Shown piece by piece: positions 1 through 57,580 of a stretch of 57,580 nucleotides of DNA. The stretch lies in assembly GCA_026709535.1 (NCBI GenBank), contig JAPOST010000145.1, positions 1 to 57,580 on the forward strand, written 5' to 3'. The notes under the pieces are model-generated. The model did no database searches. It was not told where the DNA came from and saw only the letters and a program-made list of their open reading frames with translations. Within the stretch, counting starts at the first letter, position 1; every line of letters begins with the position of its first letter. A program made the translations under genes and the position numbers. This DNA comes from Rhodospirillaceae bacterium. GTDB lineage: Bacteria; Pseudomonadota; Alphaproteobacteria; Bin65.

Positions 1-169
1 CGAGGACCCCGGCGCGCGCGGATGGTCTTGCGGACCGACCATCTCTTCCGGCCTGTCGATGACGAGCCCGGGTGAAGGCGTACCGAATGTCGTGAATTCA
101 GACCAATATTGCCCGGACCGCCATCCTGGCAGTGACAACCACCGGCGAGACGCCAGGCCGCATTTTGTC

Positions 170-1040
170 CAAACTCGCCTCTTCATCAACTGTCTCCGCT
201 GGCGGCAATGAAACCGGTCCAGCGCATCGGCCATCAAGTCGGCATCCGTCAGGGGCGCCATATGACCCGTGCCGGCCAGACGTTCCAGTCGGGCCTCAGG
301 CAGTGCTGCAGCCACCCGTTCTGCCATATCCTGCGCCGCCGCTGTTGATCCTGCAGCGCTAAGGACCAGGGTCTGGCAACGAATTGTGGCGAGAGAAACC
401 CCGGTTGTCTTCTCGGTCCAGGCCGGATCGACGTCCATCTGCATATTTCTGGCGTGCAAAGAAAGGGAGTCGGGTCGCCCCCGGCAATATCGCCCCAAGC
501 GCCGGGGCCTGACCAATATTCCGCAAAGGTCCGCATCGCGGCGCTGGTGTCGCCAGCGTTTGCAGCGGCCTGGAAGGTCAAGATCATCACGCCAATTTCG
601 CCAAGGCTTTGTACCGCCTTGGCGTCTTCCTGTTCCGCCTGCCGCAGAACTCCAATGACAACCTGCTCAATCAACATAAGCCGATCGACATGCGCCGGGT
701 GCCCTATGGTGAAATGGGCAGCCACAAGCGCGCCAAGGGAATGGCCGACAAGGTGGGCACCTCTCCTGCCAAGGCCGCCATCTGATCGACTACTTCGATC
801 TCCTCATCAAGCCTGTTCGCGCCCGCAGCCGGGGTGATGTACGGCCGTAGCCGCGAAGGTTTGGCATAATCGTGCGGAACCGGCCTGCAAACCGATGAGC
901 TATCCGACGCTACCGGGAAGCACTCATGCCCGCGCTGTGCAACAAGACAACCGGCGGTCCCGTCCCCCGCCGACAAGTGAGTCCAGTCTTGTGCGTCCCC
1001 GTTCTCTCGAGACTTGGCATGAGCGATTTCCGATGGCATC
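170..1040 (-). pseudogene. decayed alpha/beta hydrolase
   Basis: Pieces of one alpha/beta-hydrolase fold protein lie in order on the minus strand but in different frames. An oxyanion-hole stretch HSAGMSASR is at about 913-939, then NLRGYGRTSP at about 835-868. The nucleophile elbow GHSLGALVAAHF is at about 711-746, and the C-terminal catalytic His region GTGHMAPLTDAD is at about 245-278. At least three frame changes are needed to join them, so no intact product is possible unless the sequence has errors. The order, spacing and catalytic motifs fit an esterase/lactonase-type hydrolase of about 270 residues. The substrate cannot be told. Confidence 0.7.
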
Positions 1041-1154
1041 CCATCGTCTGGCAGATGCGCTCTGGAGCTTTGTTGACGGCAGCTGCTCCCGCACACACAA
1101 AGTGTCACTCACACGTGATTCGATCTCAGAAATCATACAATTTATTTTCCACTC

Positions 1155-1901
1155 ATGTACCCACTCGCAAAGATACGCGCCGTCGTGTTGGCTTGGCTGG
1201 CGTTGCCAGTGCTCGCCATTCACATACCAGTTGCCGGGGCACAACCCGCTAAACGCTGGGTTGTCGTGGAGCTTTTCACCTCGCAGGGCTGTTATTCGTG
1301 TCCGCCAGCCGATCGCTTCCTGGGAAAGCTCGCCAAGCGCAAGGATGTGCTTGCTCTGTCTTTCCACGTGGACTACTGGAATTACCTCGGCTGGCGTGAT
1401 CCCTACTCCAGCCACCAGGCAACGCGGCGGCAACGCTCCTATGCCTGGGCGATGAAACGCCGATCGGTCTACACCCCGCAAATCGTGGTGGACGGGACGT
1501 TGCAAGGTATCGGCAGCTACACTGGTACTATCAACGGCTTGATCGACCTTCGAAAACAGGCCCAGGATTCTGGCGTGACGGTTGCCATCCGCAACGGCGC
1601 CAAGTCGCTGACCGTATCCTTGAAGGGCGGCCTCCAATTCGGCGACTGCACCGTGTGGCTGGTCTATTTTGATAACAAGCACACCACCGCGATTCCACGG
1701 GGTGAGAATGCCGGCAAGACACTCACATACTACAATGTCGTTCGAGAATTTCGGCGTGCGGCGGTCTACAAAGGCAAGAACTTGGAATTCCCCTTGCCGC
1801 GCAGCAGCAAAAACGGTCCGAAGCATGACAACATCGCCGTCATCGTTCAGAGACCAAGGGGCGGTCAGATTGTCGGTGCGGCATGGGCGGCGCTCAGATA
1901 G
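1155..1901 (+). CDS. DUF1223 thioredoxin-like exported protein
   Basis: A 248-residue protein with an N-terminal hydrophobic signal segment (about residues 7-29, ending near AGAQ). It is followed by VVVELFTSQGCYSCPPAD, the hallmark of the DUF1223 family, a thioredoxin-fold group with a CxxC pair (C46, C49). The later motif HVDYWNYLGWRDPY is also typical. Length matches the family (about 230-260). The protein probably acts in the periplasm, and a redox role is inferred from the CxxC only. It stands alone, with decayed sequence upstream and an unoccupied gap downstream. Confidence 0.85.
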   Translation: MYPLAKIRAVVLAWLALPVLAIHIPVAGAQPAKRWVVVELFTSQGCYSCPPADRFLGKLAKRKDVLALSFHVDYWNYLGWRDPYSSHQATRRQRSYAWAMKRRSVYTPQIVVDGTLQGIGSYTGTINGLIDLRKQAQDSGVTVAIRNGAKSLTVSLKGGLQFGDCTVWLVYFDNKHTTAIPRGENAGKTLTYYNVVREFRRAAVYKGKNLEFPLPRSSKNGPKHDNIAVIVQRPRGGQIVGAAWAALR

Positions 1902-2285
1902 GTTGCCTCGCGGCGGTAAGGACCACGCCTCGGGTCATGATTGCGAAATAAACGCTGAGATGCGTGGGGTCTGAGTCCAACGCGCCGAAGGGCGTCCCTG
2001 TCGCGCTTCCTGACTGCTCAAACCATCGGGCGATGGCAGGCGGAAGCAGGAATTGCATCAACGATGCCTCGGATGAAGCAGCGCATCCAGTAAACTGGCA
2101 CGATCCAAATCAGATGGCGATCAAGATTTTGATCAGGACATCGGCGTCAATATGGGAAATACGGGCTGCGGGTGCGATCAGGCATGACGAAGGAAGCGGC
2201 TCCAATCATGGTGGATCGGTTATCCTGGCAGTGAATGCTGCAGATTTCACTTGCCAACCAACCACGACCTGACAAATTTGCCGTC
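1902..2285. other. intergenic gap, no gene seen
   Basis: About 380 bases between the DUF1223 gene and the helicase gene. Short open frames exist but none resembles a known family and none has a convincing ribosome-binding site. The helicase promoter presumably lies here. Confidence 0.5.
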
Positions 2286-4793
2286 ATGAGGTCGCATGTC
2301 GTCGCCCCTTCTTCTGTCGTTACCAATTCTGTGCAGCGCATTATCGCCATTCTAGGGCCAACCAATACGGGCAAGACCCACTTCGCAATGGAGCGGATGC
2401 TGGCGCATCGCTCCGGCATGATCGGCTTTCCCCTGCGTCTGTTGGCGCGAGAGAATTATGACAGGGCGATTCGAGCGGCCGGGAGCCATGCCGTGGCCCT
2501 GGTCACGGGCGAAGAGAAGATCATCCCGCCGGCGGCCCGTTATTTCCTTTGCACGGCGGAAGCCATGCCTACCGACCGCGAAGTTGAATTCGTCGCGATC
2601 GACGAAGTGCAACTCGCTGCCGATCCGGAGCGCGGTTATATCTTTACCGACCGAATGCTGCATGCTCGGGGAATGCGGGAAACTATGCTGATCGGAGCGG
2701 AGACGGTCCGCCCGATCCTCAAGCGCTTGGTGCCGGATGTCGAAATCACGACGCGGCCGCGCTTCTCACGACTTGCCTACGCCGGACCCAAGAAGATTAC
2801 CCGCTTGCCGGCGCGTACGGCAACGGTGGCGTTTTCGGCGAGCGAAGTCTATGCCCTGGCAGAAGTGATTCGGCGAAAACGCGGCGGCGCCGCCTTGGTA
2901 TTGGGTGCATTGAGTCCTCGGACGCGCAACGCCCAGATCGAGATGTTTCAGGCTGGTGAAGTCGATTACCTGGTCGCGACCGACGCGATCGGTATGGGCC
3001 TGAACATGGATGTGAATCATATTGCGTTCACCGAATTGACCAAATTTGACGGAAGGATGCGTCGGCGACTGACGCCAGCAGAGGTTGGGCAGATCGCCGG
3101 GCGTGCCGGACGGCACATGCAGGATGGCACTTTCGGCACCACGGCGAACGCGCCCGAGTTCGATTCCGAACTGATCAGTGCCATTGAGACTCATACTTTC
3201 GATCTGTTGCCATTCGTCTTCTGGCGTAACCGGAAGCTGGATTTTGCCTCGGTCGACAGCCTCATTCAGAGTTTGGCCTTGCCGCCCCAATCAAGGGATC
3301 TGGTCCCGGCGCGCGAGGCCGAGGACTATCGGACGCTGGCCGTCCTCGCCGGTCAGCAAGGCATACGAGCGCGGCTGAATGAGCCGGCGGCGGTTGCGCT
3401 ATTGTGGGAATGCTGCCAGATACCGGACTTTCGCAAGGTGATGAGCGAAGCGCATAACAGCCTGGTCAGCCGCATCTTCACCGATTTGACCGGCGACGGG
3501 GCCCGCATTGCGCCTGCGTGGATTGAGCGTCAGGTTGCGCGGATCGACAAGACGACGGGAGACATTGGGGCCTTGGTCGGTCGGATCGCGGATATTCGTA
3601 CGTGGACCTATGTCAGCTACCGTAGTGACTGGCTCGACGAGCCACTCCGCTGGCAGGAGCAGACGCGTCGAATTGAGGATCGCCTCTCCGACGCGTTGCA
3701 CGAACGCTTGACTGAACGCTTTGTCGACAAGCGGTCCGCAGTTCTGGTGAAACGCCTACGCGACAAGAGGGAACTTCAGGTGGCTATCCTGGCATCAGGC
3801 GACTTGGTGGTGGAAGGCATTACAATCGGCACGCTGAACGGCTTCCGATTTGCCCCAGCGCCGGTAAAAAGAGGAGGCGACGCTTGGGCACTTCGTAACG
3901 CCGGCTGGCGAGCGCTACGTCCGGCCATCGAAGAGCGTCTTGCCATGCTGGATGGCGCCAAGCCCAAGGCAATCAAGTTGTCGCCGGAAGGCGACCTGCG
4001 TTGGCGCGGCGCAGTGATCGGGCGTCTTGCAAAAGGCCAGCACTTGCTGACGCCCGGCGTTCGCCCATTGATCGGTGAGGGTTTGGACAGCACGGTACGG
4101 GATCGCGTGGCGGCCAAGCTGGATGCTTGGCTGATGGCCTATCTGCCCTTCCGCTTGGGGGGCATTGCAGGGTCTGGGCCGGAAGGACTTTCCGGGCCTG
4201 CCCGGGCTCTGATGTATCAATTGGGCGAAGCTGGCGGGCATTTGCCCCGTGGCAAGGTTCGAAGCCTGATCGACGCGCTTTCCAAACCGGATCGGAAGGC
4301 GCTGCGCGCGGCGGGCTTGCGAATCGGCGCACAGCGCATTTACTATCCGGAACTGCTGCTGCCCCAGGCGCAGGCGCTGCTGGGACTGCTCTGGCAGGTG
4401 CTTCATGGCCAAAGGGAAATTGACCTGCCGGCATTTGGCCCCGCCTTTCCCATCGTTGATGAGTGGCCCCGTGAATTGTTGCATACCTGCGGATACGTCA
4501 TCGCCAACGATACAGCTGTCCGTGCGGACCGGCTCGAAGGCCTTTGGATGGCTGTCCGAAAATTGCCGCGCGGAACGACGGTGATCGCCAACCCCGAACT
4601 TGCCGAGGCCGCTGGGTTGGAAGAAGGACATCTTCCTGCCGGGCTCCATGCATTGGGGTATCGGCCTGATCCGAAATCTGCGGGCACCTATGCCAAGGCA
4701 GCACGGCGTCGGAAGAAATACAAGGCTAATCGGATGAAGCCCGATCAGCATTCCCCTTTCGCCATCCTGCGTGAACTGACCATGAGTCGCTGA
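2286..4793 (+). CDS. Suv3-like superfamily 2 helicase
   Basis: A long helicase of about 835 residues related to mitochondrial SUV3/SUPV3L1, a family common in alphaproteobacteria. Walker A is GPTNTGKT (K30 with this start), followed by the family signature GFPLRLLARENYD. The DEAD-box equivalent is DEVQLAADPERG. Motifs V and VI are ATDAIGMGLNMDV and QIAGRAGRH. The C-terminus is basic and ends with HSPFAILREL, as in relatives. An earlier start at 2235 is possible; 2286 was preferred because homologues carry only a short leader before the P-loop. It probably unwinds RNA or RNA-DNA duplexes in the cytoplasm; this is family knowledge, not visible here. Confidence 0.9.
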   Translation: MRSHVVAPSSVVTNSVQRIIAILGPTNTGKTHFAMERMLAHRSGMIGFPLRLLARENYDRAIRAAGSHAVALVTGEEKIIPPAARYFLCTAEAMPTDREVEFVAIDEVQLAADPERGYIFTDRMLHARGMRETMLIGAETVRPILKRLVPDVEITTRPRFSRLAYAGPKKITRLPARTATVAFSASEVYALAEVIRRKRGGAALVLGALSPRTRNAQIEMFQAGEVDYLVATDAIGMGLNMDVNHIAFTELTKFDGRMRRRLTPAEVGQIAGRAGRHMQDGTFGTTANAPEFDSELISAIETHTFDLLPFVFWRNRKLDFASVDSLIQSLALPPQSRDLVPAREAEDYRTLAVLAGQQGIRARLNEPAAVALLWECCQIPDFRKVMSEAHNSLVSRIFTDLTGDGARIAPAWIERQVARIDKTTGDIGALVGRIADIRTWTYVSYRSDWLDEPLRWQEQTRRIEDRLSDALHERLTERFVDKRSAVLVKRLRDKRELQVAILASGDLVVEGITIGTLNGFRFAPAPVKRGGDAWALRNAGWRALRPAIEERLAMLDGAKPKAIKLSPEGDLRWRGAVIGRLAKGQHLLTPGVRPLIGEGLDSTVRDRVAAKLDAWLMAYLPFRLGGIAGSGPEGLSGPARALMYQLGEAGGHLPRGKVRSLIDALSKPDRKALRAAGLRIGAQRIYYPELLLPQAQALLGLLWQVLHGQREIDLPAFGPAFPIVDEWPRELLHTCGYVIANDTAVRADRLEGLWMAVRKLPRGTTVIANPELAEAAGLEEGHLPAGLHALGYRPDPKSAGTYAKAARRRKKYKANRMKPDQHSPFAILRELTMSR

Positions 4794-5204
4794 CCCGATG
4801 TCAGATGGCGTCAACAGCAACCATTTCAGATCTTTCTTGCCGAATGTTGACCGATAGCCATGGTTTGCACGCTTCTTCAAAATGCGGACCCTGGCGAGCA
4901 AAATCTGCAACGCCGGCATGCTGGAGGCGAACATAATCTTTTGGTCGGAGTTCATTGTCGGACACGGCGCCGGAATGTTCCGGCCTTTGCACCGGCTCAG
5001 ATTTTTCATCAAGTACGTTCTGATGCTGGGTTTTGCCTGTTCGCAGCGTTTCAGCCATGCAAAGTGCGTTGCGCTGAGCTATACTTCACAGTCATCAGGG
5101 CTCCCTCGGCCACCGAACAAGCCGCCACTGCAAAAGACTGCCTCGCATCCAGAGGCCCCGTGCGCCGCACAACGGTGAAACATCCGGGCTAGGCGCGCGC
5201 CGTC
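4794..5204. other. intergenic gap, no supported gene
   Basis: About 410 bases between the helicase and phosphatase genes. A minus-strand open frame at 4801-5058 (85 codons) and plus-strand frames around 4860-5190 match nothing recognisable. In many alphaproteobacteria hisD and a UPF0262 gene sit upstream of this phosphatase; neither is present here. Confidence 0.4.
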
Positions 5205-5642
5205 ATGAGCGAACTGCCGGGAAGCGTCCTCTTCGCTTGCACGATCAACTCTGTTCGGTCACCGATGGCCGAGGGAGTCATGAAGTTTCTTCACGGGAGA
5301 CGCGTCTATGTCGATTCTGCTGGCGTACGTTCGCGGGATGTGGATGGCTTTGCCATTGCCGTGATGGAGGAAATCGGGATCGATATCTCAAAGCACAGAT
5401 CAAAATCTTTCGAAGATCTTTCGGATGACTTGTTCGATGTCGTCGTGACCTTGTCTCCAGAAGCTCATCATCGCGCGCTCGAGATGACACGAACAAGTTC
5501 AGTCGAGGTGGAGTTGTGGAACACTTTCGATCCCAGCATTATTGACGGCAGTCGTGAACAGAGGCTGGACGCCTACCGGCAAGTGCGTGATCAACTGTTC
5601 AAGCGGATTGAGGCAAGATTTGCATCACCGCTGAAGCCATGA
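5205..5642 (+). CDS. low-molecular-weight phosphatase family protein
   Basis: A 145-residue protein with the CX5R phosphate-binding loop CTINSVRS (C12, R18) at the N-terminus and an Asp-Pro general-acid motif FDPS (D109). Both are features of the low-molecular-weight tyrosine phosphatase/arsenate reductase fold. Family members hydrolyse phosphotyrosine or reduce arsenate via the loop cysteine; which applies here is unknown. A gene of this family commonly precedes infA-maf in alphaproteobacteria, as it does here. Confidence 0.85.
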   Translation: MSELPGSVLFACTINSVRSPMAEGVMKFLHGRRVYVDSAGVRSRDVDGFAIAVMEEIGIDISKHRSKSFEDLSDDLFDVVVTLSPEAHHRALEMTRTSSVEVELWNTFDPSIIDGSREQRLDAYRQVRDQLFKRIEARFASPLKP

Positions 5643-6094
5643 TGTCGATCATGGCGATGTTGCTGCGAAACAGAACCAGGCGGCATCGGCGCGGTTGAGG
5701 CATCGGCGATCGGAAAGGGAGGGGCCTCGCAACAGGCGGGGTCAGCCCCGGTACATGCATGATTTCCTGTTTTTGCAGTTCTCATGTGAGCGATGTCGAA
5801 TATGGTCTGTCCGTTCAAGCTGACTAACCGGACGTGATCGCACCGTCTGATCAGGAGCAGGAAGCAAGCCCTCTCGATTCCATCAATTGTCGATGGATTG
5901 GGTTTCTGATTTCCTCTATCCCTCGTGCCGGTTTCGTCTTGGGCCAGCCTGCGTCAGTCCTGATTTTGGCCGAACTTTGACGGCAGTCCTGACACCGTTT
6001 TCCCCACTTCTTGGGTATATTGCTTGACCTCTCCGGGACAGCCCCCCATCTTCGCGGCAGCGCGATACCCGCACGTTTTGAGGCAAGAGGTCGA
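5643..6094. other. gap upstream of infA
   Basis: About 450 bases without a recognisable gene. The infA promoter should lie here; a TTGACC at 6028-6033 is a possible -35 element, but no good -10 follows, so the promoter is not called. Confidence 0.4.
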
Positions 6095-6313
6095 ATGACG
6101 AAAGAAGATCTGCTCGAATTTTCCGGCACGGTGACCGAGATTCTGCCAAACGCAATGTTTCGGGTAAAGTTGGAAAATGACCATGAGATCCTAGCGCATA
6201 CGTCAGGCAAGATGCGCAAGAACAGGATCCGGGTCCTGGCCGGAGACAAGGTCAGTGTCGAAATGACACCATATGACCTGACCAAAGGCAGGATCACCTT
6301 CCGCTTCAAATAG
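6095..6313 (+). CDS. infA: translation initiation factor IF-1
   Basis: A 72-residue protein starting [13 protein letters not shown], with the full OB-fold sequence of IF-1, including [12 protein letters not shown] and the closing [14 protein letters not shown]-1 binds the A site of the 30S subunit during initiation. The start at 6095 is set by the universal IF-1 length and by AAGAGG just upstream. It begins a tight block with maf, the RNase E/G-like gene and yacG. Confidence 0.97.
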
Positions 6314-6350
6314 CATCAAGCGCCTGCCAGCCTGTGTGACGTGACCGCCC

Positions 6351-6938
6351 GTGACGTTAGTTCTGGCCTCGGCCTCTCCAAGACGACGGGAACTGTTGGC
6401 GCAAATCGGTATCAAGCCGACGAAGATTTTCGCTGCGAACGTTGATGAGATGGTTCTTTCCGGTGAATTGCCGGTAAACTATGCACGCCGTATGGCGCGT
6501 GAAAAATTCCGGCAAGCTCAGATGGAATTCCAGGATTCCTGGATCATCGCTGCTGATACTGTCGTGGCTGTGGGGCGGCGTATTCTTGATAAGCCGGATT
6601 CGCCACACGACGCACGTCGGCACCTGAGAATGCTTTCAGGCAGACGCCACAGGGTGATTGGCGCAATCGCGATCACCTCGCCAGCCGGGCGAAGCGTAGA
6701 GCGGGTGGTGACATCGGTTGTGGGCTTTCGTCGACTGACCCAGACCGATGTCGAATGGTATCTCGCTTCGGGCGAATGGCAGGACAAGGCAGGCGCCTAC
6801 GCGATTCAAGGCAAGGCTGCCGTTTTCATTCAGTACATGGCTGGCTCCTATTCCAACATTGTGGGGCTTTCCCTTTCCGACGTCTGGTCAATCCTGCACG
6901 GCCTTGGCTGGCGGCGGGAATTTACAGGGTCATCGTAG
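6351..6938 (+). CDS. maf: Maf-family nucleotide pyrophosphatase
   Basis: A 195-residue protein with a GTG start. It opens with LVLASASPRRRELL, the Maf signature, and has the acidic catalytic stretch IIAADTVV (D69). The C-terminal YAIQGKAAVFIQYMAGSYSNIVGLSL is also canonical. Maf proteins hydrolyse non-canonical or modified nucleoside triphosphates and are linked to cell-division control. It starts 37 bases after infA, and its TAG stop overlaps the GTG start of the next gene (TAGTG), implying translational coupling. Confidence 0.93.
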   Translation: MTLVLASASPRRRELLAQIGIKPTKIFAANVDEMVLSGELPVNYARRMAREKFRQAQMEFQDSWIIAADTVVAVGRRILDKPDSPHDARRHLRMLSGRRHRVIGAIAITSPAGRSVERVVTSVVGFRRLTQTDVEWYLASGEWQDKAGAYAIQGKAAVFIQYMAGSYSNIVGLSLSDVWSILHGLGWRREFTGSS

Positions 6939-8305
6939 TGAGCAGCCGGCTTCTGGTTGCGCGATCACCTGGCAGGACCCAGGTTGCACTCCTGGAAAAC
7001 GATGTTCTGACAGACTTCCTTGTCGACATGGACCACGCGCCCAGTCTTGTTGGCGGGGTCTATACGGCTATCGTGACAAAGGTCGACGCATTCGGCCAAC
7101 GGGCCACCGTCAACACCGGACTCACCGGGCGCGCTGCCGAAATATACGTCAATCGGCAGAAGACTGGATATTGGCCCTCAGAAGGCCGGAAGGTGCTTGT
7201 CCAGATTGTCAGGGATGAGTTGCCCGGCAAGCGACCTTTGGGCTCTTTCGATCCTGTCTTGGCCGGCCGGTATCTGGTGCGACGCATCAGTGTGCACGGC
7301 GCGCCTGCCAAAGAGCGCCAATCCGGCAAATTCTCGCCACCGGTGGCGAGCGTGCTCGCAGGATTGCCGGGTTTATGGGATGAAAGATCAAGAGCCTCGC
7401 AAGGTTGTCGGTGCCGGGTGGCGGCAGAGGCGCGACACCTTGCAGCCGTTGCGCGCTACGCTGAAAATCTTGCCTTGGATACTGCGCCGGATGGCGCGGA
7501 AGTCGCCCCGCCGTTGTCCGCCCTTGATTGGCTGCAACAAGCCGCCGTTGACGACGATCCCGATCTCGTGGTGACGGGGAACGTCGATATACAGAAAATG
7601 ATGTCGAGCAGGCTGTTGCCCGAACGGTCGGCGGATATCGTAAGGATGTACGGCAGTGGGAGCCTCCCCCAGGAAGCTGACATTGGGGAAGCAATCGAAG
7701 AAGCGCTGAGACGCCGGTCGTCATTGGCCGGTGCAGCAGTAACCATCGACCCAACAGAGGCGCTGATCGCCGTAGACATCGATGTCGCGCCAAGCCTGCT
7801 GCGCGTTCCAGCGCGCCAGCAGTTACTCGTCGAGAAGGTGATGGGCCGCATTCGGCTTCTGAATCTGGGCGGTCTGATCGCCGTCGATCTGCCGAGCCCG
7901 GTTCAACGCAAGTTTGCCGCAGCCGGCGCAAGAATCGCTGCTCGCTTGGATCCCCTACCGCTTCGGTTCGAGCCGCCCGGCACCTTTAACGTGCTGCTTG
8001 TTTCGCGTCGCCGGGCGCGCGCATCCCTGTTGGAACAGGTATTCGATACATCCGATTTGGCCGGGCGTGTGCCCAAGCCGGAGTGGACGGCGTTATCAGC
8101 GCTGGCGGCCGTGTCTCGCCATAGCGCAACAAACCCAAGCGATCATATCCGAATCAGAGCCAATCCGGAAGCAGTCAATGCATTGAACTCCATTCTCAAA
8201 GAAGCCGTGATCGAAGCTGAGACCGCCCTGGGGCATTCAATCCAGTTTGTGATGGATCGGATTGATCCAACATGCGATAGGGCGTTTTCCATTGATTCCA
8301 TTTGA
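6938..8305 (+). CDS. short ribonuclease E/G-like protein
   Basis: A 455-residue RNase E/G-type protein. The N-terminal S1-like segment GGVYTAIVTKVDAFGQRA lies around residues 37-60. The two catalytic aspartate sites appear as ALIAVDID and LGGLIAVDLPSP, matching E. coli RNase E D303 and D346. The zinc-link CPxC motif of classical RNase E/G is absent, and there is no long C-terminal scaffold. The GTG start overlaps the maf stop by one base; an ATG further upstream in frame is only read-through of maf. The maf/RNase/yacG order is usual in alphaproteobacteria. Activity is probable, but this is likely not the main RNase E. Confidence 0.85.
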   Translation: MSSRLLVARSPGRTQVALLENDVLTDFLVDMDHAPSLVGGVYTAIVTKVDAFGQRATVNTGLTGRAAEIYVNRQKTGYWPSEGRKVLVQIVRDELPGKRPLGSFDPVLAGRYLVRRISVHGAPAKERQSGKFSPPVASVLAGLPGLWDERSRASQGCRCRVAAEARHLAAVARYAENLALDTAPDGAEVAPPLSALDWLQQAAVDDDPDLVVTGNVDIQKMMSSRLLPERSADIVRMYGSGSLPQEADIGEAIEEALRRRSSLAGAAVTIDPTEALIAVDIDVAPSLLRVPARQQLLVEKVMGRIRLLNLGGLIAVDLPSPVQRKFAAAGARIAARLDPLPLRFEPPGTFNVLLVSRRRARASLLEQVFDTSDLAGRVPKPEWTALSALAAVSRHSATNPSDHIRIRANPEAVNALNSILKEAVIEAETALGHSIQFVMDRIDPTCDRAFSIDSI

Positions 8306-8308
8306 TCC

Positions 8309-8524
8309 ATGTTACTCGGACGCAACTCTCCCCGGCTTTCCATGAATTGCCCTGTCTGCAGTCAACCAAACGTTCCAGACTATCATCCCTTTTGTTCACG
8401 CCGGTGCGCCGACATAGATCTGGGGCGCTGGTTCAATGAAGACTACTGCATACCTGCTGAAGATCATGCGGGGGATGAAGAGGCCGAAGCGGATCTTGAG
8501 CACCGCGGCGCGCTGGCGCATTGA
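8309..8524 (+). CDS. yacG: DNA gyrase inhibitor YacG (zinc-binding)
   Basis: A 71-residue protein with the YacG zinc site CPVCSQ and [13 protein letters not shown]. It starts four bases after the RNase E/G-like stop codon. A second ATG at 8342 (MNCPVC) gives the more usual length and could be the true start. YacG binds gyrase and blocks its DNA binding in E. coli. The acidic C-terminus ([14 protein letters not shown]) is normal for the family. Confidence 0.93.
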
Positions 8525-8614
8525 GGCGCAGCAGCTAGACTTGGCGGTGCCGTATTTCTATATGTCGCGTTCCTGGCAGTGTGCAGATGGCTCAGGTACC
8601 CTGCGCCGCCGGAT

Positions 8615-8690
8615 GCCCAGGTAGCTCAGTCGGTAGAGCACGTGACTGAAAATCACGGTGTCGGTGGTTCGATTCCGCCCCTGGGCACCA
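8615..8690 (+). tRNA. tRNA-Phe (GAA)
   Basis: A 76-nt cloverleaf. Acceptor GCCCAGG pairs with CCTGGGC and is followed by ACCA. The D-arm is GCTCAGTCGGTAGAGC, the anticodon loop CTGAAAA gives anticodon GAA, and the T-arm is GGTGGTTCGATTCCGCC. CCA is encoded. It lies just behind yacG. Confidence 0.97.
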
Positions 8691-9024
8691 ACTCATTCAA
8701 AGTTCTGGCGGCAGTCACCGCTTGGCTGTCTTGCCTGCCTAAAGCAACGTATGATCGCTTGAATCCATAGATCGAATGCCTGCCGGTTGTCCAGATTGGC
8801 GGCAACAGTGCATTCATGACTACTGGTCCGGGTTAAAATTCAACCGATACTGTCATGTCAGGCGGCAGAAGAGGTATCGTCATTTCAACGAATTCAAGGA
8901 ACAAAGACGCCCAATTCTCTGCAATTTTCTCGGTTCCTGTGCCGAGGACTGGTCGTAGTGCCGCGGTTGCGGCTGGAGTGTCTAGACTGTACAGTGGAAC
9001 TGGTCATTCAATCGGGAGAAGTGA
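8691..9024. other. leader region before the SelW-like gene
   Basis: About 330 bases with no recognisable gene. It ends with GGGAGAAG, a good ribosome-binding site for the selenoprotein gene that starts at 9025. Confidence 0.4.
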
Positions 9025-9246
9025 ATGAAATTCAGGATTGAATACTGCGGCGTCTGAAACTACGAATCTCGGGCGCTCCGTGTGAGCGACAGGTTCTCGC
9101 AAATCGATGGCGCCGAGATCGAGTTGGTCAATAGCGCAGGCGGCGTTTTCGAGATCAGCATTGATGGCGAACTGATGTTTTCCAAAAAGGCGACCGGTCG
9201 TTTCCCGGAAGAACACGAGATAGAGGGAATCGCCGCGCGGGCGTGA
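9025..9246 (+). CDS. SelW/Rdx-family selenoprotein, CGVU (in-frame TGA)
   Basis: Reading from the ATG at 9025 gives 73 residues with a single internal TGA at 9055-9057. The product is a SelT/SelW/SelH (Rdx) protein: it begins MKFRIEYCGV-U-NYESRA, then has GGVFEISIDGELMFSKK and ends ATGRFPEEHEIEG, all family hallmarks. The TGA falls exactly at the second redox residue of the family CxxC/CxxU motif (C8, U11), so it most likely encodes selenocysteine rather than stop. GGGAGAAG lies just upstream of the ATG. A bSECIS-like hairpin follows the TGA at the right distance. Rdx proteins are small thioredoxin-like redox proteins. The alternative is a Cys codon mutated to stop, but every other codon of the gene is intact. 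Conventional calling would miss this gene. Confidence 0.85.
9055..9096 (+). promoter_or_regulatory. bSECIS-like hairpin for selenocysteine insertion
   Basis: Directly after the TGA (9055-9057) the RNA can fold. Lower stem GAATCT (9064-9069) pairs with AGGTTC (9091-9096), with one G-U. A small internal loop follows, then upper stem CGCTC (9074-9078) pairs with GAGCG (9084-9088), closing a 5-nt loop CGTGT. The loop starts 21 nt after the TGA and has G at its second position. Both fit published bacterial SECIS rules (UGA-loop distance 16-37 nt, a G among the first two loop bases). Binding by SelB is inferred. Confidence 0.7.
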
Positions 9247-9800
9247 GAACATTCAGCCTTTGCGACCGCCATCCTGTAAGCCGTCTGCTTCAAAGAAGAC
9301 AGTCAAGACCTCGGCTTGCCGGACGCAAGCACGACTCATTCAAAGGCATTTGAGTCTATCTTGCTGACGGATTAGAGATCATACCCTTCTCATACAAGCG
9401 ATTCATCGCATCCCAGTCAACTGACCTGCAGGACCGTACACCAGTCGCCCCAGTCGTGGTCGTGAATGCCGAGATGGATTGATACCCTTGCGGTTTCGTC
9501 AATTCCGGCCTGTTTCACGGAAGCGGGGTATCTCGCCGTCAATGGGCAGACCACGTTGCTCATGATGACGGCGTCAGCCCAGATGATGAGCGACATGATC
9601 GTTGGCACACGAGCCTGTCGCGCGTGCAGCTATGCGCCGGGTGATCGCGGCGAACTGGAACAATGCCGTGGCAAGCGTCCCTCAAGCACCCGAACAGTAG
9701 CGGCGTATTGCAGCCCGCGACGAAAACACGATTCCAGCGACCGCGCCTTGATCGAACTCCCCGCCATCGGCCTCTGATCGCGGGTTCCTGAGAACACGCC
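9247..9800. other. gap with a possible DUF6429-like relic
   Basis: About 550 bases without an intact gene. On the minus strand, 9361-9418 would encode DWDAMNRLYEKGMISNPSA, which resembles the end of DUF6429-type proteins (typically WDAMDRLYEKGxISNP). No continuous reading frame surrounds it, so it is at most a decayed fragment. Nothing else is recognised. Confidence 0.3.
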
Positions 9801-10778
9801 TTAGGCCGTCAAGGTCCCTTCCAGTCGCTGCCGGATCAATCGGTCAGCTTCTGTCATGATGCCGTCGATCAGTTCCTTGCACGTCGGGATGTCGTGGATC
9901 AGGCCGGCGACCATTCCGCAACTCCAAGCGCCGCTGTGCATATCGCCGTCAATCATGACCTTCGGATAGACGCCGGCGACTTCCTCAATGATATCGTCGA
10001 TCTTGATGCTGGCACCCAATTTACGTTCCGTCGCCAAAACCCGCTCGACCGCCGGGTTGTTCAGCACCCGCTCGGTATTGCGTAGCGGCCGCATGACCAA
10101 TCGGGTATCCAACTCCGATGCGGCCACGATTGCCTGTTTGACGTTATGATGGACCGGCGCTTCCATCGTCGCGATGAACCGCGTGCCCATGTTCATGCCA
10201 TCAGCCCCCAAGGCGAGGGCCGCCACCAGGCTACGGGCATCAGCCATGCCTCCAGAGGCCACAAATGGGATCTTCAACTCATCGGCCGCACGCGGCAGCA
10301 GGATCATGTTCGGAATATCGTCCTCGCCTGGATGGCCGCCACATTCGAAGCCATCGACCGATACCGCATCACAGCCGATTCGCTCGGCCTTCAGCGAGTG
10401 CCTGACGGATGTGCACTTGTGAATGATCTTGGCGCCGTTCTCCTGCAGCTTCGGCAGGTGCTCCTGCGGGTTCCGGCCGGCCGTCTCGACGATCTTGACG
10501 CCGCCTTCCAGGATGGCGTCGATGTATTCGGGGTAGGGTGGCGCCTGGAATGATGGCAGGAAGGTCAGATTGACGCCGAACGGTTTGTCCGTCATTTTGT
10601 GACACTTGGCGATTTCCTTTGCCAGATCTTCCGGTGTCTTTTGCGTCAGCCCGGTAATGATTCCGAGCCCTCCTGCATTCGACACGGCCGCCGCCAGTTC
10701 GGCATAACCGACGTAATGCATGCCGCCCTGAATGATAGGATGTTCGATACCGAGCAATTCGGTAATGCGGGTTTTCAT
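9801..10778 (-). CDS. nitronate monooxygenase-type flavoprotein (copy 1)
   Basis: A 325-residue TIM-barrel flavoprotein of the 2-nitropropane dioxygenase/enoyl reductase type. It has the N-terminal PIIQGGMHYVGYAELAAAVS, FMN-contacting KIIHKCTSVRHSLKAERIG, and GGHPGEDDIPNMIL with the downstream ASGGMADARSLVAALALGAD. Members oxidise nitronates or act as NAD(P)H-dependent flavin oxidoreductases; the substrate is not visible. It lies last in a minus-strand cluster with an acyl-CoA ligase, a GST and a second NMO-type gene. Confidence 0.88.
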   Translation of the reverse strand: MKTRITELLGIEHPIIQGGMHYVGYAELAAAVSNAGGLGIITGLTQKTPEDLAKEIAKCHKMTDKPFGVNLTFLPSFQAPPYPEYIDAILEGGVKIVETAGRNPQEHLPKLQENGAKIIHKCTSVRHSLKAERIGCDAVSVDGFECGGHPGEDDIPNMILLPRAADELKIPFVASGGMADARSLVAALALGADGMNMGTRFIATMEAPVHHNVKQAIVAASELDTRLVMRPLRNTERVLNNPAVERVLATERKLGASIKIDDIIEEVAGVYPKVMIDGDMHSGAWSCGMVAGLIHDIPTCKELIDGIMTEADRLIRQRLEGTLTA

Positions 10779-10945
10779 GATACAATCCTTCTCCGATTGA
10801 AAAGTGCGCCTTCACAGCCGCCAAGCGATCCAAGGTAGATGAGGAACAAAGCAGCTTGATCGCCTGACTTGATGCGTACAATCGGTTCGGCAGTGCATGA
10901 AAAGCAGAGACAGACGACGTCCCAAGCATTGTCACCTGGAGCGTC

Positions 10946-12481
10946 CTATTCCACTGACCTTGATCCGTCGTCCAGATCCACAAGCAGGCGCCGCATGATC
11001 TTGCCCGACGCTGTGATTGGCACGTCGTCAACAAATTGGATGGCGCGAGGCGCCTTGTAGGCAGCAAGGTGGCCGCGACAGTGATCTGCCAGTTCACGGC
11101 GCTCGGCCTCCGTACCCGGTTTCAGTACCACATAGGCCTTGGCAATTTCTCCCTTGGCAGGATCATCAACACCACATACGGCGGCAAGAGCAACGGCAGG
11201 GTGCATGCACAACACCCGCTCCAGCTCTGCCGGATAGACATTGAAACCGGCGGTAAGGATCATGTCCTTCTTCCGATCAACGATCGTGAAATAGCCGTCT
11301 TCGTCCATGGTAACGACGTCTCCGGTGTGCATCCAGCCGTCAGCCCGGATAGTCTCTGCAGTCGCGTCCGGATTACCGTAGTAGCCTTGCATGACCAGTG
11401 GTCCCTTGATCATGAGTTCGCCGGGCTCGCCTGCCGCCACTTCCCGCTCTGGCTCTTCAAGGTCGACCACGCGGGCCATTGTGCCAGACAGCGCGGGGCC
11501 GATGGTCCCGGGCTTGTTGATGGCCAGCGCCGGATTGGAGGTGCCTGCGCCTGACAGCTCGGTCATGCCCCACAGCTCCAGGATCGGCACTCCGGTACGC
11601 TCAAGAAATTCGATGGATTTTGCTGCCGGCAAGGTCTGTCCGCCGACCGTGCATCGGGTCAGTGAAGACAGGTCGTAGCTATCGAATTCAGGATAGGCCA
11701 GAAGATAGTAATAGCCGGTCGGGACGATATCCATCATCGTCGCACGATGTTCTTCGACGGCGCTCAGCATTCCCTTTTCGGTGAAACGGTCGAGCAGCAC
11801 CAGTGTTGACCCACACAGGAAATTGGCATTGAACACGACCGACCCGTACACGTGCGGACAAGGCAAAGGGCTCACATAGATGTCTTGTGACGACCTGCTC
11901 TGCACTAGCGCGGTATAAGCCGGATTGAGCAGCAGGCTGCGCTGGGACTGCATCGCGCCTTTGGGGCGGCCCGTCGTTCCGGATGTGTAGCAAATTGCGC
12001 CCAGGTCGCCGCCGTCCACCACAACCGGAGAAAATCCCGGTTTTCCCCGTTGCAGGAAATCACTGAAAGACGTTGCGCCGGCGGGCAAATCCTCTCCCCA
12101 GAGTATGACGTCCTTGAGCGCGCCGCCCTTCATGTCGAGCAGAGGCTGTCCCTTGTCCGGTGATGCGATCACGGCGCGGGACCCGGCATCCTCCACGATG
12201 TAGCGAACCTCGTCGGGTGTCAGCATCACGTTGATCGGATTGACGACGGCGCCGATTTTCATGATGCCATAGTAGGCGACCAACCATTCCCAGCAGTTCG
12301 GACCGAACAGCATGACCCGATCGCCCGGCGCAATTCCCATGGCGGTCAGGCCGTTGGCAACGCGATTTGACAGTTCCTCTGCCTGGACAAAAGTCAGGTT
12401 GCGCGTTTGTGTGATCAACGCGGTCTTGTCACCGAAACGTGCTGCTGCCGTCGGCAGTATGTCGCCAACCGACTGAACCAT
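10946..12481 (-). CDS. class I adenylate-forming acyl-CoA ligase
   Basis: A 511-residue AMP-dependent synthetase/ligase. The P-loop YTSGTTGRPKGAM, the A5-like LELWGMTELSGAG, the A7 GWMHTGDVVTMDEDGYFTI and the C-terminal catalytic lysine region ITASGKIMRRLL are all present. It activates a carboxylic acid, probably a fatty or aromatic acid, as acyl-AMP and then acyl-CoA. The clustering with NMO-type flavoproteins and a GST suggests breakdown of an unusual substrate. Specificity cannot be read from the sequence. Confidence 0.9.
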   Translation of the reverse strand: MVQSVGDILPTAAARFGDKTALITQTRNLTFVQAEELSNRVANGLTAMGIAPGDRVMLFGPNCWEWLVAYYGIMKIGAVVNPINVMLTPDEVRYIVEDAGSRAVIASPDKGQPLLDMKGGALKDVILWGEDLPAGATSFSDFLQRGKPGFSPVVVDGGDLGAICYTSGTTGRPKGAMQSQRSLLLNPAYTALVQSRSSQDIYVSPLPCPHVYGSVVFNANFLCGSTLVLLDRFTEKGMLSAVEEHRATMMDIVPTGYYYLLAYPEFDSYDLSSLTRCTVGGQTLPAAKSIEFLERTGVPILELWGMTELSGAGTSNPALAINKPGTIGPALSGTMARVVDLEEPEREVAAGEPGELMIKGPLVMQGYYGNPDATAETIRADGWMHTGDVVTMDEDGYFTIVDRKKDMILTAGFNVYPAELERVLCMHPAVALAAVCGVDDPAKGEIAKAYVVLKPGTEAERRELADHCRGHLAAYKAPRAIQFVDDVPITASGKIMRRLLVDLDDGSRSVE

Positions 12482-12508
12482 TTGTCCCCCCTTGCGGTCC
12501 TTCCGCCG

Positions 12509-13126
12509 CTACGCAGCCTCTCGAAGCGCCAGCACCTTTTTCAGGGCGGGACGCTCCTTGAGCCGTCGAACATATGCAGAAAGATTTTGCATATCCGAAA
12601 TATCGACACCTACCTGGGCTGACATCATGCAGGCATGGCCTGTCACCACATCAGCGATCGTGAAGTCGCCCGCCAAATAATCGTGTCCTTCCAGATGGGA
12701 ATCGATGGAAATCAGCAGATTGCCCAACAACCGCAAAGCCCGCTTGGCGTGGACCTCGGAGCGTCGGTCAGGCGGAAGAAGAATGGCTTCGACCACATAG
12801 TTTCCTAGCGGTCCCATCAGCATGCCTTCACCGTAATGCAGCCACTGCAGGTAGCCGGGAAAATCCGGCGAGTCCAGCATGGGCGCGAAACGGCCTTCAC
12901 CATAGCGGCAGAGAAGGTACTGGGCAATCGCGGTGCTTTCCGAGATGCGAACGTCGCCGTCATCCAGAACAGGGACCCGACCATTCGGGCTGATCGCCAG
13001 AAACTCGGGCGTTCGCATCGCCTTGTCACCCAAGGTGTAGCGCTCGATCTCATACTCGAGTCCGAGTTCGTTCAGCAGCCACGCGACCCGTTCGGCGCGA
13101 GTGTTTGGGGCGAAATAGAGTTTCAT
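12509..13126 (-). CDS. glutathione S-transferase family protein
   Basis: About 205 residues. N-terminal thioredoxin-like domain MKLYFAPNTRAERVAWLLNE, with the cis-Pro/glutathione site NGRVPVLDDGDVRISESTAI. The C-terminal helical domain contains the N-capping motif DYLAGDFTIADVV. Start 13126 was chosen because relatives begin MKLY and AAAGG precedes it; an in-frame start at 13141 also exists. It lies between the ligase and the second NMO-type gene, probably in one operon. Confidence 0.9.
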   Translation of the reverse strand: MKLYFAPNTRAERVAWLLNELGLEYEIERYTLGDKAMRTPEFLAISPNGRVPVLDDGDVRISESTAIAQYLLCRYGEGRFAPMLDSPDFPGYLQWLHYGEGMLMGPLGNYVVEAILLPPDRRSEVHAKRALRLLGNLLISIDSHLEGHDYLAGDFTIADVVTGHACMMSAQVGVDISDMQNLSAYVRRLKERPALKKVLALREAA

Positions 13127-13162
13127 CATCAAGCCTTTCAAGATCGTGAGAAGTGTAGCGCC

Positions 13163-14146
13163 TCAGACCGCAAGGGCCTCGAGATGGATTTTTTGCGCTT
13201 GCCCGGCCTCAAGATATTCCTTCTTCAGACGAGTGATCAGTTCGGATGCTGTCGGCAGATCCCGGATGCTGCCAACCCCTTGACCGGCTGACCAGATATC
13301 CCGCCACGGTTTCTTTTCTTCGTCGTCTTCCGCACCGGCCAGTTCGAGTCCGAGATCGAACGCCGGCTTCTGGTCTGTCTCCGGATTGATCCCGGCCAGA
13401 TGCAGGCTGCGCGCAAGAAAGTTGGCGGGCACGCCCGAGACAACCGGCGTATAGATGATGTCCATTGCCGTCGCGTCGATCAACATCTGCTTGTAGGCGT
13501 CGGTCACTTGGCACTCCCTGGTCGCCAAGAAGCGAGTGCCCATGTAGGCCAGATCCGCGCCCATCATCTGCGCGGCAGCGACATCGCCACCCTTGGAAAT
13601 GCTGCCAGACAAGATGATGGTCTTGTCGAAGAACTGGCGGATTTCGTTTACCAGCGCGAAGGGGCTGAGCGAGCCGCCATGCCCGCCGGCCCCGGCGGCA
13701 ACTGCGATCAGGCCGTCAACACCCGCCGATGCGGCCTTGCGGGCGTGTTTCGGGTTGACAACATCGTGGATGACGATTCCGCCATAGGCATGCACGGCGT
13801 CCACCAGCCTTGCATCAGCACCCAGGATGGTCATGACGATCGGCGCCTTGTATTTGATGCACAGGGCCAGATCGGCCTGCAGGCGCGGATTGCTGGGATG
13901 GACGACCAGATTGACGCCGAAAGGTGCCGGCGCCTGCCCGGTTTCCTGTTCTTGCGCTGCCAAAGCGGACGTGATTTCGCCGAGCCATTGCTCCAGCCCT
14001 TCGCTTGTGCGTTGGTTGAGCGCCGGAAACCCGGCGATGACGCCCGCCTTGCAACACTCAATGACAAGGCGCGGGCCGGATGCCAGAAACATCGGCGCAG
14101 CTATGACTGGCAGGCCAAGGCGCCCTTCGAGAAGTTCAGGCAGCAT
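13163..14146 (-). CDS. nitronate monooxygenase-type flavoprotein (copy 2)
   Basis: A 327-residue FMN TIM-barrel protein, distantly related to the copy at 9801-10778. It has LGLPVIAAPMFLASGP at the N-terminus, the glycine-rich AAGAGGHGGSLSPF and GSISKGGDVAAAQMMGADLAYMGTR. The C-terminal IWSAGQGVGSIRDLPTASELI is typical of the class in which the sequence AGQGVG follows the barrel. It is the first gene of the minus-strand cluster and is divergent from the GlxA-type regulator across a 126-bp promoter region. Confidence 0.88.
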   Translation of the reverse strand: MLPELLEGRLGLPVIAAPMFLASGPRLVIECCKAGVIAGFPALNQRTSEGLEQWLGEITSALAAQEQETGQAPAPFGVNLVVHPSNPRLQADLALCIKYKAPIVMTILGADARLVDAVHAYGGIVIHDVVNPKHARKAASAGVDGLIAVAAGAGGHGGSLSPFALVNEIRQFFDKTIILSGSISKGGDVAAAQMMGADLAYMGTRFLATRECQVTDAYKQMLIDATAMDIIYTPVVSGVPANFLARSLHLAGINPETDQKPAFDLGLELAGAEDDEEKKPWRDIWSAGQGVGSIRDLPTASELITRLKKEYLEAGQAQKIHLEALAV

Positions 14147-14272
14147 CGTGGGACCTCTTTTGCGAATTCGATAACACCGATCCTTGTATGGCCCTGATCA
14201 GTGGCGCCGAAGTGGCGTTTATGACATATCAATGGTCAAATTTGCCAAACTGGCTTGAGGAAGGAAGAACGA

Positions 14273-15298
14273 ATGATCAATGTCGGCATCGTCCTTGTTC
14301 CAAATGTCTACCTGTACAGCGTCGGGGGAATGATGGATGCATTTCAGATTGCCAACGACCACATCAGCCGCCAGCAAGGCGCGCAGACCCGACTGTTCGG
14401 CTGCCGTACTGTCGGCGTGTCGGATGCAGCGGTTGTCGCCAGCGGGGGTGTCACGCTTCAGCCAGACATGACCATTGCCGAGGCCGAAAGTTTTGACCTG
14501 ATCTACGTCCCGGCCTTCTGCTACAAGGGCATGAATATTTTCGAGAACATAGTCTCGGAACAGGCTTCGTTGCTCTGCTGGCTGTCCGAGTGCTGGCAAA
14601 AGGGCAGCGTGTTGTCAGCCAACTGTACCGGCACCTTTCTGTTGGCGGAAACAGGTCTGTTGAACAGGCGTCGTGCTACCACAGCCTGGTGGCTGGAGCG
14701 GTCATTCCGGCGCCGCTTTCCCAGAGTCGACCTGGATGCCAATGCCCTGTTGGCCGAAGATGACCGTCTGTTGACGACCGGCGCGATGACGGCTCACCTG
14801 AACATGGCCATTCACTTGATCGGTCGTCATGCCGGTCCGCATCTGGCAGCGATATGCGCAAGAGCCATGCTGATCGACATCGGGCCGAATTCGCAACGAC
14901 CGTATCAGGAATTGCTGGAGCATAACCTGAGCGTCGATCCCCTGGTCGCCAAAGCGCAATACTGGCTGCAGAACAACGTTGGCGCAGCGATTGATCAGAA
15001 GACACTGGCGCGACGCATGAATGTCAGCCAGCGTACGCTGATCCGTCGATTCAACGCCGAACTCGGTATAGCGCCCCTGACCTATTTGCAGCATGTTCGC
15101 ATAGAGACTGCCAAAAAGATGCTGGAAAATACCGCTGCGCCCCTGACCGAAATCGTTGGACGGGTTGGCTATTTCGATCTCAGTTCCTTCACGCGCCTGT
15201 TCAAGCGGAAAACGGGATTGACACCGTATGCCTATCGGCAACGGTTCGGTCAGCTCGGCAGCAGCCGTTTGGAGAGCGTCGGTCAGATGCCACGCTGA
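14273..15298 (+). CDS. GlxA-family AraC-type transcriptional regulator
   Basis: A 341-residue two-domain regulator. The N-terminal DJ-1/PfpI-like domain (about 1-170) keeps the elbow cysteine in SANCTGTFLLAETG. The C-terminal AraC helix-turn-helix pair includes TLARRMNVSQRTLIRRFNAE and EIVGRVGYFDLSSFTRLFKR. The start is supported by GGAAGGA upstream and by MINVGIVLVPN. Its position head-to-head with the NMO/ligase/GST cluster makes control of that cluster likely (inference). Confidence 0.9.
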   Translation: MINVGIVLVPNVYLYSVGGMMDAFQIANDHISRQQGAQTRLFGCRTVGVSDAAVVASGGVTLQPDMTIAEAESFDLIYVPAFCYKGMNIFENIVSEQASLLCWLSECWQKGSVLSANCTGTFLLAETGLLNRRRATTAWWLERSFRRRFPRVDLDANALLAEDDRLLTTGAMTAHLNMAIHLIGRHAGPHLAAICARAMLIDIGPNSQRPYQELLEHNLSVDPLVAKAQYWLQNNVGAAIDQKTLARRMNVSQRTLIRRFNAELGIAPLTYLQHVRIETAKKMLENTAAPLTEIVGRVGYFDLSSFTRLFKRKTGLTPYAYRQRFGQLGSSRLESVGQMPR

Positions 15299-15504
15299 AG
15301 GTTGGGGTGCGCCAACGGCGAGATTGCAAGGCAATGTCACAGATCGCGCATTTGGAATCCCGCGCCTGACAATTGACAAACGACTTGTGCGCCAAATCAG
15401 GCGGAATATGCCTTTGTGGCGCTCATTCCCTCAAGATAACAGATTTGCTGGACAGGATCGGAAGATTAAAGTCTGTCTTGCTGCACGAACTGGGCAGACA
15501 TGTT

Positions 15505-15591
15505 GCGGACGTGGCGAAACTGGTAAACGCATGGGGCTTAAAACCCCACGGCCCCTGGGCCTTGCGGGTTCAAGTCCCGCCGTCCGCACCA
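15505..15591 (+). tRNA. tRNA-Leu (TAA)
   Basis: An 87-nt class II tRNA. Acceptor GCGGACG pairs with CGTCCGC and is followed by ACCA. The anticodon stem TGGGG/CCCCA encloses CTTAAAA, giving anticodon TAA. A variable arm and the T-arm GCGGGTTCAAGTCCCGC follow. Confidence 0.97.
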
Positions 15592-15777
15592 AACCGTAAA
15601 CGAGTGTGCCAGTCTTGATGTCTGATATGCTCAGGTGGTGGTTGGAATGCTCTGTTGCCGATATGCTGCAATCAGGCGCCGAGACAGAAAGGGCAACAGT
15701 TCCTGCAACACCCGAAATTCCGGGAACAAACCTCGAGGCGGTTACGGAGGCGTTGGCCGCCTGAGAGCTGACTGAAC

Positions 15778-18111
15778 TCAGGAATCCTGCGCCATCTGCA
15801 AGGCCTGCCATACGGCCATCGGCGTCGCCGGCATGGGCAGTTCGGTCACGCCGGCTGGTCGCACTGCATCCAGAAGCGCGATCATGGTGCAGGCCATGCC
15901 GCCGACACAGCCAGCTTCGCCTGCACCCTTGATGCCCAGCGGATTGGTTTTCGTGATGGTTGGACTTGAACAGACTGTGATGCTTGGCATGTCCTCCGCC
16001 CGTGGCACGGCATAGTCCATGAACGAGCCGGTAATCAACTGGCCGTTTTCGTCCCAGACGATGTCTTCCATAAGGATCTGGCCAGCGCCTTGGACGATCC
16101 CGCCATGCAGCTGACCTTTCAGCAGCAGCGGATTCATTACGGTCCCAACATCATTGATTGCCACCCAGTTCAACAGTTCTGCCATTCCGGTTTCCGGATC
16201 AATCTCCAATTCACAGCAATGGGTGCCATTCGGGAAGGTCGGTCCCGGATGGCGAAAGGTGGCACTGGCACAGAGCCCGTTTTCACCACCGCCGGGAGCA
16301 CCGAAGAAGTTATGGGCCAGCCTGGCAATTTCGGTGATGGCAATTATCTTGTCGGTCCCAGCCACCGAGAAGGTACCGTCATTGAATTCGACATCAGTCG
16401 TCGCTGTCTCGAAATGATGGGCAGCGATGATCTTGCCCTTCTCGATGATCTTGTTGCTGGCGGCCTGGATCACGCCGCTGCCCAGTCCAGACGAGCGTGA
16501 TCCGTAGGTGCCATGACCGTAGGCGACGATATCCGTATCGCCCTGAACGAAGCGTATCTGCTCGAATTCCAGACCCAGCGTGTTACAGAGCGCTTGGCGG
16601 AAAACGGTTTCGTGGCCTTGTCCATGGGAGAGTGTACCGACCGTCAAAGTCACGCCGCCTTCCGGATCAAAGCGGATCTCAGCACCTTCATCGCCTAGAC
16701 CAGCGGACTGTTCGATGGCATTTGTGATACCGAAACCACGTAGTTTGCTGCGCGCAGCACTCTCCTGTCGGCGCCTTTCGAAACCGGCATAATCAGCCGC
16801 GGCAAGCGCCTTGTCCATATTGGTTTCGAACTGGCCACAATCGTATCTGTACTGAAGCCCGGTCTGAAACGGCATCGCGTCTTCGGGGATGAGATTGCGG
16901 CGACGAAGGGCCACCCGGTCAAAGCCCATTTCTGCTGCTGCCCGTTCTACAAGCATCTCGCAAAGATAGATCGATTCCGGTCGACCCGCGCCGCGGTAGG
17001 GCCCTATGGGACAGGTGTTGGTGAATACCGCGGTCACGTCCACGGCCGCCGCGCCGGTTTTGTACATCCCTACGATCGCGCCCATATTTCCGAATGTCGG
17101 CAACGGACCGAAGAAACTGCAATAGGCCCCCAGCGCCGCAACGGACTTCACCCTGGTGGCAAGGAAGTCGCCTTCTTCGGACAATGCCAGTTCCGCCGTC
17201 AGGCGGCTGTCCCGGCCCTGATCATCGACCAGGAAATGTTCACTGCGGTCACCCTTCCACTTGACCGGTCGGCCCACCTTCCTGGCCGCCCAGACCACCA
17301 GAGGCATTTCCGGAAACAGGCCGCCGCGCAGGCCAAAACCACCGCCCATGTCAGGGCTGACCAGCCGCAGCTTGCTGATCGGGATCTTGAGCGTGAATTG
17401 GGCCAGAAGGTTCCTGTTGTCGTGAGGTCCCTGCGTGCCGGTCCAAAGGGTGTATCGATCAGCGTATCGATCGTATTCGCCCAAAGCTGCACGAGGCTCC
17501 ATCGGATTCTGGGCGACCCGGTTGATCGGCAGATCCATGCTGACGACATGCGCGGCGGTTTGAAAGATGCCATCCACCGCTTCCCAGTCCCCCATAGACT
17601 GCCGGAAACTGACGTTGTCTCCCAAGTCAGGCCAGACGAGTGCTGCATCATCCGTAACCGCTTCTTCGGTTCTGATCACGGCCGGCAGCTCTTCATAGTC
17701 GATATCGATCAACTCCGCCGCATCCCTCGCCTGGGCTGCGGTTTCGGCGACGACGAAGGCGACGGGATCGCCGACAAACTTCACCACGCCGGGTGCCAGC
17801 GGCGGCCGATACGGCTCGTGGATCGGCGTATCGTCAGGCCGTTTCAGCGGCAGCAACATGGGGGCTAGCGAGGGCAATACGCCCAACGCGTCGGCTGCCC
17901 AGTCGTCATGGACCAGGATCGCCAGGACGCCCGGCGCCTCAAGTGCTGCTGTCATGTCGATGCGATCGATCGTGGCGTGTGCGCAGGATGATCGCAGAAC
18001 GTGACCATACGCCTGGTCGGGCCGGTTGAGGTCATCCGTGTACCGACCGCCGCCGCGCAGCAGGCGCGGGTCTTCCCACCTTGGTATGCTCTGACCCAAT
18101 CCAAATTTCAT
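15778..18111 (-). CDS. molybdenum hydroxylase large subunit (xanthine/CO dehydrogenase type)
   Basis: A 777-residue molybdopterin-binding subunit of the xanthine oxidase family. It has IPRWEDPRLLRGGGRYTDD at the N-terminus, the DMGGGFGLRGGL cofactor loop, GPYRGAGRPES, and GIKGAGEAGCVGG with the catalytic Glu near the C-terminus. The CO-dehydrogenase AYxCSFR loop is absent, so it is not a true CoxL. No FAD or [2Fe-2S] subunit gene lies nearby, although these enzymes normally need both. It may pair with subunits elsewhere. Confidence 0.88.
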   Translation of the reverse strand: MKFGLGQSIPRWEDPRLLRGGGRYTDDLNRPDQAYGHVLRSSCAHATIDRIDMTAALEAPGVLAILVHDDWAADALGVLPSLAPMLLPLKRPDDTPIHEPYRPPLAPGVVKFVGDPVAFVVAETAAQARDAAELIDIDYEELPAVIRTEEAVTDDAALVWPDLGDNVSFRQSMGDWEAVDGIFQTAAHVVSMDLPINRVAQNPMEPRAALGEYDRYADRYTLWTGTQGPHDNRNLLAQFTLKIPISKLRLVSPDMGGGFGLRGGLFPEMPLVVWAARKVGRPVKWKGDRSEHFLVDDQGRDSRLTAELALSEEGDFLATRVKSVAALGAYCSFFGPLPTFGNMGAIVGMYKTGAAAVDVTAVFTNTCPIGPYRGAGRPESIYLCEMLVERAAAEMGFDRVALRRRNLIPEDAMPFQTGLQYRYDCGQFETNMDKALAAADYAGFERRRQESAARSKLRGFGITNAIEQSAGLGDEGAEIRFDPEGGVTLTVGTLSHGQGHETVFRQALCNTLGLEFEQIRFVQGDTDIVAYGHGTYGSRSSGLGSGVIQAASNKIIEKGKIIAAHHFETATTDVEFNDGTFSVAGTDKIIAITEIARLAHNFFGAPGGGENGLCASATFRHPGPTFPNGTHCCELEIDPETGMAELLNWVAINDVGTVMNPLLLKGQLHGGIVQGAGQILMEDIVWDENGQLITGSFMDYAVPRAEDMPSITVCSSPTITKTNPLGIKGAGEAGCVGGMACTMIALLDAVRPAGVTELPMPATPMAVWQALQMAQDS

Positions 18112-18780
18112 GCTCTGCTCCCCAAGGCTCCTGCATCGTTTCGGCTATTGGTGTGACCAGATGTTAGCCTTGTTGCTGCTCTCCGAAAAGTCTGGTCGAG
18201 CAGACGACCGGATTGCTTCAGAGATGGAAACGCCACTGAACATCATTGATTGCCGGTCGTGGCTTCGAGGTTCGTGGATTACACTCAGGGGGATGAACGA
18301 CATTGAATGCAGCGCCAACCCTGTGCGCGGGGCGCCAGACGGGCAGCGCTGGTGGCCAGGCGCTACGCTCACGCCAGGCAGTTCAGGCGCGCAGGCCGCG
18401 AGCGCCGTTTCCTGCGCACCCGACCGGGCCGACCGATCCGCGCTATCGACCGCAGGACAAGAGAATATCCCGCGCAACGTCGTCATCCGCGATGAACTCG
18501 GTTACCTGTCCTTCGCTCGGGCCAGTGGCCACCACCTGATGGGTCGGCTCAGCCATCATGGCTAGAGCGTCGAGACCGGCAACAAGAGCTGGCCTTCATG
18601 CATCGCACATGACCCGGCTTCGGTCCGGTAGCCCCGGTGGTCAACATGGCATGCCGATTGACAATCAGGTGTCGAGTTGCGCCCATCCACGTGTTCCAAG
18701 TCTTGGCGGACCGGCTGCCGCCATGCCATATCTTATGCGAATGACCGACGCCCGCATTCTTGTGTACAGATAGGGTTTGC
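18112..18780. other. gap containing an IS21 istB relic
   Basis: About 670 bases between the molybdoenzyme and methyltransferase genes. Apart from the istB relic at 18470-18600 nothing is recognised. Confidence 0.45.
18470..18600 (+). pseudogene. istB fragment (IS21 family)
   Basis: The stretch encodes RDELGYLSFARASGHHLM, matching the Walker-B region of IstB ATPases (typically LDELGYLPFAQAGG). It is then joined directly to LSHHG-stop-SVETGNKSW, matching the IstB C-terminal HHCDIVETGNESW. The region between these two blocks has been deleted. This is the scar of an IS21-type element. Confidence 0.6.
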
Positions 18781-19659
18781 ATGCAACGGTGGAACAGTTC
18801 CTGTCCCGCCTGCGGCGGAGTGCTCGTGCGCCATGTGCAAGACTGGGTTGCGCGATGCGGCGATTGCGGCCTGGAGCGCTCCGCGCTCGCTGATGCCGTC
18901 GTCAATGGGCAGGCCGATTTCGGTTGGACGAAAAACACCTTCGACTCGCTGGAAGCGCTTCGGCTCGCGAACGCCACGCGCACGCTGGACCTCTTGGCCC
19001 GCCATACCGAACTGGAAGACCTTGCGCTTTTGGATGTGGGCTGCGCCGCAGGCTGGTTTCTCGACATCGCGCGCAACCGCGGCATGCGTACCGAGGGCAT
19101 CGAACCCTATCCAGACGCGGCAGCCCGGGCGCGGGCCAAGGGACATGACGTGCGCGATAGCACCTTTCCACTGCCGGAGATACCAGACGCTTCCCTTGAC
19201 GCGGTGTCGTTCAACGATGTGTTCGAGCACCTGCCCGATCCCTTGGCGGCTCTGGCGGAGGTCCGGCGCGTTCTGAGGCCGGGCGGATTCCTTATTCTGG
19301 TGATGCCGGACAGCGACGGGACATTCTATCGTCTGGCACGACTCAGCGCGCTGCGGCTTGGCGCGACCGGCCCCTATGAACGCATGTGGCAGCGCGGCTA
19401 CCAAAGCCCGCACCTTTTCTACGTCAACAAGGCCAATTTGGCGATGTTGTGTGGGCGAGCCGGGTTTCTGCCCGTTGACGAACGGCGCTTGCCATCGATC
19501 GCGCTGGCCGGGTTGTGGACGCGGCTGCGGACGGGCCGATCCGCCAATCTTGCCGTTTCGTCCGTCATGTATGCGGGCATCGCGGCAACGTACCCGCTGA
19601 TCCGATATGTCTTGCCATCCGACATCCTGCTTCAGATTCACAGGATTGAGCCGGTTTAG
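18781..19659 (+). CDS. class I SAM-dependent methyltransferase with zinc ribbon
   Basis: About 292 residues. The N-terminus has two CxxC pairs (CPAC and CGDC) forming a probable zinc ribbon. The Rossmann methyltransferase follows: motif I LLDVGCAAGWFLDIA, motif II around GIEPYPDAAARA, motif III FNDVFEHLPDPLAAL and EVRRVLRPGGFLILVMPD. This is the arrangement seen in glycan-cluster methyltransferases. The start at 18781 is preferred, as the zinc ribbon begins right after it. It is convergent with the GT39-like gene. Confidence 0.85.
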   Translation: MQRWNSSCPACGGVLVRHVQDWVARCGDCGLERSALADAVVNGQADFGWTKNTFDSLEALRLANATRTLDLLARHTELEDLALLDVGCAAGWFLDIARNRGMRTEGIEPYPDAAARARAKGHDVRDSTFPLPEIPDASLDAVSFNDVFEHLPDPLAALAEVRRVLRPGGFLILVMPDSDGTFYRLARLSALRLGATGPYERMWQRGYQSPHLFYVNKANLAMLCGRAGFLPVDERRLPSIALAGLWTRLRTGRSANLAVSSVMYAGIAATYPLIRYVLPSDILLQIHRIEPV

Positions 19660-19740
19660 CGGGAACGACGGGCTGGCTTCGGGCCGAGGCGATCTGCCGA
19701 CAGCCCCGCAGACACAGCCAGAGCACAAAAGAGACGCTCG

Positions 19741-21093
19741 TCATGCCGGTGCACGAGGCCGACGCGCGAAACGATCCAGGAGGCGCGCACCGGCCCAACC
19801 GATGGCCACCGCCAGTATTGGAACCAGGAGCGTGTTGTAGCGGGGGATGCTTACTGAAACCGCGGCATGGAAAAAGACCATGACGAGGGCGGCGAACAGC
19901 ACCGCATGGAGCGCCGCGCGGCGGCGACCGCGGTCCACGCGCAAGTAGATGGCGAGGCAAATCAGCCCCACAACGGACCAATAGCCCATGAGCATTCCTC
20001 GCCAGGCAAGGGGCAAGGTGACGGCAGCGTGGGTCAGAGGATCGCCGAGCACGTGGCGTCTGAGAAGGTAGCCTGCATGGCTTTCAGTTCCGCCGGCTGC
20101 GGCGAGGGTTTCCCTGTAAAACGGTCCGGCACCATAGAGATAGAAACTGGCGGGTTTGTCCCAGGTCAGCGGCGCGACAGTTGTCGATCCGAACAAGGCC
20201 GTGGCCAGATCGTCACCAAAATCCGGAAACCAAAAGACGAAGGCGGCTAACCACTGCATGGGCGACATCTCGTTGAACCCGAGACGGTGCGATAGGGAGA
20301 GGGCGCCGTAGCTGCCGGCCGTCAGCGTGAATTCACCGATCGTCATGGAGTTGCGAAGCATCCACGGCAGGCACACCGCGACGAAGGCGAGCGTGAAGCC
20401 CCCCCATAGCAGCGCCGCGCAGGACGGCTTCTTGATGCAAACGCCAGCCCACAGCGCCAGCGGCAGCAAGAACCAGTAAAGATAGACATAGCCGGGCCGA
20501 GTCAGCGCCATCAGGCCCAGTAAAAGCCCTGCCACCGCAGCCCATCCGACGGCACGGGTTTGCACCACACGGGCGAGAGCGCAAAGAAAAAGGGCGCCAA
20601 AGGCGAGAACGGGTCCTTCGGTCAGGAAAACCGTCGTCGCCTTTACGGGCCATTCCGCCAGAAAAACGGCAACCATCGCAATCCAGGCGGCCGCTGGACG
20701 GCCCGTGACCAGCCAGGCAAGCCACCAGACCGCGAGCGCCAGTACGAGCGCGAAGGGTACGGCAACGAGTTTTTGAAGATTGAGGCCGGGTGGACATGTT
20801 GCTGCGGGTCTGCGGTCGACATAACACCGAGTCGCCTTCGCCAAATCCGGCAAAGCCAACAAGGCCAGGGCCTGCATGGCGGGATAGAGCGGCATCAACC
20901 AGCCCGAAGGTTCTGGCGGCGCATCCGGCCCCTGCCAGCGCCCGAACACGCCGTGTTCGGCTACACTCATCGCAAAGTCAAGATATCCCAGCGCGTCCGC
21001 GGTCGGAGGCTCGACATCCGGCCGCGTCGCTACCACCAGACCAACGAGAAGGCAGGCCCCGGCAATGACACGCGCAATCGCCTTGACGGTCAT
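19741..21093 (-). CDS. GT39-like polytopic membrane glycosyltransferase
   Basis: A 450-residue integral membrane protein with about 10-11 hydrophobic segments. After the first membrane segment comes the loop TADALGYLDFAMSVAEHGVF with acidic residues, as in ArnT/PMT-type GT-C enzymes. The mid-protein segment LALTRPGYVYLYW-like (GLMALTRPGYVYLY) is typical. Such enzymes transfer sugars from polyprenyl-phosphate donors at the outer face of the inner membrane. The neighbouring GT2 enzyme could supply such a donor (inference). Confidence 0.75.
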   Translation of the reverse strand: MTVKAIARVIAGACLLVGLVVATRPDVEPPTADALGYLDFAMSVAEHGVFGRWQGPDAPPEPSGWLMPLYPAMQALALLALPDLAKATRCYVDRRPAATCPPGLNLQKLVAVPFALVLALAVWWLAWLVTGRPAAAWIAMVAVFLAEWPVKATTVFLTEGPVLAFGALFLCALARVVQTRAVGWAAVAGLLLGLMALTRPGYVYLYWFLLPLALWAGVCIKKPSCAALLWGGFTLAFVAVCLPWMLRNSMTIGEFTLTAGSYGALSLSHRLGFNEMSPMQWLAAFVFWFPDFGDDLATALFGSTTVAPLTWDKPASFYLYGAGPFYRETLAAAGGTESHAGYLLRRHVLGDPLTHAAVTLPLAWRGMLMGYWSVVGLICLAIYLRVDRGRRRAALHAVLFAALVMVFFHAAVSVSIPRYNTLLVPILAVAIGWAGARLLDRFARRPRAPA

Positions 21094-21456
21094 ATCGACG
21101 TCTTCATGACGCTACATCCTTTCCGACCGGTTCAAGACGCCCTCTTCCCCGTACCGTCATCAACCGTCGCGACAATGCCGGGACGTAGACCTATAATCGA
21201 ACTGCTCGATTCGCAAATAGCTGGCATGGTCCCTCCATTGCCGCCTGAAGGCAGGTTCGGGGCAATCCGGCAGCGTGCGACAGCGACCATCTTGTTGTTC
21301 AGACCGTCAGCGCAGCGCAGGATCATGCCGCAGCGATCCGAGAACGGGCGTCCACCCTGCGCCGCCAAGGGACGTCCCATACCGCATCCTATCGCTGGTA
21401 TCCTCTGTGCTCATCACCGGACGGCCATCATGCAATGATGGCTACTTCAGGTCCAG
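21094..21456. other. divergent intergenic gap
   Basis: About 360 bases between the divergently oriented GT39-like and flippase-like genes. No gene is recognised; a minus-strand frame at 21132-21380 has no family resemblance. Promoters for both genes are expected here. Confidence 0.4.
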
Positions 21457-22614
21457 ATGACGGCAACGCCAGCTTTACCTGCCGCGTTTGCTGGCCTATG
21501 GACAGTGCAAACATGTCATGGGCACGCCCGCGCGCGGGGAGTTTCGGAGGTAGAAATTTCCAAGGCGGATCGGATAGCGAAACTGCGCGGCTGGCTCGGT
21601 CGGTCGGGCTGGTTGTGGATCGTCTCGACACCACTCGTGCTCGGCTGGTTCGCCGCGACCACCGATTCAGGCGCGCTTATGGCCAGCATCAAGGCCATTC
21701 CGATCAGCGTCGCTGGCATATCTCTCCTGCTGCTGCTGGTCAACGCCTCGCTTGAGGTGATTTGGCTGAACGTCGTGCTGCGTGACAAATCGGAACCCGG
21801 ACGGGCGCTTGGCGTCGTCGGTTGGCACATGTTGGCCTCGTCGCTGCTGCCGGGTCGACTCGGCGATCTGGCCTGGATATTCCTGATGCGCGACCGTTTC
21901 GGCGTCAGCGCCGCCCGCGCGGCTTTTGTCGCGGTTTTTCATCGGACGCAGGATATGGTATGCATGATCCTGTTCTTCTTCGCGTTCCTGATTTTGGCTG
22001 GGCCGGGCCATCCGGGCGCGCTGGCGCTGATGGCCCTGGCTGGTCTCTTCGTGCTTGCGCTGGCCGCCATTGTCCGAATCGAGTGGCTGCTCGCGGTGGC
22101 GGGTCGCCTCGCCCACGGGATCGCGCGGCGCGGCGGCGGCAGAGCCGCCCGATGGGTGATGCGCCAGGCGCTGCAAACCCGAGTCTGGTACCGCCGTGAA
22201 ATATCGCTCGCGGTAGTCTCGCGCGCCTTCGCGATCATCTTGCTGCGCTGGGTTCTGGTCTTGGGCGCGTTGCTGGCGCCACTGGTCGCCCTGGCTCCCC
22301 AGTTGGGATGGGACACGGCCCCGTTTGTCGCATCCGCCTATGTCTTGATGGGCACGATCCCGATTCAGACGGTGGGCGGCTATGGCACCGGGGAAGCGGG
22401 CCTCGCCTCGTTGCTTTCGATCTACGGCCTCCCGCTCGCCGCGGCCACTGCTGTCGGACTCGTTTTGCGCAGTCTGATCAATATCGGAAATGTCGTCTTT
22501 TGGGCGTTGGCGATGGTCCTGCTCAGCCTTTGCGGCTGGCCCGCTGGGGCGGTGCGCTCCCCCCCCGCGGTCAGCTTCTGCAAGGGCACGCGCGGCTGGT
22601 TTTCGATGTCGTGA
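21457..22614 (+). CDS. lysylphosphatidylglycerol synthase TM-like (flippase-like) membrane protein
   Basis: A protein of up to 385 residues with about 8 membrane segments. It has features of the LPG-synthetase transmembrane/AglD-like group: SLLPGRLGDLAWIFLMRDRF and the C-terminal TIPIQTVGGYGTGEAGLASL. These proteins occur in glycosylation clusters. The first 30 residues look poor in coding character, so the true start may lie somewhat downstream. The last about 60 codons overlap the 3' end of the convergent GT2 gene. Confidence 0.75.
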   Translation: MTATPALPAAFAGLWTVQTCHGHARARGVSEVEISKADRIAKLRGWLGRSGWLWIVSTPLVLGWFAATTDSGALMASIKAIPISVAGISLLLLLVNASLEVIWLNVVLRDKSEPGRALGVVGWHMLASSLLPGRLGDLAWIFLMRDRFGVSAARAAFVAVFHRTQDMVCMILFFFAFLILAGPGHPGALALMALAGLFVLALAAIVRIEWLLAVAGRLAHGIARRGGGRAARWVMRQALQTRVWYRREISLAVVSRAFAIILLRWVLVLGALLAPLVALAPQLGWDTAPFVASAYVLMGTIPIQTVGGYGTGEAGLASLLSIYGLPLAAATAVGLVLRSLINIGNVVFWALAMVLLSLCGWPAGAVRSPPAVSFCKGTRGWFSMS

Positions 22615-23588
22615 TGCAGCGCCGACAAAAGTAGCTGCACCCCCAAAATGACCGGCAACGCCGCCAGCATCACCGTACCGGCCGGCGTGTTTCGATCCGC
22701 CTGGGCGGCGGCAGTCCATTCGAACGCCCCGAAGACAAGTCCGAAACCGAGCAGGAACAGGCCGATCGGGAACTCGAGAGAAGCGAGGCTGAAATCATGC
22801 AGATAGTAACGATAGATCAGCCGCCGCCACGCATTGCGAAGATGTTTCCAGGGCCAACGCCAGAAAGCACGCATCGCGTTCAGATGGCTTGTCTCCCGGC
22901 CGTAGACCGCACGGAGCGGTACGTCGCGCACGACCGCGCGGGCGATGTTCAACCGGAACAGCATGTCGCTTTCGAAGAAATAGCCCTCATCCAGCCTGTC
23001 GAGCCGTATCAGCGACAAGGCGCTTCGATGAATCGCGGTAAATCCGTTGGTCGGATCGAAGATGCTCCAATAACCCGAAGACAGCTTGGTCAGGAACGAC
23101 AGCCCCGCGTTGCCGATATAGCGGTGGCGCGGCATGGACTGCGCGTCATCGCTGAAATAGAAACGGTTGCCCTTGCAGTAGTCGGCCTCCCCGGCCTTGA
23201 TCAGCGCAATCAGATTCGGGATCAGCGCGGGGTCCATTTGCCCGTCCCCGTCCAGCTTGACGACGATATCGGCGCCGTCTTGCAGCGCTGCTCGGTAGCC
23301 CGTCACCATGGCGGCTCCGACGCCGCGATTATGATCGTGTTCGAGAACGCGCAAGCGCGGATCGTCGCTGGCCCCGGCCACGCGCCCGCCCGTGTCATCG
23401 GGGCAGCCATCGTCCACGACGAAAATCGCGTCGACGCAGTTCGGCATGCGCGCGATCACGTCCAGCGCACTGTTGGCGCATTGGTAGCAGGGTATGACCG
23501 CCGCGACCCGCGCAGCGACTGTCCGTACGCCCATACGGTTCGACAATGAAAGTGCCCTCAAGCGATTCCGTTCATTTGGCGAAAGCAT
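22422..23588 (-). CDS. GT2 family glycosyltransferase (dolichol-phosphate-mannose synthase-like)
   Basis: A 388-residue protein. GT-A fold with VAAVIPCYQCANSALDVIA, VVDDGCPDDTGG and the DxD-type KLDGDGQMDPALI, followed by two C-terminal membrane segments. It most likely forms a polyprenyl-phosphate-linked sugar. The conserved part ends near HHDIENQPRVPLQK; the last about 48 residues are read antisense to the flippase-like gene and have no family counterpart. A start at 23534 is an alternative. Confidence 0.85.
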   Translation of the reverse strand: MLSPNERNRLRALSLSNRMGVRTVAARVAAVIPCYQCANSALDVIARMPNCVDAIFVVDDGCPDDTGGRVAGASDDPRLRVLEHDHNRGVGAAMVTGYRAALQDGADIVVKLDGDGQMDPALIPNLIALIKAGEADYCKGNRFYFSDDAQSMPRHRYIGNAGLSFLTKLSSGYWSIFDPTNGFTAIHRSALSLIRLDRLDEGYFFESDMLFRLNIARAVVRDVPLRAVYGRETSHLNAMRAFWRWPWKHLRNAWRRLIYRYYLHDFSLASLEFPIGLFLLGFGLVFGAFEWTAAAQADRNTPAGTVMLAALPVILGVQLLLSALHHDIENQPRVPLQKLTAGGERTAPAGQPQRLSRTIANAQKTTFPILIRLRKTSPTAVAAASGRP

Positions 23589-23982
23589 ATAGTCTCAAGG
23601 CCTGAAGAGGAACGGGTGCAGAACCGCCCGGAACGTCTGTGTGGTCGCTACCGATATGCGGGCAAGGCATCTGTCAGGTAACCTGCTTCCCGTGGGCCAT
23701 AACCTGCCAGAGGGTTGACTCTCCCACGGCGATGAGCACCACAGAACAACAACTCCGCTTGTCAGCGCCACCCGCAAGGGACCGACAGGCACACCGGGAC
23801 CGAAACGGTCGCCAATCCATGGATATCAGAATGACCCGCCATCGCATCAGGCTGCCCGCCAGAGCTGTCAGAGTTGCATATCCTGCATGCAGACCCGCGT
23901 TCACCTGTCCTGTTGTGCGGATTGGCGCAATGGGCAAGAATTCGGACAATACCTGTGATTTCAGCGGTAATGACTGGCCCCG
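23589..23982. other. intergenic gap, no gene seen
   Basis: About 390 bases between the GT2 gene and the small zinc-finger gene. Short frames on both strands show no family resemblance. Confidence 0.4.
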
Positions 23983-24153
23983 ATGGCTGAAACCGAAGCT
24001 CCCGAAGTCGTGGAGGTGACCGAGCGGAACGTGTCCTGCGACGGCGGTGGGGTGCTGGGTCATCCAAGAGTCTTTCTGAGCATGGGCACCGACAGTTTTG
24101 TCGAGTGCCCCTACTGTGACCGCAGGTTCGTCTTGAAATCGGGCTACGGCTAG
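23983..24153 (+). CDS. small zinc-finger protein (zf-CHCC type)
   Basis: A 56-residue protein starting MAETEAPEVVEVT. It carries C19, then GGGVLGHPRVFLSMG with H27, then ECPYCDRRFVLKSGYG with C42 and C45. This C-H-C-C arrangement and the ending match the zf-CHCC family related to the NDUFS6 subunit of complex I, usually 55-70 residues in alphaproteobacteria. Its function in bacteria is not established. It lies 70 bases before the FAH gene. Confidence 0.85.
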   Translation: MAETEAPEVVEVTERNVSCDGGGVLGHPRVFLSMGTDSFVECPYCDRRFVLKSGYG

Positions 24154-24223
24154 GACGTCCCCGCCTGCTTTCGCGCGCAGGTGCTGACGGGCGCGCTTTC
24201 TCGATCCTGACAGGACCTGAACC

Positions 24224-25060
24224 ATGAAACTTGCCTCCTTCATCCTCAAAGATACCCGGACCTGGGGCGTCGTTGACGACGACAAGGTCATTGATATGGG
24301 AAACATTTGCCCGACTCTGAAAGATGCCCTGGCAAATGGCATGCTGAACTCGATCGCGGAGCGTGTGAGCCGGCATGAAGACTGGGAAAATCTCGCAGAC
24401 GTCACGCTGCTGCCGGTCATTCCGAATCCTGACAAGATCGTTTGCGTCGGCTTGAACTACAAATCTCATATTGAAGAGACCGGGCGTTCCGACAGCGATT
24501 ATCCTGTCCTGTTTACGCGGTGGGCGGACACCCAAATTGGATCCGGCGAGCCGATGATTTGTCCGGTCAATTCCAGCGCCTACGACTATGAGGGCGAACT
24601 TGCGGTCATAATGGGCGCGGAGGCGCGGCATGTGAAGGAGCGCGATGCACTGGGATACATCGCAGGTTACAGCTGCTACAACGACGGTTCGATCCGCGAC
24701 TGGCAGCGCCACACCCATCAGTTTACCCCGGGAAAGAACTTTCCCCGTACCGGCGGATTCGGGCCCTGGATGGTGACGACGGACGAAATCCCGGACCCCT
24801 CCTCCCTGCGTCTTCAAACTCGCCTGAATGGAGATGTCCTTCAGGATGCCACGACTGATCTTCTGATCTTTTCAGTGCCGTTCCTGATCGAGTATATTTC
24901 CAGTTTCACCATGCTGCGGCCCGGTGACGTGATCGTGACGGGTACGCCCGGCGGCGTCGGCTTCAAACGCAATCCGCCATTGTTCATGAAGGACGGCGAT
25001 ACCGTAGAGATTGACATCGACAAGATCGGTGTTCTCTCCAACCCCGTCAGGGACGAGTAG
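24224..25060 (+). CDS. fumarylacetoacetate hydrolase family protein
   Basis: A 278-residue FAH-fold protein. It contains IPNPDKIVCVGLNYKSHIEE, the metal-binding YEGELAVIMG, AGYSCYNDGSIRDWQ and TGTPGGVGFKRNP. Members hydrolyse or decarboxylate oxo acids from aromatic degradation, using Mg2+. It is followed 28 bases later by an MFS transporter in the same direction and converges on the hydroquinone operon, so a role with aromatic or related acids is plausible but unproven. Confidence 0.9.
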   Translation: MKLASFILKDTRTWGVVDDDKVIDMGNICPTLKDALANGMLNSIAERVSRHEDWENLADVTLLPVIPNPDKIVCVGLNYKSHIEETGRSDSDYPVLFTRWADTQIGSGEPMICPVNSSAYDYEGELAVIMGAEARHVKERDALGYIAGYSCYNDGSIRDWQRHTHQFTPGKNFPRTGGFGPWMVTTDEIPDPSSLRLQTRLNGDVLQDATTDLLIFSVPFLIEYISSFTMLRPGDVIVTGTPGGVGFKRNPPLFMKDGDTVEIDIDKIGVLSNPVRDE

Positions 25061-25088
25061 ACATCCTGCCTGCAGTTCAGGCGGCGTC

Positions 25089-26330
25089 ATGACCGATGCT
25101 CCGCTGCAGTCTCCTGCACCTGCCGACGAGACCCGCTGGACCGTCGTGCTGCTTGCCGTGTCGGCAGGAATTGTCGTCGCGTTCCAGATCGGCAAACTGC
25201 CCTCGGCCATCCCGGCACTGCAGTCGGCGTTGTCTCTATCGCTGGTCGAAGCCGGCTGGGTCCTGTCGCTGGTCTATGCCGTTGCCGCAGCAATCGGGGC
25301 AGTGACAGGGGTATACGCCGACCGGTGGGGTGTGCGTCGCATGGCGCTGGTCGGTCTCATGGCCACCGGGGCCGGCACTCTGATCGGTGGGCTTTCCGAT
25401 GGGCTGACGATGCTGCTGGCAAGCCGCTTGCTGGAAGGCCTGGGGGCGGTCACGGTCCTGGTGGCGTCGCCGGCACTGATTCTGCGCGCCACCGCACCGC
25501 GCCATCTGGGCCTCGCGATGGGGTTCTGGGGAACCTTCATGCCCACCGGCATCGCGATCATGATCTTGCTGACGCCGCCGTTGCTCAGCCTCGGCGGCTG
25601 GCGTGGCCTGTGGATCGCCAACGCGGCGCTGGTCTGGCTGTTTGCCGCTGGTTTCTGGTGGGGAACGCGCAAGACGCCCGACGGCGTCAGTATCGCGCGC
25701 GGCATCCCCAGCCCCTGGGCGGAACTGGCAGCGGTTCTGCGACGCGCCGGGCCGTGGCTCCTCGCCCTCCTGTTCTCGATATATGCTGCTGCCTTTCTGC
25801 CGATCACCGCCTTTCTGCCAAAATATCTGATCGAAACCTACCAGTATGACCCGGGCAACGCGGCAATCTTCGTGGCCATCATCATCTGGGCCAACGCCGC
25901 CGGAAACCTCACGGGCGGTTGGCTAGGGCATCGCGGGGCGCCACGATGGCTGCTGATCGGCATCGCCCTGCTGACGATGGGCGTGACGGGCTGGTTGACC
26001 TATGCTGACGGCTTTGGCGTTGTTGCGCGCCTGGTGTTTGCCTTGACGTTTTCCTATGTCGGCGGGCTCCTGCCCGCTTCCGTTTTCGGCAGCGTCACGC
26101 GTCACGCGCCGGACAGATCGCGCATCGCCGGCATGAACGGCCTGATCCTGCAAGGAACCAACGTCGGACAACTCGCATCGCCTCCGCTATTTGCCCTGCT
26201 GGTCGCCATGGGGGGCTGGGCCCAGGGCCCGTGGCTGACTGTCGTCCTGTGCGCGGCCGGAATTCTCTTCGCGGTGCTCTTGAGGCGTGTCGAGCATCGG
26301 AGATGTACAGCGGCCGAGATGACCGACTGA
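25089..26330 (+). CDS. MFS transporter
   Basis: A 413-residue transporter with about 12 membrane segments and the MFS loop motif YADRWGVRRMALVGL between TM2 and TM3. It resembles the CynX/NimT-type anion:proton group. Start 25089 was preferred over the upstream ATG at 25011, which lies inside the FAH gene. It is probably co-transcribed with the FAH gene and may import its substrate. Confidence 0.85.
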   Translation: MTDAPLQSPAPADETRWTVVLLAVSAGIVVAFQIGKLPSAIPALQSALSLSLVEAGWVLSLVYAVAAAIGAVTGVYADRWGVRRMALVGLMATGAGTLIGGLSDGLTMLLASRLLEGLGAVTVLVASPALILRATAPRHLGLAMGFWGTFMPTGIAIMILLTPPLLSLGGWRGLWIANAALVWLFAAGFWWGTRKTPDGVSIARGIPSPWAELAAVLRRAGPWLLALLFSIYAAAFLPITAFLPKYLIETYQYDPGNAAIFVAIIIWANAAGNLTGGWLGHRGAPRWLLIGIALLTMGVTGWLTYADGFGVVARLVFALTFSYVGGLLPASVFGSVTRHAPDRSRIAGMNGLILQGTNVGQLASPPLFALLVAMGGWAQGPWLTVVLCAAGILFAVLLRRVEHRRCTAAEMTD

Positions 26331-26508
26331 CCCTGACGTGCCTCATGTCCTTCTTCACGACAACAAGGACAGTATCCCGACCCAGCGCGATGCAGTGCCG
26401 TTCCGGAGCAGATCATGGACAAGGTACTCGCCCGCCCCACAACGATCCCGGAATGGACGGTCGGCATGGCTTCCGTCACGGCGCCGGAGGCGCACCCCGG
26501 CTTGTCGA

Positions 26509-27294
26509 TCAGGGAAGCGCGGCGGTTATTTTGCGCGAGGCTTCCTGCAGCGTCGGAAGGTAGACGTCCAGCACATGCCGGATCGTGGCCCGTGATGCAG
26601 CGCCGCCAATGTTCAGCGCCGCAATGCAGTTGCCATTCCGGTCAAAAAGCGGTACGGCGACAGACCGGACGCCAGCTTCGAGTTCCTCATTGATCACGCT
26701 GTAGCCTTGAGCTCTTACCTTGACAATTTCTGCGCGTAGCCTGTCCTGGTCAGCAAGCGTGCGCGCTGTTCGTTTTTCCAGCTTGGCACCGGCCAGATAG
26801 GCGTCAATAGAAGAGGGCGACTTGTGGGCCAGCAATACCCGGCCCATCGAGGTGCAGTAAGCTGGCAGACGCGTGCCGATACTGAGGTTCACCGACATGA
26901 TTCGAGAGGCCGGTACGCGCGCGAGATAGACAATTTCGTCGCCATCCAGGGCTGCTGCCGAGCAGCTCTCCTGTACCGAGCGCGCGACCTCCTCCATGAA
27001 GGGTTGGGCGATGTGCCACCAGCACAGGGAGGACAGGTAGGCATAGCCAAGGCGAAGGACATGCGGGGTCAGCGAAAAGTATTTGCCGTCTGATGCCACG
27101 AAACCAAGGTCTTCCAGCGTCAGCAGAAAGCGGCGTGCCGCTGCCCGCGTCATGTTGGTCGTGGTGGCAACTTCCGTCAGGGTCATCCGGGCGCGGTCTG
27201 CTCTGAAAGCCTGGATCACGGCAAGGCCGCGCGCCAACGACTGAACTCGCTCGCGCTCCGGGGGTCTCACGACTTCCGATGCCGGGCGCTTCAT
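26509..27294 (-). CDS. IclR-family transcriptional regulator
   Basis: A 261-residue regulator. N-terminal winged helix: SLARGLAVIQAFRADRARMTLTEVATTTNMTRAAARRFLL (given here in pieces SLARGLAVIQAF and TLTEVATTTNMTRAAARRF). The C-terminal IclR effector domain ends NGNCIAALNIGGAASRATI. It resembles PcaR/PobR-type regulators of aromatic catabolism. The start at 27294 overlaps the Rieske gene by 4 bases; the open frame upstream of it is not family-like. As the last gene of the hydroquinone operon it probably controls the operon through the palindromes at 38386-38419. Confidence 0.9.
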   Translation of the reverse strand: MKRPASEVVRPPERERVQSLARGLAVIQAFRADRARMTLTEVATTTNMTRAAARRFLLTLEDLGFVASDGKYFSLTPHVLRLGYAYLSSLCWWHIAQPFMEEVARSVQESCSAAALDGDEIVYLARVPASRIMSVNLSIGTRLPAYCTSMGRVLLAHKSPSSIDAYLAGAKLEKRTARTLADQDRLRAEIVKVRAQGYSVINEELEAGVRSVAVPLFDRNGNCIAALNIGGAASRATIRHVLDVYLPTLQEASRKITAALP

Positions 27295-27695
27295 GTCGAT
27301 AACCCTGATACTTCCGGTTCTCCGATCATGATGCTGCCGTTGCAGATGGCAATTGGCACCGAATGGAGGACGTCGCCCTCGACGGGGCCCGAGACGCAAT
27401 GGCCGTCTTCTGGTCGGAAGCAGGCATAGTGCCAAGCGCACTGGATCAGGCCGTGTGTGTTGAGTATCTCGTCTGATCGGACATTCATCTTGATCTTGAA
27501 GTGCGGACACTGGTTCAGATAGGCGCGCGGGCCGTCAGCCGTGCCAACGACAATCAACTCGAAAGCTGTCTTTCCCTCCCCATAAACGAATTCCCGGGCT
27601 TCTCCTTCAACGATGGCATCGGCATCGCAAACGGTATCCCCTTGCGACGGTGCGAAGGGGCGGGTATGCCAGGGACGGTCATAGCGGATGCTCAT
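27291..27695 (-). CDS. Rieske [2Fe-2S] ferredoxin-like protein
   Basis: A 134-residue protein with a complete Rieske site, CPHFK and CAWHYACF, as Cys-x-His and Cys-x-x-His. The size is that of a Rieske ferredoxin rather than an oxygenase alpha subunit, so it would carry electrons. Its partner enzyme is unknown; possibilities are a ring-hydroxylating oxygenase elsewhere or reactivation of the Fe(II) dioxygenase at the head of the operon (inference). It overlaps livM and the IclR gene by 4 bases on either side. Confidence 0.88.
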   Translation of the reverse strand: MSIRYDRPWHTRPFAPSQGDTVCDADAIVEGEAREFVYGEGKTAFELIVVGTADGPRAYLNQCPHFKIKMNVRSDEILNTHGLIQCAWHYACFRPEDGHCVSGPVEGDVLHSVPIAICNGSIMIGEPEVSGLST

Positions 27696-28732
27696 GCACT
27701 ACCGCCCGGTGTCTGTCCATCGGAGCGGTATAGCCGTCTTTGCACCGGGAAGAAGTGCAGATCGAACCGGTTGGCCAGCTCACCCCAGATGCCTTGTGGC
27801 GCCTTCAGCATGATCACAACGGCGACCAGACCCAGCATCATCAGGTACCAGCTGCCAAGATCGGACAGGAATTCGCGCAGAATGAAGAAGACGATCGTTC
27901 CGACGATCGGCCCTTCGATCCGTCCAATGCCGCCGATAACCACGATGAAGATGACATAGGCGGTCCAATCAATCAGACTGAACGCGGCGTCCGGCGCGAT
28001 TCGGAACTTCTGCAGATAGATCAGCGCGCCGATGAATCCGGTGATCGCGGCTGCCAGCACATACACGAGCAGTTTGGTCTTGAAGTTGTTGACGCCCAGG
28101 CTTTCGGAAGCCGGTTCGCTGTCCCGGATCGCCGTCAGCGCCAGACCATGCCGGGACCGCAGCAGCCACCAGACAATTCCGGTCGACGCCACGGCCAGCA
28201 TGATGCCGATGGCAAAGACAACGAGTTCGCGGTCGCTGCGGCTGCTGGCGACAGACTTGATCACGTTGATCGGCAAGCTTTGACCAGATCCACCACCCAG
28301 CACCGAGACTTGCGCAAAACTCAAACGGTAAACCTCGGCCATCACCCAGGTTCCGATGGCGAAATAGGCACCGCGCAACCGAAATACGATCAGCGCAGTC
28401 GGGAGGGCAAGGATGCCAGCGACCACGGCAGCCAAGGGCAAGGCCAGCAGAGGATGGACGCCCATGAAAATCGTCGAGACGAACAGGGCATAGCCGCCAA
28501 GACCGACGAAGGCCTGCTGCCCGACAGACACCAGGCCGGCATAACCCGCCAACAGGTTCCACATCTGAGCCAACGCGAGGAAGTAGCAGAACTCCACGAC
28601 CAGACGCATGTCCGACCGTCCACCCCAGACAGGCGTCAGGGAGAGGAACGCGACGCCTGCCAGCATGAGCATCAGTCCGATGCGGCTGGTGCGGGTCGCG
28701 GTCGTAACGCAGTAGGTGCCGGTATTCGCCAT
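27692..28732 (-). CDS. livM: branched-chain-type ABC transporter permease LivM
   Basis: A 346-residue permease with about 9-10 membrane segments. It contains the LivM features LLAGYAGLVSVGQQAFVGLGGYA and TAIRDSEPASESLGVN, the EAA-like cytoplasmic loop. It forms the membrane channel with LivH. Starts 10 bases after livH. In this operon the importer more likely carries an aromatic acid or phenol precursor than amino acids. Confidence 0.9.
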   Translation of the reverse strand: MANTGTYCVTTATRTSRIGLMLMLAGVAFLSLTPVWGGRSDMRLVVEFCYFLALAQMWNLLAGYAGLVSVGQQAFVGLGGYALFVSTIFMGVHPLLALPLAAVVAGILALPTALIVFRLRGAYFAIGTWVMAEVYRLSFAQVSVLGGGSGQSLPINVIKSVASSRSDRELVVFAIGIMLAVASTGIVWWLLRSRHGLALTAIRDSEPASESLGVNNFKTKLLVYVLAAAITGFIGALIYLQKFRIAPDAAFSLIDWTAYVIFIVVIGGIGRIEGPIVGTIVFFILREFLSDLGSWYLMMLGLVAVVIMLKAPQGIWGELANRFDLHFFPVQRRLYRSDGQTPGGSA

Positions 28733-28742
28733 CTGCTGCCGC

Positions 28743-29609
28743 CTAGTCCATGGCCCGGGGAAAGAGGCCGCGCGGCCGGAAAACCAGAATGATCAGAAAG
28801 ACAACATGGCCGGCCAGTTGGTCGGCGCCGGGAAAAAGCTTGCCGCCGATGATCTGTGATACGCCGAGAACGATTCCGCCGACAAGTGTTCCCCACAGGC
28901 TGCCGAGACCGCCGATGATGACTGCTTCGAACGCGTAAATCAGCCGGCCGGGCCCGATGCTGGGATCGAATGCGGTCCGCATGCCGAGAAACACTCCGGC
29001 GAGCGCCACTACGGCAAGCGAGATGGCCATGGCGAGCGCAAAGATGTGCCGGTTGTCGATCCCCATCAGGCGGGCTGTATCCGGGTCATCGGATGTTGCC
29101 CGGAACGCCGCGCCCAAGGCGGTCCGATATAACAGCAACTGCAAGCCGGCGATCACGACCACGGCGCACGCGAAGACAATGACCGGGAAGACGCCGACTG
29201 CCAGACCTTCTGCGATCTGCATGCTGGCTGTCTGGAGCGGGCCAGCCGGAAGTTTCTGACTGTCGGCGGAAAAGATCTCCAGCAATGCGTTCTGGATGAT
29301 GATCGACAGGCCGAAAGTGACCAGCAGCGGTGGCAGGATGTCCGAGCCCAGCGTGAAGTTGAGCAGGCCGCGCTGCAGCGCGTACCCCAATGCAAACATG
29401 AGCGGGACGACGATCAGAAGGGCGACCAGCGGGTACAGGCCGAGCCCGGTCACGATCACCAGGCCGAGGAAGCTGGCCAGCACGATCAGATCGCCATGGG
29501 CGATATTGACCAGACGCATGATCCCGAAGATCAGCGACAGGCCAGTTGCAAAGAGGGCATACAGGCCGCCAACGAGGATACCTTGGACAACAGCGTTGAT
29601 CCAGTCCAT
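28743..29609 (-). CDS. livH: branched-chain-type ABC transporter permease LivH
   Basis: A 288-residue permease. N-terminal GILVGGLYALFATGLSLIFGIMRLVNIAHGDL and the EAA-like loop TSDDPDTARLMGIDNRHIF are both LivH signatures (given in pieces). Eight or so membrane segments. Its start overlaps the livF stop by one base, so the importer genes are translated together. Confidence 0.9.
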   Translation of the reverse strand: MDWINAVVQGILVGGLYALFATGLSLIFGIMRLVNIAHGDLIVLASFLGLVIVTGLGLYPLVALLIVVPLMFALGYALQRGLLNFTLGSDILPPLLVTFGLSIIIQNALLEIFSADSQKLPAGPLQTASMQIAEGLAVGVFPVIVFACAVVVIAGLQLLLYRTALGAAFRATSDDPDTARLMGIDNRHIFALAMAISLAVVALAGVFLGMRTAFDPSIGPGRLIYAFEAVIIGGLGSLWGTLVGGIVLGVSQIIGGKLFPGADQLAGHVVFLIILVFRPRGLFPRAMD

Positions 29610-30319
29610 CAGACGGCGCCCTTCAGCCCGAAATAGGCCTCCCTGATGGCGTCGTGGCTCAAGTTTCCGGGCGGACCTTCGAGGGTCACGCGTCCTTCCA
29701 TGAAGCAGTACACGCGGTCGGCGACGGCCATTGCCTGCTGGATGTCCTGCTCGACAACCACAACAGTGGTGCCCGTTTCCTGGATGGCGGGAAGGGTATC
29801 GTAAATGTCCTTGATGACCGTCGGCGCAAGACCCAGACTGATTTCATCGCATAGCAGAAGATCCGGGTTGGACATCAGCGCCCGACCGATGGCGACCATC
29901 TGCTGCTGCCCGCCGGACAGGGCGGCACCCGGATTGTGCCGGCGCTGCCTCATGAACGGGAACAGGTCCATGATCCGCTCCACGGACCAAGGTCCTTCGC
30001 GGCCGCTGTAGTTGCCGATCTTCAGATTCTCCTCGACGGAAAGCGACGGGAACAGCTTCCGCCCTTCGGGGACCATGGCGATTCCGGCGCCGACGATATG
30101 GTTTGCCGGCAGGGCTCCGATCGCCTTGCCCTTGAAGCGGATAGCATCTGCATCATTGATCAGCAGGCCTGTCAGGCTGCGCAGGAAGGTCGATTTTCCA
30201 GCGCCGTTTGCGCCGATGATGGCGACCGTCTCGCCAGAATCGACGGCAAAGTTGATGCCGAACAAGGCCTGGAAGTCGCCATAGAACGCGGTCAGGTTCC
30301 GGGTGTGAAGCAAGCTCAT
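29609..30319 (-). CDS. livF: branched-chain-type ABC transporter ATPase LivF
   Basis: A 236-residue ATPase. Walker A GANGAGKST, ABC signature LSGGQQQMVAIGRAL, Walker B LLLCDEISLGLAP and the H-loop region are present. LivF-type proteins open MLxTRNLTAFYGDFQALFG as here. It overlaps livG by 4 bases. It energises import together with LivG. Confidence 0.92.
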   Translation of the reverse strand: MSLLHTRNLTAFYGDFQALFGINFAVDSGETVAIIGANGAGKSTFLRSLTGLLINDADAIRFKGKAIGALPANHIVGAGIAMVPEGRKLFPSLSVEENLKIGNYSGREGPWSVERIMDLFPFMRQRRHNPGAALSGGQQQMVAIGRALMSNPDLLLCDEISLGLAPTVIKDIYDTLPAIQETGTTVVVVEQDIQQAMAVADRVYCFMEGRVTLEGPPGNLSHDAIREAYFGLKGAV

Positions 30320-31038
30320 TCAGCGCTGATGCCCATGTAGATTTCCTGCACCTGCCTGCTGTTCATCACCGCGTGCGGATCGCCATCGTCGATCTTTTTG
30401 CCGAAATTGATGACAATCAGACGGTCCACGACGGACAGCAACGCGTGCACGACATGCTCGATCCAGATGATGGATATGCCCTCGGCACGAATGTTCCTGA
30501 TCGTGTCGACCAGTTCGAGGCACTCCTGCTCCGTCAGGCCGCCGGCAATCTCGTCCAGCAGCAGAACCCTGGGATCTGACGCCAGCGCCCGGGCCAGTTC
30601 CAGCCTCTTGCGCTCCAGCAACGACAAGCGGCCAGCCAGCACGTTGGCCTTCGCAATCAGACCGGTCCTTTCCAGCACCTCTGCGCAGGAGGCGTAGCAC
30701 GTCTTTTCGGATTTGCCGGTGCCAAAGGTTGCGCCGACCAGCAGATTTTCGAAGACTGTCATTCCGACGAAGGGGTGTGGAATCTGATGGGATCTGCCGA
30801 TGCCTCGGCAACAGCGTTCATGCGCCGGCACGCCCGTGATGTCGGCGCCGTCAAATGTCACCCGACCCCTGTCCGGCGCCAGACCGCCGCTGATCAGATT
30901 GAACAGGGTGGTCTTGCCCGCGCCGTTTGGCCCGATCACCCCCAAGGCTTCGCCTTCGTCCAGATGCATCGACAAGTCGTCGGTTACGACGAGCGAGCCG
31001 AACGACTTGTGTGCGTTATGGATCTCCACGAGTGGCAT
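30316..31038 (-). CDS. livG: branched-chain-type ABC transporter ATPase LivG
   Basis: About 240 residues. Walker A GPNGAGKTTLFNLISG, then FEGADITG-type LivG features (VTFDGADITGVPAHE). The signature region reads RLSLLERKRLELARALAS instead of canonical LSGGQ, a variation known in LivG. Walker B is VLLLDEIAGGL. The start at 31038 (MPLVEIHNAHKSFG) was chosen over an upstream in-frame ATG because of the family N-terminus. Confidence 0.92.
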   Translation of the reverse strand: MPLVEIHNAHKSFGSLVVTDDLSMHLDEGEALGVIGPNGAGKTTLFNLISGGLAPDRGRVTFDGADITGVPAHERCCRGIGRSHQIPHPFVGMTVFENLLVGATFGTGKSEKTCYASCAEVLERTGLIAKANVLAGRLSLLERKRLELARALASDPRVLLLDEIAGGLTEQECLELVDTIRNIRAEGISIIWIEHVVHALLSVVDRLIVINFGKKIDDGDPHAVMNSRQVQEIYMGISAE

Positions 31039-31087
31039 GGTTCGGTCAGGGCCGCTGCAGGGGAGGTCCCCTGCCGACGGTCCACTA

Positions 31088-32386
31088 TCAGTCCGTCTGG
31101 CTGATCGGTTCCATCTTGCCACCGACCGGAATGATCGGGGCCGTTTCGTTGGCAGTGATTACCAGGTCGTACCGGAACTGCTTGTTCACATGGCGCCACT
31201 GACCGCCGACCAGGGGCGTCTTGGAGACGTTCATGAACGGGCCGCCCCGGGTCCAGTCGATCGGGCCGACAATCGAGTTCATCCTGGTTCCCGCCAGCGC
31301 CTTCCGATTGGCTTCGGCATCCGTGGGATCCTCCGACCGGCTGATGACATCGACAGCCACTTCGAATAGCGCGTGGACAAAGCCGATCACCTGCGTCCAC
31401 TGCTTCTTCGTGGTCGCCATGTAGGAATCCGCGAAGGCTCTGGCCGATTCGCCCGTGATTGACGACTTGAACGGATGGGTTGGCGTCCACCATACTTCGG
31501 ACGAAAGGTTATGGCCGTTCTTTCCCATGCTTTCGATCACGACCGGAAACAGTAACGCCTTGCCGACCGATACGATCTTGGGCTTGAAACCCTGCTGTTT
31601 GGCCTGATTCCAGAAAGTGATGAAGTCTGGCGGGATCATCACGCCGGTCACGATCTCCGACTTTGCCTGCTTGAAGGCCGAAATATAGTTGGAGAAGTTG
31701 TCGTTCAGGTTCTGATAGCGGCCCGGATCGGTCAGGCTGAAGCCCTTGTTCGCCAGAACCGGCGGGAAGCCCAGTTTCTTGTCACCCCAGGCATTTCCGT
31801 CGCCGTCATTCGGAAACAGTCCGCCAACGGACTTGTTGGTTGGCAGCTTGGTCCACATGTTGGTGAATACGGCGATCACGTCCTCAAGGCCCCAGAAGAA
31901 GTGATAGGTCCACTTGAATCCCTTGCCTGGCTTGCCGCCCCGGGTGAAGAACCAGGGCTGCCAGGGGGCGATGGACGAGATACAGGGAACGTCGTTGGCC
32001 TCGCACTGATCGCCGACCGGGTTGGTAGTTTCCGGCGTCGAGCCAACCAGCATCAGGTTCACCTCGTCTTTCAGGATCAGGTCGGCCGCAACAGCGGCGG
32101 CGCGGTTCGGATTGGACTGGCTGTCTTTCTCGATGATCTCTATCTGGTAGGTGTTTCGACCGACCTTGACGCCGCCCTTGAGCGCTTCCTTGACCTTGCC
32201 GATCACAAAGGCGTCGGCTTCACCAAAGGGCGCCAGTGGGCCGGTCTTCGGGCTGACGAAGCCGATCTTGATCTTCCTGGTCGCGGCCAGGACGGCCGGC
32301 GCGCCAAGCGTGGATGCGGCTGCGGCGCCGGCACCGATCTGAAGGGCGTCTCGTCGTGACAGGGTGATTTTCCTGATTTTGCTCAT
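31088..32386 (-). CDS. ABC transporter substrate-binding protein (LivK-type), Tat signal
   Basis: A 432-residue periplasmic binding protein of the type I fold. The N-terminus has a twin-arginine signal LSRRDALQIGAGAAAASTLG ending near AVLAA. The mature part starts RKIKIGFVSPKTGPLAPFGE, typical of LivK/amidase-type receptors. Start 32386 was chosen because it places the signal peptide correctly. It lies between the maleylacetate reductase gene and livG, so it probably binds the aromatic precursor of the pathway. Confidence 0.9.
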   Translation of the reverse strand: MSKIRKITLSRRDALQIGAGAAAASTLGAPAVLAATRKIKIGFVSPKTGPLAPFGEADAFVIGKVKEALKGGVKVGRNTYQIEIIEKDSQSNPNRAAAVAADLILKDEVNLMLVGSTPETTNPVGDQCEANDVPCISSIAPWQPWFFTRGGKPGKGFKWTYHFFWGLEDVIAVFTNMWTKLPTNKSVGGLFPNDGDGNAWGDKKLGFPPVLANKGFSLTDPGRYQNLNDNFSNYISAFKQAKSEIVTGVMIPPDFITFWNQAKQQGFKPKIVSVGKALLFPVVIESMGKNGHNLSSEVWWTPTHPFKSSITGESARAFADSYMATTKKQWTQVIGFVHALFEVAVDVISRSEDPTDAEANRKALAGTRMNSIVGPIDWTRGGPFMNVSKTPLVGGQWRHVNKQFRYDLVITANETAPIIPVGGKMEPISQTD

Positions 32387-32429
32387 TGCGGGGCTTCTCC
32401 TGATTTGAAAAGTGAACTGGGGTCGTTGC

Positions 32430-33494
32430 TCAGGCTGCAGGTCGTCGCCCGTGAAAGGCGTCGTCCAGCAACTGTCTGATTCCATCCTGCGTAATCTGGC
32501 GCGGATTGTAGTAGGGATTCTGCGCGGTCAGTTGAGCAGCCCGGTCCAGACCGTCTTCGGGCATGCCTATCTGCTTGAGCGCGATGGGTGCGCCGATCTT
32601 CCGGATGAGATCGTAGATCGCCCCGGGAGCATTATCGGCGTTCAGAGCCTTGCAGACCCGTTTCATGGCCGTTTCTGCCGCCGGTGCATTGTAGGCCATG
32701 GCGTGGGGTAGAATAATCGCATGAGTCGGCGCGTGGGCAAGGTGGAAGCTGCCGCCGACAACGTGGCAAAGCTTGTGGTGCAGCGCCATGCCGCCTGCGC
32801 CCAAGGCAATCCCGCACAGCCAGGAACCGTAGAGCGCAAGCGACCGGCCTTCGAGATCGTCGGGACTGGCGCACACCCCGGGCAGCCCTTTGCCCAGGGC
32901 GCGGATCCCTTCCTCCGCGATCAGGCTGACAATCGGGTTGGCGTGTTCGGCATACAGCGCCTCGACCGCATGAGCGATCGCGTTCATCCCGCTGGGCCCG
33001 CTATAGGATGCCGGCAGACCGAGTGTCAGTTCCGGATCGTAGATCACCGTTCTCGGTAACATCCGATCATCCTGCCTCGTGGTCTTCACCCCGTCTTTCG
33101 TGAAGCCCTGTACCGCCGACATTTCAGACCCAGAGTACGTTGTCGGCAACGCCAGCACCGGCTTTTCCGACTCGAGTGCAATCCCCTTGCCCAGGCCGAT
33201 GGCGGTCCCTCCGCCGACGGTCACATAGCAATCAGCGCCCAGATCAGCCGCAACCTGCCGCGCCACATCGACGGTTTCCATCGGTGTGTGCGGGACTGCC
33301 CGGTCGTGGATTCCCGCGGCGTGGTCACCCAGAAGGTCCGCCGCCATCTCGGCCTCGCCACGCTGCTCCGGCGTCGAAATGACCAGTACTCGAGATGCGC
33401 CCAGCCGTTCCACCTCCGCCGCCAGCACCACCCGCTTGCCGCGGCCAAAGATGACCCGCGCTGGACGGCCAATAAAGGTGAACGGACTGATCAC
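32430..33494 (-). CDS. maleylacetate reductase (iron-containing ADH family)
   Basis: A 354-residue protein. It has IFGRGKRVVLAAEVERLGA, the NAD(P)-binding VGGGTAIGLGKGIALES and LPTTYSGSEMSAVQG, PSGMNAIAHAVEALYA and the His-rich HHKLCHVVGGSFHLAHAPTH. These are characteristic of maleylacetate reductases. It reduces maleylacetate to 3-oxoadipate. Its start overlaps the stop of the CoA-transferase beta gene by 4 bases. It corresponds to PnpF of the 4-nitrophenol/hydroquinone pathway. Confidence 0.92.
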   Translation of the reverse strand: MISPFTFIGRPARVIFGRGKRVVLAAEVERLGASRVLVISTPEQRGEAEMAADLLGDHAAGIHDRAVPHTPMETVDVARQVAADLGADCYVTVGGGTAIGLGKGIALESEKPVLALPTTYSGSEMSAVQGFTKDGVKTTRQDDRMLPRTVIYDPELTLGLPASYSGPSGMNAIAHAVEALYAEHANPIVSLIAEEGIRALGKGLPGVCASPDDLEGRSLALYGSWLCGIALGAGGMALHHKLCHVVGGSFHLAHAPTHAIILPHAMAYNAPAAETAMKRVCKALNADNAPGAIYDLIRKIGAPIALKQIGMPEDGLDRAAQLTAQNPYYNPRQITQDGIRQLLDDAFHGRRPAA

Positions 33495-34297
33495 GCGTTG
33501 TCGTCACGGGCCTTGGCCGTGCCGTCAGTCAGGGCTCGGAGGACAGACAATTCGTGCACGGAGGGCGGCTCGGTTTGACCAACCTGTTCCGCGACTTTCA
33601 GGTCCCAGCCAGTCGCCCTTTTCGCCTGTTCCGCCGAACAGCCCTGGTGCAGGTCCGTCAGGATGAATTCGTCGGTATTCAGGTTGGTCTTCAGAACGCC
33701 AAGGTCTGTAATGATCGTGCTGGGTCCCTTGCCGGTCGGCATGTGGCCTTTCGCTCTGGCCTCCTCGCGACGTGGACCGCCGCCCAGCGAAGTCACAAAA
33801 TCCAGTCGGTTGACGAAGCCGCGCGGCGACTGGCGCATGATGACGAATATCTCACCGGCCTGGGTGGCGATCTCCGGCGCGCCGCCGCCACCAGGCAGGC
33901 GTACCTTCGGCGTCTGGTAGGTGCCGCCAATGTAGGATGTGTTGATATTGCCATACTTGTCGATTTGCGCCGCGCCCAGGAAGCCGACGTCAATGCGGCC
34001 GCCTTGCAGCCAGTACCGGAACATCTCCGGGACGGAGACCACTGTCCGCGCCGTTTCCGCCAGTTCACCGTCGCCAATGGAGAGGGGCAACGCGTTCGGC
34101 CTTGTCGCGATGGTGCCGGACTCGTAGATGAGTGCGATCTCCGGCGCATGGGTCAGTCGCGCCAGATTGGCGGCGGCACTCGGAAGTCCGATCCCGACAA
34201 AAATGACCATGCCATCGGTCAAAAGCCGGGAGGCCGCGACGGTCATCATCTCGTCCTGGGTATAACCCAGGTCGCCGACGGCATCAGACATAGCCAT
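33491..34297 (-). CDS. CoA-transferase beta subunit (3-oxoadipate type)
   Basis: A 268-residue class I CoA-transferase beta subunit. It has LLTDGMVIFVGIGLPSAAAN and the catalytic glutamate in IALIYESGTI. It resembles CatJ-type 3-oxoadipate and glutaconate CoA-transferases. With the alpha subunit it would convert 3-oxoadipate to 3-oxoadipyl-CoA using succinyl-CoA. Overlaps the alpha gene by 14 bases. The substrate assignment rests on the neighbouring maleylacetate reductase. Confidence 0.88.
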   Translation of the reverse strand: MAMSDAVGDLGYTQDEMMTVAASRLLTDGMVIFVGIGLPSAAANLARLTHAPEIALIYESGTIATRPNALPLSIGDGELAETARTVVSVPEMFRYWLQGGRIDVGFLGAAQIDKYGNINTSYIGGTYQTPKVRLPGGGGAPEIATQAGEIFVIMRQSPRGFVNRLDFVTSLGGGPRREEARAKGHMPTGKGPSTIITDLGVLKTNLNTDEFILTDLHQGCSAEQAKRATGWDLKVAEQVGQTEPPSVHELSVLRALTDGTAKARDDNA

Positions 34298-35144
34298 CTG
34301 CCTCCAGCTTGTTCCATGTGTCTGCGAAGGTTGCGCAGCTCAGGACATATTCTTCCATCCAGTTCAGGAAGGCTTTCCGGTCGCGTGCGATCGGGTCCCA
34401 TCGCGTGTAAAAGGCGTTGTGGCGCTCATAGAAACCATGGGCGTAGGAAGGATGCGCGCCGCGGGGCACTTCGCAGACGGCGTTGATCGTCCAGCCCGGA
34501 AGAATCGTCTCGTTCATGGCCGTGTCGCCCAGATCATCGACCACTTCCTCGACGGTCACGATGGCGTATCTGGAGGCCAGTACCGCTTCTTTCTGGACGC
34601 CCAGAATGCCCCACAGGTGAACATTGCCTTTGCGGTCGGCGCGCTGGGCGTGGATCACCGCCACATCTGGCCGGATTGACGGGAATGCGGCCAGCCTTTC
34701 GCCGGTGAAGGGGCACTCGATCCGCTTGATATCGGGGTTTACCGATTCGTGGTCGGTACCGATATAGCTTCGGGAAATCGCAAGCGGCAGACCGGCGGCT
34801 CCAGCCTCGTAAGCCATTGCCAGGGCGGCATGAGCATGCTCGACAATGTCCAGTTGGCGGGGCCAACTCTTTTCACAGGCATCACGCAGGCGATGCAGCG
34901 AGCCGACGCCCGGATTGCCGCCCCAGGAAAAGATCAGCCTGTCTGCCGTGCCCATGCCGATCATCTGGTCGTAGATCAGGTCTGGCGTCATGCGCACGAG
35001 GGTCAGGCCGCTCCGTTCCTGTCGAATCACCTCATGGCCAGCCGCGTGGGGGATCAGATGCGTGAAGCCTTCCATGGCAATCGTGTCGCCGTCTTTCACG
35101 AACGCCGCTACCGCTTCTCTCAGGGACAGGATTTCCGTCATCAA
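34284..35144 (-). CDS. CoA-transferase alpha subunit (3-oxoadipate type)
   Basis: A 286-residue alpha subunit. N-terminal VKDGDTIAMEGFTHLIPHAA, then FSWGGNPGVGSLHRLRDA and the later IECPFTGERLAAFPSIRPD are typical of the CatI/glutaconate alpha family. It pairs with the beta subunit encoded immediately downstream. ATG codons at 35144 and 35141 are adjacent and either may be used. It starts 12 bases after the aldehyde dehydrogenase gene. Confidence 0.88.
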   Translation of the reverse strand: MMTEILSLREAVAAFVKDGDTIAMEGFTHLIPHAAGHEVIRQERSGLTLVRMTPDLIYDQMIGMGTADRLIFSWGGNPGVGSLHRLRDACEKSWPRQLDIVEHAHAALAMAYEAGAAGLPLAISRSYIGTDHESVNPDIKRIECPFTGERLAAFPSIRPDVAVIHAQRADRKGNVHLWGILGVQKEAVLASRYAIVTVEEVVDDLGDTAMNETILPGWTINAVCEVPRGAHPSYAHGFYERHNAFYTRWDPIARDRKAFLNWMEEYVLSCATFADTWNKLEADGYV

Positions 35145-35156
35145 GCCCGCTCTCGG

Positions 35157-36704
35157 CTAGCGCGGATAGTAGGGCGGAATCTGGGCGTCGACATTCACCC
35201 AGACCGATTTCGGATGCGTGTATTCCCGCATCGCCTCGAAGCCCATTTCGCGGCCGTAGCCGGACATGCCGAAGCCGCCGAATGGGGAGCCTGGATTGAC
35301 TCGCTTGTAGCTGTTGATCCAGATCATCCCGGCGCGGATTGCCCTCGCGAACTTGTGGGCCCGATGCAGGTTTCCGGTCCATAACCCGCTTCCCAAGCCG
35401 TATACAGTGCTATTGGCGATCGCCAGCGCCTCCGCATCGTCCTTGAAAGTCATCACAGAAACGAAAGGGCCGAAGACTTCTTCCTGGCATACCCGGTCGG
35501 ACGGTCTGGCCTTCACGATCGTCGGCTTCACGTAGCAACCCTTGGCAAGGGCGGGGTCGTCTGCCGTTTCGCCCCCGGTGACGATTTCGCCGCCCTCGTC
35601 TCGGGCAGCCCGGCAGTAATCCAGGACGCGCTGCTGGTGGAGGCGCGAGGTCAGCGGCCCCATTTCCGTTGCCGGGTCCAGCGGATTGCCCAGCCTGATG
35701 GAATGGGTCAGGCTGACAAACTTCTCCATGAATGCGTCGGCGATGCTCTCGTGCAGGATCAGGCGGGAGCCGGCGATGCAGGCTTGACCCTGGTTGTGCC
35801 ATATGGCGAACGCGCTGCCGCCGACGGCGGCCGGGATCGACGCGTCTTCGAATACGATGTTGGCGCCCTTGCCGCCCAGTTCGAGTTGCACCTTCTTGAG
35901 GTTGCCAGCCGATGCGCGGACGATCCCCTGACCGACAGCGGTAGAGCCGGTAAAGGCGATCTTGCCGATGTCCGGGTGTTCGGCAATCCGCGCGCCTGCG
36001 GTATGGCCATAGCCGGGAACCACATTGACGACGCCGTCTGGAATGCCGACTTCCTGCATCAGTTCGGCGATCCGCAGCGTGGAGAGTGGCGTGATCTCCG
36101 ACGGTTTGATGACAATGCAATTCCCTGCAGCCAACGCTGGTGCCATCTTCCAGCTGGTGAACATGAGCGGAAAGTTCCACGGTACGATCTGACCGACAAT
36201 GCCGACCGGTTCTCGCTCCAGGTAGTTCAGGAAACCGGCTTCAACAGGGATGACCGAGCCTTCGAACTTGTCGGCCATGCCACCGAAATACCGATACGTC
36301 ACGGCCGTCCGCGGCACATCCAGTATCTGGGTATCGCGGAAGGGGTGACCGGTGTTCAGCGATTCCAGCCGCCCCAGTTCGGCCTGCTCTTTCTCAATTC
36401 GATCCGCCAGCCTCAGCAGCAGGCGTCCACGATCCATCGCAGCCATGGACGACCATGCGGGGAAGGCTTTCTCTGCAGCTTCCACCGCCTTGTCCACGTC
36501 AGGCGCCGTCGCTGCCGCAATCGTCGTGATCCTGGAATTGTCGTGCGGGTTCAGGACATCAATGGTCTTTCCTTCGACGCCGTCGACCCACGCGCCCCCG
36601 ATGAAGAGTTTGTTCTGGATCGAAGCCGGCTTCCAGGCCGCAGGATCCGGATCAAGGCTGCTGCCGTCCATGGGAAGGTTCCTTGTTGCGTTCATCACTT
36701 TCAT
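35157..36704 (-). CDS. aldehyde dehydrogenase (4-hydroxymuconic semialdehyde type)
   Basis: About 515 residues. It has the NAD-ALDH signature QLELGGKGANIV with the general-base Glu and GQACIAGSR with the catalytic Cys, plus VPWNFPLMF and the C-terminal NSYKRVNPGSPFGGFGMSG. In position it matches PnpE of the hydroquinone pathway, which oxidises 4-hydroxymuconic semialdehyde to maleylacetate. The start is uncertain among ATGs at 36725, 36704 and 36695; 36704 has GGAAA upstream. Confidence 0.88.
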   Translation of the reverse strand: MKVMNATRNLPMDGSSLDPDPAAWKPASIQNKLFIGGAWVDGVEGKTIDVLNPHDNSRITTIAAATAPDVDKAVEAAEKAFPAWSSMAAMDRGRLLLRLADRIEKEQAELGRLESLNTGHPFRDTQILDVPRTAVTYRYFGGMADKFEGSVIPVEAGFLNYLEREPVGIVGQIVPWNFPLMFTSWKMAPALAAGNCIVIKPSEITPLSTLRIAELMQEVGIPDGVVNVVPGYGHTAGARIAEHPDIGKIAFTGSTAVGQGIVRASAGNLKKVQLELGGKGANIVFEDASIPAAVGGSAFAIWHNQGQACIAGSRLILHESIADAFMEKFVSLTHSIRLGNPLDPATEMGPLTSRLHQQRVLDYCRAARDEGGEIVTGGETADDPALAKGCYVKPTIVKARPSDRVCQEEVFGPFVSVMTFKDDAEALAIANSTVYGLGSGLWTGNLHRAHKFARAIRAGMIWINSYKRVNPGSPFGGFGMSGYGREMGFEAMREYTHPKSVWVNVDAQIPPYYPR

Positions 36705-36792
36705 GATTTCCGCGCAGGGGAGCATTCAGCAATGTGGCTGCCGCCAACCAAGTCTCGACAAGCGCGGGCATGACGGAAAAGGAAAGCATGCC

Positions 36793-37788
36793 TCAGAACT
36801 GCACCGCTACCACCGGCGCTTCGCCATTCTGGATCATTTCCGGGATTCGCGGGCTGGCATTCTCCCAGACCAGCAGCATTGACCGTTTCGCACTATAGCC
36901 CTGGTGGCGAATATCGGCCGGCATGCAGGCCACGTCGCCCGGGCGCATGACAACGCGGCTGCGTGGCTTGCCCGTCTCCTTGTCCTTGACTTCCCAGGTG
37001 ATCTCGTCGGACAACTGGACGAACCACTCGCATCGGTCGTTGCCGTGTTCGACCGGCAGGATGAACTCCTCCGAGGTGGGGCAGAACAGGCTTTCCTTGA
37101 CTACTGAACAGACGGACGGATTCCAGGTAACATCGGAACGGGACAGGTAATCGTACAGGTTGAATGCTGCGACCTCGTTCTCGAATCCCGGTTCTGCGAC
37201 GACCAGTGGCTGATCAGACGGAACGTCCTTGAACATCCGGTTCTGCGGATACCCGTTCTCGTCGGTCCGAATCTCGGCATCGCCTGACAGACCCACCATC
37301 CGGTTGGCCGTGACGCGGATGCGGCCGACCGCGGTTTCGTTGTTGCCGTTCTTGCGGCCCCAGGGTTTGCCGGCGCGTTTTTCACCGGGCGCCGCGAACG
37401 GGTCATACCCTTCGTTCGTCCAGTCGTCGACCAGGTCCCGGAACAACTCCAGCAGGTCTTCTGCCTTGAATTTTTCCAGATGATCCCGGTCATTTTCCTT
37501 GAACACCGGATGATAGGTGCCCGCGAACATGTCGACGACACCATAGTGGTTGGTTGTACCGAACACGGGGTCGTAGGCAAGCGTGCCGTAAAAAAAGCCC
37601 CAGGCGACGGTTCGCATCATCGCGCGCATGAATGCATCGGCTGCCATCGTGTGCTCGCCCTTGGGCCAGGTGACGGTGACGAAATATTCGTCGCGCCTGA
37701 ACCGAAAGGATCCAGCCTCGTAGGACCTGTAGCCGGTCTCGTTGGAGGCGGGACTGATCTTGTAGTGGGACTGAATGGCCTCGGTCAC
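36793..37788 (-). CDS. pnpD: hydroquinone 1,2-dioxygenase large subunit (HapD/PnpD type)
   Basis: A 331-residue cupin-like protein. The Fe(II) ligands described for Pseudomonas PnpD (His256, Asn258, Glu262, His303) are matched with identical spacing by H248, N250, E254 (HGNDRCE) and H295 (RHQGYS). The enzyme cleaves hydroquinone between C1 and C2 to 4-hydroxymuconic semialdehyde. Size fits HapD/PnpD (about 38 kDa). The small-subunit gene lies 51 bases upstream. Downstream genes encode every following step to 3-oxoadipyl-CoA. Confidence 0.9.
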   Translation of the reverse strand: MTEAIQSHYKISPASNETGYRSYEAGSFRFRRDEYFVTVTWPKGEHTMAADAFMRAMMRTVAWGFFYGTLAYDPVFGTTNHYGVVDMFAGTYHPVFKENDRDHLEKFKAEDLLELFRDLVDDWTNEGYDPFAAPGEKRAGKPWGRKNGNNETAVGRIRVTANRMVGLSGDAEIRTDENGYPQNRMFKDVPSDQPLVVAEPGFENEVAAFNLYDYLSRSDVTWNPSVCSVVKESLFCPTSEEFILPVEHGNDRCEWFVQLSDEITWEVKDKETGKPRSRVVMRPGDVACMPADIRHQGYSAKRSMLLVWENASPRIPEMIQNGEAPVVAVQF

Positions 37789-37839
37789 TGAACTCGTCCT
37801 TTCGGAAAATCGCTGTCGTGGTGTCGGTCGTGCATACGA

Positions 37840-38352
37840 TCACGCGGTCGATCGGTTTTCGATCTGGCAGATGTCCGCCCATCGTTCGATGGTGGCCGGT
37901 CCCTGGATCGCCTGGGTCAGCAGCACGCTCGGGCTGCCAGCTTCAAAGCGATAGGCGGCGCCGCCCGGCAGCAGGGCCATATGGCCTCGGCGGATCAGGA
38001 TCCGGCCCATTTTCCGGCCGTCCGGCGCGTCCTGCAGAATCACGGCGCCTTCGCTGTCCTCGTCGACCGGAGCGGTCGCCGGCTTGACAAGGTGGATCTC
38101 GACCTCGCCGTCCATGCACAGCGCGAATTCGTCGTGTGCGCATGCATACCAGGGAGATTGTCCCTCGGCGCGCACTGCTTCGATCACATATTCCAGGTTC
38201 TTGCCGACTGCCACCCTTTCATAAGGGGCACTTTTGTCGGCAACGTCGAATACGTTCGAGAAAACATAGTTCTTCGGGTCGTCATCAATCGCGTCCACAC
38301 CACCCGGCGTGAAATCGTTCAGACCACCAAAGACCGTGGAATATTCGGCCAC
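37840..38352 (-). CDS. pnpC: hydroquinone 1,2-dioxygenase small subunit (HapC/PnpC type)
   Basis: A 170-residue cupin-like protein. It has WYACAHDEFALCMDGEVEIHLV and RRGHMALLPGGAAYRFEAG, matching the about 18-kDa subunit of two-component hydroquinone dioxygenases. It is needed for assembly and activity of the large subunit. It is the first gene of the operon, 33 bases downstream of the tandem palindrome that probably controls it. Confidence 0.88.
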   Translation of the reverse strand: MAEYSTVFGGLNDFTPGGVDAIDDDPKNYVFSNVFDVADKSAPYERVAVGKNLEYVIEAVRAEGQSPWYACAHDEFALCMDGEVEIHLVKPATAPVDEDSEGAVILQDAPDGRKMGRILIRRGHMALLPGGAAYRFEAGSPSVLLTQAIQGPATIERWADICQIENRSTA

Positions 38353-38385
38353 AGCATTTTCTCCTCAGGATTTTCCACTCAAATC

Positions 38386-38447
38386 GTTCGGAATGCGAAC
38401 AATTGTTCTCGATGCGAACGATAACAGGCAGGGACTGCTGCCGTCAA
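38386..38447 (-). promoter_or_regulatory. promoter and tandem palindromic operator of hydroquinone operon
   Basis: Two 15-bp imperfect palindromes lie in tandem: GTTCGGAATGCGAAC (38386-38400) and GTTCTCGATGCGAAC (38405-38419), separated by AATT, a 19-bp period. On the minus strand a possible -35 TTGACG (38447-38442) and -10 TGTTAT (38426-38421), spacer 15, lie immediately upstream. Binding here would block or modulate transcription of the 13-gene operon. IclR-family regulators of aromatic pathways use repeated palindromic sites of this scale, so the operon's own IclR protein is the natural candidate (inference). Confidence 0.6.
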
Positions 38448-38904
38448 CACAATTGTGCGATCGTGTTTTGCGCCTGAGGTTGTCAATGAACTGGTACCGA
38501 TGCGGCAGCCGTCGAGCCGATGCTGACACCGCAGGCGAACGCACGCCGGTAAATCAGGTGGCACCAGGCCGACATCAAGGCGGTCAGTCGATTTCGGCGG
38601 AACGGCCTTCTCTTGACAGCGAGGTTTCTGCAGAAAACGAATCTGTCCGGAATGACGTCGATCCGATGAACAAATTCCAAACTCGAAGCGAAAGGACGGC
38701 GCCGACAAATCGACTACCGGGCTTGTGTTCAGCGCTCGCCGTCCCTTCGTCACGCCGGAGGTCCCGACAGGGATCGGTTCGAGGCCGTGGCGCCGGTGTT
38801 CGCGACGGAGGGGGACGGGACACGATCCAGCCTGTCGTGTCAGCGCGTCTCGCCCTCATTGCAGCGGTGTTGCCTCGGCCCTGCGCCGCGTTATCTTTGC
38901 CTTG
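38448..38904. other. divergent intergenic region
   Basis: About 460 bases between the hydroquinone operon promoter and the pseudoprotease gene. The open frame runs continuously upstream of 38905, but that part has no family resemblance. No gene is recognised. Confidence 0.4.
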
Positions 38905-39888
38905 ATGACCGACGAGCATACAGACGCAGGTTGGGCGTTCGCGGAAGCTGACCGAGCGAAACCCGAACAGGTCGATTATGATCTGGACCGGGTCCTTCAA
39001 TCCATGGTGGCGCTGCATGCCGAAATTCCCGAAGACGCTTTTACGGCCGGGATTCTCGGGACGGAGCGGGTTGGCAACGGAATCGTCATCGGCGACAGCG
39101 GGCTGGTTCTCACGATCGGTTACCTGACGACTGAAGCCGAGACCATCTGGTTGCGCAATCACGCCGGCACTGCGGTGTCGGGCTATCCGATCGGTTACGA
39201 TTTTGAAACCGGCTTCGGGCTGGTTCAGGCGTTAGGCCCGCTGAACGCCCCGGTACTGGAGTTCGGCAACAAAAATCTGAGCGCAGGCGCCAAGGTCGTC
39301 GTCGCCGGTCATGGTGGCTACGAACATGCCCTGGCTGCGACGGTGGTTGGCAAGCGCGCGTTTGCAGGTTACTGGGAATACGCCCTCGACGAAGCGATCT
39401 TTACGATGCCGGCCCATCCGAACTGGGGTGGCGCCGCCCTGATCGGCCCTGGCGGCAAACTTTATGGCGTCGGTTCTCTTTTCGTGCAGAACGCTCTCGG
39501 AGGCGAGCAACGCTCGGACGGCAACATGATCGTTCCGATCGACCTGTTGCCCCCGATTCTGGACGATCTGCTGAAATACGGCGCGGCAAACCGGCGGCCA
39601 CGTCCTTGGATGGGCGTTTACGCAGCAGACGTATCCGACCAACCCGTGATCGTCGGGCTGGTCGAAGAAGGTCCTGCGCACAGGGCCGGGCTGCATCCCG
39701 GCGATATCGTGCTGCAATTGAAGGGATCGCCGATCGGCGATCTGCTTGACTTCTACCGGACCGTCTGGGATATCGGACCCGCCGGTGCCTTGATCCCTCT
39801 CACCGTCGCGCGGGAGGGCAGGGTTTCTGAAATCACCATCAGGAGCATTGATCGCAGCAGCATGCTGAAGTCGCCCAAATTGCATTGA
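38905..39888 (+). CDS. trypsin-like/PDZ protein lacking catalytic triad
   Basis: A 327-residue HtrA-like protein with a protease-fold domain (about 1-215) and a C-terminal PDZ domain (PWMGVYAADVSDQPVIVGLV, EEGPAHRAGLHPGDIVLQL). All three catalytic residues appear replaced. The His site reads LTIGYLTT (usual LTNNHVV), the Asp site TGFGL (usual TDLAV) and the Ser site PNWGGAAL (usual GNSGGPL). It is therefore probably a non-proteolytic scaffold or sensor. Similar proteins are usual in alphaproteobacteria and are annotated as S1C proteases. Start 38905 gives the family N-terminus. Confidence 0.85.
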   Translation: MTDEHTDAGWAFAEADRAKPEQVDYDLDRVLQSMVALHAEIPEDAFTAGILGTERVGNGIVIGDSGLVLTIGYLTTEAETIWLRNHAGTAVSGYPIGYDFETGFGLVQALGPLNAPVLEFGNKNLSAGAKVVVAGHGGYEHALAATVVGKRAFAGYWEYALDEAIFTMPAHPNWGGAALIGPGGKLYGVGSLFVQNALGGEQRSDGNMIVPIDLLPPILDDLLKYGAANRRPRPWMGVYAADVSDQPVIVGLVEEGPAHRAGLHPGDIVLQLKGSPIGDLLDFYRTVWDIGPAGALIPLTVAREGRVSEITIRSIDRSSMLKSPKLH

Positions 39889-39897
39889 GAGAGGGTC

Positions 39898-40380
39898 ATG
39901 CGACGGCTTGTATTGCCGATATGTATTGTGACGGCAGTCTTTGTTGCAACCGCTGTGGCGCCGGCTCGGGCGTTCGATCCCCGTTGTCCCTTTGCCACTG
40001 AAGACCGCGCCAGGACGCTGGCGGAGAGAGCGGCAGCCTTCCTCCGCAATAAAGGTGCGGCGATTGCACTGCCCGTGTTTACGGCGCGCAGGGAAGGCTT
40101 CGGTGCCGGCGATCTCTATGTTTTTGTCTTCGATCTCGAAGGGACGCTGGTTGCCAGTGGCGGGTGGCCCGATCAGGTCGGATCCAGGCTGCCCGGCGAT
40201 CAACTGGCCGGCCGCTACGGCCCGTTCCTCGGGATTGCAGAAAGCAAGCGCGGTCGCGGTTGGGTCCACTACTCGTGGTACAGTCCGTGTACCCGAACGA
40301 TGCAGCCCAAGATGTCCTACATAATCCGTGTCGGCGATTACCTGGTAGGGGTTGGCGTCTACAAGATCCCCGGCGTCTGA
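39898..40380 (+). CDS. exported single-cache domain protein
   Basis: A 160-residue protein with a signal peptide (about 1-25, ending APARAF). The sCache-type fold follows: DLYVFVFDLEGTLVASGG and GRGWVHYSWYSPCTRTMQPKMSYI. Free-standing cache proteins bind small ligands in the periplasm. It starts 9 bases after the pseudoprotease gene, so the two are probably co-expressed; a joint function is inferred only from that. Confidence 0.8.
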   Translation: MRRLVLPICIVTAVFVATAVAPARAFDPRCPFATEDRARTLAERAAAFLRNKGAAIALPVFTARREGFGAGDLYVFVFDLEGTLVASGGWPDQVGSRLPGDQLAGRYGPFLGIAESKRGRGWVHYSWYSPCTRTMQPKMSYIIRVGDYLVGVGVYKIPGV

Positions 40381-40396
40381 CACGCCTGGTTGCTGT

Positions 40397-41104
40397 TCAG
40401 TCCAGGGCGTCTATCGCACCCGCATCTGCCACCGCCCGCAAGGCCGACAGGGCGGTATTGGTTTCGTTCGCCAGACGCCAGACGTCGACGAAATCCCCGG
40501 GCCGACGTAACAGGCCGGCAATCACCGGCAAGGCGCGGGTCCTGCCGCTTGGCGACAGGCCGGGAAGCGCTGCGCGCGGGATGGATCGCTCCGCAGGATC
40601 GCCGATGGCTCGGATAGCCGCGAAGGGAACCTCAGCCTCGTGGGCGACGGCCGCGACGGCATGACTTTCCATATCCACCGCCAGGGCGCCGGTATGCTGA
40701 AACAGTTTTCGCTTGTCACGAGCCGTCATGATGGGGGTATCGCTGCCCAGGATGACGCCGCTGTCGAAGGCGCCGTCAAATTGTGTCAGCGCCTCCACCC
40801 AGCGCTCATTTGCAGGCCATGACTTGCCGCCGGGTTCATGGATGGCATCGGCGATCACGACGACCCCGGCGCCGAGAGACGGATCCAGTCCGCCGGCGAT
40901 GCCGAAACTCAACAAGCCCGAAGCGCCGCGATCGATCATCGCTCGTGCCGTGTCGCGCGCCACGTTAGCCTGACCGGCCACCGCATGGATCATGAGCAGC
41001 GTGTCGTTGCCCGAGGCCCGCCGCACGCAGTTGGCTTCCTTGACGAGTCCCGTGATGACGCCCAGACTTCGGACTGCAGCAGGACGATCGGCTGGTGTCG
41101 GCAT
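40397..41104 (-). CDS. HpnG-like hopanoid-associated phosphorylase
   Basis: A 235-residue nucleoside phosphorylase-fold protein. It has the phosphate/ribose-binding SFGIAGGLDPSLGAG and ALAVDMESHAVAAVA, then FAAIRAIGDPAERSIP and LLRRPGDFVDVWRLA near the C-terminus, features of HpnG. HpnG removes adenine from adenosylhopane in hopanoid biosynthesis. No other hopanoid gene lies in the window, so the assignment rests on sequence pattern. Confidence 0.75.
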   Translation of the reverse strand: MPTPADRPAAVRSLGVITGLVKEANCVRRASGNDTLLMIHAVAGQANVARDTARAMIDRGASGLLSFGIAGGLDPSLGAGVVVIADAIHEPGGKSWPANERWVEALTQFDGAFDSGVILGSDTPIMTARDKRKLFQHTGALAVDMESHAVAAVAHEAEVPFAAIRAIGDPAERSIPRAALPGLSPSGRTRALPVIAGLLRRPGDFVDVWRLANETNTALSALRAVADAGAIDALD

Positions 41105-41461
41105 GACGCCATGATATCCTGGTGGCCACCTCCTGTCGCTTGCGTTTTGGGTAACGGGCTCCGCCTGCCGGATTGCATGCCGCCAACGGCGGCGTTTTCG
41201 ATGGCAGTCGAAAACAGGGTGTCCGCATGGGCTTGAAGAACGGTCGAGGCAGCACCCTGGATCGCAAGTTCGACAAGACCGGGAGTCCGAGAAATCGTCC
41301 TCAAGTATACGGTGTCTCGCCCCTAGGCACCTTTGCTCGCGCTCAAGGGCGAAGCATTTTTTTTCAGTACTGTCCGGGCATGGCGCCCCTGACGGGCCGG
41401 CAAAAGGGTTTCACGATGTTGCCAATCCGGCAATGCTGGTCTATGTCGCCGACAGATAAAT
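41105..41461. other. gap before tRNA-Arg
   Basis: About 360 bases with no recognisable gene; the promoter of tRNA-Arg must lie in its right part. Confidence 0.4.
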
Positions 41462-41538
41462 GCACCCGTAGCTCAGCTGGATAGAGTGTCGGCCTCCGAA
41501 GCCGAAGGTCACAGGTTCGAATCCTGTCGGGTGCGCCA
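41462..41538 (+). tRNA. tRNA-Arg (CCG), island attachment site
   Basis: A 77-nt cloverleaf. Acceptor GCACCCG pairs with CGGGTGC and is followed by GCCA. The anticodon loop CTCCGAA gives CCG, and the T-arm is ACAGGTTCGAATCCTGT. Its 3' half is repeated, diverged, at 47811-47862, marking it as the integration site of the adjacent island. Confidence 0.96.
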
Positions 41539-41542
41539 TTTT
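41491..41542 (+). repeat. attL-like repeat (tRNA-Arg 3' half)
   Basis: Left copy of a gap-free 52-nt repeat, running from the anticodon arm through CCA and TTTT. Partner at 47811-47862, offset exactly 6320 bases, with about seven differences. Confidence 0.75.
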
Positions 41543-41658
41543 TACTTTATAATCAATGCGCTATGGTTTAGGCCATGAATGAGTTCGTGCTTACGCAGTG
41601 CTTACGTGGAACAACAACCGGTCGATTTTGAAGACGAATTTGGATCACCGACGAAAGT

Positions 41659-42558
41659 TCATCTTCTCGCCTCTTGACGGTACCTTCCCGGCGTTATGCC
41701 GAGCTTCTGGCCGAAAACTGTCGTCATATGCGCTTGAGAGGAGAAACCGCAGGCATAGGCGATCTCGGCGAGCGGCATGTCGCCAAAACAGAGGAAATCG
41801 CAGGCCTTGTCGATACGTTTGCCAGTGACATAAGCATGGGGCGTGTCACCGGTGGTGGCCTTGAAGGCGTCGGCGAAGGTCCAGCGCGGCATGTCGAGGG
41901 TGGTTGCAAGGTCCTCGACGGTGAGGCGGTCATCGATTATTGCGTCGAGGCGCGAGAGCTCATCCTGGCTGAGTGGCAGGATCACCTGCGGGCAACGCAG
42001 TGCGCCCGCCTTGTCGAGCAGCCGCGCGATCAGGACCTGGGTGAGACCGTCCATCAGAAGATCGCTGGTGCCACCGGTCCGCGCGCTTTCCACCCACATC
42101 TGCATCATCGTGCGGCGGAGGATTTCATCTCGGAAGAGTGTCGCATTCGTCAAGGCATCAAGCGAAGCAAGAGAACCTGAAGCGTGTTGCTCAAAAAGTG
42201 CGTTCAACCCAGCGGCTTCAAGATACAAGTTGATGATTTCATGTTCTTCAAAACAGCGATAGCTGATGGCGGTCGACGCAGGCGCCAGAGCTAAGTCACC
42301 GCTTTTCGCACGAATTTCTTCTGTCAGCCCATCTCCTACATCCCACTGAAACTGCATATCAGCTTTCTTTACGAAGATGAGTTGGACCTCCGGAACTTTC
42401 GGATTGGTCGCCTCAAACGGCTGTTGTTCTGCGCGAACGAAGCGTATCGGCATCGACCCTCCCGAGCGGTGCTCTTGCGGAAAGGCTGCATAGGGAGACG
42501 CCGGATCGCGGTAGAAATCCGCCAGCGAGGATGCGGTCTGCTGTGTCACGCCACTCAT
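41659..42558 (-). CDS. AraC-family transcriptional regulator
   Basis: A 299-residue regulator. An N-terminal cupin-like sensor domain (PEVQLIFVKKADMQFQWDVG) is followed by a C-terminal AraC helix-turn-helix domain, VEDLATTLDMPRWTFADAF and LAEIAYACGFSSQAHMTTVF. The start ATG at 42558 overlaps the stop of the upstream chimera (ATGA), so both are translated from one message. Apart from the N-terminus it is strongly similar to the C-terminal part of that chimera, so the pair arose by duplication. Confidence 0.85.
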   Translation of the reverse strand: MSGVTQQTASSLADFYRDPASPYAAFPQEHRSGGSMPIRFVRAEQQPFEATNPKVPEVQLIFVKKADMQFQWDVGDGLTEEIRAKSGDLALAPASTAISYRCFEEHEIINLYLEAAGLNALFEQHASGSLASLDALTNATLFRDEILRRTMMQMWVESARTGGTSDLLMDGLTQVLIARLLDKAGALRCPQVILPLSQDELSRLDAIIDDRLTVEDLATTLDMPRWTFADAFKATTGDTPHAYVTGKRIDKACDFLCFGDMPLAEIAYACGFSSQAHMTTVFGQKLGITPGRYRQEARR

Positions 42559-43739
42559 TGCCGCACCTCGCTCCGCCACTTTCCGGGAGTCGTGCCAAGC
42601 ACGCGGCCGAAAACTGTCGTCATATGCGCTTGGGATGAGAAGCCGCAGGCATAGGCAATTTCGGCCAGTGGCATGTCGCCAAGACGGAGAAGATCGCAGG
42701 CCTTATCGATACGTTTGCTAGTGACATAAGCATAGGGCGTGTCAACAGTGGTGGCCTTGAAGGCGTCGGAGAAGGTCCAGCGCGGCATGTCGAGGGTCGT
42801 TGCAAGGTCTTCGACGGTGAGGCGGTCATCGAGGCGGTCATCGATTATGGCGTCGAGGCGCGAGAGCTCGTCCTGGCTGAGCGACAGGATGACCTGCGGG
42901 CATTGCAGTGCGCCCGCCTTGTCGAGCAGCCGCGCGATCAGGACATAGGTGAGACCGTCCATCAAAAGGTCGTTGGTAGCGCCAGATCGAGCGCTTTCGT
43001 GCCAGATCTGCATCATCGTGCGGCGGAGGATTTCATCTCTGAACAGGGTGGCGCTCGTCAAGGGATCGAACGATGATAATGCGCCTTGACCATGCTCATC
43101 TAACAGAGCGGACACCTGGGCTGAGGGCAGAATAACATCAAGAATCTCATGTTCACCGCGGCAATGAAATTCTGCTTCTGTCTGTGCAGGAACTAGCGAG
43201 ATATTACCATCTCTTGTCGTGCATTCTTCCGAAGAGCCGTCACCTACATTCCATTTGAAGAGCATGTCAGCCTTCAGAACCAAGATTAGCGCAATCTCTG
43301 GGACTGCGGGGTCGGTTCCCTCAAAAGCACCCTGCTGGGCGCGATGATTGGTGAGGCCGTATTGCAGGTTGATGCCGGCGAGCGGGGCCGGGAGCTGGCG
43401 AAGATAGGCCGCCGGCGCGCCAACAAGGCTGGCGAGTTGGCCGAAGCTCCAATGGGTCGGCGCGACCGGCGCGTCGGCGTCCGGCAGGATGAACGCGAGC
43501 TTTTCCGGATCGTCGCGATGGGCCTCGACACGGATCGCGGCGCTCTTGACCGTCCGCGTCTGGCTCCGCGCGGCGCGGCCCTTTACCGAGGCGTAGAGCT
43601 CCGAGAGGGAAAGATACTTCTCGTCGTCGGGCCGGGAAAACCATTCGGACGATACACGCCCGTTATGCCCGCCGCGGGACGCATCCACCTTGTAGCCGCC
43701 GCTCTCGGGGCGGCCGTTGATGATCTCGATTGCAGTCAT
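42555..43739 (-). CDS. chimeric DUF932 N-terminus fused to AraC regulator
   Basis: A 394-residue fusion. Residues 1-about 133 match the N-terminus of plasmid/phage DUF932 proteins: IEIINGRPESGGYKVDASRG, SEWFSRPDDEKYLSLSELYA and LVGAPAAYLRQLPAPLAGIN. From about residue 135 (RAQQGAFEGTDPAVPEIAL) it becomes the sensor and helix-turn-helix domains of the AraC regulator next door (RAEQQPFEATNPKVPEVQL there). The helix-turn-helix part carries a 12-bp tandem duplication (IIDDRLDDRLTVEDL against IIDDRLTVEDL). DNA binding may be intact. Whether the DUF932 part is folded is unknown. Confidence 0.8.
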   Translation of the reverse strand: MTAIEIINGRPESGGYKVDASRGGHNGRVSSEWFSRPDDEKYLSLSELYASVKGRAARSQTRTVKSAAIRVEAHRDDPEKLAFILPDADAPVAPTHWSFGQLASLVGAPAAYLRQLPAPLAGINLQYGLTNHRAQQGAFEGTDPAVPEIALILVLKADMLFKWNVGDGSSEECTTRDGNISLVPAQTEAEFHCRGEHEILDVILPSAQVSALLDEHGQGALSSFDPLTSATLFRDEILRRTMMQIWHESARSGATNDLLMDGLTYVLIARLLDKAGALQCPQVILSLSQDELSRLDAIIDDRLDDRLTVEDLATTLDMPRWTFSDAFKATTVDTPYAYVTSKRIDKACDLLRLGDMPLAEIAYACGFSSQAHMTTVFGRVLGTTPGKWRSEVRQ

Positions 43740-44235
43740 GGCTGATCTCCATTACGGGCGGTCCGAGAGCCTCTCTCTCGACCTCCAAACCCGTCACGGC
43801 GACAGCCGCAGGCCTCTCACTCTGGATGCCCCGCATGACATGGCGGTCTGGCTCCATACCGGTGCTCCGCACCCCGCGTCAGGGATGGACGCCCGTCAGG
43901 GGGAAGACCCGCTGGGGCTTCCGCTTCGCCGACGGCCCGACCCGCAGGGTGACGCCCTCCGATTTCTCAGATCATACTAAACCTCCAATAACAGCACCTA
44001 GAGTAGGAGGAAAGATATCATTCCTGCCTTCAGATCGACGTTGTGGTATCGACCTTCCGAACCGTCGCTCCCAATCTGCGGGCTACAGACTTCCAATCAG
44101 CGTCGCTGTCCGAAGCGTGTAGACAGATATCGGACAGTTGTGGCTCTGACCGCTCATCCAGCCGTGACCTTGTCAAATGGATGAAATTCCACTATCAATC
44201 ATATTTGACGGTTAAATTATGTTTGGACGTCAGAT
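43740..44235. other. divergent gap upstream of hipBA
   Basis: About 500 bases between the chimera and hipB with no recognised gene. The right end holds the probable hipBA promoter and inverted repeat. Confidence 0.4.
44170..44232 (+). promoter_or_regulatory. probable hipBA promoter with inverted repeat
   Basis: TTGTCA (44170-44175), 17 bases, then TATCAA (44193-44198) form a plausible sigma70 promoter 38 bases before hipB. Between it and the ATG lies an inverted repeat TGACG (44206-44210) and CGTCA (44228-44232), spaced 17. HipB-type proteins repress their own operon by binding inverted repeats near the start, so this is a candidate operator. Confidence 0.35.
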
Positions 44236-44622
44236 ATGGCGGTTAAAGTGAACTCTGTAAGCGCACGTCGAGCCTTGGAGGCTCTGGGCGCAAATATCAA
44301 GACGGCGCGCCTGAAGCGGCGGATTTCCGTGAAGGGTTTTGCGGAACGGATCGGCGTGTCCGAAAGCACGGTGGCCCGGCTCGAGAAGGGCGATGACGGT
44401 GTGAGCATCGGCACGCTCGCCATGGCGTGTCTCGTCCTGGGCGAGATCGACCGCATCTCAGACTTCCTGGACGCGGGCACAGACGACACCGGGTTGCTGC
44501 TCGACCGGGAAAGTCTGCCCAAGCGGATCGATCGCAAGCGCAAGCCGAAGTCGTTGAGCAAAGGCCAGGACAAGACCACTCCGATTGCCGATAGCGATGA
44601 CGAGGAAGGGGTCGGTTTCTGA
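44236..44622 (+). CDS. hipB: HipB-like XRE-family antitoxin/repressor
   Basis: A 128-residue protein with an XRE helix-turn-helix at about residues 15-75 (IKTARLKRRISVKGFAERIG, VSESTVARLEKG) and a basic C-terminal tail. Its TGA stop overlaps the hipA ATG (TGATG). HipB proteins neutralise HipA and repress the operon. It is longer than E. coli HipB (88 residues) because of the tail after residue 90. Confidence 0.88.
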   Translation: MAVKVNSVSARRALEALGANIKTARLKRRISVKGFAERIGVSESTVARLEKGDDGVSIGTLAMACLVLGEIDRISDFLDAGTDDTGLLLDRESLPKRIDRKRKPKSLSKGQDKTTPIADSDDEEGVGF

Positions 44623-45851
44623 TGCCCGAGGCCATCGTCGCGCTTGGTGAAGGAAAACGGATCGTCGGACGCCTGCGCTTTGAGAGCGATGGGCGCCGCC
44701 AGCATTCGCAATTCGAATATGATGCGGACTGGCTCGCCGCCGAGGATTGCTTCGCGCTCGCACCGGGACTGCCGCTGCGCGAGGGAAGCCACTTTTCATC
44801 CGGGAAGGATGACAAGCGCTCGGCGTTGCCGGGATGCTTTGCCGATGCGGCGCCGGATTCCTGGGGACGCGCGCTGATGACCAAGGCCTTGGGCGGTGGT
44901 CTCAGCGAGTTTGATTATCTCGTCCTGTCAGATGACCGCACCCGGCAAGGGGCGCTGCGTTTCCTCAGCGAGGACATGGAGCCGCTGTCCGATCTCACGC
45001 CGCCCATCCCCCGGCTGGTCGAGCTTGAGCGCCTGCGCACGCTTGCGCAGCGCTTCGAGCAGGACCCGGGTGGCGCGGAAGAGGAAGCGCGTGACCTTGC
45101 CGGTGTCGCCGGATCGCTGGGTGGCGCACGACCGAAAGCCAACGTCGAAGGCGACGGACATCTCTGGATCGCCAAGTTCACGTCCGCACAGGACACCAAA
45201 CCGGTCGAGCGCGCCGAAGTGGCGACGCTGAAACTGGCGCGCATGTGCGGGCTACGCGTGGCCGAGGCCCGGCTTGAGCTGCGCGACAGCGACAGTCCCA
45301 TCGCGTTGATCCGCCGGTTCGACCGCCGCGGCGACACGCGCATTCCCTATATCTCGGCGCGCACCGCGCTCGACTGGCAGAGCGAGGAAGGCGGGTTCTA
45401 CACCGACATCGCCGATGTGATCCGCCAGATTTCGAGCAAGCCGGTCGAGGATCTGCATGAACTCTGGCGACGGATCGTCTTCACCATCCTTGTGTCAAAC
45501 AAGGACGATCACTTGAAGAACCACGGGTTCATCTATGCTGGTGGTGACCGGTGGCGCTTGTCACCGGCTTTCGACATAAATCCATCCCCCTCCCGGCATC
45601 GGGTGCTTGAGACAGGGATCATCCAGGGCGGATCGTTCGAGGCGTCGATGGAGATTGCACTTGAAGCAAGCGAGTTTTTTGACCTTGCACCCACCGATGC
45701 CAGGCAGCAGACATTTCAGATGGCCGAGACGCTCGCCAACAACTGGAAGCGAACCCTGCGAGATGAAGGCGCAACGCCGGACGATCTGCGGACCTACGTG
45801 GATGCGTTTGAGCATGTCGAGGCCGAGAAAGCGCTCAAATCAGGTGGCTAA
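44622..45851 (+). CDS. hipA: HipA-family serine/threonine kinase toxin
   Basis: A 409-residue HipA. The glycine-rich SLGGARPKANVEGDG forms the ATP-binding loop, then IAKFTSAQD and ERAEVATLKLARMCG. The catalytic loop VSNKDDHLKNHGF (about residues 290-302) and the metal-binding SPAFDINPSP are intact. HipA kinases phosphorylate translation factors such as glutamyl-tRNA synthetase and induce dormancy; the target here is unknown. The downstream HEPN-like gene begins inside its last codons. Confidence 0.92.
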   Translation: MPEAIVALGEGKRIVGRLRFESDGRRQHSQFEYDADWLAAEDCFALAPGLPLREGSHFSSGKDDKRSALPGCFADAAPDSWGRALMTKALGGGLSEFDYLVLSDDRTRQGALRFLSEDMEPLSDLTPPIPRLVELERLRTLAQRFEQDPGGAEEEARDLAGVAGSLGGARPKANVEGDGHLWIAKFTSAQDTKPVERAEVATLKLARMCGLRVAEARLELRDSDSPIALIRRFDRRGDTRIPYISARTALDWQSEEGGFYTDIADVIRQISSKPVEDLHELWRRIVFTILVSNKDDHLKNHGFIYAGGDRWRLSPAFDINPSPSRHRVLETGIIQGGSFEASMEIALEASEFFDLAPTDARQQTFQMAETLANNWKRTLRDEGATPDDLRTYVDAFEHVEAEKALKSGG

Positions 45852-46491
45852 GGCGAACCATAAACTTCTTGAGAGCTTGCAAACGCTGCAACGCGAGCCC
45901 TTCTTAAAGCTCTTCAACGAGCTTGGGAAGACCGACAAGCGGGTTGGGCTAGTATCGCTGCGGGCCCATCTAACCAGATTGGCCCGTCTTTTCGGGACGC
46001 TTGGCGCGACCACGGATGACGAACATTGGAGCGGTTGCTGGTCTAATATACACATGGCTGCAGCACTGCAGGGCGTGGAAATCGACACGGATATTCATGG
46101 GGATGCTATGTGGTGTGGCCCAGCCTCCGATTTCGAATCGGCCAAGAGCGAGGTTGTTGGTCGGTTTGTGGCGGGCCGTCTAACTTTTGAAATGGTTTTC
46201 CACGCATACGAGATCCTTGGTCAGTATTTGTGTAAGAAAACCAGATCTGCGACGTGTCAGGAGATTTCGAGACGCCTGATGGCAGATGAAAGGCGCCAGC
46301 CGCTTTCAGGCCTCCGATGCACAGCCATAGAGGCCATTCGGCATTTACCAGTAGCTTTCGATTCGGCAACGAACGACGCCCGACGTGCTATTGCCAAAGG
46401 CTCCTGGATTGGACTAGGGGCTGAGAATATTCGGCAGTTTCGAAATGCGCTCGTGCATGGAAAGCTCCAAGTGCCAGACCCATTGGATTAG
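45844..46491 (+). CDS. HEPN-like protein coupled to hipBA
   Basis: About 215 residues with a GTG start at 45844 that overlaps the hipA stop by 8 bases, so it is read from the hipBA message. Near the C-terminus FRNALVHGKL contains R-x4-H, the HEPN ribonuclease motif, preceded by predicted helices. No other domain is recognised. The open frame extends further upstream inside hipA, but that part is only hipA in another frame. A role as third partner of the toxin system is inferred from the coupling. Confidence 0.6.
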   Translation: MAKANHKLLESLQTLQREPFLKLFNELGKTDKRVGLVSLRAHLTRLARLFGTLGATTDDEHWSGCWSNIHMAAALQGVEIDTDIHGDAMWCGPASDFESAKSEVVGRFVAGRLTFEMVFHAYEILGQYLCKKTRSATCQEISRRLMADERRQPLSGLRCTAIEAIRHLPVAFDSATNDARRAIAKGSWIGLGAENIRQFRNALVHGKLQVPDPLD

Positions 46492-46983
46492 GGTAAGAAT
46501 GCGGAAGACCGCACCGCAGACGAGCAGTCCGAACTGTTCCGATGGCAGATCAGATTATGTCTGATGCTTATTCAGATTATGAGCTATCGAGCCGCCGGCT
46601 CGGTGATGGTGGACACGCCCAGCAACGAGTTTAGCGTCGAGGAACTCGCTTTCAGCTTGCACACGCAAAGTCGACATGTCGATGACGAAGACGATCCCGA
46701 CGAACCAAGTCTGGATGGCATTGAGGCAGCTCCCCGCTTTGACGGATGGTAGTCGTTTGGAACTGTTTGAAGATAGTCGCGAGTAGTTACTCTAAATCCT
46801 CGGCTCGCGTTGGTCGCCCGAATCTTGTTTTGATCCATGCAATAGACCCATCCCGCATTACTTGCAGTCAGTCATCAAGCCTCCAGGGCGCTTATTAATT
46901 CCTGCGTATTGAAGTTGAACAGGAACTGGGTGAATTAATATTCAGCCCATAATTTGGTCATTTTTCCAGGAAACCGTAAAAAT
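46492..46983. other. gap within the island
   Basis: About 490 bases, lower in GC than the surroundings at its right end. A 62-codon frame at 46564-46752 (acidic, no family match) could be a small gene, but there is no supporting signal. Confidence 0.35.
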
Positions 46984-47825
46984 CTACATCCTAATTTCGG
47001 AGTTGCACCGGCTTAGAGCTTGCTCGATTAGATTGACGGCATCTTTAATATCACTATCGGTTGTTTGCCGCCCGATGCTGAAGCGAATAGATGAGTTTGC
47101 CTGATCTCCAGTGAGACCGATCGCGCGCAATACGTGTGACGGTTCGGGAATTCCCGATGTACAAGCTGAACCGGTTGAGGCGGCAAGCTGGGGCTGCAGA
47201 AATTGCAGGATTTCCGCTGCTTCGAATCCATCGAACTGAACGTTGGCATTTCCTGGGTGACGACGACTAATTTCAGGACCATTGAGGTGAACCGGCCACG
47301 AGAGGTTATGCAATTGGTCCATAAAGTCTGAAGTTCGCCTTCTCAGCTCTCCGCGCTCACAGTCAGAACTGGTCAAGCTCACCAAGCTAACTGCTTCCGC
47401 CATTCCGACACAGAGAGGGACCGGAACCGTACCGGAGCGCAAGTTGCCTTGCTGGCCTCCACCATAAATATGTGGCTCGATATGAGTGTGCAAATCACGA
47501 CGGACATATAGCGCGCCAATACCTTTGGGACCGTAGATCTTATGTGCCGAGAGGCTTAGAAGATCTACAAGTGCACCGATCGCACTCATTGCGATGGCGC
47601 AGGGCGCTTGCGCGCCATCACAATGCAATAACGCACCGGACTTTCGAACAAGTTTTGAAATGGCTGGAATGTCCTGAATCGTACCGATCTCGTTGTTTAC
47701 CAAGGCAATAGAGACGAGCAGGACATCCTCTGACAGCTCCTTTTCAAGGATCGCAAGATCGACGAAACCCTGCGCGTCCACCGGAAGATATTGCACTTCA
47801 TATCCAAGTTGCTCTCCGAAGGCGG
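46984..47825 (-). pseudogene. 5'-truncated cysteine desulfurase (IscS/DndA-like)
   Basis: About 280 C-terminal residues of a cysteine desulfurase. ALVNNEIGTIQDI, the PLP-lysine site LSAHKIYGPKGIGALYV and the persulfide Cys region ASTGSACTSGIPEPSHVL are intact. Roughly the first 110 residues are missing: the gene is cut at the tRNA-derived repeat. An open frame continues through that repeat as MAHPRGFEPLASA, but this is merely the reverse strand of a tRNA. The relation to DndA or IscS cannot be settled. Confidence 0.7.
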
Positions 47826-47862
47826 AGGCCAGAGGTTCGAATCCTCTCGGGTGCGCCATTTT
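47811..47862 (+). repeat. attR-like repeat (diverged tRNA-Arg 3' half)
   Basis: Right copy of the tRNA-Arg repeat: CTCCGAA anticodon loop, AGAGGTTCGAATCCTCT T-arm, then CGGGTGCGCCATTTT. It has no 5' half and cannot be a tRNA. The T-stem outer pair is G-C instead of C-G, a compensating change. Confidence 0.75.
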
Positions 47863-47879
47863 CTGATAGTTTTCAGATG

Positions 47880-48032
47880 CTTAAAAGGTTTGAGCAAGTC
47901 ATATTGACCAAAGGTGGTGTCTTTAAACTCGTCAAGAAAGACGAAGGAACAGGTCGCTTGCAGGCCAGCGACCAGGCGCGGATCATGCGATAGAACGCAG
48001 TTTGAGAGCCGATTGATCATCGGAAAGGTCAA
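47880..48032 (-). pseudogene. UvrD/RecB-like helicase fragment
   Basis: About 50 residues read LTFPMINRLSNCVLSHDPRL and then FVFLDEFKDTTFGQYDLLKP. The latter is the Walker-B region of UvrD-type helicases (usually FLDEFQDTT). No start or remaining helicase sequence is nearby; the fragment is cut off next to the tRNA-derived repeat. It is a relic of a second accessory element stacked at the same site. Confidence 0.6.
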
Positions 48033-48239
48033 CTGGGCTGGCTCTTTATCCTGACAAGACCTCTGCATGATTGAAAGGCATGATTCGGTCCGGTCCCCGA
48101 CCGTGGTGTGGTTCGGCAGGTTTCGGGGGATGTGTCCCGGTGGATATGTCTTTGCGGGACGCGTCGGCCCGGAGCGGGGCTGACGCCGTTCCGGGCAGGA
48201 TCGATGGGTTGACGGACCGGCGGTCGTTTTCGCTGATCC

Positions 48240-48535
48240 CGGGGCGTTCGGGGCCTCAGGGCGACGATCCCCGGTTCCGTTCAAGGGCCTGCCGGTCGGT
48301 CAGCGGCACGGGCTGAGCGACCCGCAACGGGAGCGTGCGTTGAAGGTGCGTCTGGATTTCATGCCGTTCGGCGGGCGCGACCTGTACGCGCGGGTGAAGG
48401 GCAGCGTGTCCGACGCGCGTCCGGGCGAGGTCTGTCGCCGGATCGAGGGTCGAAGCGGCGATCGTCGATGCCGCGCGCCCGCCGCTTCCTGATGCGCAGG
48501 CTCGTACGAGGGACAAGTGCTTGATTCATGAAAAC
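48240..48535 (+). pseudogene. IS5-like transposase remnant 1
   Basis: Broken frames give HGLSDPQRERALKVRLDFM, resembling the N-terminal region of IS5-type transposases, then skip to ARRFLMRRL at the C-terminal end. The last about 50 bases (CGCTTCCTGATGCGCAGG to GATTCATG) are similar to the end of the remnant at 56195-56715. Confidence 0.4.
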
Positions 48536-48585
48536 ATGACGATATCGGGACTTGTGATTCAGGCTCTGAGCAACGCCGCCGCCAG

Positions 48586-48638
48586 CCCCCTCGGGGGTAT
48601 TATTGGGTGCCGATCAGCAGCGGGCCAGCATGGCCCGC
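48586..48638. repeat. two adjacent perfect hairpins
   Basis: CCCCC-TC-GGGGG (48586-48597) is followed by GCGGGCCA-GCA-TGGCCCGC (48620-48638), an 8-bp stem with a 3-base loop. No T-run follows either, so an ordinary terminator is not supported. They lie between the IS remnant and the Fic gene. Confidence 0.4.
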
Positions 48639-48815
48639 TCGCGCTGTCGCCTCGTGTGGCAGCATGAATTGAAATGTGATCCCGATACGTTGGCTTAATG
48701 GCAATTGGGCAATCTTTCTGCATGCATGAGGAAAAATTAGCGGTCTGGTGCGACAAGAACATGATGGATATGAACCAAGTAGTCCATCCGAACGGCTCAT
48801 GTTTTTCTATTTTCT

Positions 48816-48842
48816 GAGCCGAATGCATGTCATATTCGGCTC
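48816..48842. promoter_or_regulatory. palindrome abutting the Fic start codon
   Basis: GAGCCGAAT (48816-48824) and ATTCGGCTC (48834-48842) are perfect inverted repeats spaced 9 bases, and the outer T/A pair extends them into the ATG at 48843. A related half-site CGGCTCATG lies at 48794-48802. The arrangement suggests an operator for autorepression by the Fic protein, which has a C-terminal winged helix. Confidence 0.5.
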
Positions 48843-49955
48843 ATGACTTATTTTTGGCAAACCGATAGCTGGCCTGACTTCACATATAAACTGGACGCTT
48901 CATGCGAAAAATATCTCTATGCGTTCGCCCGGAGTGCTGGATATGTGGGCGGGCTCATCGAAGGTCTGGAGCGCAGAGATCAAACTGAAATGCATCTCCA
49001 ACTGATGGTCGCCGAAGCGATCAAGACTTCAGAGATCGAGGGCGAGTATCTAAACCGAGATGATGTCATCTCATCCGTCCGCAATAATTTGGGGTTGAGT
49101 GCGGCCCCTGTGACTATTGGTGATAAACGCGCTGAAGGTGTCGCAGAATTGATGATAGCAGTACGCAATGGGTATGAAACGCGTCTCAGTGAAGCGATCC
49201 TGTTTGACTGGCATTCAAAATTGCTGGGTTGGGACCGGCGTGCGAAGGTAGGCTGCTGGCGTACCCATGAAGAGCCGATGCAGGTCATTTCAGGCCCTGT
49301 CGGAAAGGAGACGGTTCACTTCGAAGCGCCGCCGTCAGAGCGCGTTCCAAGCGAAATGAAGCGTTTCATCAGGTGGTTTAATGCAACGATGCCGGGCGAG
49401 GCAATCGAGATTGACAAACCGCCAATTCGTGCTGCGCTCGTGCATCTTTACTTTGAAAGCATCCATCCCTTTGATGACGGCAATGGGCGGATTGGGCGTG
49501 CGATTTCAGAAAAAACATTATCACAGGGGCTTGGCAGGCCGGTGGTCATGAGTCTGTCAGCTGCCATTGAGGCCGACAGAAAATCATATTACGAAGAACT
49601 CAAATTAGCTCAGCGCAAGCGTGATATCAGCGCTTGGGTCTCGTTCTTCTTGCGTTTGTGCGTGGACGCGCAAGTCCAAGCCGGAGAGCAGATTCGTTTC
49701 ACGCTGCAAAAAGCAAGGCTGTTTGACTGCTTCGAGGATCGGATGAATGAGCGACAGATCCGAGTTGTCCGGCGCATGTTCGAGGAAGGCCCTGATGGTT
49801 TTGAGGGCGGCATGAGTGCCAGAAAGTATGTGTCGATTACCAAGGCATCGAAGGCGACGGCAACGCGCGACCTGCAAGGCTTGTTGGAGATGGGCGTGTT
49901 TCGATCCGAAGGTGGCGGGCGCAGTACGCGCTACGCGCTGGCACTGGATGAATAG
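48843..49955 (+). CDS. Fic family AMP-transferase with C-terminal winged helix
   Basis: A 370-residue Fic protein. The catalytic motif HPFDDGNGRIGR starts at H208. The N-terminal helix has the autoinhibitory T62-x3-E66-G67 (TSEIEG), so activity is probably self-restrained. The C-terminus (about 315-370) is a winged helix: SARKYVSITKASKATATRDL and GVFRSEGGGRSTRYAL. Fic enzymes transfer AMP to hydroxyl side chains of proteins. The palindrome ending in the start codon suggests autoregulation. Confidence 0.92.
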   Translation: MTYFWQTDSWPDFTYKLDASCEKYLYAFARSAGYVGGLIEGLERRDQTEMHLQLMVAEAIKTSEIEGEYLNRDDVISSVRNNLGLSAAPVTIGDKRAEGVAELMIAVRNGYETRLSEAILFDWHSKLLGWDRRAKVGCWRTHEEPMQVISGPVGKETVHFEAPPSERVPSEMKRFIRWFNATMPGEAIEIDKPPIRAALVHLYFESIHPFDDGNGRIGRAISEKTLSQGLGRPVVMSLSAAIEADRKSYYEELKLAQRKRDISAWVSFFLRLCVDAQVQAGEQIRFTLQKARLFDCFEDRMNERQIRVVRRMFEEGPDGFEGGMSARKYVSITKASKATATRDLQGLLEMGVFRSEGGGRSTRYALALDE

Positions 49956-50777
49956 TCACGTGTTCGATGACTTGTCGAACCATGCCGAAGCGTTCAATCA
50001 ATGACCGAAAACGCGATGCCACGCGTGTGGCGCGACAAGACTCATGAGGGTCAGTCACACTGTTGGCAAGAATGACCAGAAGCATCCAGGGTAAGCGGAC
50101 TCCCTTCGGGAGTATCGCGTACAGAACAGGAACTTAACTGCGCGTTCCCGTGGGAGAGTAGTTCGAGCAGACGGTTCGAGCTGTGCCTATCCGGTTGTCA
50201 CATACACCCACTAGGGATAGTTCATGAACGGCATCAATCATCGGGTTGGCACCCAACATCTGGTAGCTGTGTGCGCTGACCGGATAGGCACGGCTTGAGT
50301 TTTCTCCGCTTGGGTGCGCCAATGCAAAAAAGCCATTGGGAGGCCCCCTCAAGTGTCCTTATCTTGTAGCATGAAGAACTCGACAGTGTTAACATTGGGG
50401 CTTAAACGAATGATTGACAGAAAGGGACATATCGCTGGCGCAGGCGGTGCCGTCAAACACAGGAATGGTGGTTGAGCAAGCCGCCAAACCCGCAAATCGA
50501 TACCCCCGACAATCATTCTTTATGGTCCCTTGGCATTGGATATCTGGCGCAATGAATGTCTTGGTAATCGAAGGTGCCGCGCAAGCACTCTCCCTTGGCA
50601 GAAATAGCACAGATGACCTCTGCAGTTGTTGCTAGCTACCTCCTGCACCGCCAAGGCTCGGAGCGGTTTTCTTTCGGAGCAGGCGATTTCTTGGTGGTCA
50701 ACAGCCTGACGACCCCATCGGTCTTCTACGGGCAGCCAGTCCCCGACGAGTTTGCGGATTCGCGGAACGATTGAGCC
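49956..50777. other. gap upstream of the BVMO gene
   Basis: About 820 bases with no recognisable gene. A frame at 50574-50774 ends one codon before the BVMO start and in the same frame, but lacks family resemblance. A long inverted repeat is at 50179-50295. Confidence 0.4.
50179..50295. repeat. 17-bp inverted repeat enclosing hairpins
   Basis: AGCTGTGCCTATCCGGT (50179-50195) pairs with ACCGGATAGGCACGGCT (50279-50295); 13 bp are perfect and one pair is G-T. Inside lie the palindrome GTTCATGAAC (50220-50229) and GTTGG-CAC-CCAAC (50245-50257). It could be a structured RNA or the end of a lost element. No open frame of substance crosses it. Confidence 0.45.
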
Positions 50778-52403
50778 ATGACGACCTCGGCCACCGATAG
50801 CGAACCACTCCTCGATGTCCTGATCGTCGGTGCCGGTTTCGGCGGTATGTACATGCTCTATCGGTTGCGCGCGGCGGGCTTCCGCGTAGGCGCGTTCGAA
50901 CGTGGAGGCGATGTCGGTGGCACCTGGTATTGGAATCGATATCCCGGAGCGCGCTGTGACGTCGAAAGCATGTCGTATTCCTACGCGTTCGACGAAGCCC
51001 TGCAGCAGGAATGGAAATGGACTGAACGCTATGCTGCTCAGCCGGAAATCCTGAAATACGCCAGCCATGTGGCGGACCGCTTCAATTTACGTGTGAACAT
51101 GGAGTTCAATATCGATGTGGTGGGCACAGATTGGGATGACGATGCCAATTTCTGGCGTGTTCGCCTGAAAGGAACAGACGGAGAAGCCCGTACCGTGACG
51201 GCACGCCATGTCGTGATGGCAACCGGCTGCCTGTCCACTGCCAACCTGCCGGACATCCCCGGCCGAGATACTTTCCAGGGCTCAACCTATCATACCGGCC
51301 GCTGGCCGCATCAAGGCGTGGACTTCACCGGGCAACGCGTTGCAGTGATCGGGACCGGTTCATCCGCGATCCAGTCCATCCCGATCATTGCGGAGCAGGC
51401 CGCTGAACTGATTGTGCTCCAGCGGACCCCAAACTACGCTGTCCCGGCCCACAACGCGCCGCTTGATCCCGACAAGATCGCGGCCATCAAGGCAAACTAC
51501 GGCACCTTCCGGCAGATCGCGCAGTCCCGGATTACCTGCGTCGTTTTCGATCTGCCGCGCCCCTCTGCCCTGCTGGATACGCCGGCAGAACGTGCGGCAG
51601 AGTTCGAGCGACGCTGGCAGACGGGCGGGCTGGGTTTCATGGGCGCGTATGCAGACCTGCTGCGCAACCGGACTTCGAACCGGCACGCCGCCGATTTTGT
51701 CCGCAGCAAGATCCGCCAGATCGTAAATGATCCAGAGACAGCGAAGAAACTCTCTCCTGAAAACGAAATCGGTTGCAAGCGGTTGTGCGTCGACACCGGC
51801 TATTACGCCACCTACAACCGATCAAACGTGCGTCTGATTGACCTGATGGACACCCCGATCCGGAAGATCGTGACGACCGGAATTGAACTTGAGGGTGCTG
51901 AACTGATCGAAGTGGACGCCATCGTCTTTGCCACCGGATTCGACGCCATGACCGGTACGCTGACAAGGATCGATATTCGTGGCCGCGGCGGTCTGGCGTT
52001 AAGGGAAGTCTGGGAGGCTGGCCCGCGCACGTATCTGGGTCTCTCCGTGGCCGGGTTTCCGAACCTTTTCGTCATCACCGGGCCGGGCAGCCCGTCGGTC
52101 TTGACCAACATGATTTCCGCCATAGAACAGCATGTCGAGTGGATCACGGATTGTCTGGTGACCTTGCGCGATCAGGACAGGACCGTGATGGAAGCGGACC
52201 TGACAGCTCAGAATGACTGGGTCGAGCATGTCAATTTGACGGCCGAAAACAACCTGCGCTCCCATTGTTCCAGCTGGTACATCGGCGCGAATATCGAGGG
52301 AAAACCCAGGACATTCATGCCTTACATTGGCGGCTACCCCGCCTATCGCGCCAAGTGCGACGACGTGGCGGCGCGGGGCTATGAAGGATTTACGACGACC
52401 TGA
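50778..52403 (+). CDS. FAD-dependent Baeyer-Villiger monooxygenase
   Basis: A 541-residue class B flavoprotein. N-terminal FAD-binding VGAGFGGMYMLYRLR, the BVMO fingerprint FQGSTYHTGRWP (about residues 166-177), the NADPH-binding VIGTGSSAIQSIPIIA and the conserved DAIVFATGFDAMTG are present. It inserts oxygen next to a ketone to give an ester or lactone; cyclohexanone/cyclopentanone-type sequences are closest in pattern. It lies about 12 kb from the hydroquinone operon, so a link via 4-hydroxyacetophenone is only a possibility. Confidence 0.9.
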   Translation: MTTSATDSEPLLDVLIVGAGFGGMYMLYRLRAAGFRVGAFERGGDVGGTWYWNRYPGARCDVESMSYSYAFDEALQQEWKWTERYAAQPEILKYASHVADRFNLRVNMEFNIDVVGTDWDDDANFWRVRLKGTDGEARTVTARHVVMATGCLSTANLPDIPGRDTFQGSTYHTGRWPHQGVDFTGQRVAVIGTGSSAIQSIPIIAEQAAELIVLQRTPNYAVPAHNAPLDPDKIAAIKANYGTFRQIAQSRITCVVFDLPRPSALLDTPAERAAEFERRWQTGGLGFMGAYADLLRNRTSNRHAADFVRSKIRQIVNDPETAKKLSPENEIGCKRLCVDTGYYATYNRSNVRLIDLMDTPIRKIVTTGIELEGAELIEVDAIVFATGFDAMTGTLTRIDIRGRGGLALREVWEAGPRTYLGLSVAGFPNLFVITGPGSPSVLTNMISAIEQHVEWITDCLVTLRDQDRTVMEADLTAQNDWVEHVNLTAENNLRSHCSSWYIGANIEGKPRTFMPYIGGYPAYRAKCDDVAARGYEGFTTT

Positions 52404-52517
52404 ACCCTTGCTCGGTCGTCTTGCGGAAAGGCTTGCGAAGCGAGGGGCGGCGCCGAAGGCAGAACCGCGAGCACGGCGCTTTCGGTCTGTCGCCGCAAGT
52501 CGGAACACTCCCAAGCA

Positions 52518-53042
52518 TCACGCCAGCGGCGCAGCTTGGGAAAGAGCTTCCAGATCATCATCTGTCAGATTGCTTGGGACAATCGTGACGGGAACGCTCA
52601 GTCGGCTGTGCAGCTTGCCGGTCAAGGCGGAAATAAGCGGCCCGGGATTCCGCCCGCCGGTACCCGCGGCCAATACCAGAATGGAAATGGATGGCTCTTC
52701 TTCCAGCAGCTTCAGCAAAGCGTCTCGCGCCGCGCCGTTTCTGATGTAGAGGACCGGCGGCTGGCCGGTCACTTCCTTGACCGCTTCGGCATGGCGCGAC
52801 AGCAGGGCCTCGGCCTCCTCTCGCTGTTCTGTCTCAAGCAGGTCGTCAACGGCAGCCCAGTGACCGAAATCTTCCCGCTCGACCGCCGCGAAGAGCGCAA
52901 CCCGCCCGCCGGTCGCTCGAGCGCGCAAGCTTGCGTAGCGCAGCGCCACCGGCATCTCGTCCGAATCGTCCACGACGACCAGAAAAATACGTTCCGTCTG
53001 CCGACGACGTTCCTTGTCAGGTTTTTGATCCAGCAGTGCCAC
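52518..53042 (-). CDS. universal stress protein (UspA family)
   Basis: A 174-residue UspA-fold protein. It has FLVVVDDSDEMPVALRYAS at the N-terminus and the ATP-binding glycine-rich end LAAGTGGRNPGPLISALTGK followed by SVPVTIVP. It is convergent with the BVMO gene. It could be in one transcription unit with TIGR02186 and TauE, 33 bases upstream of it. Confidence 0.88.
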   Translation of the reverse strand: MALLDQKPDKERRRQTERIFLVVVDDSDEMPVALRYASLRARATGGRVALFAAVEREDFGHWAAVDDLLETEQREEAEALLSRHAEAVKEVTGQPPVLYIRNGAARDALLKLLEEEPSISILVLAAGTGGRNPGPLISALTGKLHSRLSVPVTIVPSNLTDDDLEALSQAAPLA

Positions 53043-53075
53043 GCCAGTCTCCGAGGCTGTTTGCGTCGGTTGGAA

Positions 53076-53858
53076 TCATTTTCGCCCGAATGCCATACTG
53101 GCACCCCAACCGGCGATCACTGCCAGCATGATTGCGACGATACCATACAGGACGGAGTGGTCGTGGGCGAACCGAAACACGCGGGCACTGAGCCCTTCCT
53201 TGCTGACCAGCAGCTTGCGTTCGAATCGCTGAATCACGAAACCGTCCTGCAACAACAGGAACCGTACCGTGTACGCACCGGTCGGTACGTTTGACGGAAA
53301 GAATATCTCGGTCCGGAACAGGCGAACCCCCGTGCTGGGGATTACAACCTTGGCGACCTGCGGCCGGAACAGTCCGGACCGCCGCTGATTTCGAATCAGC
53401 GCCTCGCGAAACCGGTTGGCTTCCCCTTCCGGGACCTGCAACCCGTTACGGTCTACCGGTCGAAGGTTCAGGTTCTCGGCGCCGATCCGAAACTTTCGTG
53501 CCGTTCTGCCGGACACGATCTCTTTCAACTCGTCGGTGGCAGCGACAGCGTAAAATGACGGTGCATTGCGAAAAATGACCGCGTGCCGGTTAATCCAGAT
53601 ACCGCTCACTCTGCTCTTGCGACGCACGACGGTGTCCTCGGGCGGCCCCTCCACCACAATCACAATGTGACCGGGCCCATCCGCTGCGCCAAAAAGAATG
53701 ACGCTGCTGCCGGTAAAACCCGTAGTGATGGCGACTGTGCCGCGCGACAGGTCTGCCACCAACTTGGCGGCGTGCGCAGGCATCGGCAACAGCGTCTTCG
53801 TTGCCAGCACCCCTGCAACCAGCAACAACACAATCCACCGTGATCGTTGCGCGTTCAT
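53076..53858 (-). CDS. TIGR02186 family membrane-anchored protein
   Basis: About 260 residues. N-terminal signal segment (about 8-30), body with LSRGTVAITTGFTGSSVILFG and a C-terminal membrane segment (VLYGIVAIMLAVIAGWGASM). This layout is TIGR02186, a family of unknown function found next to TauE/SafE-type permeases in alphaproteobacteria, as here. The ATG overlaps the TauE stop (TGATG), so the two are translationally coupled and probably act together. Confidence 0.85.
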   Translation of the reverse strand: MNAQRSRWIVLLLVAGVLATKTLLPMPAHAAKLVADLSRGTVAITTGFTGSSVILFGAADGPGHIVIVVEGPPEDTVVRRKSRVSGIWINRHAVIFRNAPSFYAVAATDELKEIVSGRTARKFRIGAENLNLRPVDRNGLQVPEGEANRFREALIRNQRRSGLFRPQVAKVVIPSTGVRLFRTEIFFPSNVPTGAYTVRFLLLQDGFVIQRFERKLLVSKEGLSARVFRFAHDHSVLYGIVAIMLAVIAGWGASMAFGRK

Positions 53859-54778
53859 CAATATGAACCTGCCACGCCGAGGGAGAACAAATCGTCGGGC
53901 GTGGCGACCAGGTCGAAGATCAGTTTTCCGACCACCGCGAGCACGATCAGGGCCAGCAATCCGCGCAATTGCTCGCCGCGCAGCAACTGCCCGACGCGAC
54001 TGCCGAACTGGGCGCCGATCACTGCCCCGGCGAGCAGCAGCAGGGCCAGTACGAAATCTACCGTCTGTGTGGTCACCGACTGCAGGAAGGTGACGCTCGC
54101 GGTGACAAAAATGATCTGAAACAACGAGGTGCCGACCACGACGATCGTGGGCATGCCCAGCAGATAGATCATCGCCGGCACCATCAGGAACCCGCCGCCG
54201 ACACCCATGATGGCCGCCAGGATGCCTACCAGGGCGCCGATGAGGAAGGGCGGGATGGCGCTGATGTACAATTTCGACTTGCGAAAGCGCATTCGCAGCG
54301 GCCAGCGATGCACCCAATAGTGCTGATGCAACTTGCGACGGGCGGTCCTGCCGCTGCGGCGTCGCAAAATCGCGCGGGAGCTTTCGACCAGCATCAGCGT
54401 TCCGATGATGCTCAGGAAGAAGACGTAAGACAGCCGTATCACCAAGTCGATCTGGCCGGCCGTTCGCAGCCAGGCAAACAGTTCCACACCGAGATATGAT
54501 CCAACGAATCCGCCGACGAGCAACACCCCGCCCATCTTGAAATCGACATTGCCGCGTCGCCAATGGGCGATCACGCCTGATACCGACGATGCAACGATCT
54601 GATTGGCTTCAGAGGCCACTGCTATCGGCGCGGGTATGCCGATGAAGATCAATAGGGGCGTCATCAGGAACCCGCCACCAACGCCGAAGAGGCCTGATAG
54701 GAAACCGATCGCCCCTCCCAGCCCCAACAACAGGAAAACGTTGACGGAGACTTCGGCGATGGGGAGATAGACCTGCAT
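53858..54778 (-). CDS. TauE/SafE family sulfite/anion permease
   Basis: About 306 residues with two homologous halves. Each has the glycine-rich motif: GFLSGLFGVGGGFLMTPLL and AIMGVGGGFLMVPAMIY. About 8 membrane segments. The family exports sulfite, sulfoacetate or related anions. The start at 54778 (MQVYLPIAEVSVNVFLLLG) was chosen because the upstream extension is hydrophilic and unlike the family. Coupled to TIGR02186. Confidence 0.9.
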   Translation of the reverse strand: MQVYLPIAEVSVNVFLLLGLGGAIGFLSGLFGVGGGFLMTPLLIFIGIPAPIAVASEANQIVASSVSGVIAHWRRGNVDFKMGGVLLVGGFVGSYLGVELFAWLRTAGQIDLVIRLSYVFFLSIIGTLMLVESSRAILRRRSGRTARRKLHQHYWVHRWPLRMRFRKSKLYISAIPPFLIGALVGILAAIMGVGGGFLMVPAMIYLLGMPTIVVVGTSLFQIIFVTASVTFLQSVTTQTVDFVLALLLLAGAVIGAQFGSRVGQLLRGEQLRGLLALIVLAVVGKLIFDLVATPDDLFSLGVAGSY

Positions 54779-54928
54779 CAGTCCAATGTGGCGCGGGGTT
54801 CGGAGAGCCCGGACCCTATGCTTGCCGTCCGCCTCTGCCAAGTCCTCCGCGTCGAGGCGGACTGCCACAAAACCGCGCGCAACCTTTGGCCCGCTTTCCG
54901 GTTCCGCTCACAGCGCTAGCGTCCGACC

Positions 54929-55882
54929 ATGGCATCTCCGCCCGACCGCGCCAATCTCATCGTCGGCACCGACATGCCCGTCCGGAGTTGGGCTGACCGA
55001 ATGTTGCCACTGTCGGCAAGGCCCTATGCGCGGTTGATGCGACTGGATCGTCCGATCGGGACATGGTTGCTGCTTTTTCCCGGCTGGTGGTCCGTAGCGC
55101 TGGCGTTCGATACGCTTCGATGGCGCTGGGACAGCCTGGGCTGGTTCCTGTGGCTCATGGCCCTTTTTGGCGTCGGCGCGCTATTGATGCGCGGCGCTGG
55201 CTGCACCTGGAACGACATTATTGATCGTGATTTCGACGCCAGGGTGGAGCGAACCCGATCCCGTCCGATCCCGTCCGGCCAGATATCAGTCCGGCAAGCC
55301 CTGCTCTTCATGGCCCTGCAAATGTCAATCGCCCTGGCGATCTTGCTGCAGTTCAACCGATTTGCTGTTGGCGTTGGCGCTTTCTCTCTGGTTGTCGTCT
55401 TCATCTACCCGCTGATGAAGCGCTGGACCTACTGGCCGCAAATCGTGCTGGGAATGGCATTCAACTGGGGTGCCTTGCTGGGCTGGGCGGCAGTGCGCGG
55501 CGATCTGGACTGGACACCCGTATTCCTCTACGTCGCCGGCATATTCTGGACTTTGGGCTACGACACGATCTACGCGCATCAGGACAAGGGAGATGACATC
55601 CTCATCGGCATCAAGTCCACGGCTCTGAAGCTGCGAGACCGGACGCGACCGTTGCTGTGGGGATTCTATACCCTTGCGCTTACCCTGATCGCCGCAGCGG
55701 GATGGTCCGATGGTCTGGGGCTGTTCTTCTGGATCGGCCTGGGCCTCGGCGCCCTCCAACTGGCTTGGCAGGCCGGCCGGGTGAATATCGATGACCCTGC
55801 CGATTGCCTGCGCAAATTCAAGTCCAATCGTGTCTTCGGTTGGTGCCTGTTGCTGGGACTTCTGACAGAACTTGTGCGCTAA
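54929..55882 (+). CDS. ubiA: 4-hydroxybenzoate polyprenyltransferase UbiA
   Basis: A 317-residue membrane prenyltransferase with about 8-9 segments. First Asp-rich motif NDIIDRDFDARVERTRSRP and second YDTIYAHQDKGDDILIGIKS are intact, as in UbiA. It attaches the polyprenyl tail to 4-hydroxybenzoate in ubiquinone synthesis at the inner membrane. Divergent from TauE across a 150-bp region. Confidence 0.94.
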   Translation: MASPPDRANLIVGTDMPVRSWADRMLPLSARPYARLMRLDRPIGTWLLLFPGWWSVALAFDTLRWRWDSLGWFLWLMALFGVGALLMRGAGCTWNDIIDRDFDARVERTRSRPIPSGQISVRQALLFMALQMSIALAILLQFNRFAVGVGAFSLVVVFIYPLMKRWTYWPQIVLGMAFNWGALLGWAAVRGDLDWTPVFLYVAGIFWTLGYDTIYAHQDKGDDILIGIKSTALKLRDRTRPLLWGFYTLALTLIAAAGWSDGLGLFFWIGLGLGALQLAWQAGRVNIDDPADCLRKFKSNRVFGWCLLLGLLTELVR

Positions 55883-56194
55883 CCCGTGCTTAAGGATTCT
55901 TCCATGATGCTTCGTCTGTCGTCATTACGGCGTCGAGAATATCTTGGGCTGCCTGTTTTGTACCGCATGAGGCGCCGGCGTGTGTTTTGCTTGCCGGTCT
56001 GTGGCGCGATAGATCATTGGGCCTGCCGTGCTGGGTATTGACGGGTCCGACTATCGCCCCTTGCATCCCGGAGCCTATTCCTGAAGTCGCGAGTGACGTC
56101 AGGGTCTGACAGACACATGAGTGATTTTGACGTGATTGATCAAGGGCTTGAATTTTTCCCGATACCAAGCGCTTCCCGGTGCAGGTTCCCTGCC
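55883..56194. other. gap between ubiA and IS remnant 2
   Basis: About 310 bases with no gene recognised on either strand. Confidence 0.35.
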
Positions 56195-56715
56195 GGTTCT
56201 CCGGACCCGACAAGCCCTGCAAGCCATCGCGCTCACAGGGCTCCGCCTCGATCATCAAGACAGGACCTTTCGCGCCCCCGGTAGGGGCGCAGGCGGGGCG
56301 TGGTGCGGCGCCGACGGAAAGCGGCGGGCCTTCGGGACACGATGCGGGCAGGAAGATCGAGGGACGGAAGCGGATCTTCGCCGTGGACGGGGAAGGGAGC
56401 CCGATCGCGGTTCGGGTTCACCCGGCCGACGTGCAGGGCGCACCGGATGTGACGGTGGACCTCGTGGGCAGGGCTCGGGGGGTGTCGAAGGGGACGGCAC
56501 CGGCGGCGACCGGCTGAAGGAACTCACGCTCCCGGAGATCGCGGGTTTCGCGGCCGTCCCCCGCCGCCGGGTCGTGGCGCGGACCTTCGCCCGGACGGGA
56601 CGATGCCGCCGGCCGGGAACGTCGAGCGGAGCTTGGAGAGTTCCTTGGCCCGGGTACAGCTAGCCGCCTGTCGCTTCCTCATGCGCAGGGTCGCGCCAGG
56701 GACAAGGGCTCGATT
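56195..56715 (+). pseudogene. IS5-like transposase remnant 2
   Basis: Frames in succession match an IS5-type DDE transposase. SGHDAGRKIEGRKRIFAVD and IAVRVHPADVQGAPD resemble GYDAGKKIKGRKRH and AVVVHPADVQD. Then VVARTFAR and GRCRR resemble VVERTFAWLGRNRRL, and CRFLMRRVA is the C-terminal end. Frameshifts and internal loss make it non-functional. Its terminal about 50 bases are similar to those of the remnant at 48240-48535. Confidence 0.6.
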
Positions 56716-56741
56716 CACACGAACATCCGTATGTTTTCTGA

Positions 56742-56769
56742 TTGAAATATTACGGCATTGCCGTATATG
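56742..56769 (+). promoter_or_regulatory. promoter with embedded palindrome of toxin-antitoxin locus
   Basis: TTGAAA (56742-56747), 16 bases, TATATG (56764-56769). Between and into the -10 lies the perfect palindrome TACGGCA-T-TGCCGTA (56751-56765), a probable antitoxin-binding operator. The toxin ATG at 56776 follows almost directly. Confidence 0.55.
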
Positions 56770-56775
56770 ACAAGT

Positions 56776-57083
56776 ATGCAGACGGTTGTCGAAACGGATG
56801 GTTTGTTGGCGACGCAAGACGGGCGAAGCTGGGCCAGGAGGAGTTAGAGGAGATCATCCTTTTCCTCTCGCGCAATCCTGAATCCGGGGACGCCATCAAG
56901 GGAACCGGCAAGAGGGGCGGGTGGTTATCCAACCTTGCTGGCAAAGATGTCCCGTTGTTCCTGTTGAATGTCTTTTCCAGGGGTGAGCGGGCAAATCTGT
57001 CTCGGGCCGAACGCAATGAACTGAGGAACATTCTGAAAGCTGTCGCGGAAACATGTGGGGAGGGAGTAAGGGAAAATGTCTGA
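56776..57083 (+). pseudogene. broken RelE/HigB-family toxin
   Basis: From the ATG at 56776 the frame reads MQTVVETDG and should continue into FVGDARRAKLGQEELEEIIL, but that part is one base out of frame (a single-base loss near 56800). The rest, LFLSRNPESGDAIKGTG and DVPLFLLNVFSRGERANLSR, is typical of RelE-like toxins. However, the middle segment between GTG and the FLLNVF strand is shorter than in relatives (roughly 14-20 residues missing). A longer open frame from 56742 exists only because it starts inside the promoter. Probably inactive. Confidence 0.65.
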
Positions 57084-57372
57084 AGCCGGAAGCCGCATTC
57101 TTGAAAGTGCTAACCAGGCGCTCTCCATTGCGCGGGGCGAAGCAAATTCGGATTCCTGTCGGGTTCATGTGCTCGAAGATATTGATGTGTCTGCCATCCG
57201 TCGGAAGACGGGCCTTACCCAGGCGGCATTCGCCGAGCGGTATGGCCTGAGCGCCGGAACCGTACGCGACTGGGAACAGAAGCGCCGGGAACCTGCCGGA
57301 TCGGCCCGTGTGCTGCTTCGGGTAATCGACAGGGAGCCCGAGGCAGTAGATCGTGCGCTGGCGGTGGCGTGA
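57076..57372 (+). CDS. XRE-family antitoxin (NadS/HigA-like)
   Basis: A 98-residue protein with a C-terminal-half helix-turn-helix: IRRKTGLTQAAFAERYGLSA and GTVRDWEQKRREPAGSARVL. It starts 8 bases inside the end of the toxin frame, as in RelE-NadS pairs. It is intact although the toxin is broken, so it may persist as a stand-alone repressor at the palindrome at 56751-56765. Confidence 0.88.
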   Translation: MSEAGSRILESANQALSIARGEANSDSCRVHVLEDIDVSAIRRKTGLTQAAFAERYGLSAGTVRDWEQKRREPAGSARVLLRVIDREPEAVDRALAVA

Positions 57373-57580
57373 CTTCTCGATGAGCTTTTCTAGGATCGTG
57401 GACCCTGGCCGATGCGCGGGCATCATGGAAGACAAGCGCCGGCGCGGCGCTCGACGATCATGTGCCCGACGCCTTCCTCGCGGCAGCAGCCGCCATCTGA
57501 CTCCAGCAGTCCTTGACGGCGCAATGAAGGTGTGAACGGTCGCATGCCGTCAACACAACCCCGGAACAGTACGCCGCCGC
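57373..57580. other. right end of window, no gene seen
   Basis: About 210 bases with no recognised gene. Confidence 0.35.

Follow-up and report, generated by a model that had tools for sequence, protein, structure and literature searches.

In the established bacterial pathway for selenocysteine (Sec) insertion, SelB bound to a hairpin in the mRNA brings Sec-tRNA(Sec) to a UGA codon located just upstream. The hairpin, referred to as bSECIS, lies shortly 3' of the UGA and has a conserved structure with a small apical loop that carries a G in its first two positions.

SelW-like bacterial selenoproteins (PF10262, TIGR02174, NF041051) are small Rdx proteins with a CxxU motif and a bSECIS just 3' of the UGA, of which few Cys forms occur in Sec users (PMC1088965, PMC1794560, PMC2398784). 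They constitute the most abundant selenoprotein family both in the Sargasso Sea set, with 48 genes carrying CxxU and a bSECIS (PMC1088965), and in the GOS data, with 427 (PMC2398784). A 2026 review tabulates them as PF10262 with CxxU, alongside NF041238, a family of alkylhydroperoxidase-related (seleno)proteins (PMC13188914). In the Sec-decoding Alphaproteobacteria sequenced by 2006, FdhA was reported to be the only selenoprotein (Zhang et al. 2006, PMC1794560).

The locus described here lies in a stretch of 57,580 nucleotides from a Rhodospirillaceae bacterium (contig JAPOST010000145.1), in the following termed the window. Positions 9025-9246 of its forward strand almost certainly represent a SelW-like selenoprotein gene, whose UGA would be decoded as selenocysteine via SelB and a downstream hairpin to give a CGVU-containing Rdx protein. 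There is no essential difference from the SelW-like selenoproteins described so far; the score lies slightly below the NF041051 cut-off, and the gene is placed in an alphaproteobacterial lineage.

A selW-like gene with an in-frame TGA

The gene starts with an ATG at 9025, which is preceded at a distance of 6 nt by a Shine-Dalgarno-like GGGAG (9014-9018); a GGAG is found at about the equivalent site 5' of selW in the other members of the genus. It ends with a TGA stop at 9244-9246, the same codon at which homology stops across the genus. With the in-frame TGA at 9055-9057 read as U, the 73-residue product is MKFRIEYCGVUNYESRALRVSDRFSQIDGAEIELVNSAGGVFEISIDGELMFSKKATGRFPEEHEIEGIAARA, in which the predicted selenocysteine, residue 11, occupies the second redox position of a CxxC motif and aligns with Cys of homologues. 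This read-through product matches the Pfam Rdx family (PF10262) with an E-value of 1.4e-16 and 60.9 bits (cut-off 22.6) and the NCBIfam model TIGR02174 (CXXU_selWTH) with 2.2e-14 and 53.5 bits (cut-off 34.2). An earlier note had described the locus as a 73-residue Rdx gene that is intact except for this one TGA and is preceded by a good ribosome-binding site, and the sequence and both family models bear this out. Against the equivalog NF041051 (SelTWH_Campy), the protein scores 80.5 bits, under the cut-off of 88 bits; judged by this score, it is a close relative that stands outside that equivalog. Solved structures among its sequence relatives include those of Atu0228 (2fa8), C17orf37 (2ljk) and SelW (2npb).

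In the window, selW is neighbored by an RNase E/G-like gene, yacG, a nitronate-monooxygenase-like gene and others, none of which adjoins selW elsewhere in the genus. Since the neighbors differ across the genus, the neighborhood comparison yielded no operon partner. A GST-like match near some selW copies was rejected as synteny, being only ~26% identical. An Rfam search of the window matched only three tRNAs, and the only match of a plasmid search was the tRNA-Phe region near selW. Further along the window, the ORF at 44622-45851 resembles a HipA-type kinase and that at 48843-49955 a protein with a Fic domain, as judged by eye from the translations.

The hairpin downstream of the TGA

Within the coding sequence, a candidate bSECIS hairpin (CGCTC-CGTGT-GAGCG) spans 9074-9088 on the forward strand, with a stem formed by 9074-9078 and 9084-9088 and the loop CGUGU at 9079-9083. 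According to the earlier note, a hairpin with a five-base loop begins 21 nt 3' of the TGA. The loop size holds, but 21 nt is the distance to the loop, while the stem already starts 16 nt after the TGA. As claimed, one of the first two loop positions is a G, namely the second. The element shows the small loop, the G position, the closeness to the UGA and the conserved structure of a bSECIS.

Single-sequence folding energy of the window hairpin is not better than that of shuffled sequences (z from +0.6 to -1.2). Moreover, 2.3% of all TGA triplets in the window precede a hairpin with at least five Watson-Crick pairs and a 5-nt loop that has a G at position 1 or 2, a share that rises to 8.8% when the loop may measure 3-8 nt and that spans 2.3-44% depending on stringency. 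In view of the unremarkable folding energy and this sizeable chance rate, neither was counted as proof of a bSECIS. By itself, the hairpin is weak evidence; it becomes strong through conservation and covariation. These were assessed in a gap-free alignment of 27 distinct relatives over 48 columns from the TGA. The stem columns 20-24/30-34 are paired in 98.5% of cells, compared with 31-62% in slid controls. Fourteen cells are compensatory and two of the five pairs show compensatory changes: pair 21-33 occurs as CG (14 relatives), GC (9) or UA (3), and pair 23-31 as UA (25) or GC (2). None of 500 shuffles matched the covariation score, and RNAalifold, unaided, recovered the identical five stem pairs. 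The loop start CGUG is invariant over the 27 relatives, all of which use CGT for the Arg codon in the loop; the Arg codon three codons further 5' varies between CGG, CGC, AGA, AGG, CGA and CGT. In Cys-type homologues, the hairpin RNA pattern is absent.

Conservation of the TGA and selenocysteine machinery

A survey of 289 related genomes, mostly of the same class, found selW in a TGA form in 24 and in a stop-free form in 11. In the former, the TGA is the sole early in-frame stop; in the latter, the Sec position is occupied by TGC in all six sequences read. The TGA is kept by each of the six remaining genus members (6/6), whose frames stay open past it, so that the further disabling mutations in close relatives that the earlier note had named as refuting evidence did not turn up. 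Beyond the genus, the TGA form occurs in 17 further genomes of the class and, according to a scan of species genomes, in three gammaproteobacterial MAGs as well as in Calditrichaeota, Neomarinimicrobiota, Planctomycetota and Thermohalobacter. Between the window copy and the genus, dN/dS 3' of the TGA amounts to 0.11-0.23, which indicates that this part of selW is under purifying selection in the genus.

The SelW proteins of the gammaproteobacterial MAGs (L051, L053, L054) are 70-75% identical to that of the window, whereas those of other alphaproteobacterial families reach ~62% or less. Possible explanations for this likeness are horizontal transfer between symbionts or a binning error. The names of member records, e.g. 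Spongia_Bin9, suggest that the genus is sponge-associated.

The genome to which the window belongs (3.67 Mb, 96% complete) contains all of selA, selB, selC and selD, whose absence would have spoken against selenocysteine according to the earlier note. On contig 203, selA (566 bits, 4e-170), selB (398 bits, 3e-119) and selC lie side by side in this order, and the tRNA-Sec (72 bits) is called by ARAGORN as tRNA-SeC with the anticodon tca. A tRNA-Sec nested within selB is known from other Alphaproteobacteria (PMC8124441); such an arrangement was rejected here, as selC is located ~30 nt past the selB stop. SelD (285 bits, 7.9e-85) is part of an Ndh-SelD fusion on contig 40, a 754-residue ORF with Pyr_redox_2 and AIRS domains of a type that has already been described (PMC2398784). 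Across the surveyed genomes, selA scores over the cut-off in 23/24 TGA-type but in 0/11 stop-free genomes (Fisher p = 2.9e-8, a value that overstates independence because the genomes are related). The sole TGA-type genome without selA (G021) is 77% complete, and this incompleteness most simply accounts for the gap.

These data bear on three other ways to read the locus. Since a single substitution converts the Cys codons TGC and TGT into TGA, a chance nonsense mutation or a sequencing error could have turned a Cys-type Rdx gene into a pseudogene. Yet the identical TGA recurs in every genus member, in independently assembled relatives and in other phyla, no other early stop is present, purifying selection extends past the TGA and the Sec machinery is in place; the probability of a pseudogene is therefore minute. 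The earlier note had likewise preferred a selenoprotein over a random stop mutation. The frame that stays open across the TGA would also fit a genome-wide code change or unspecific suppression, by which TGA encodes an ordinary amino acid. However, selB, an AhpD-type gene and selW itself terminate in TGA, and no in-frame TGA was seen at non-Cys positions of conserved genes among the genes examined. The TGA position moreover aligns with the catalytic Cys, Cys-type relatives having TGC or TGT in this column as an alignment with Rdx proteins proposed earlier revealed, the covarying hairpin follows downstream, and tRNA-Sec, selA, selB and selD are all present, which makes a reassigned TGA exceedingly improbable.

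Finally, translation might be confined to the first ten codons or to a downstream ORF of 54 residues starting at a GTG (9082-9246), the hairpin being unrelated. This ORF does exist mechanically, but neither the CxxU motif nor the beginning of the Rdx domain is part of it, and the ten codons upstream of the TGA read MKFRIEYCxx in the close relatives as well, where they follow a ribosome-binding site. We regard this reading as having next to no chance of being correct. The data show the gene, a TGA that is conserved, a hairpin that covaries and a genome equipped with the machinery; from these we infer that the UGA of the SelW-like gene is decoded in vivo. SelB carrying Sec-tRNA(Sec) would bind the hairpin 17-31 nt 3' of the UGA, and selenocysteine would be inserted there instead of termination. 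The predicted product is a small protein of thioredoxin-like (Rdx) fold with CGVU, in which Cys8 and Sec11 may act as a thiol/selenol redox center. By analogy with its family, it is most likely a small glutathione- or thioredoxin-linked reductase.

Further selenoprotein genes and significance

The pattern TGA-N(12-30)-CTCCGTGYGAG has exactly two matches in the 3.67 Mb genome, both in Sec-type genes, and the reversed pattern, used as a control over the same genome, has none. The second site belongs to a 380-residue AhpD-related ORF (L014:168-1310; G000 C40:8657-9799) that adjoins the Ndh-SelD fusion, carries an in-frame TGA at its CxxU motif (CVYU) and matches NF041238 (AhpD_rel_CFYUT) with 2.7e-136. 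Contigs 168 and 82 carry two paralogues (L086 and L087) with one TGA each at CxxU and with CTC/GAG hairpins, and the TGA at CxxU of the AhpD-related genes is kept in homologues throughout the genus. These three copies of NF041238 share with selW the TGA-read CxxU and the CTC-nGnnn-GAG type of hairpin, but they belong to an unrelated family of the CMD/AhpD type with ~355-380 residues. The best FdhA match in the genome (G000:C78:729-2780, L074) scores over the cut-off and has no in-frame stop; hence, this FdhA is not a TGA-encoded selenoprotein, in contrast to the Sec use centered on FdhA that is reported for many Alphaproteobacteria. Conceivably, the genus keeps the Sec trait for small thiol-redox proteins, i.e. 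SelW and three AhpD-related CxxU proteins, rather than for formate dehydrogenase, and its unrelated selenoprotein genes share a CUC-CGUGY-GAG consensus set by the local SelB. We give this proposal an even chance.

As SelW-like CxxU selenoproteins with a bSECIS were described in 2005-2008, the window gene adds to an established family, and it changes no concept, these proteins being among the most abundant selenoproteins in marine data (PMC1088965, PMC2398784). Genes of this sort are broken up or overlooked by standard callers, and the one in the window is a clean and well-supported example. That the genus differs from the FdhA-only Alphaproteobacteria (PMC1794560) is a modest extension, and selW enlarges an alphaproteobacterial selenoproteome of which little has been documented and which is seemingly not built on formate dehydrogenase.
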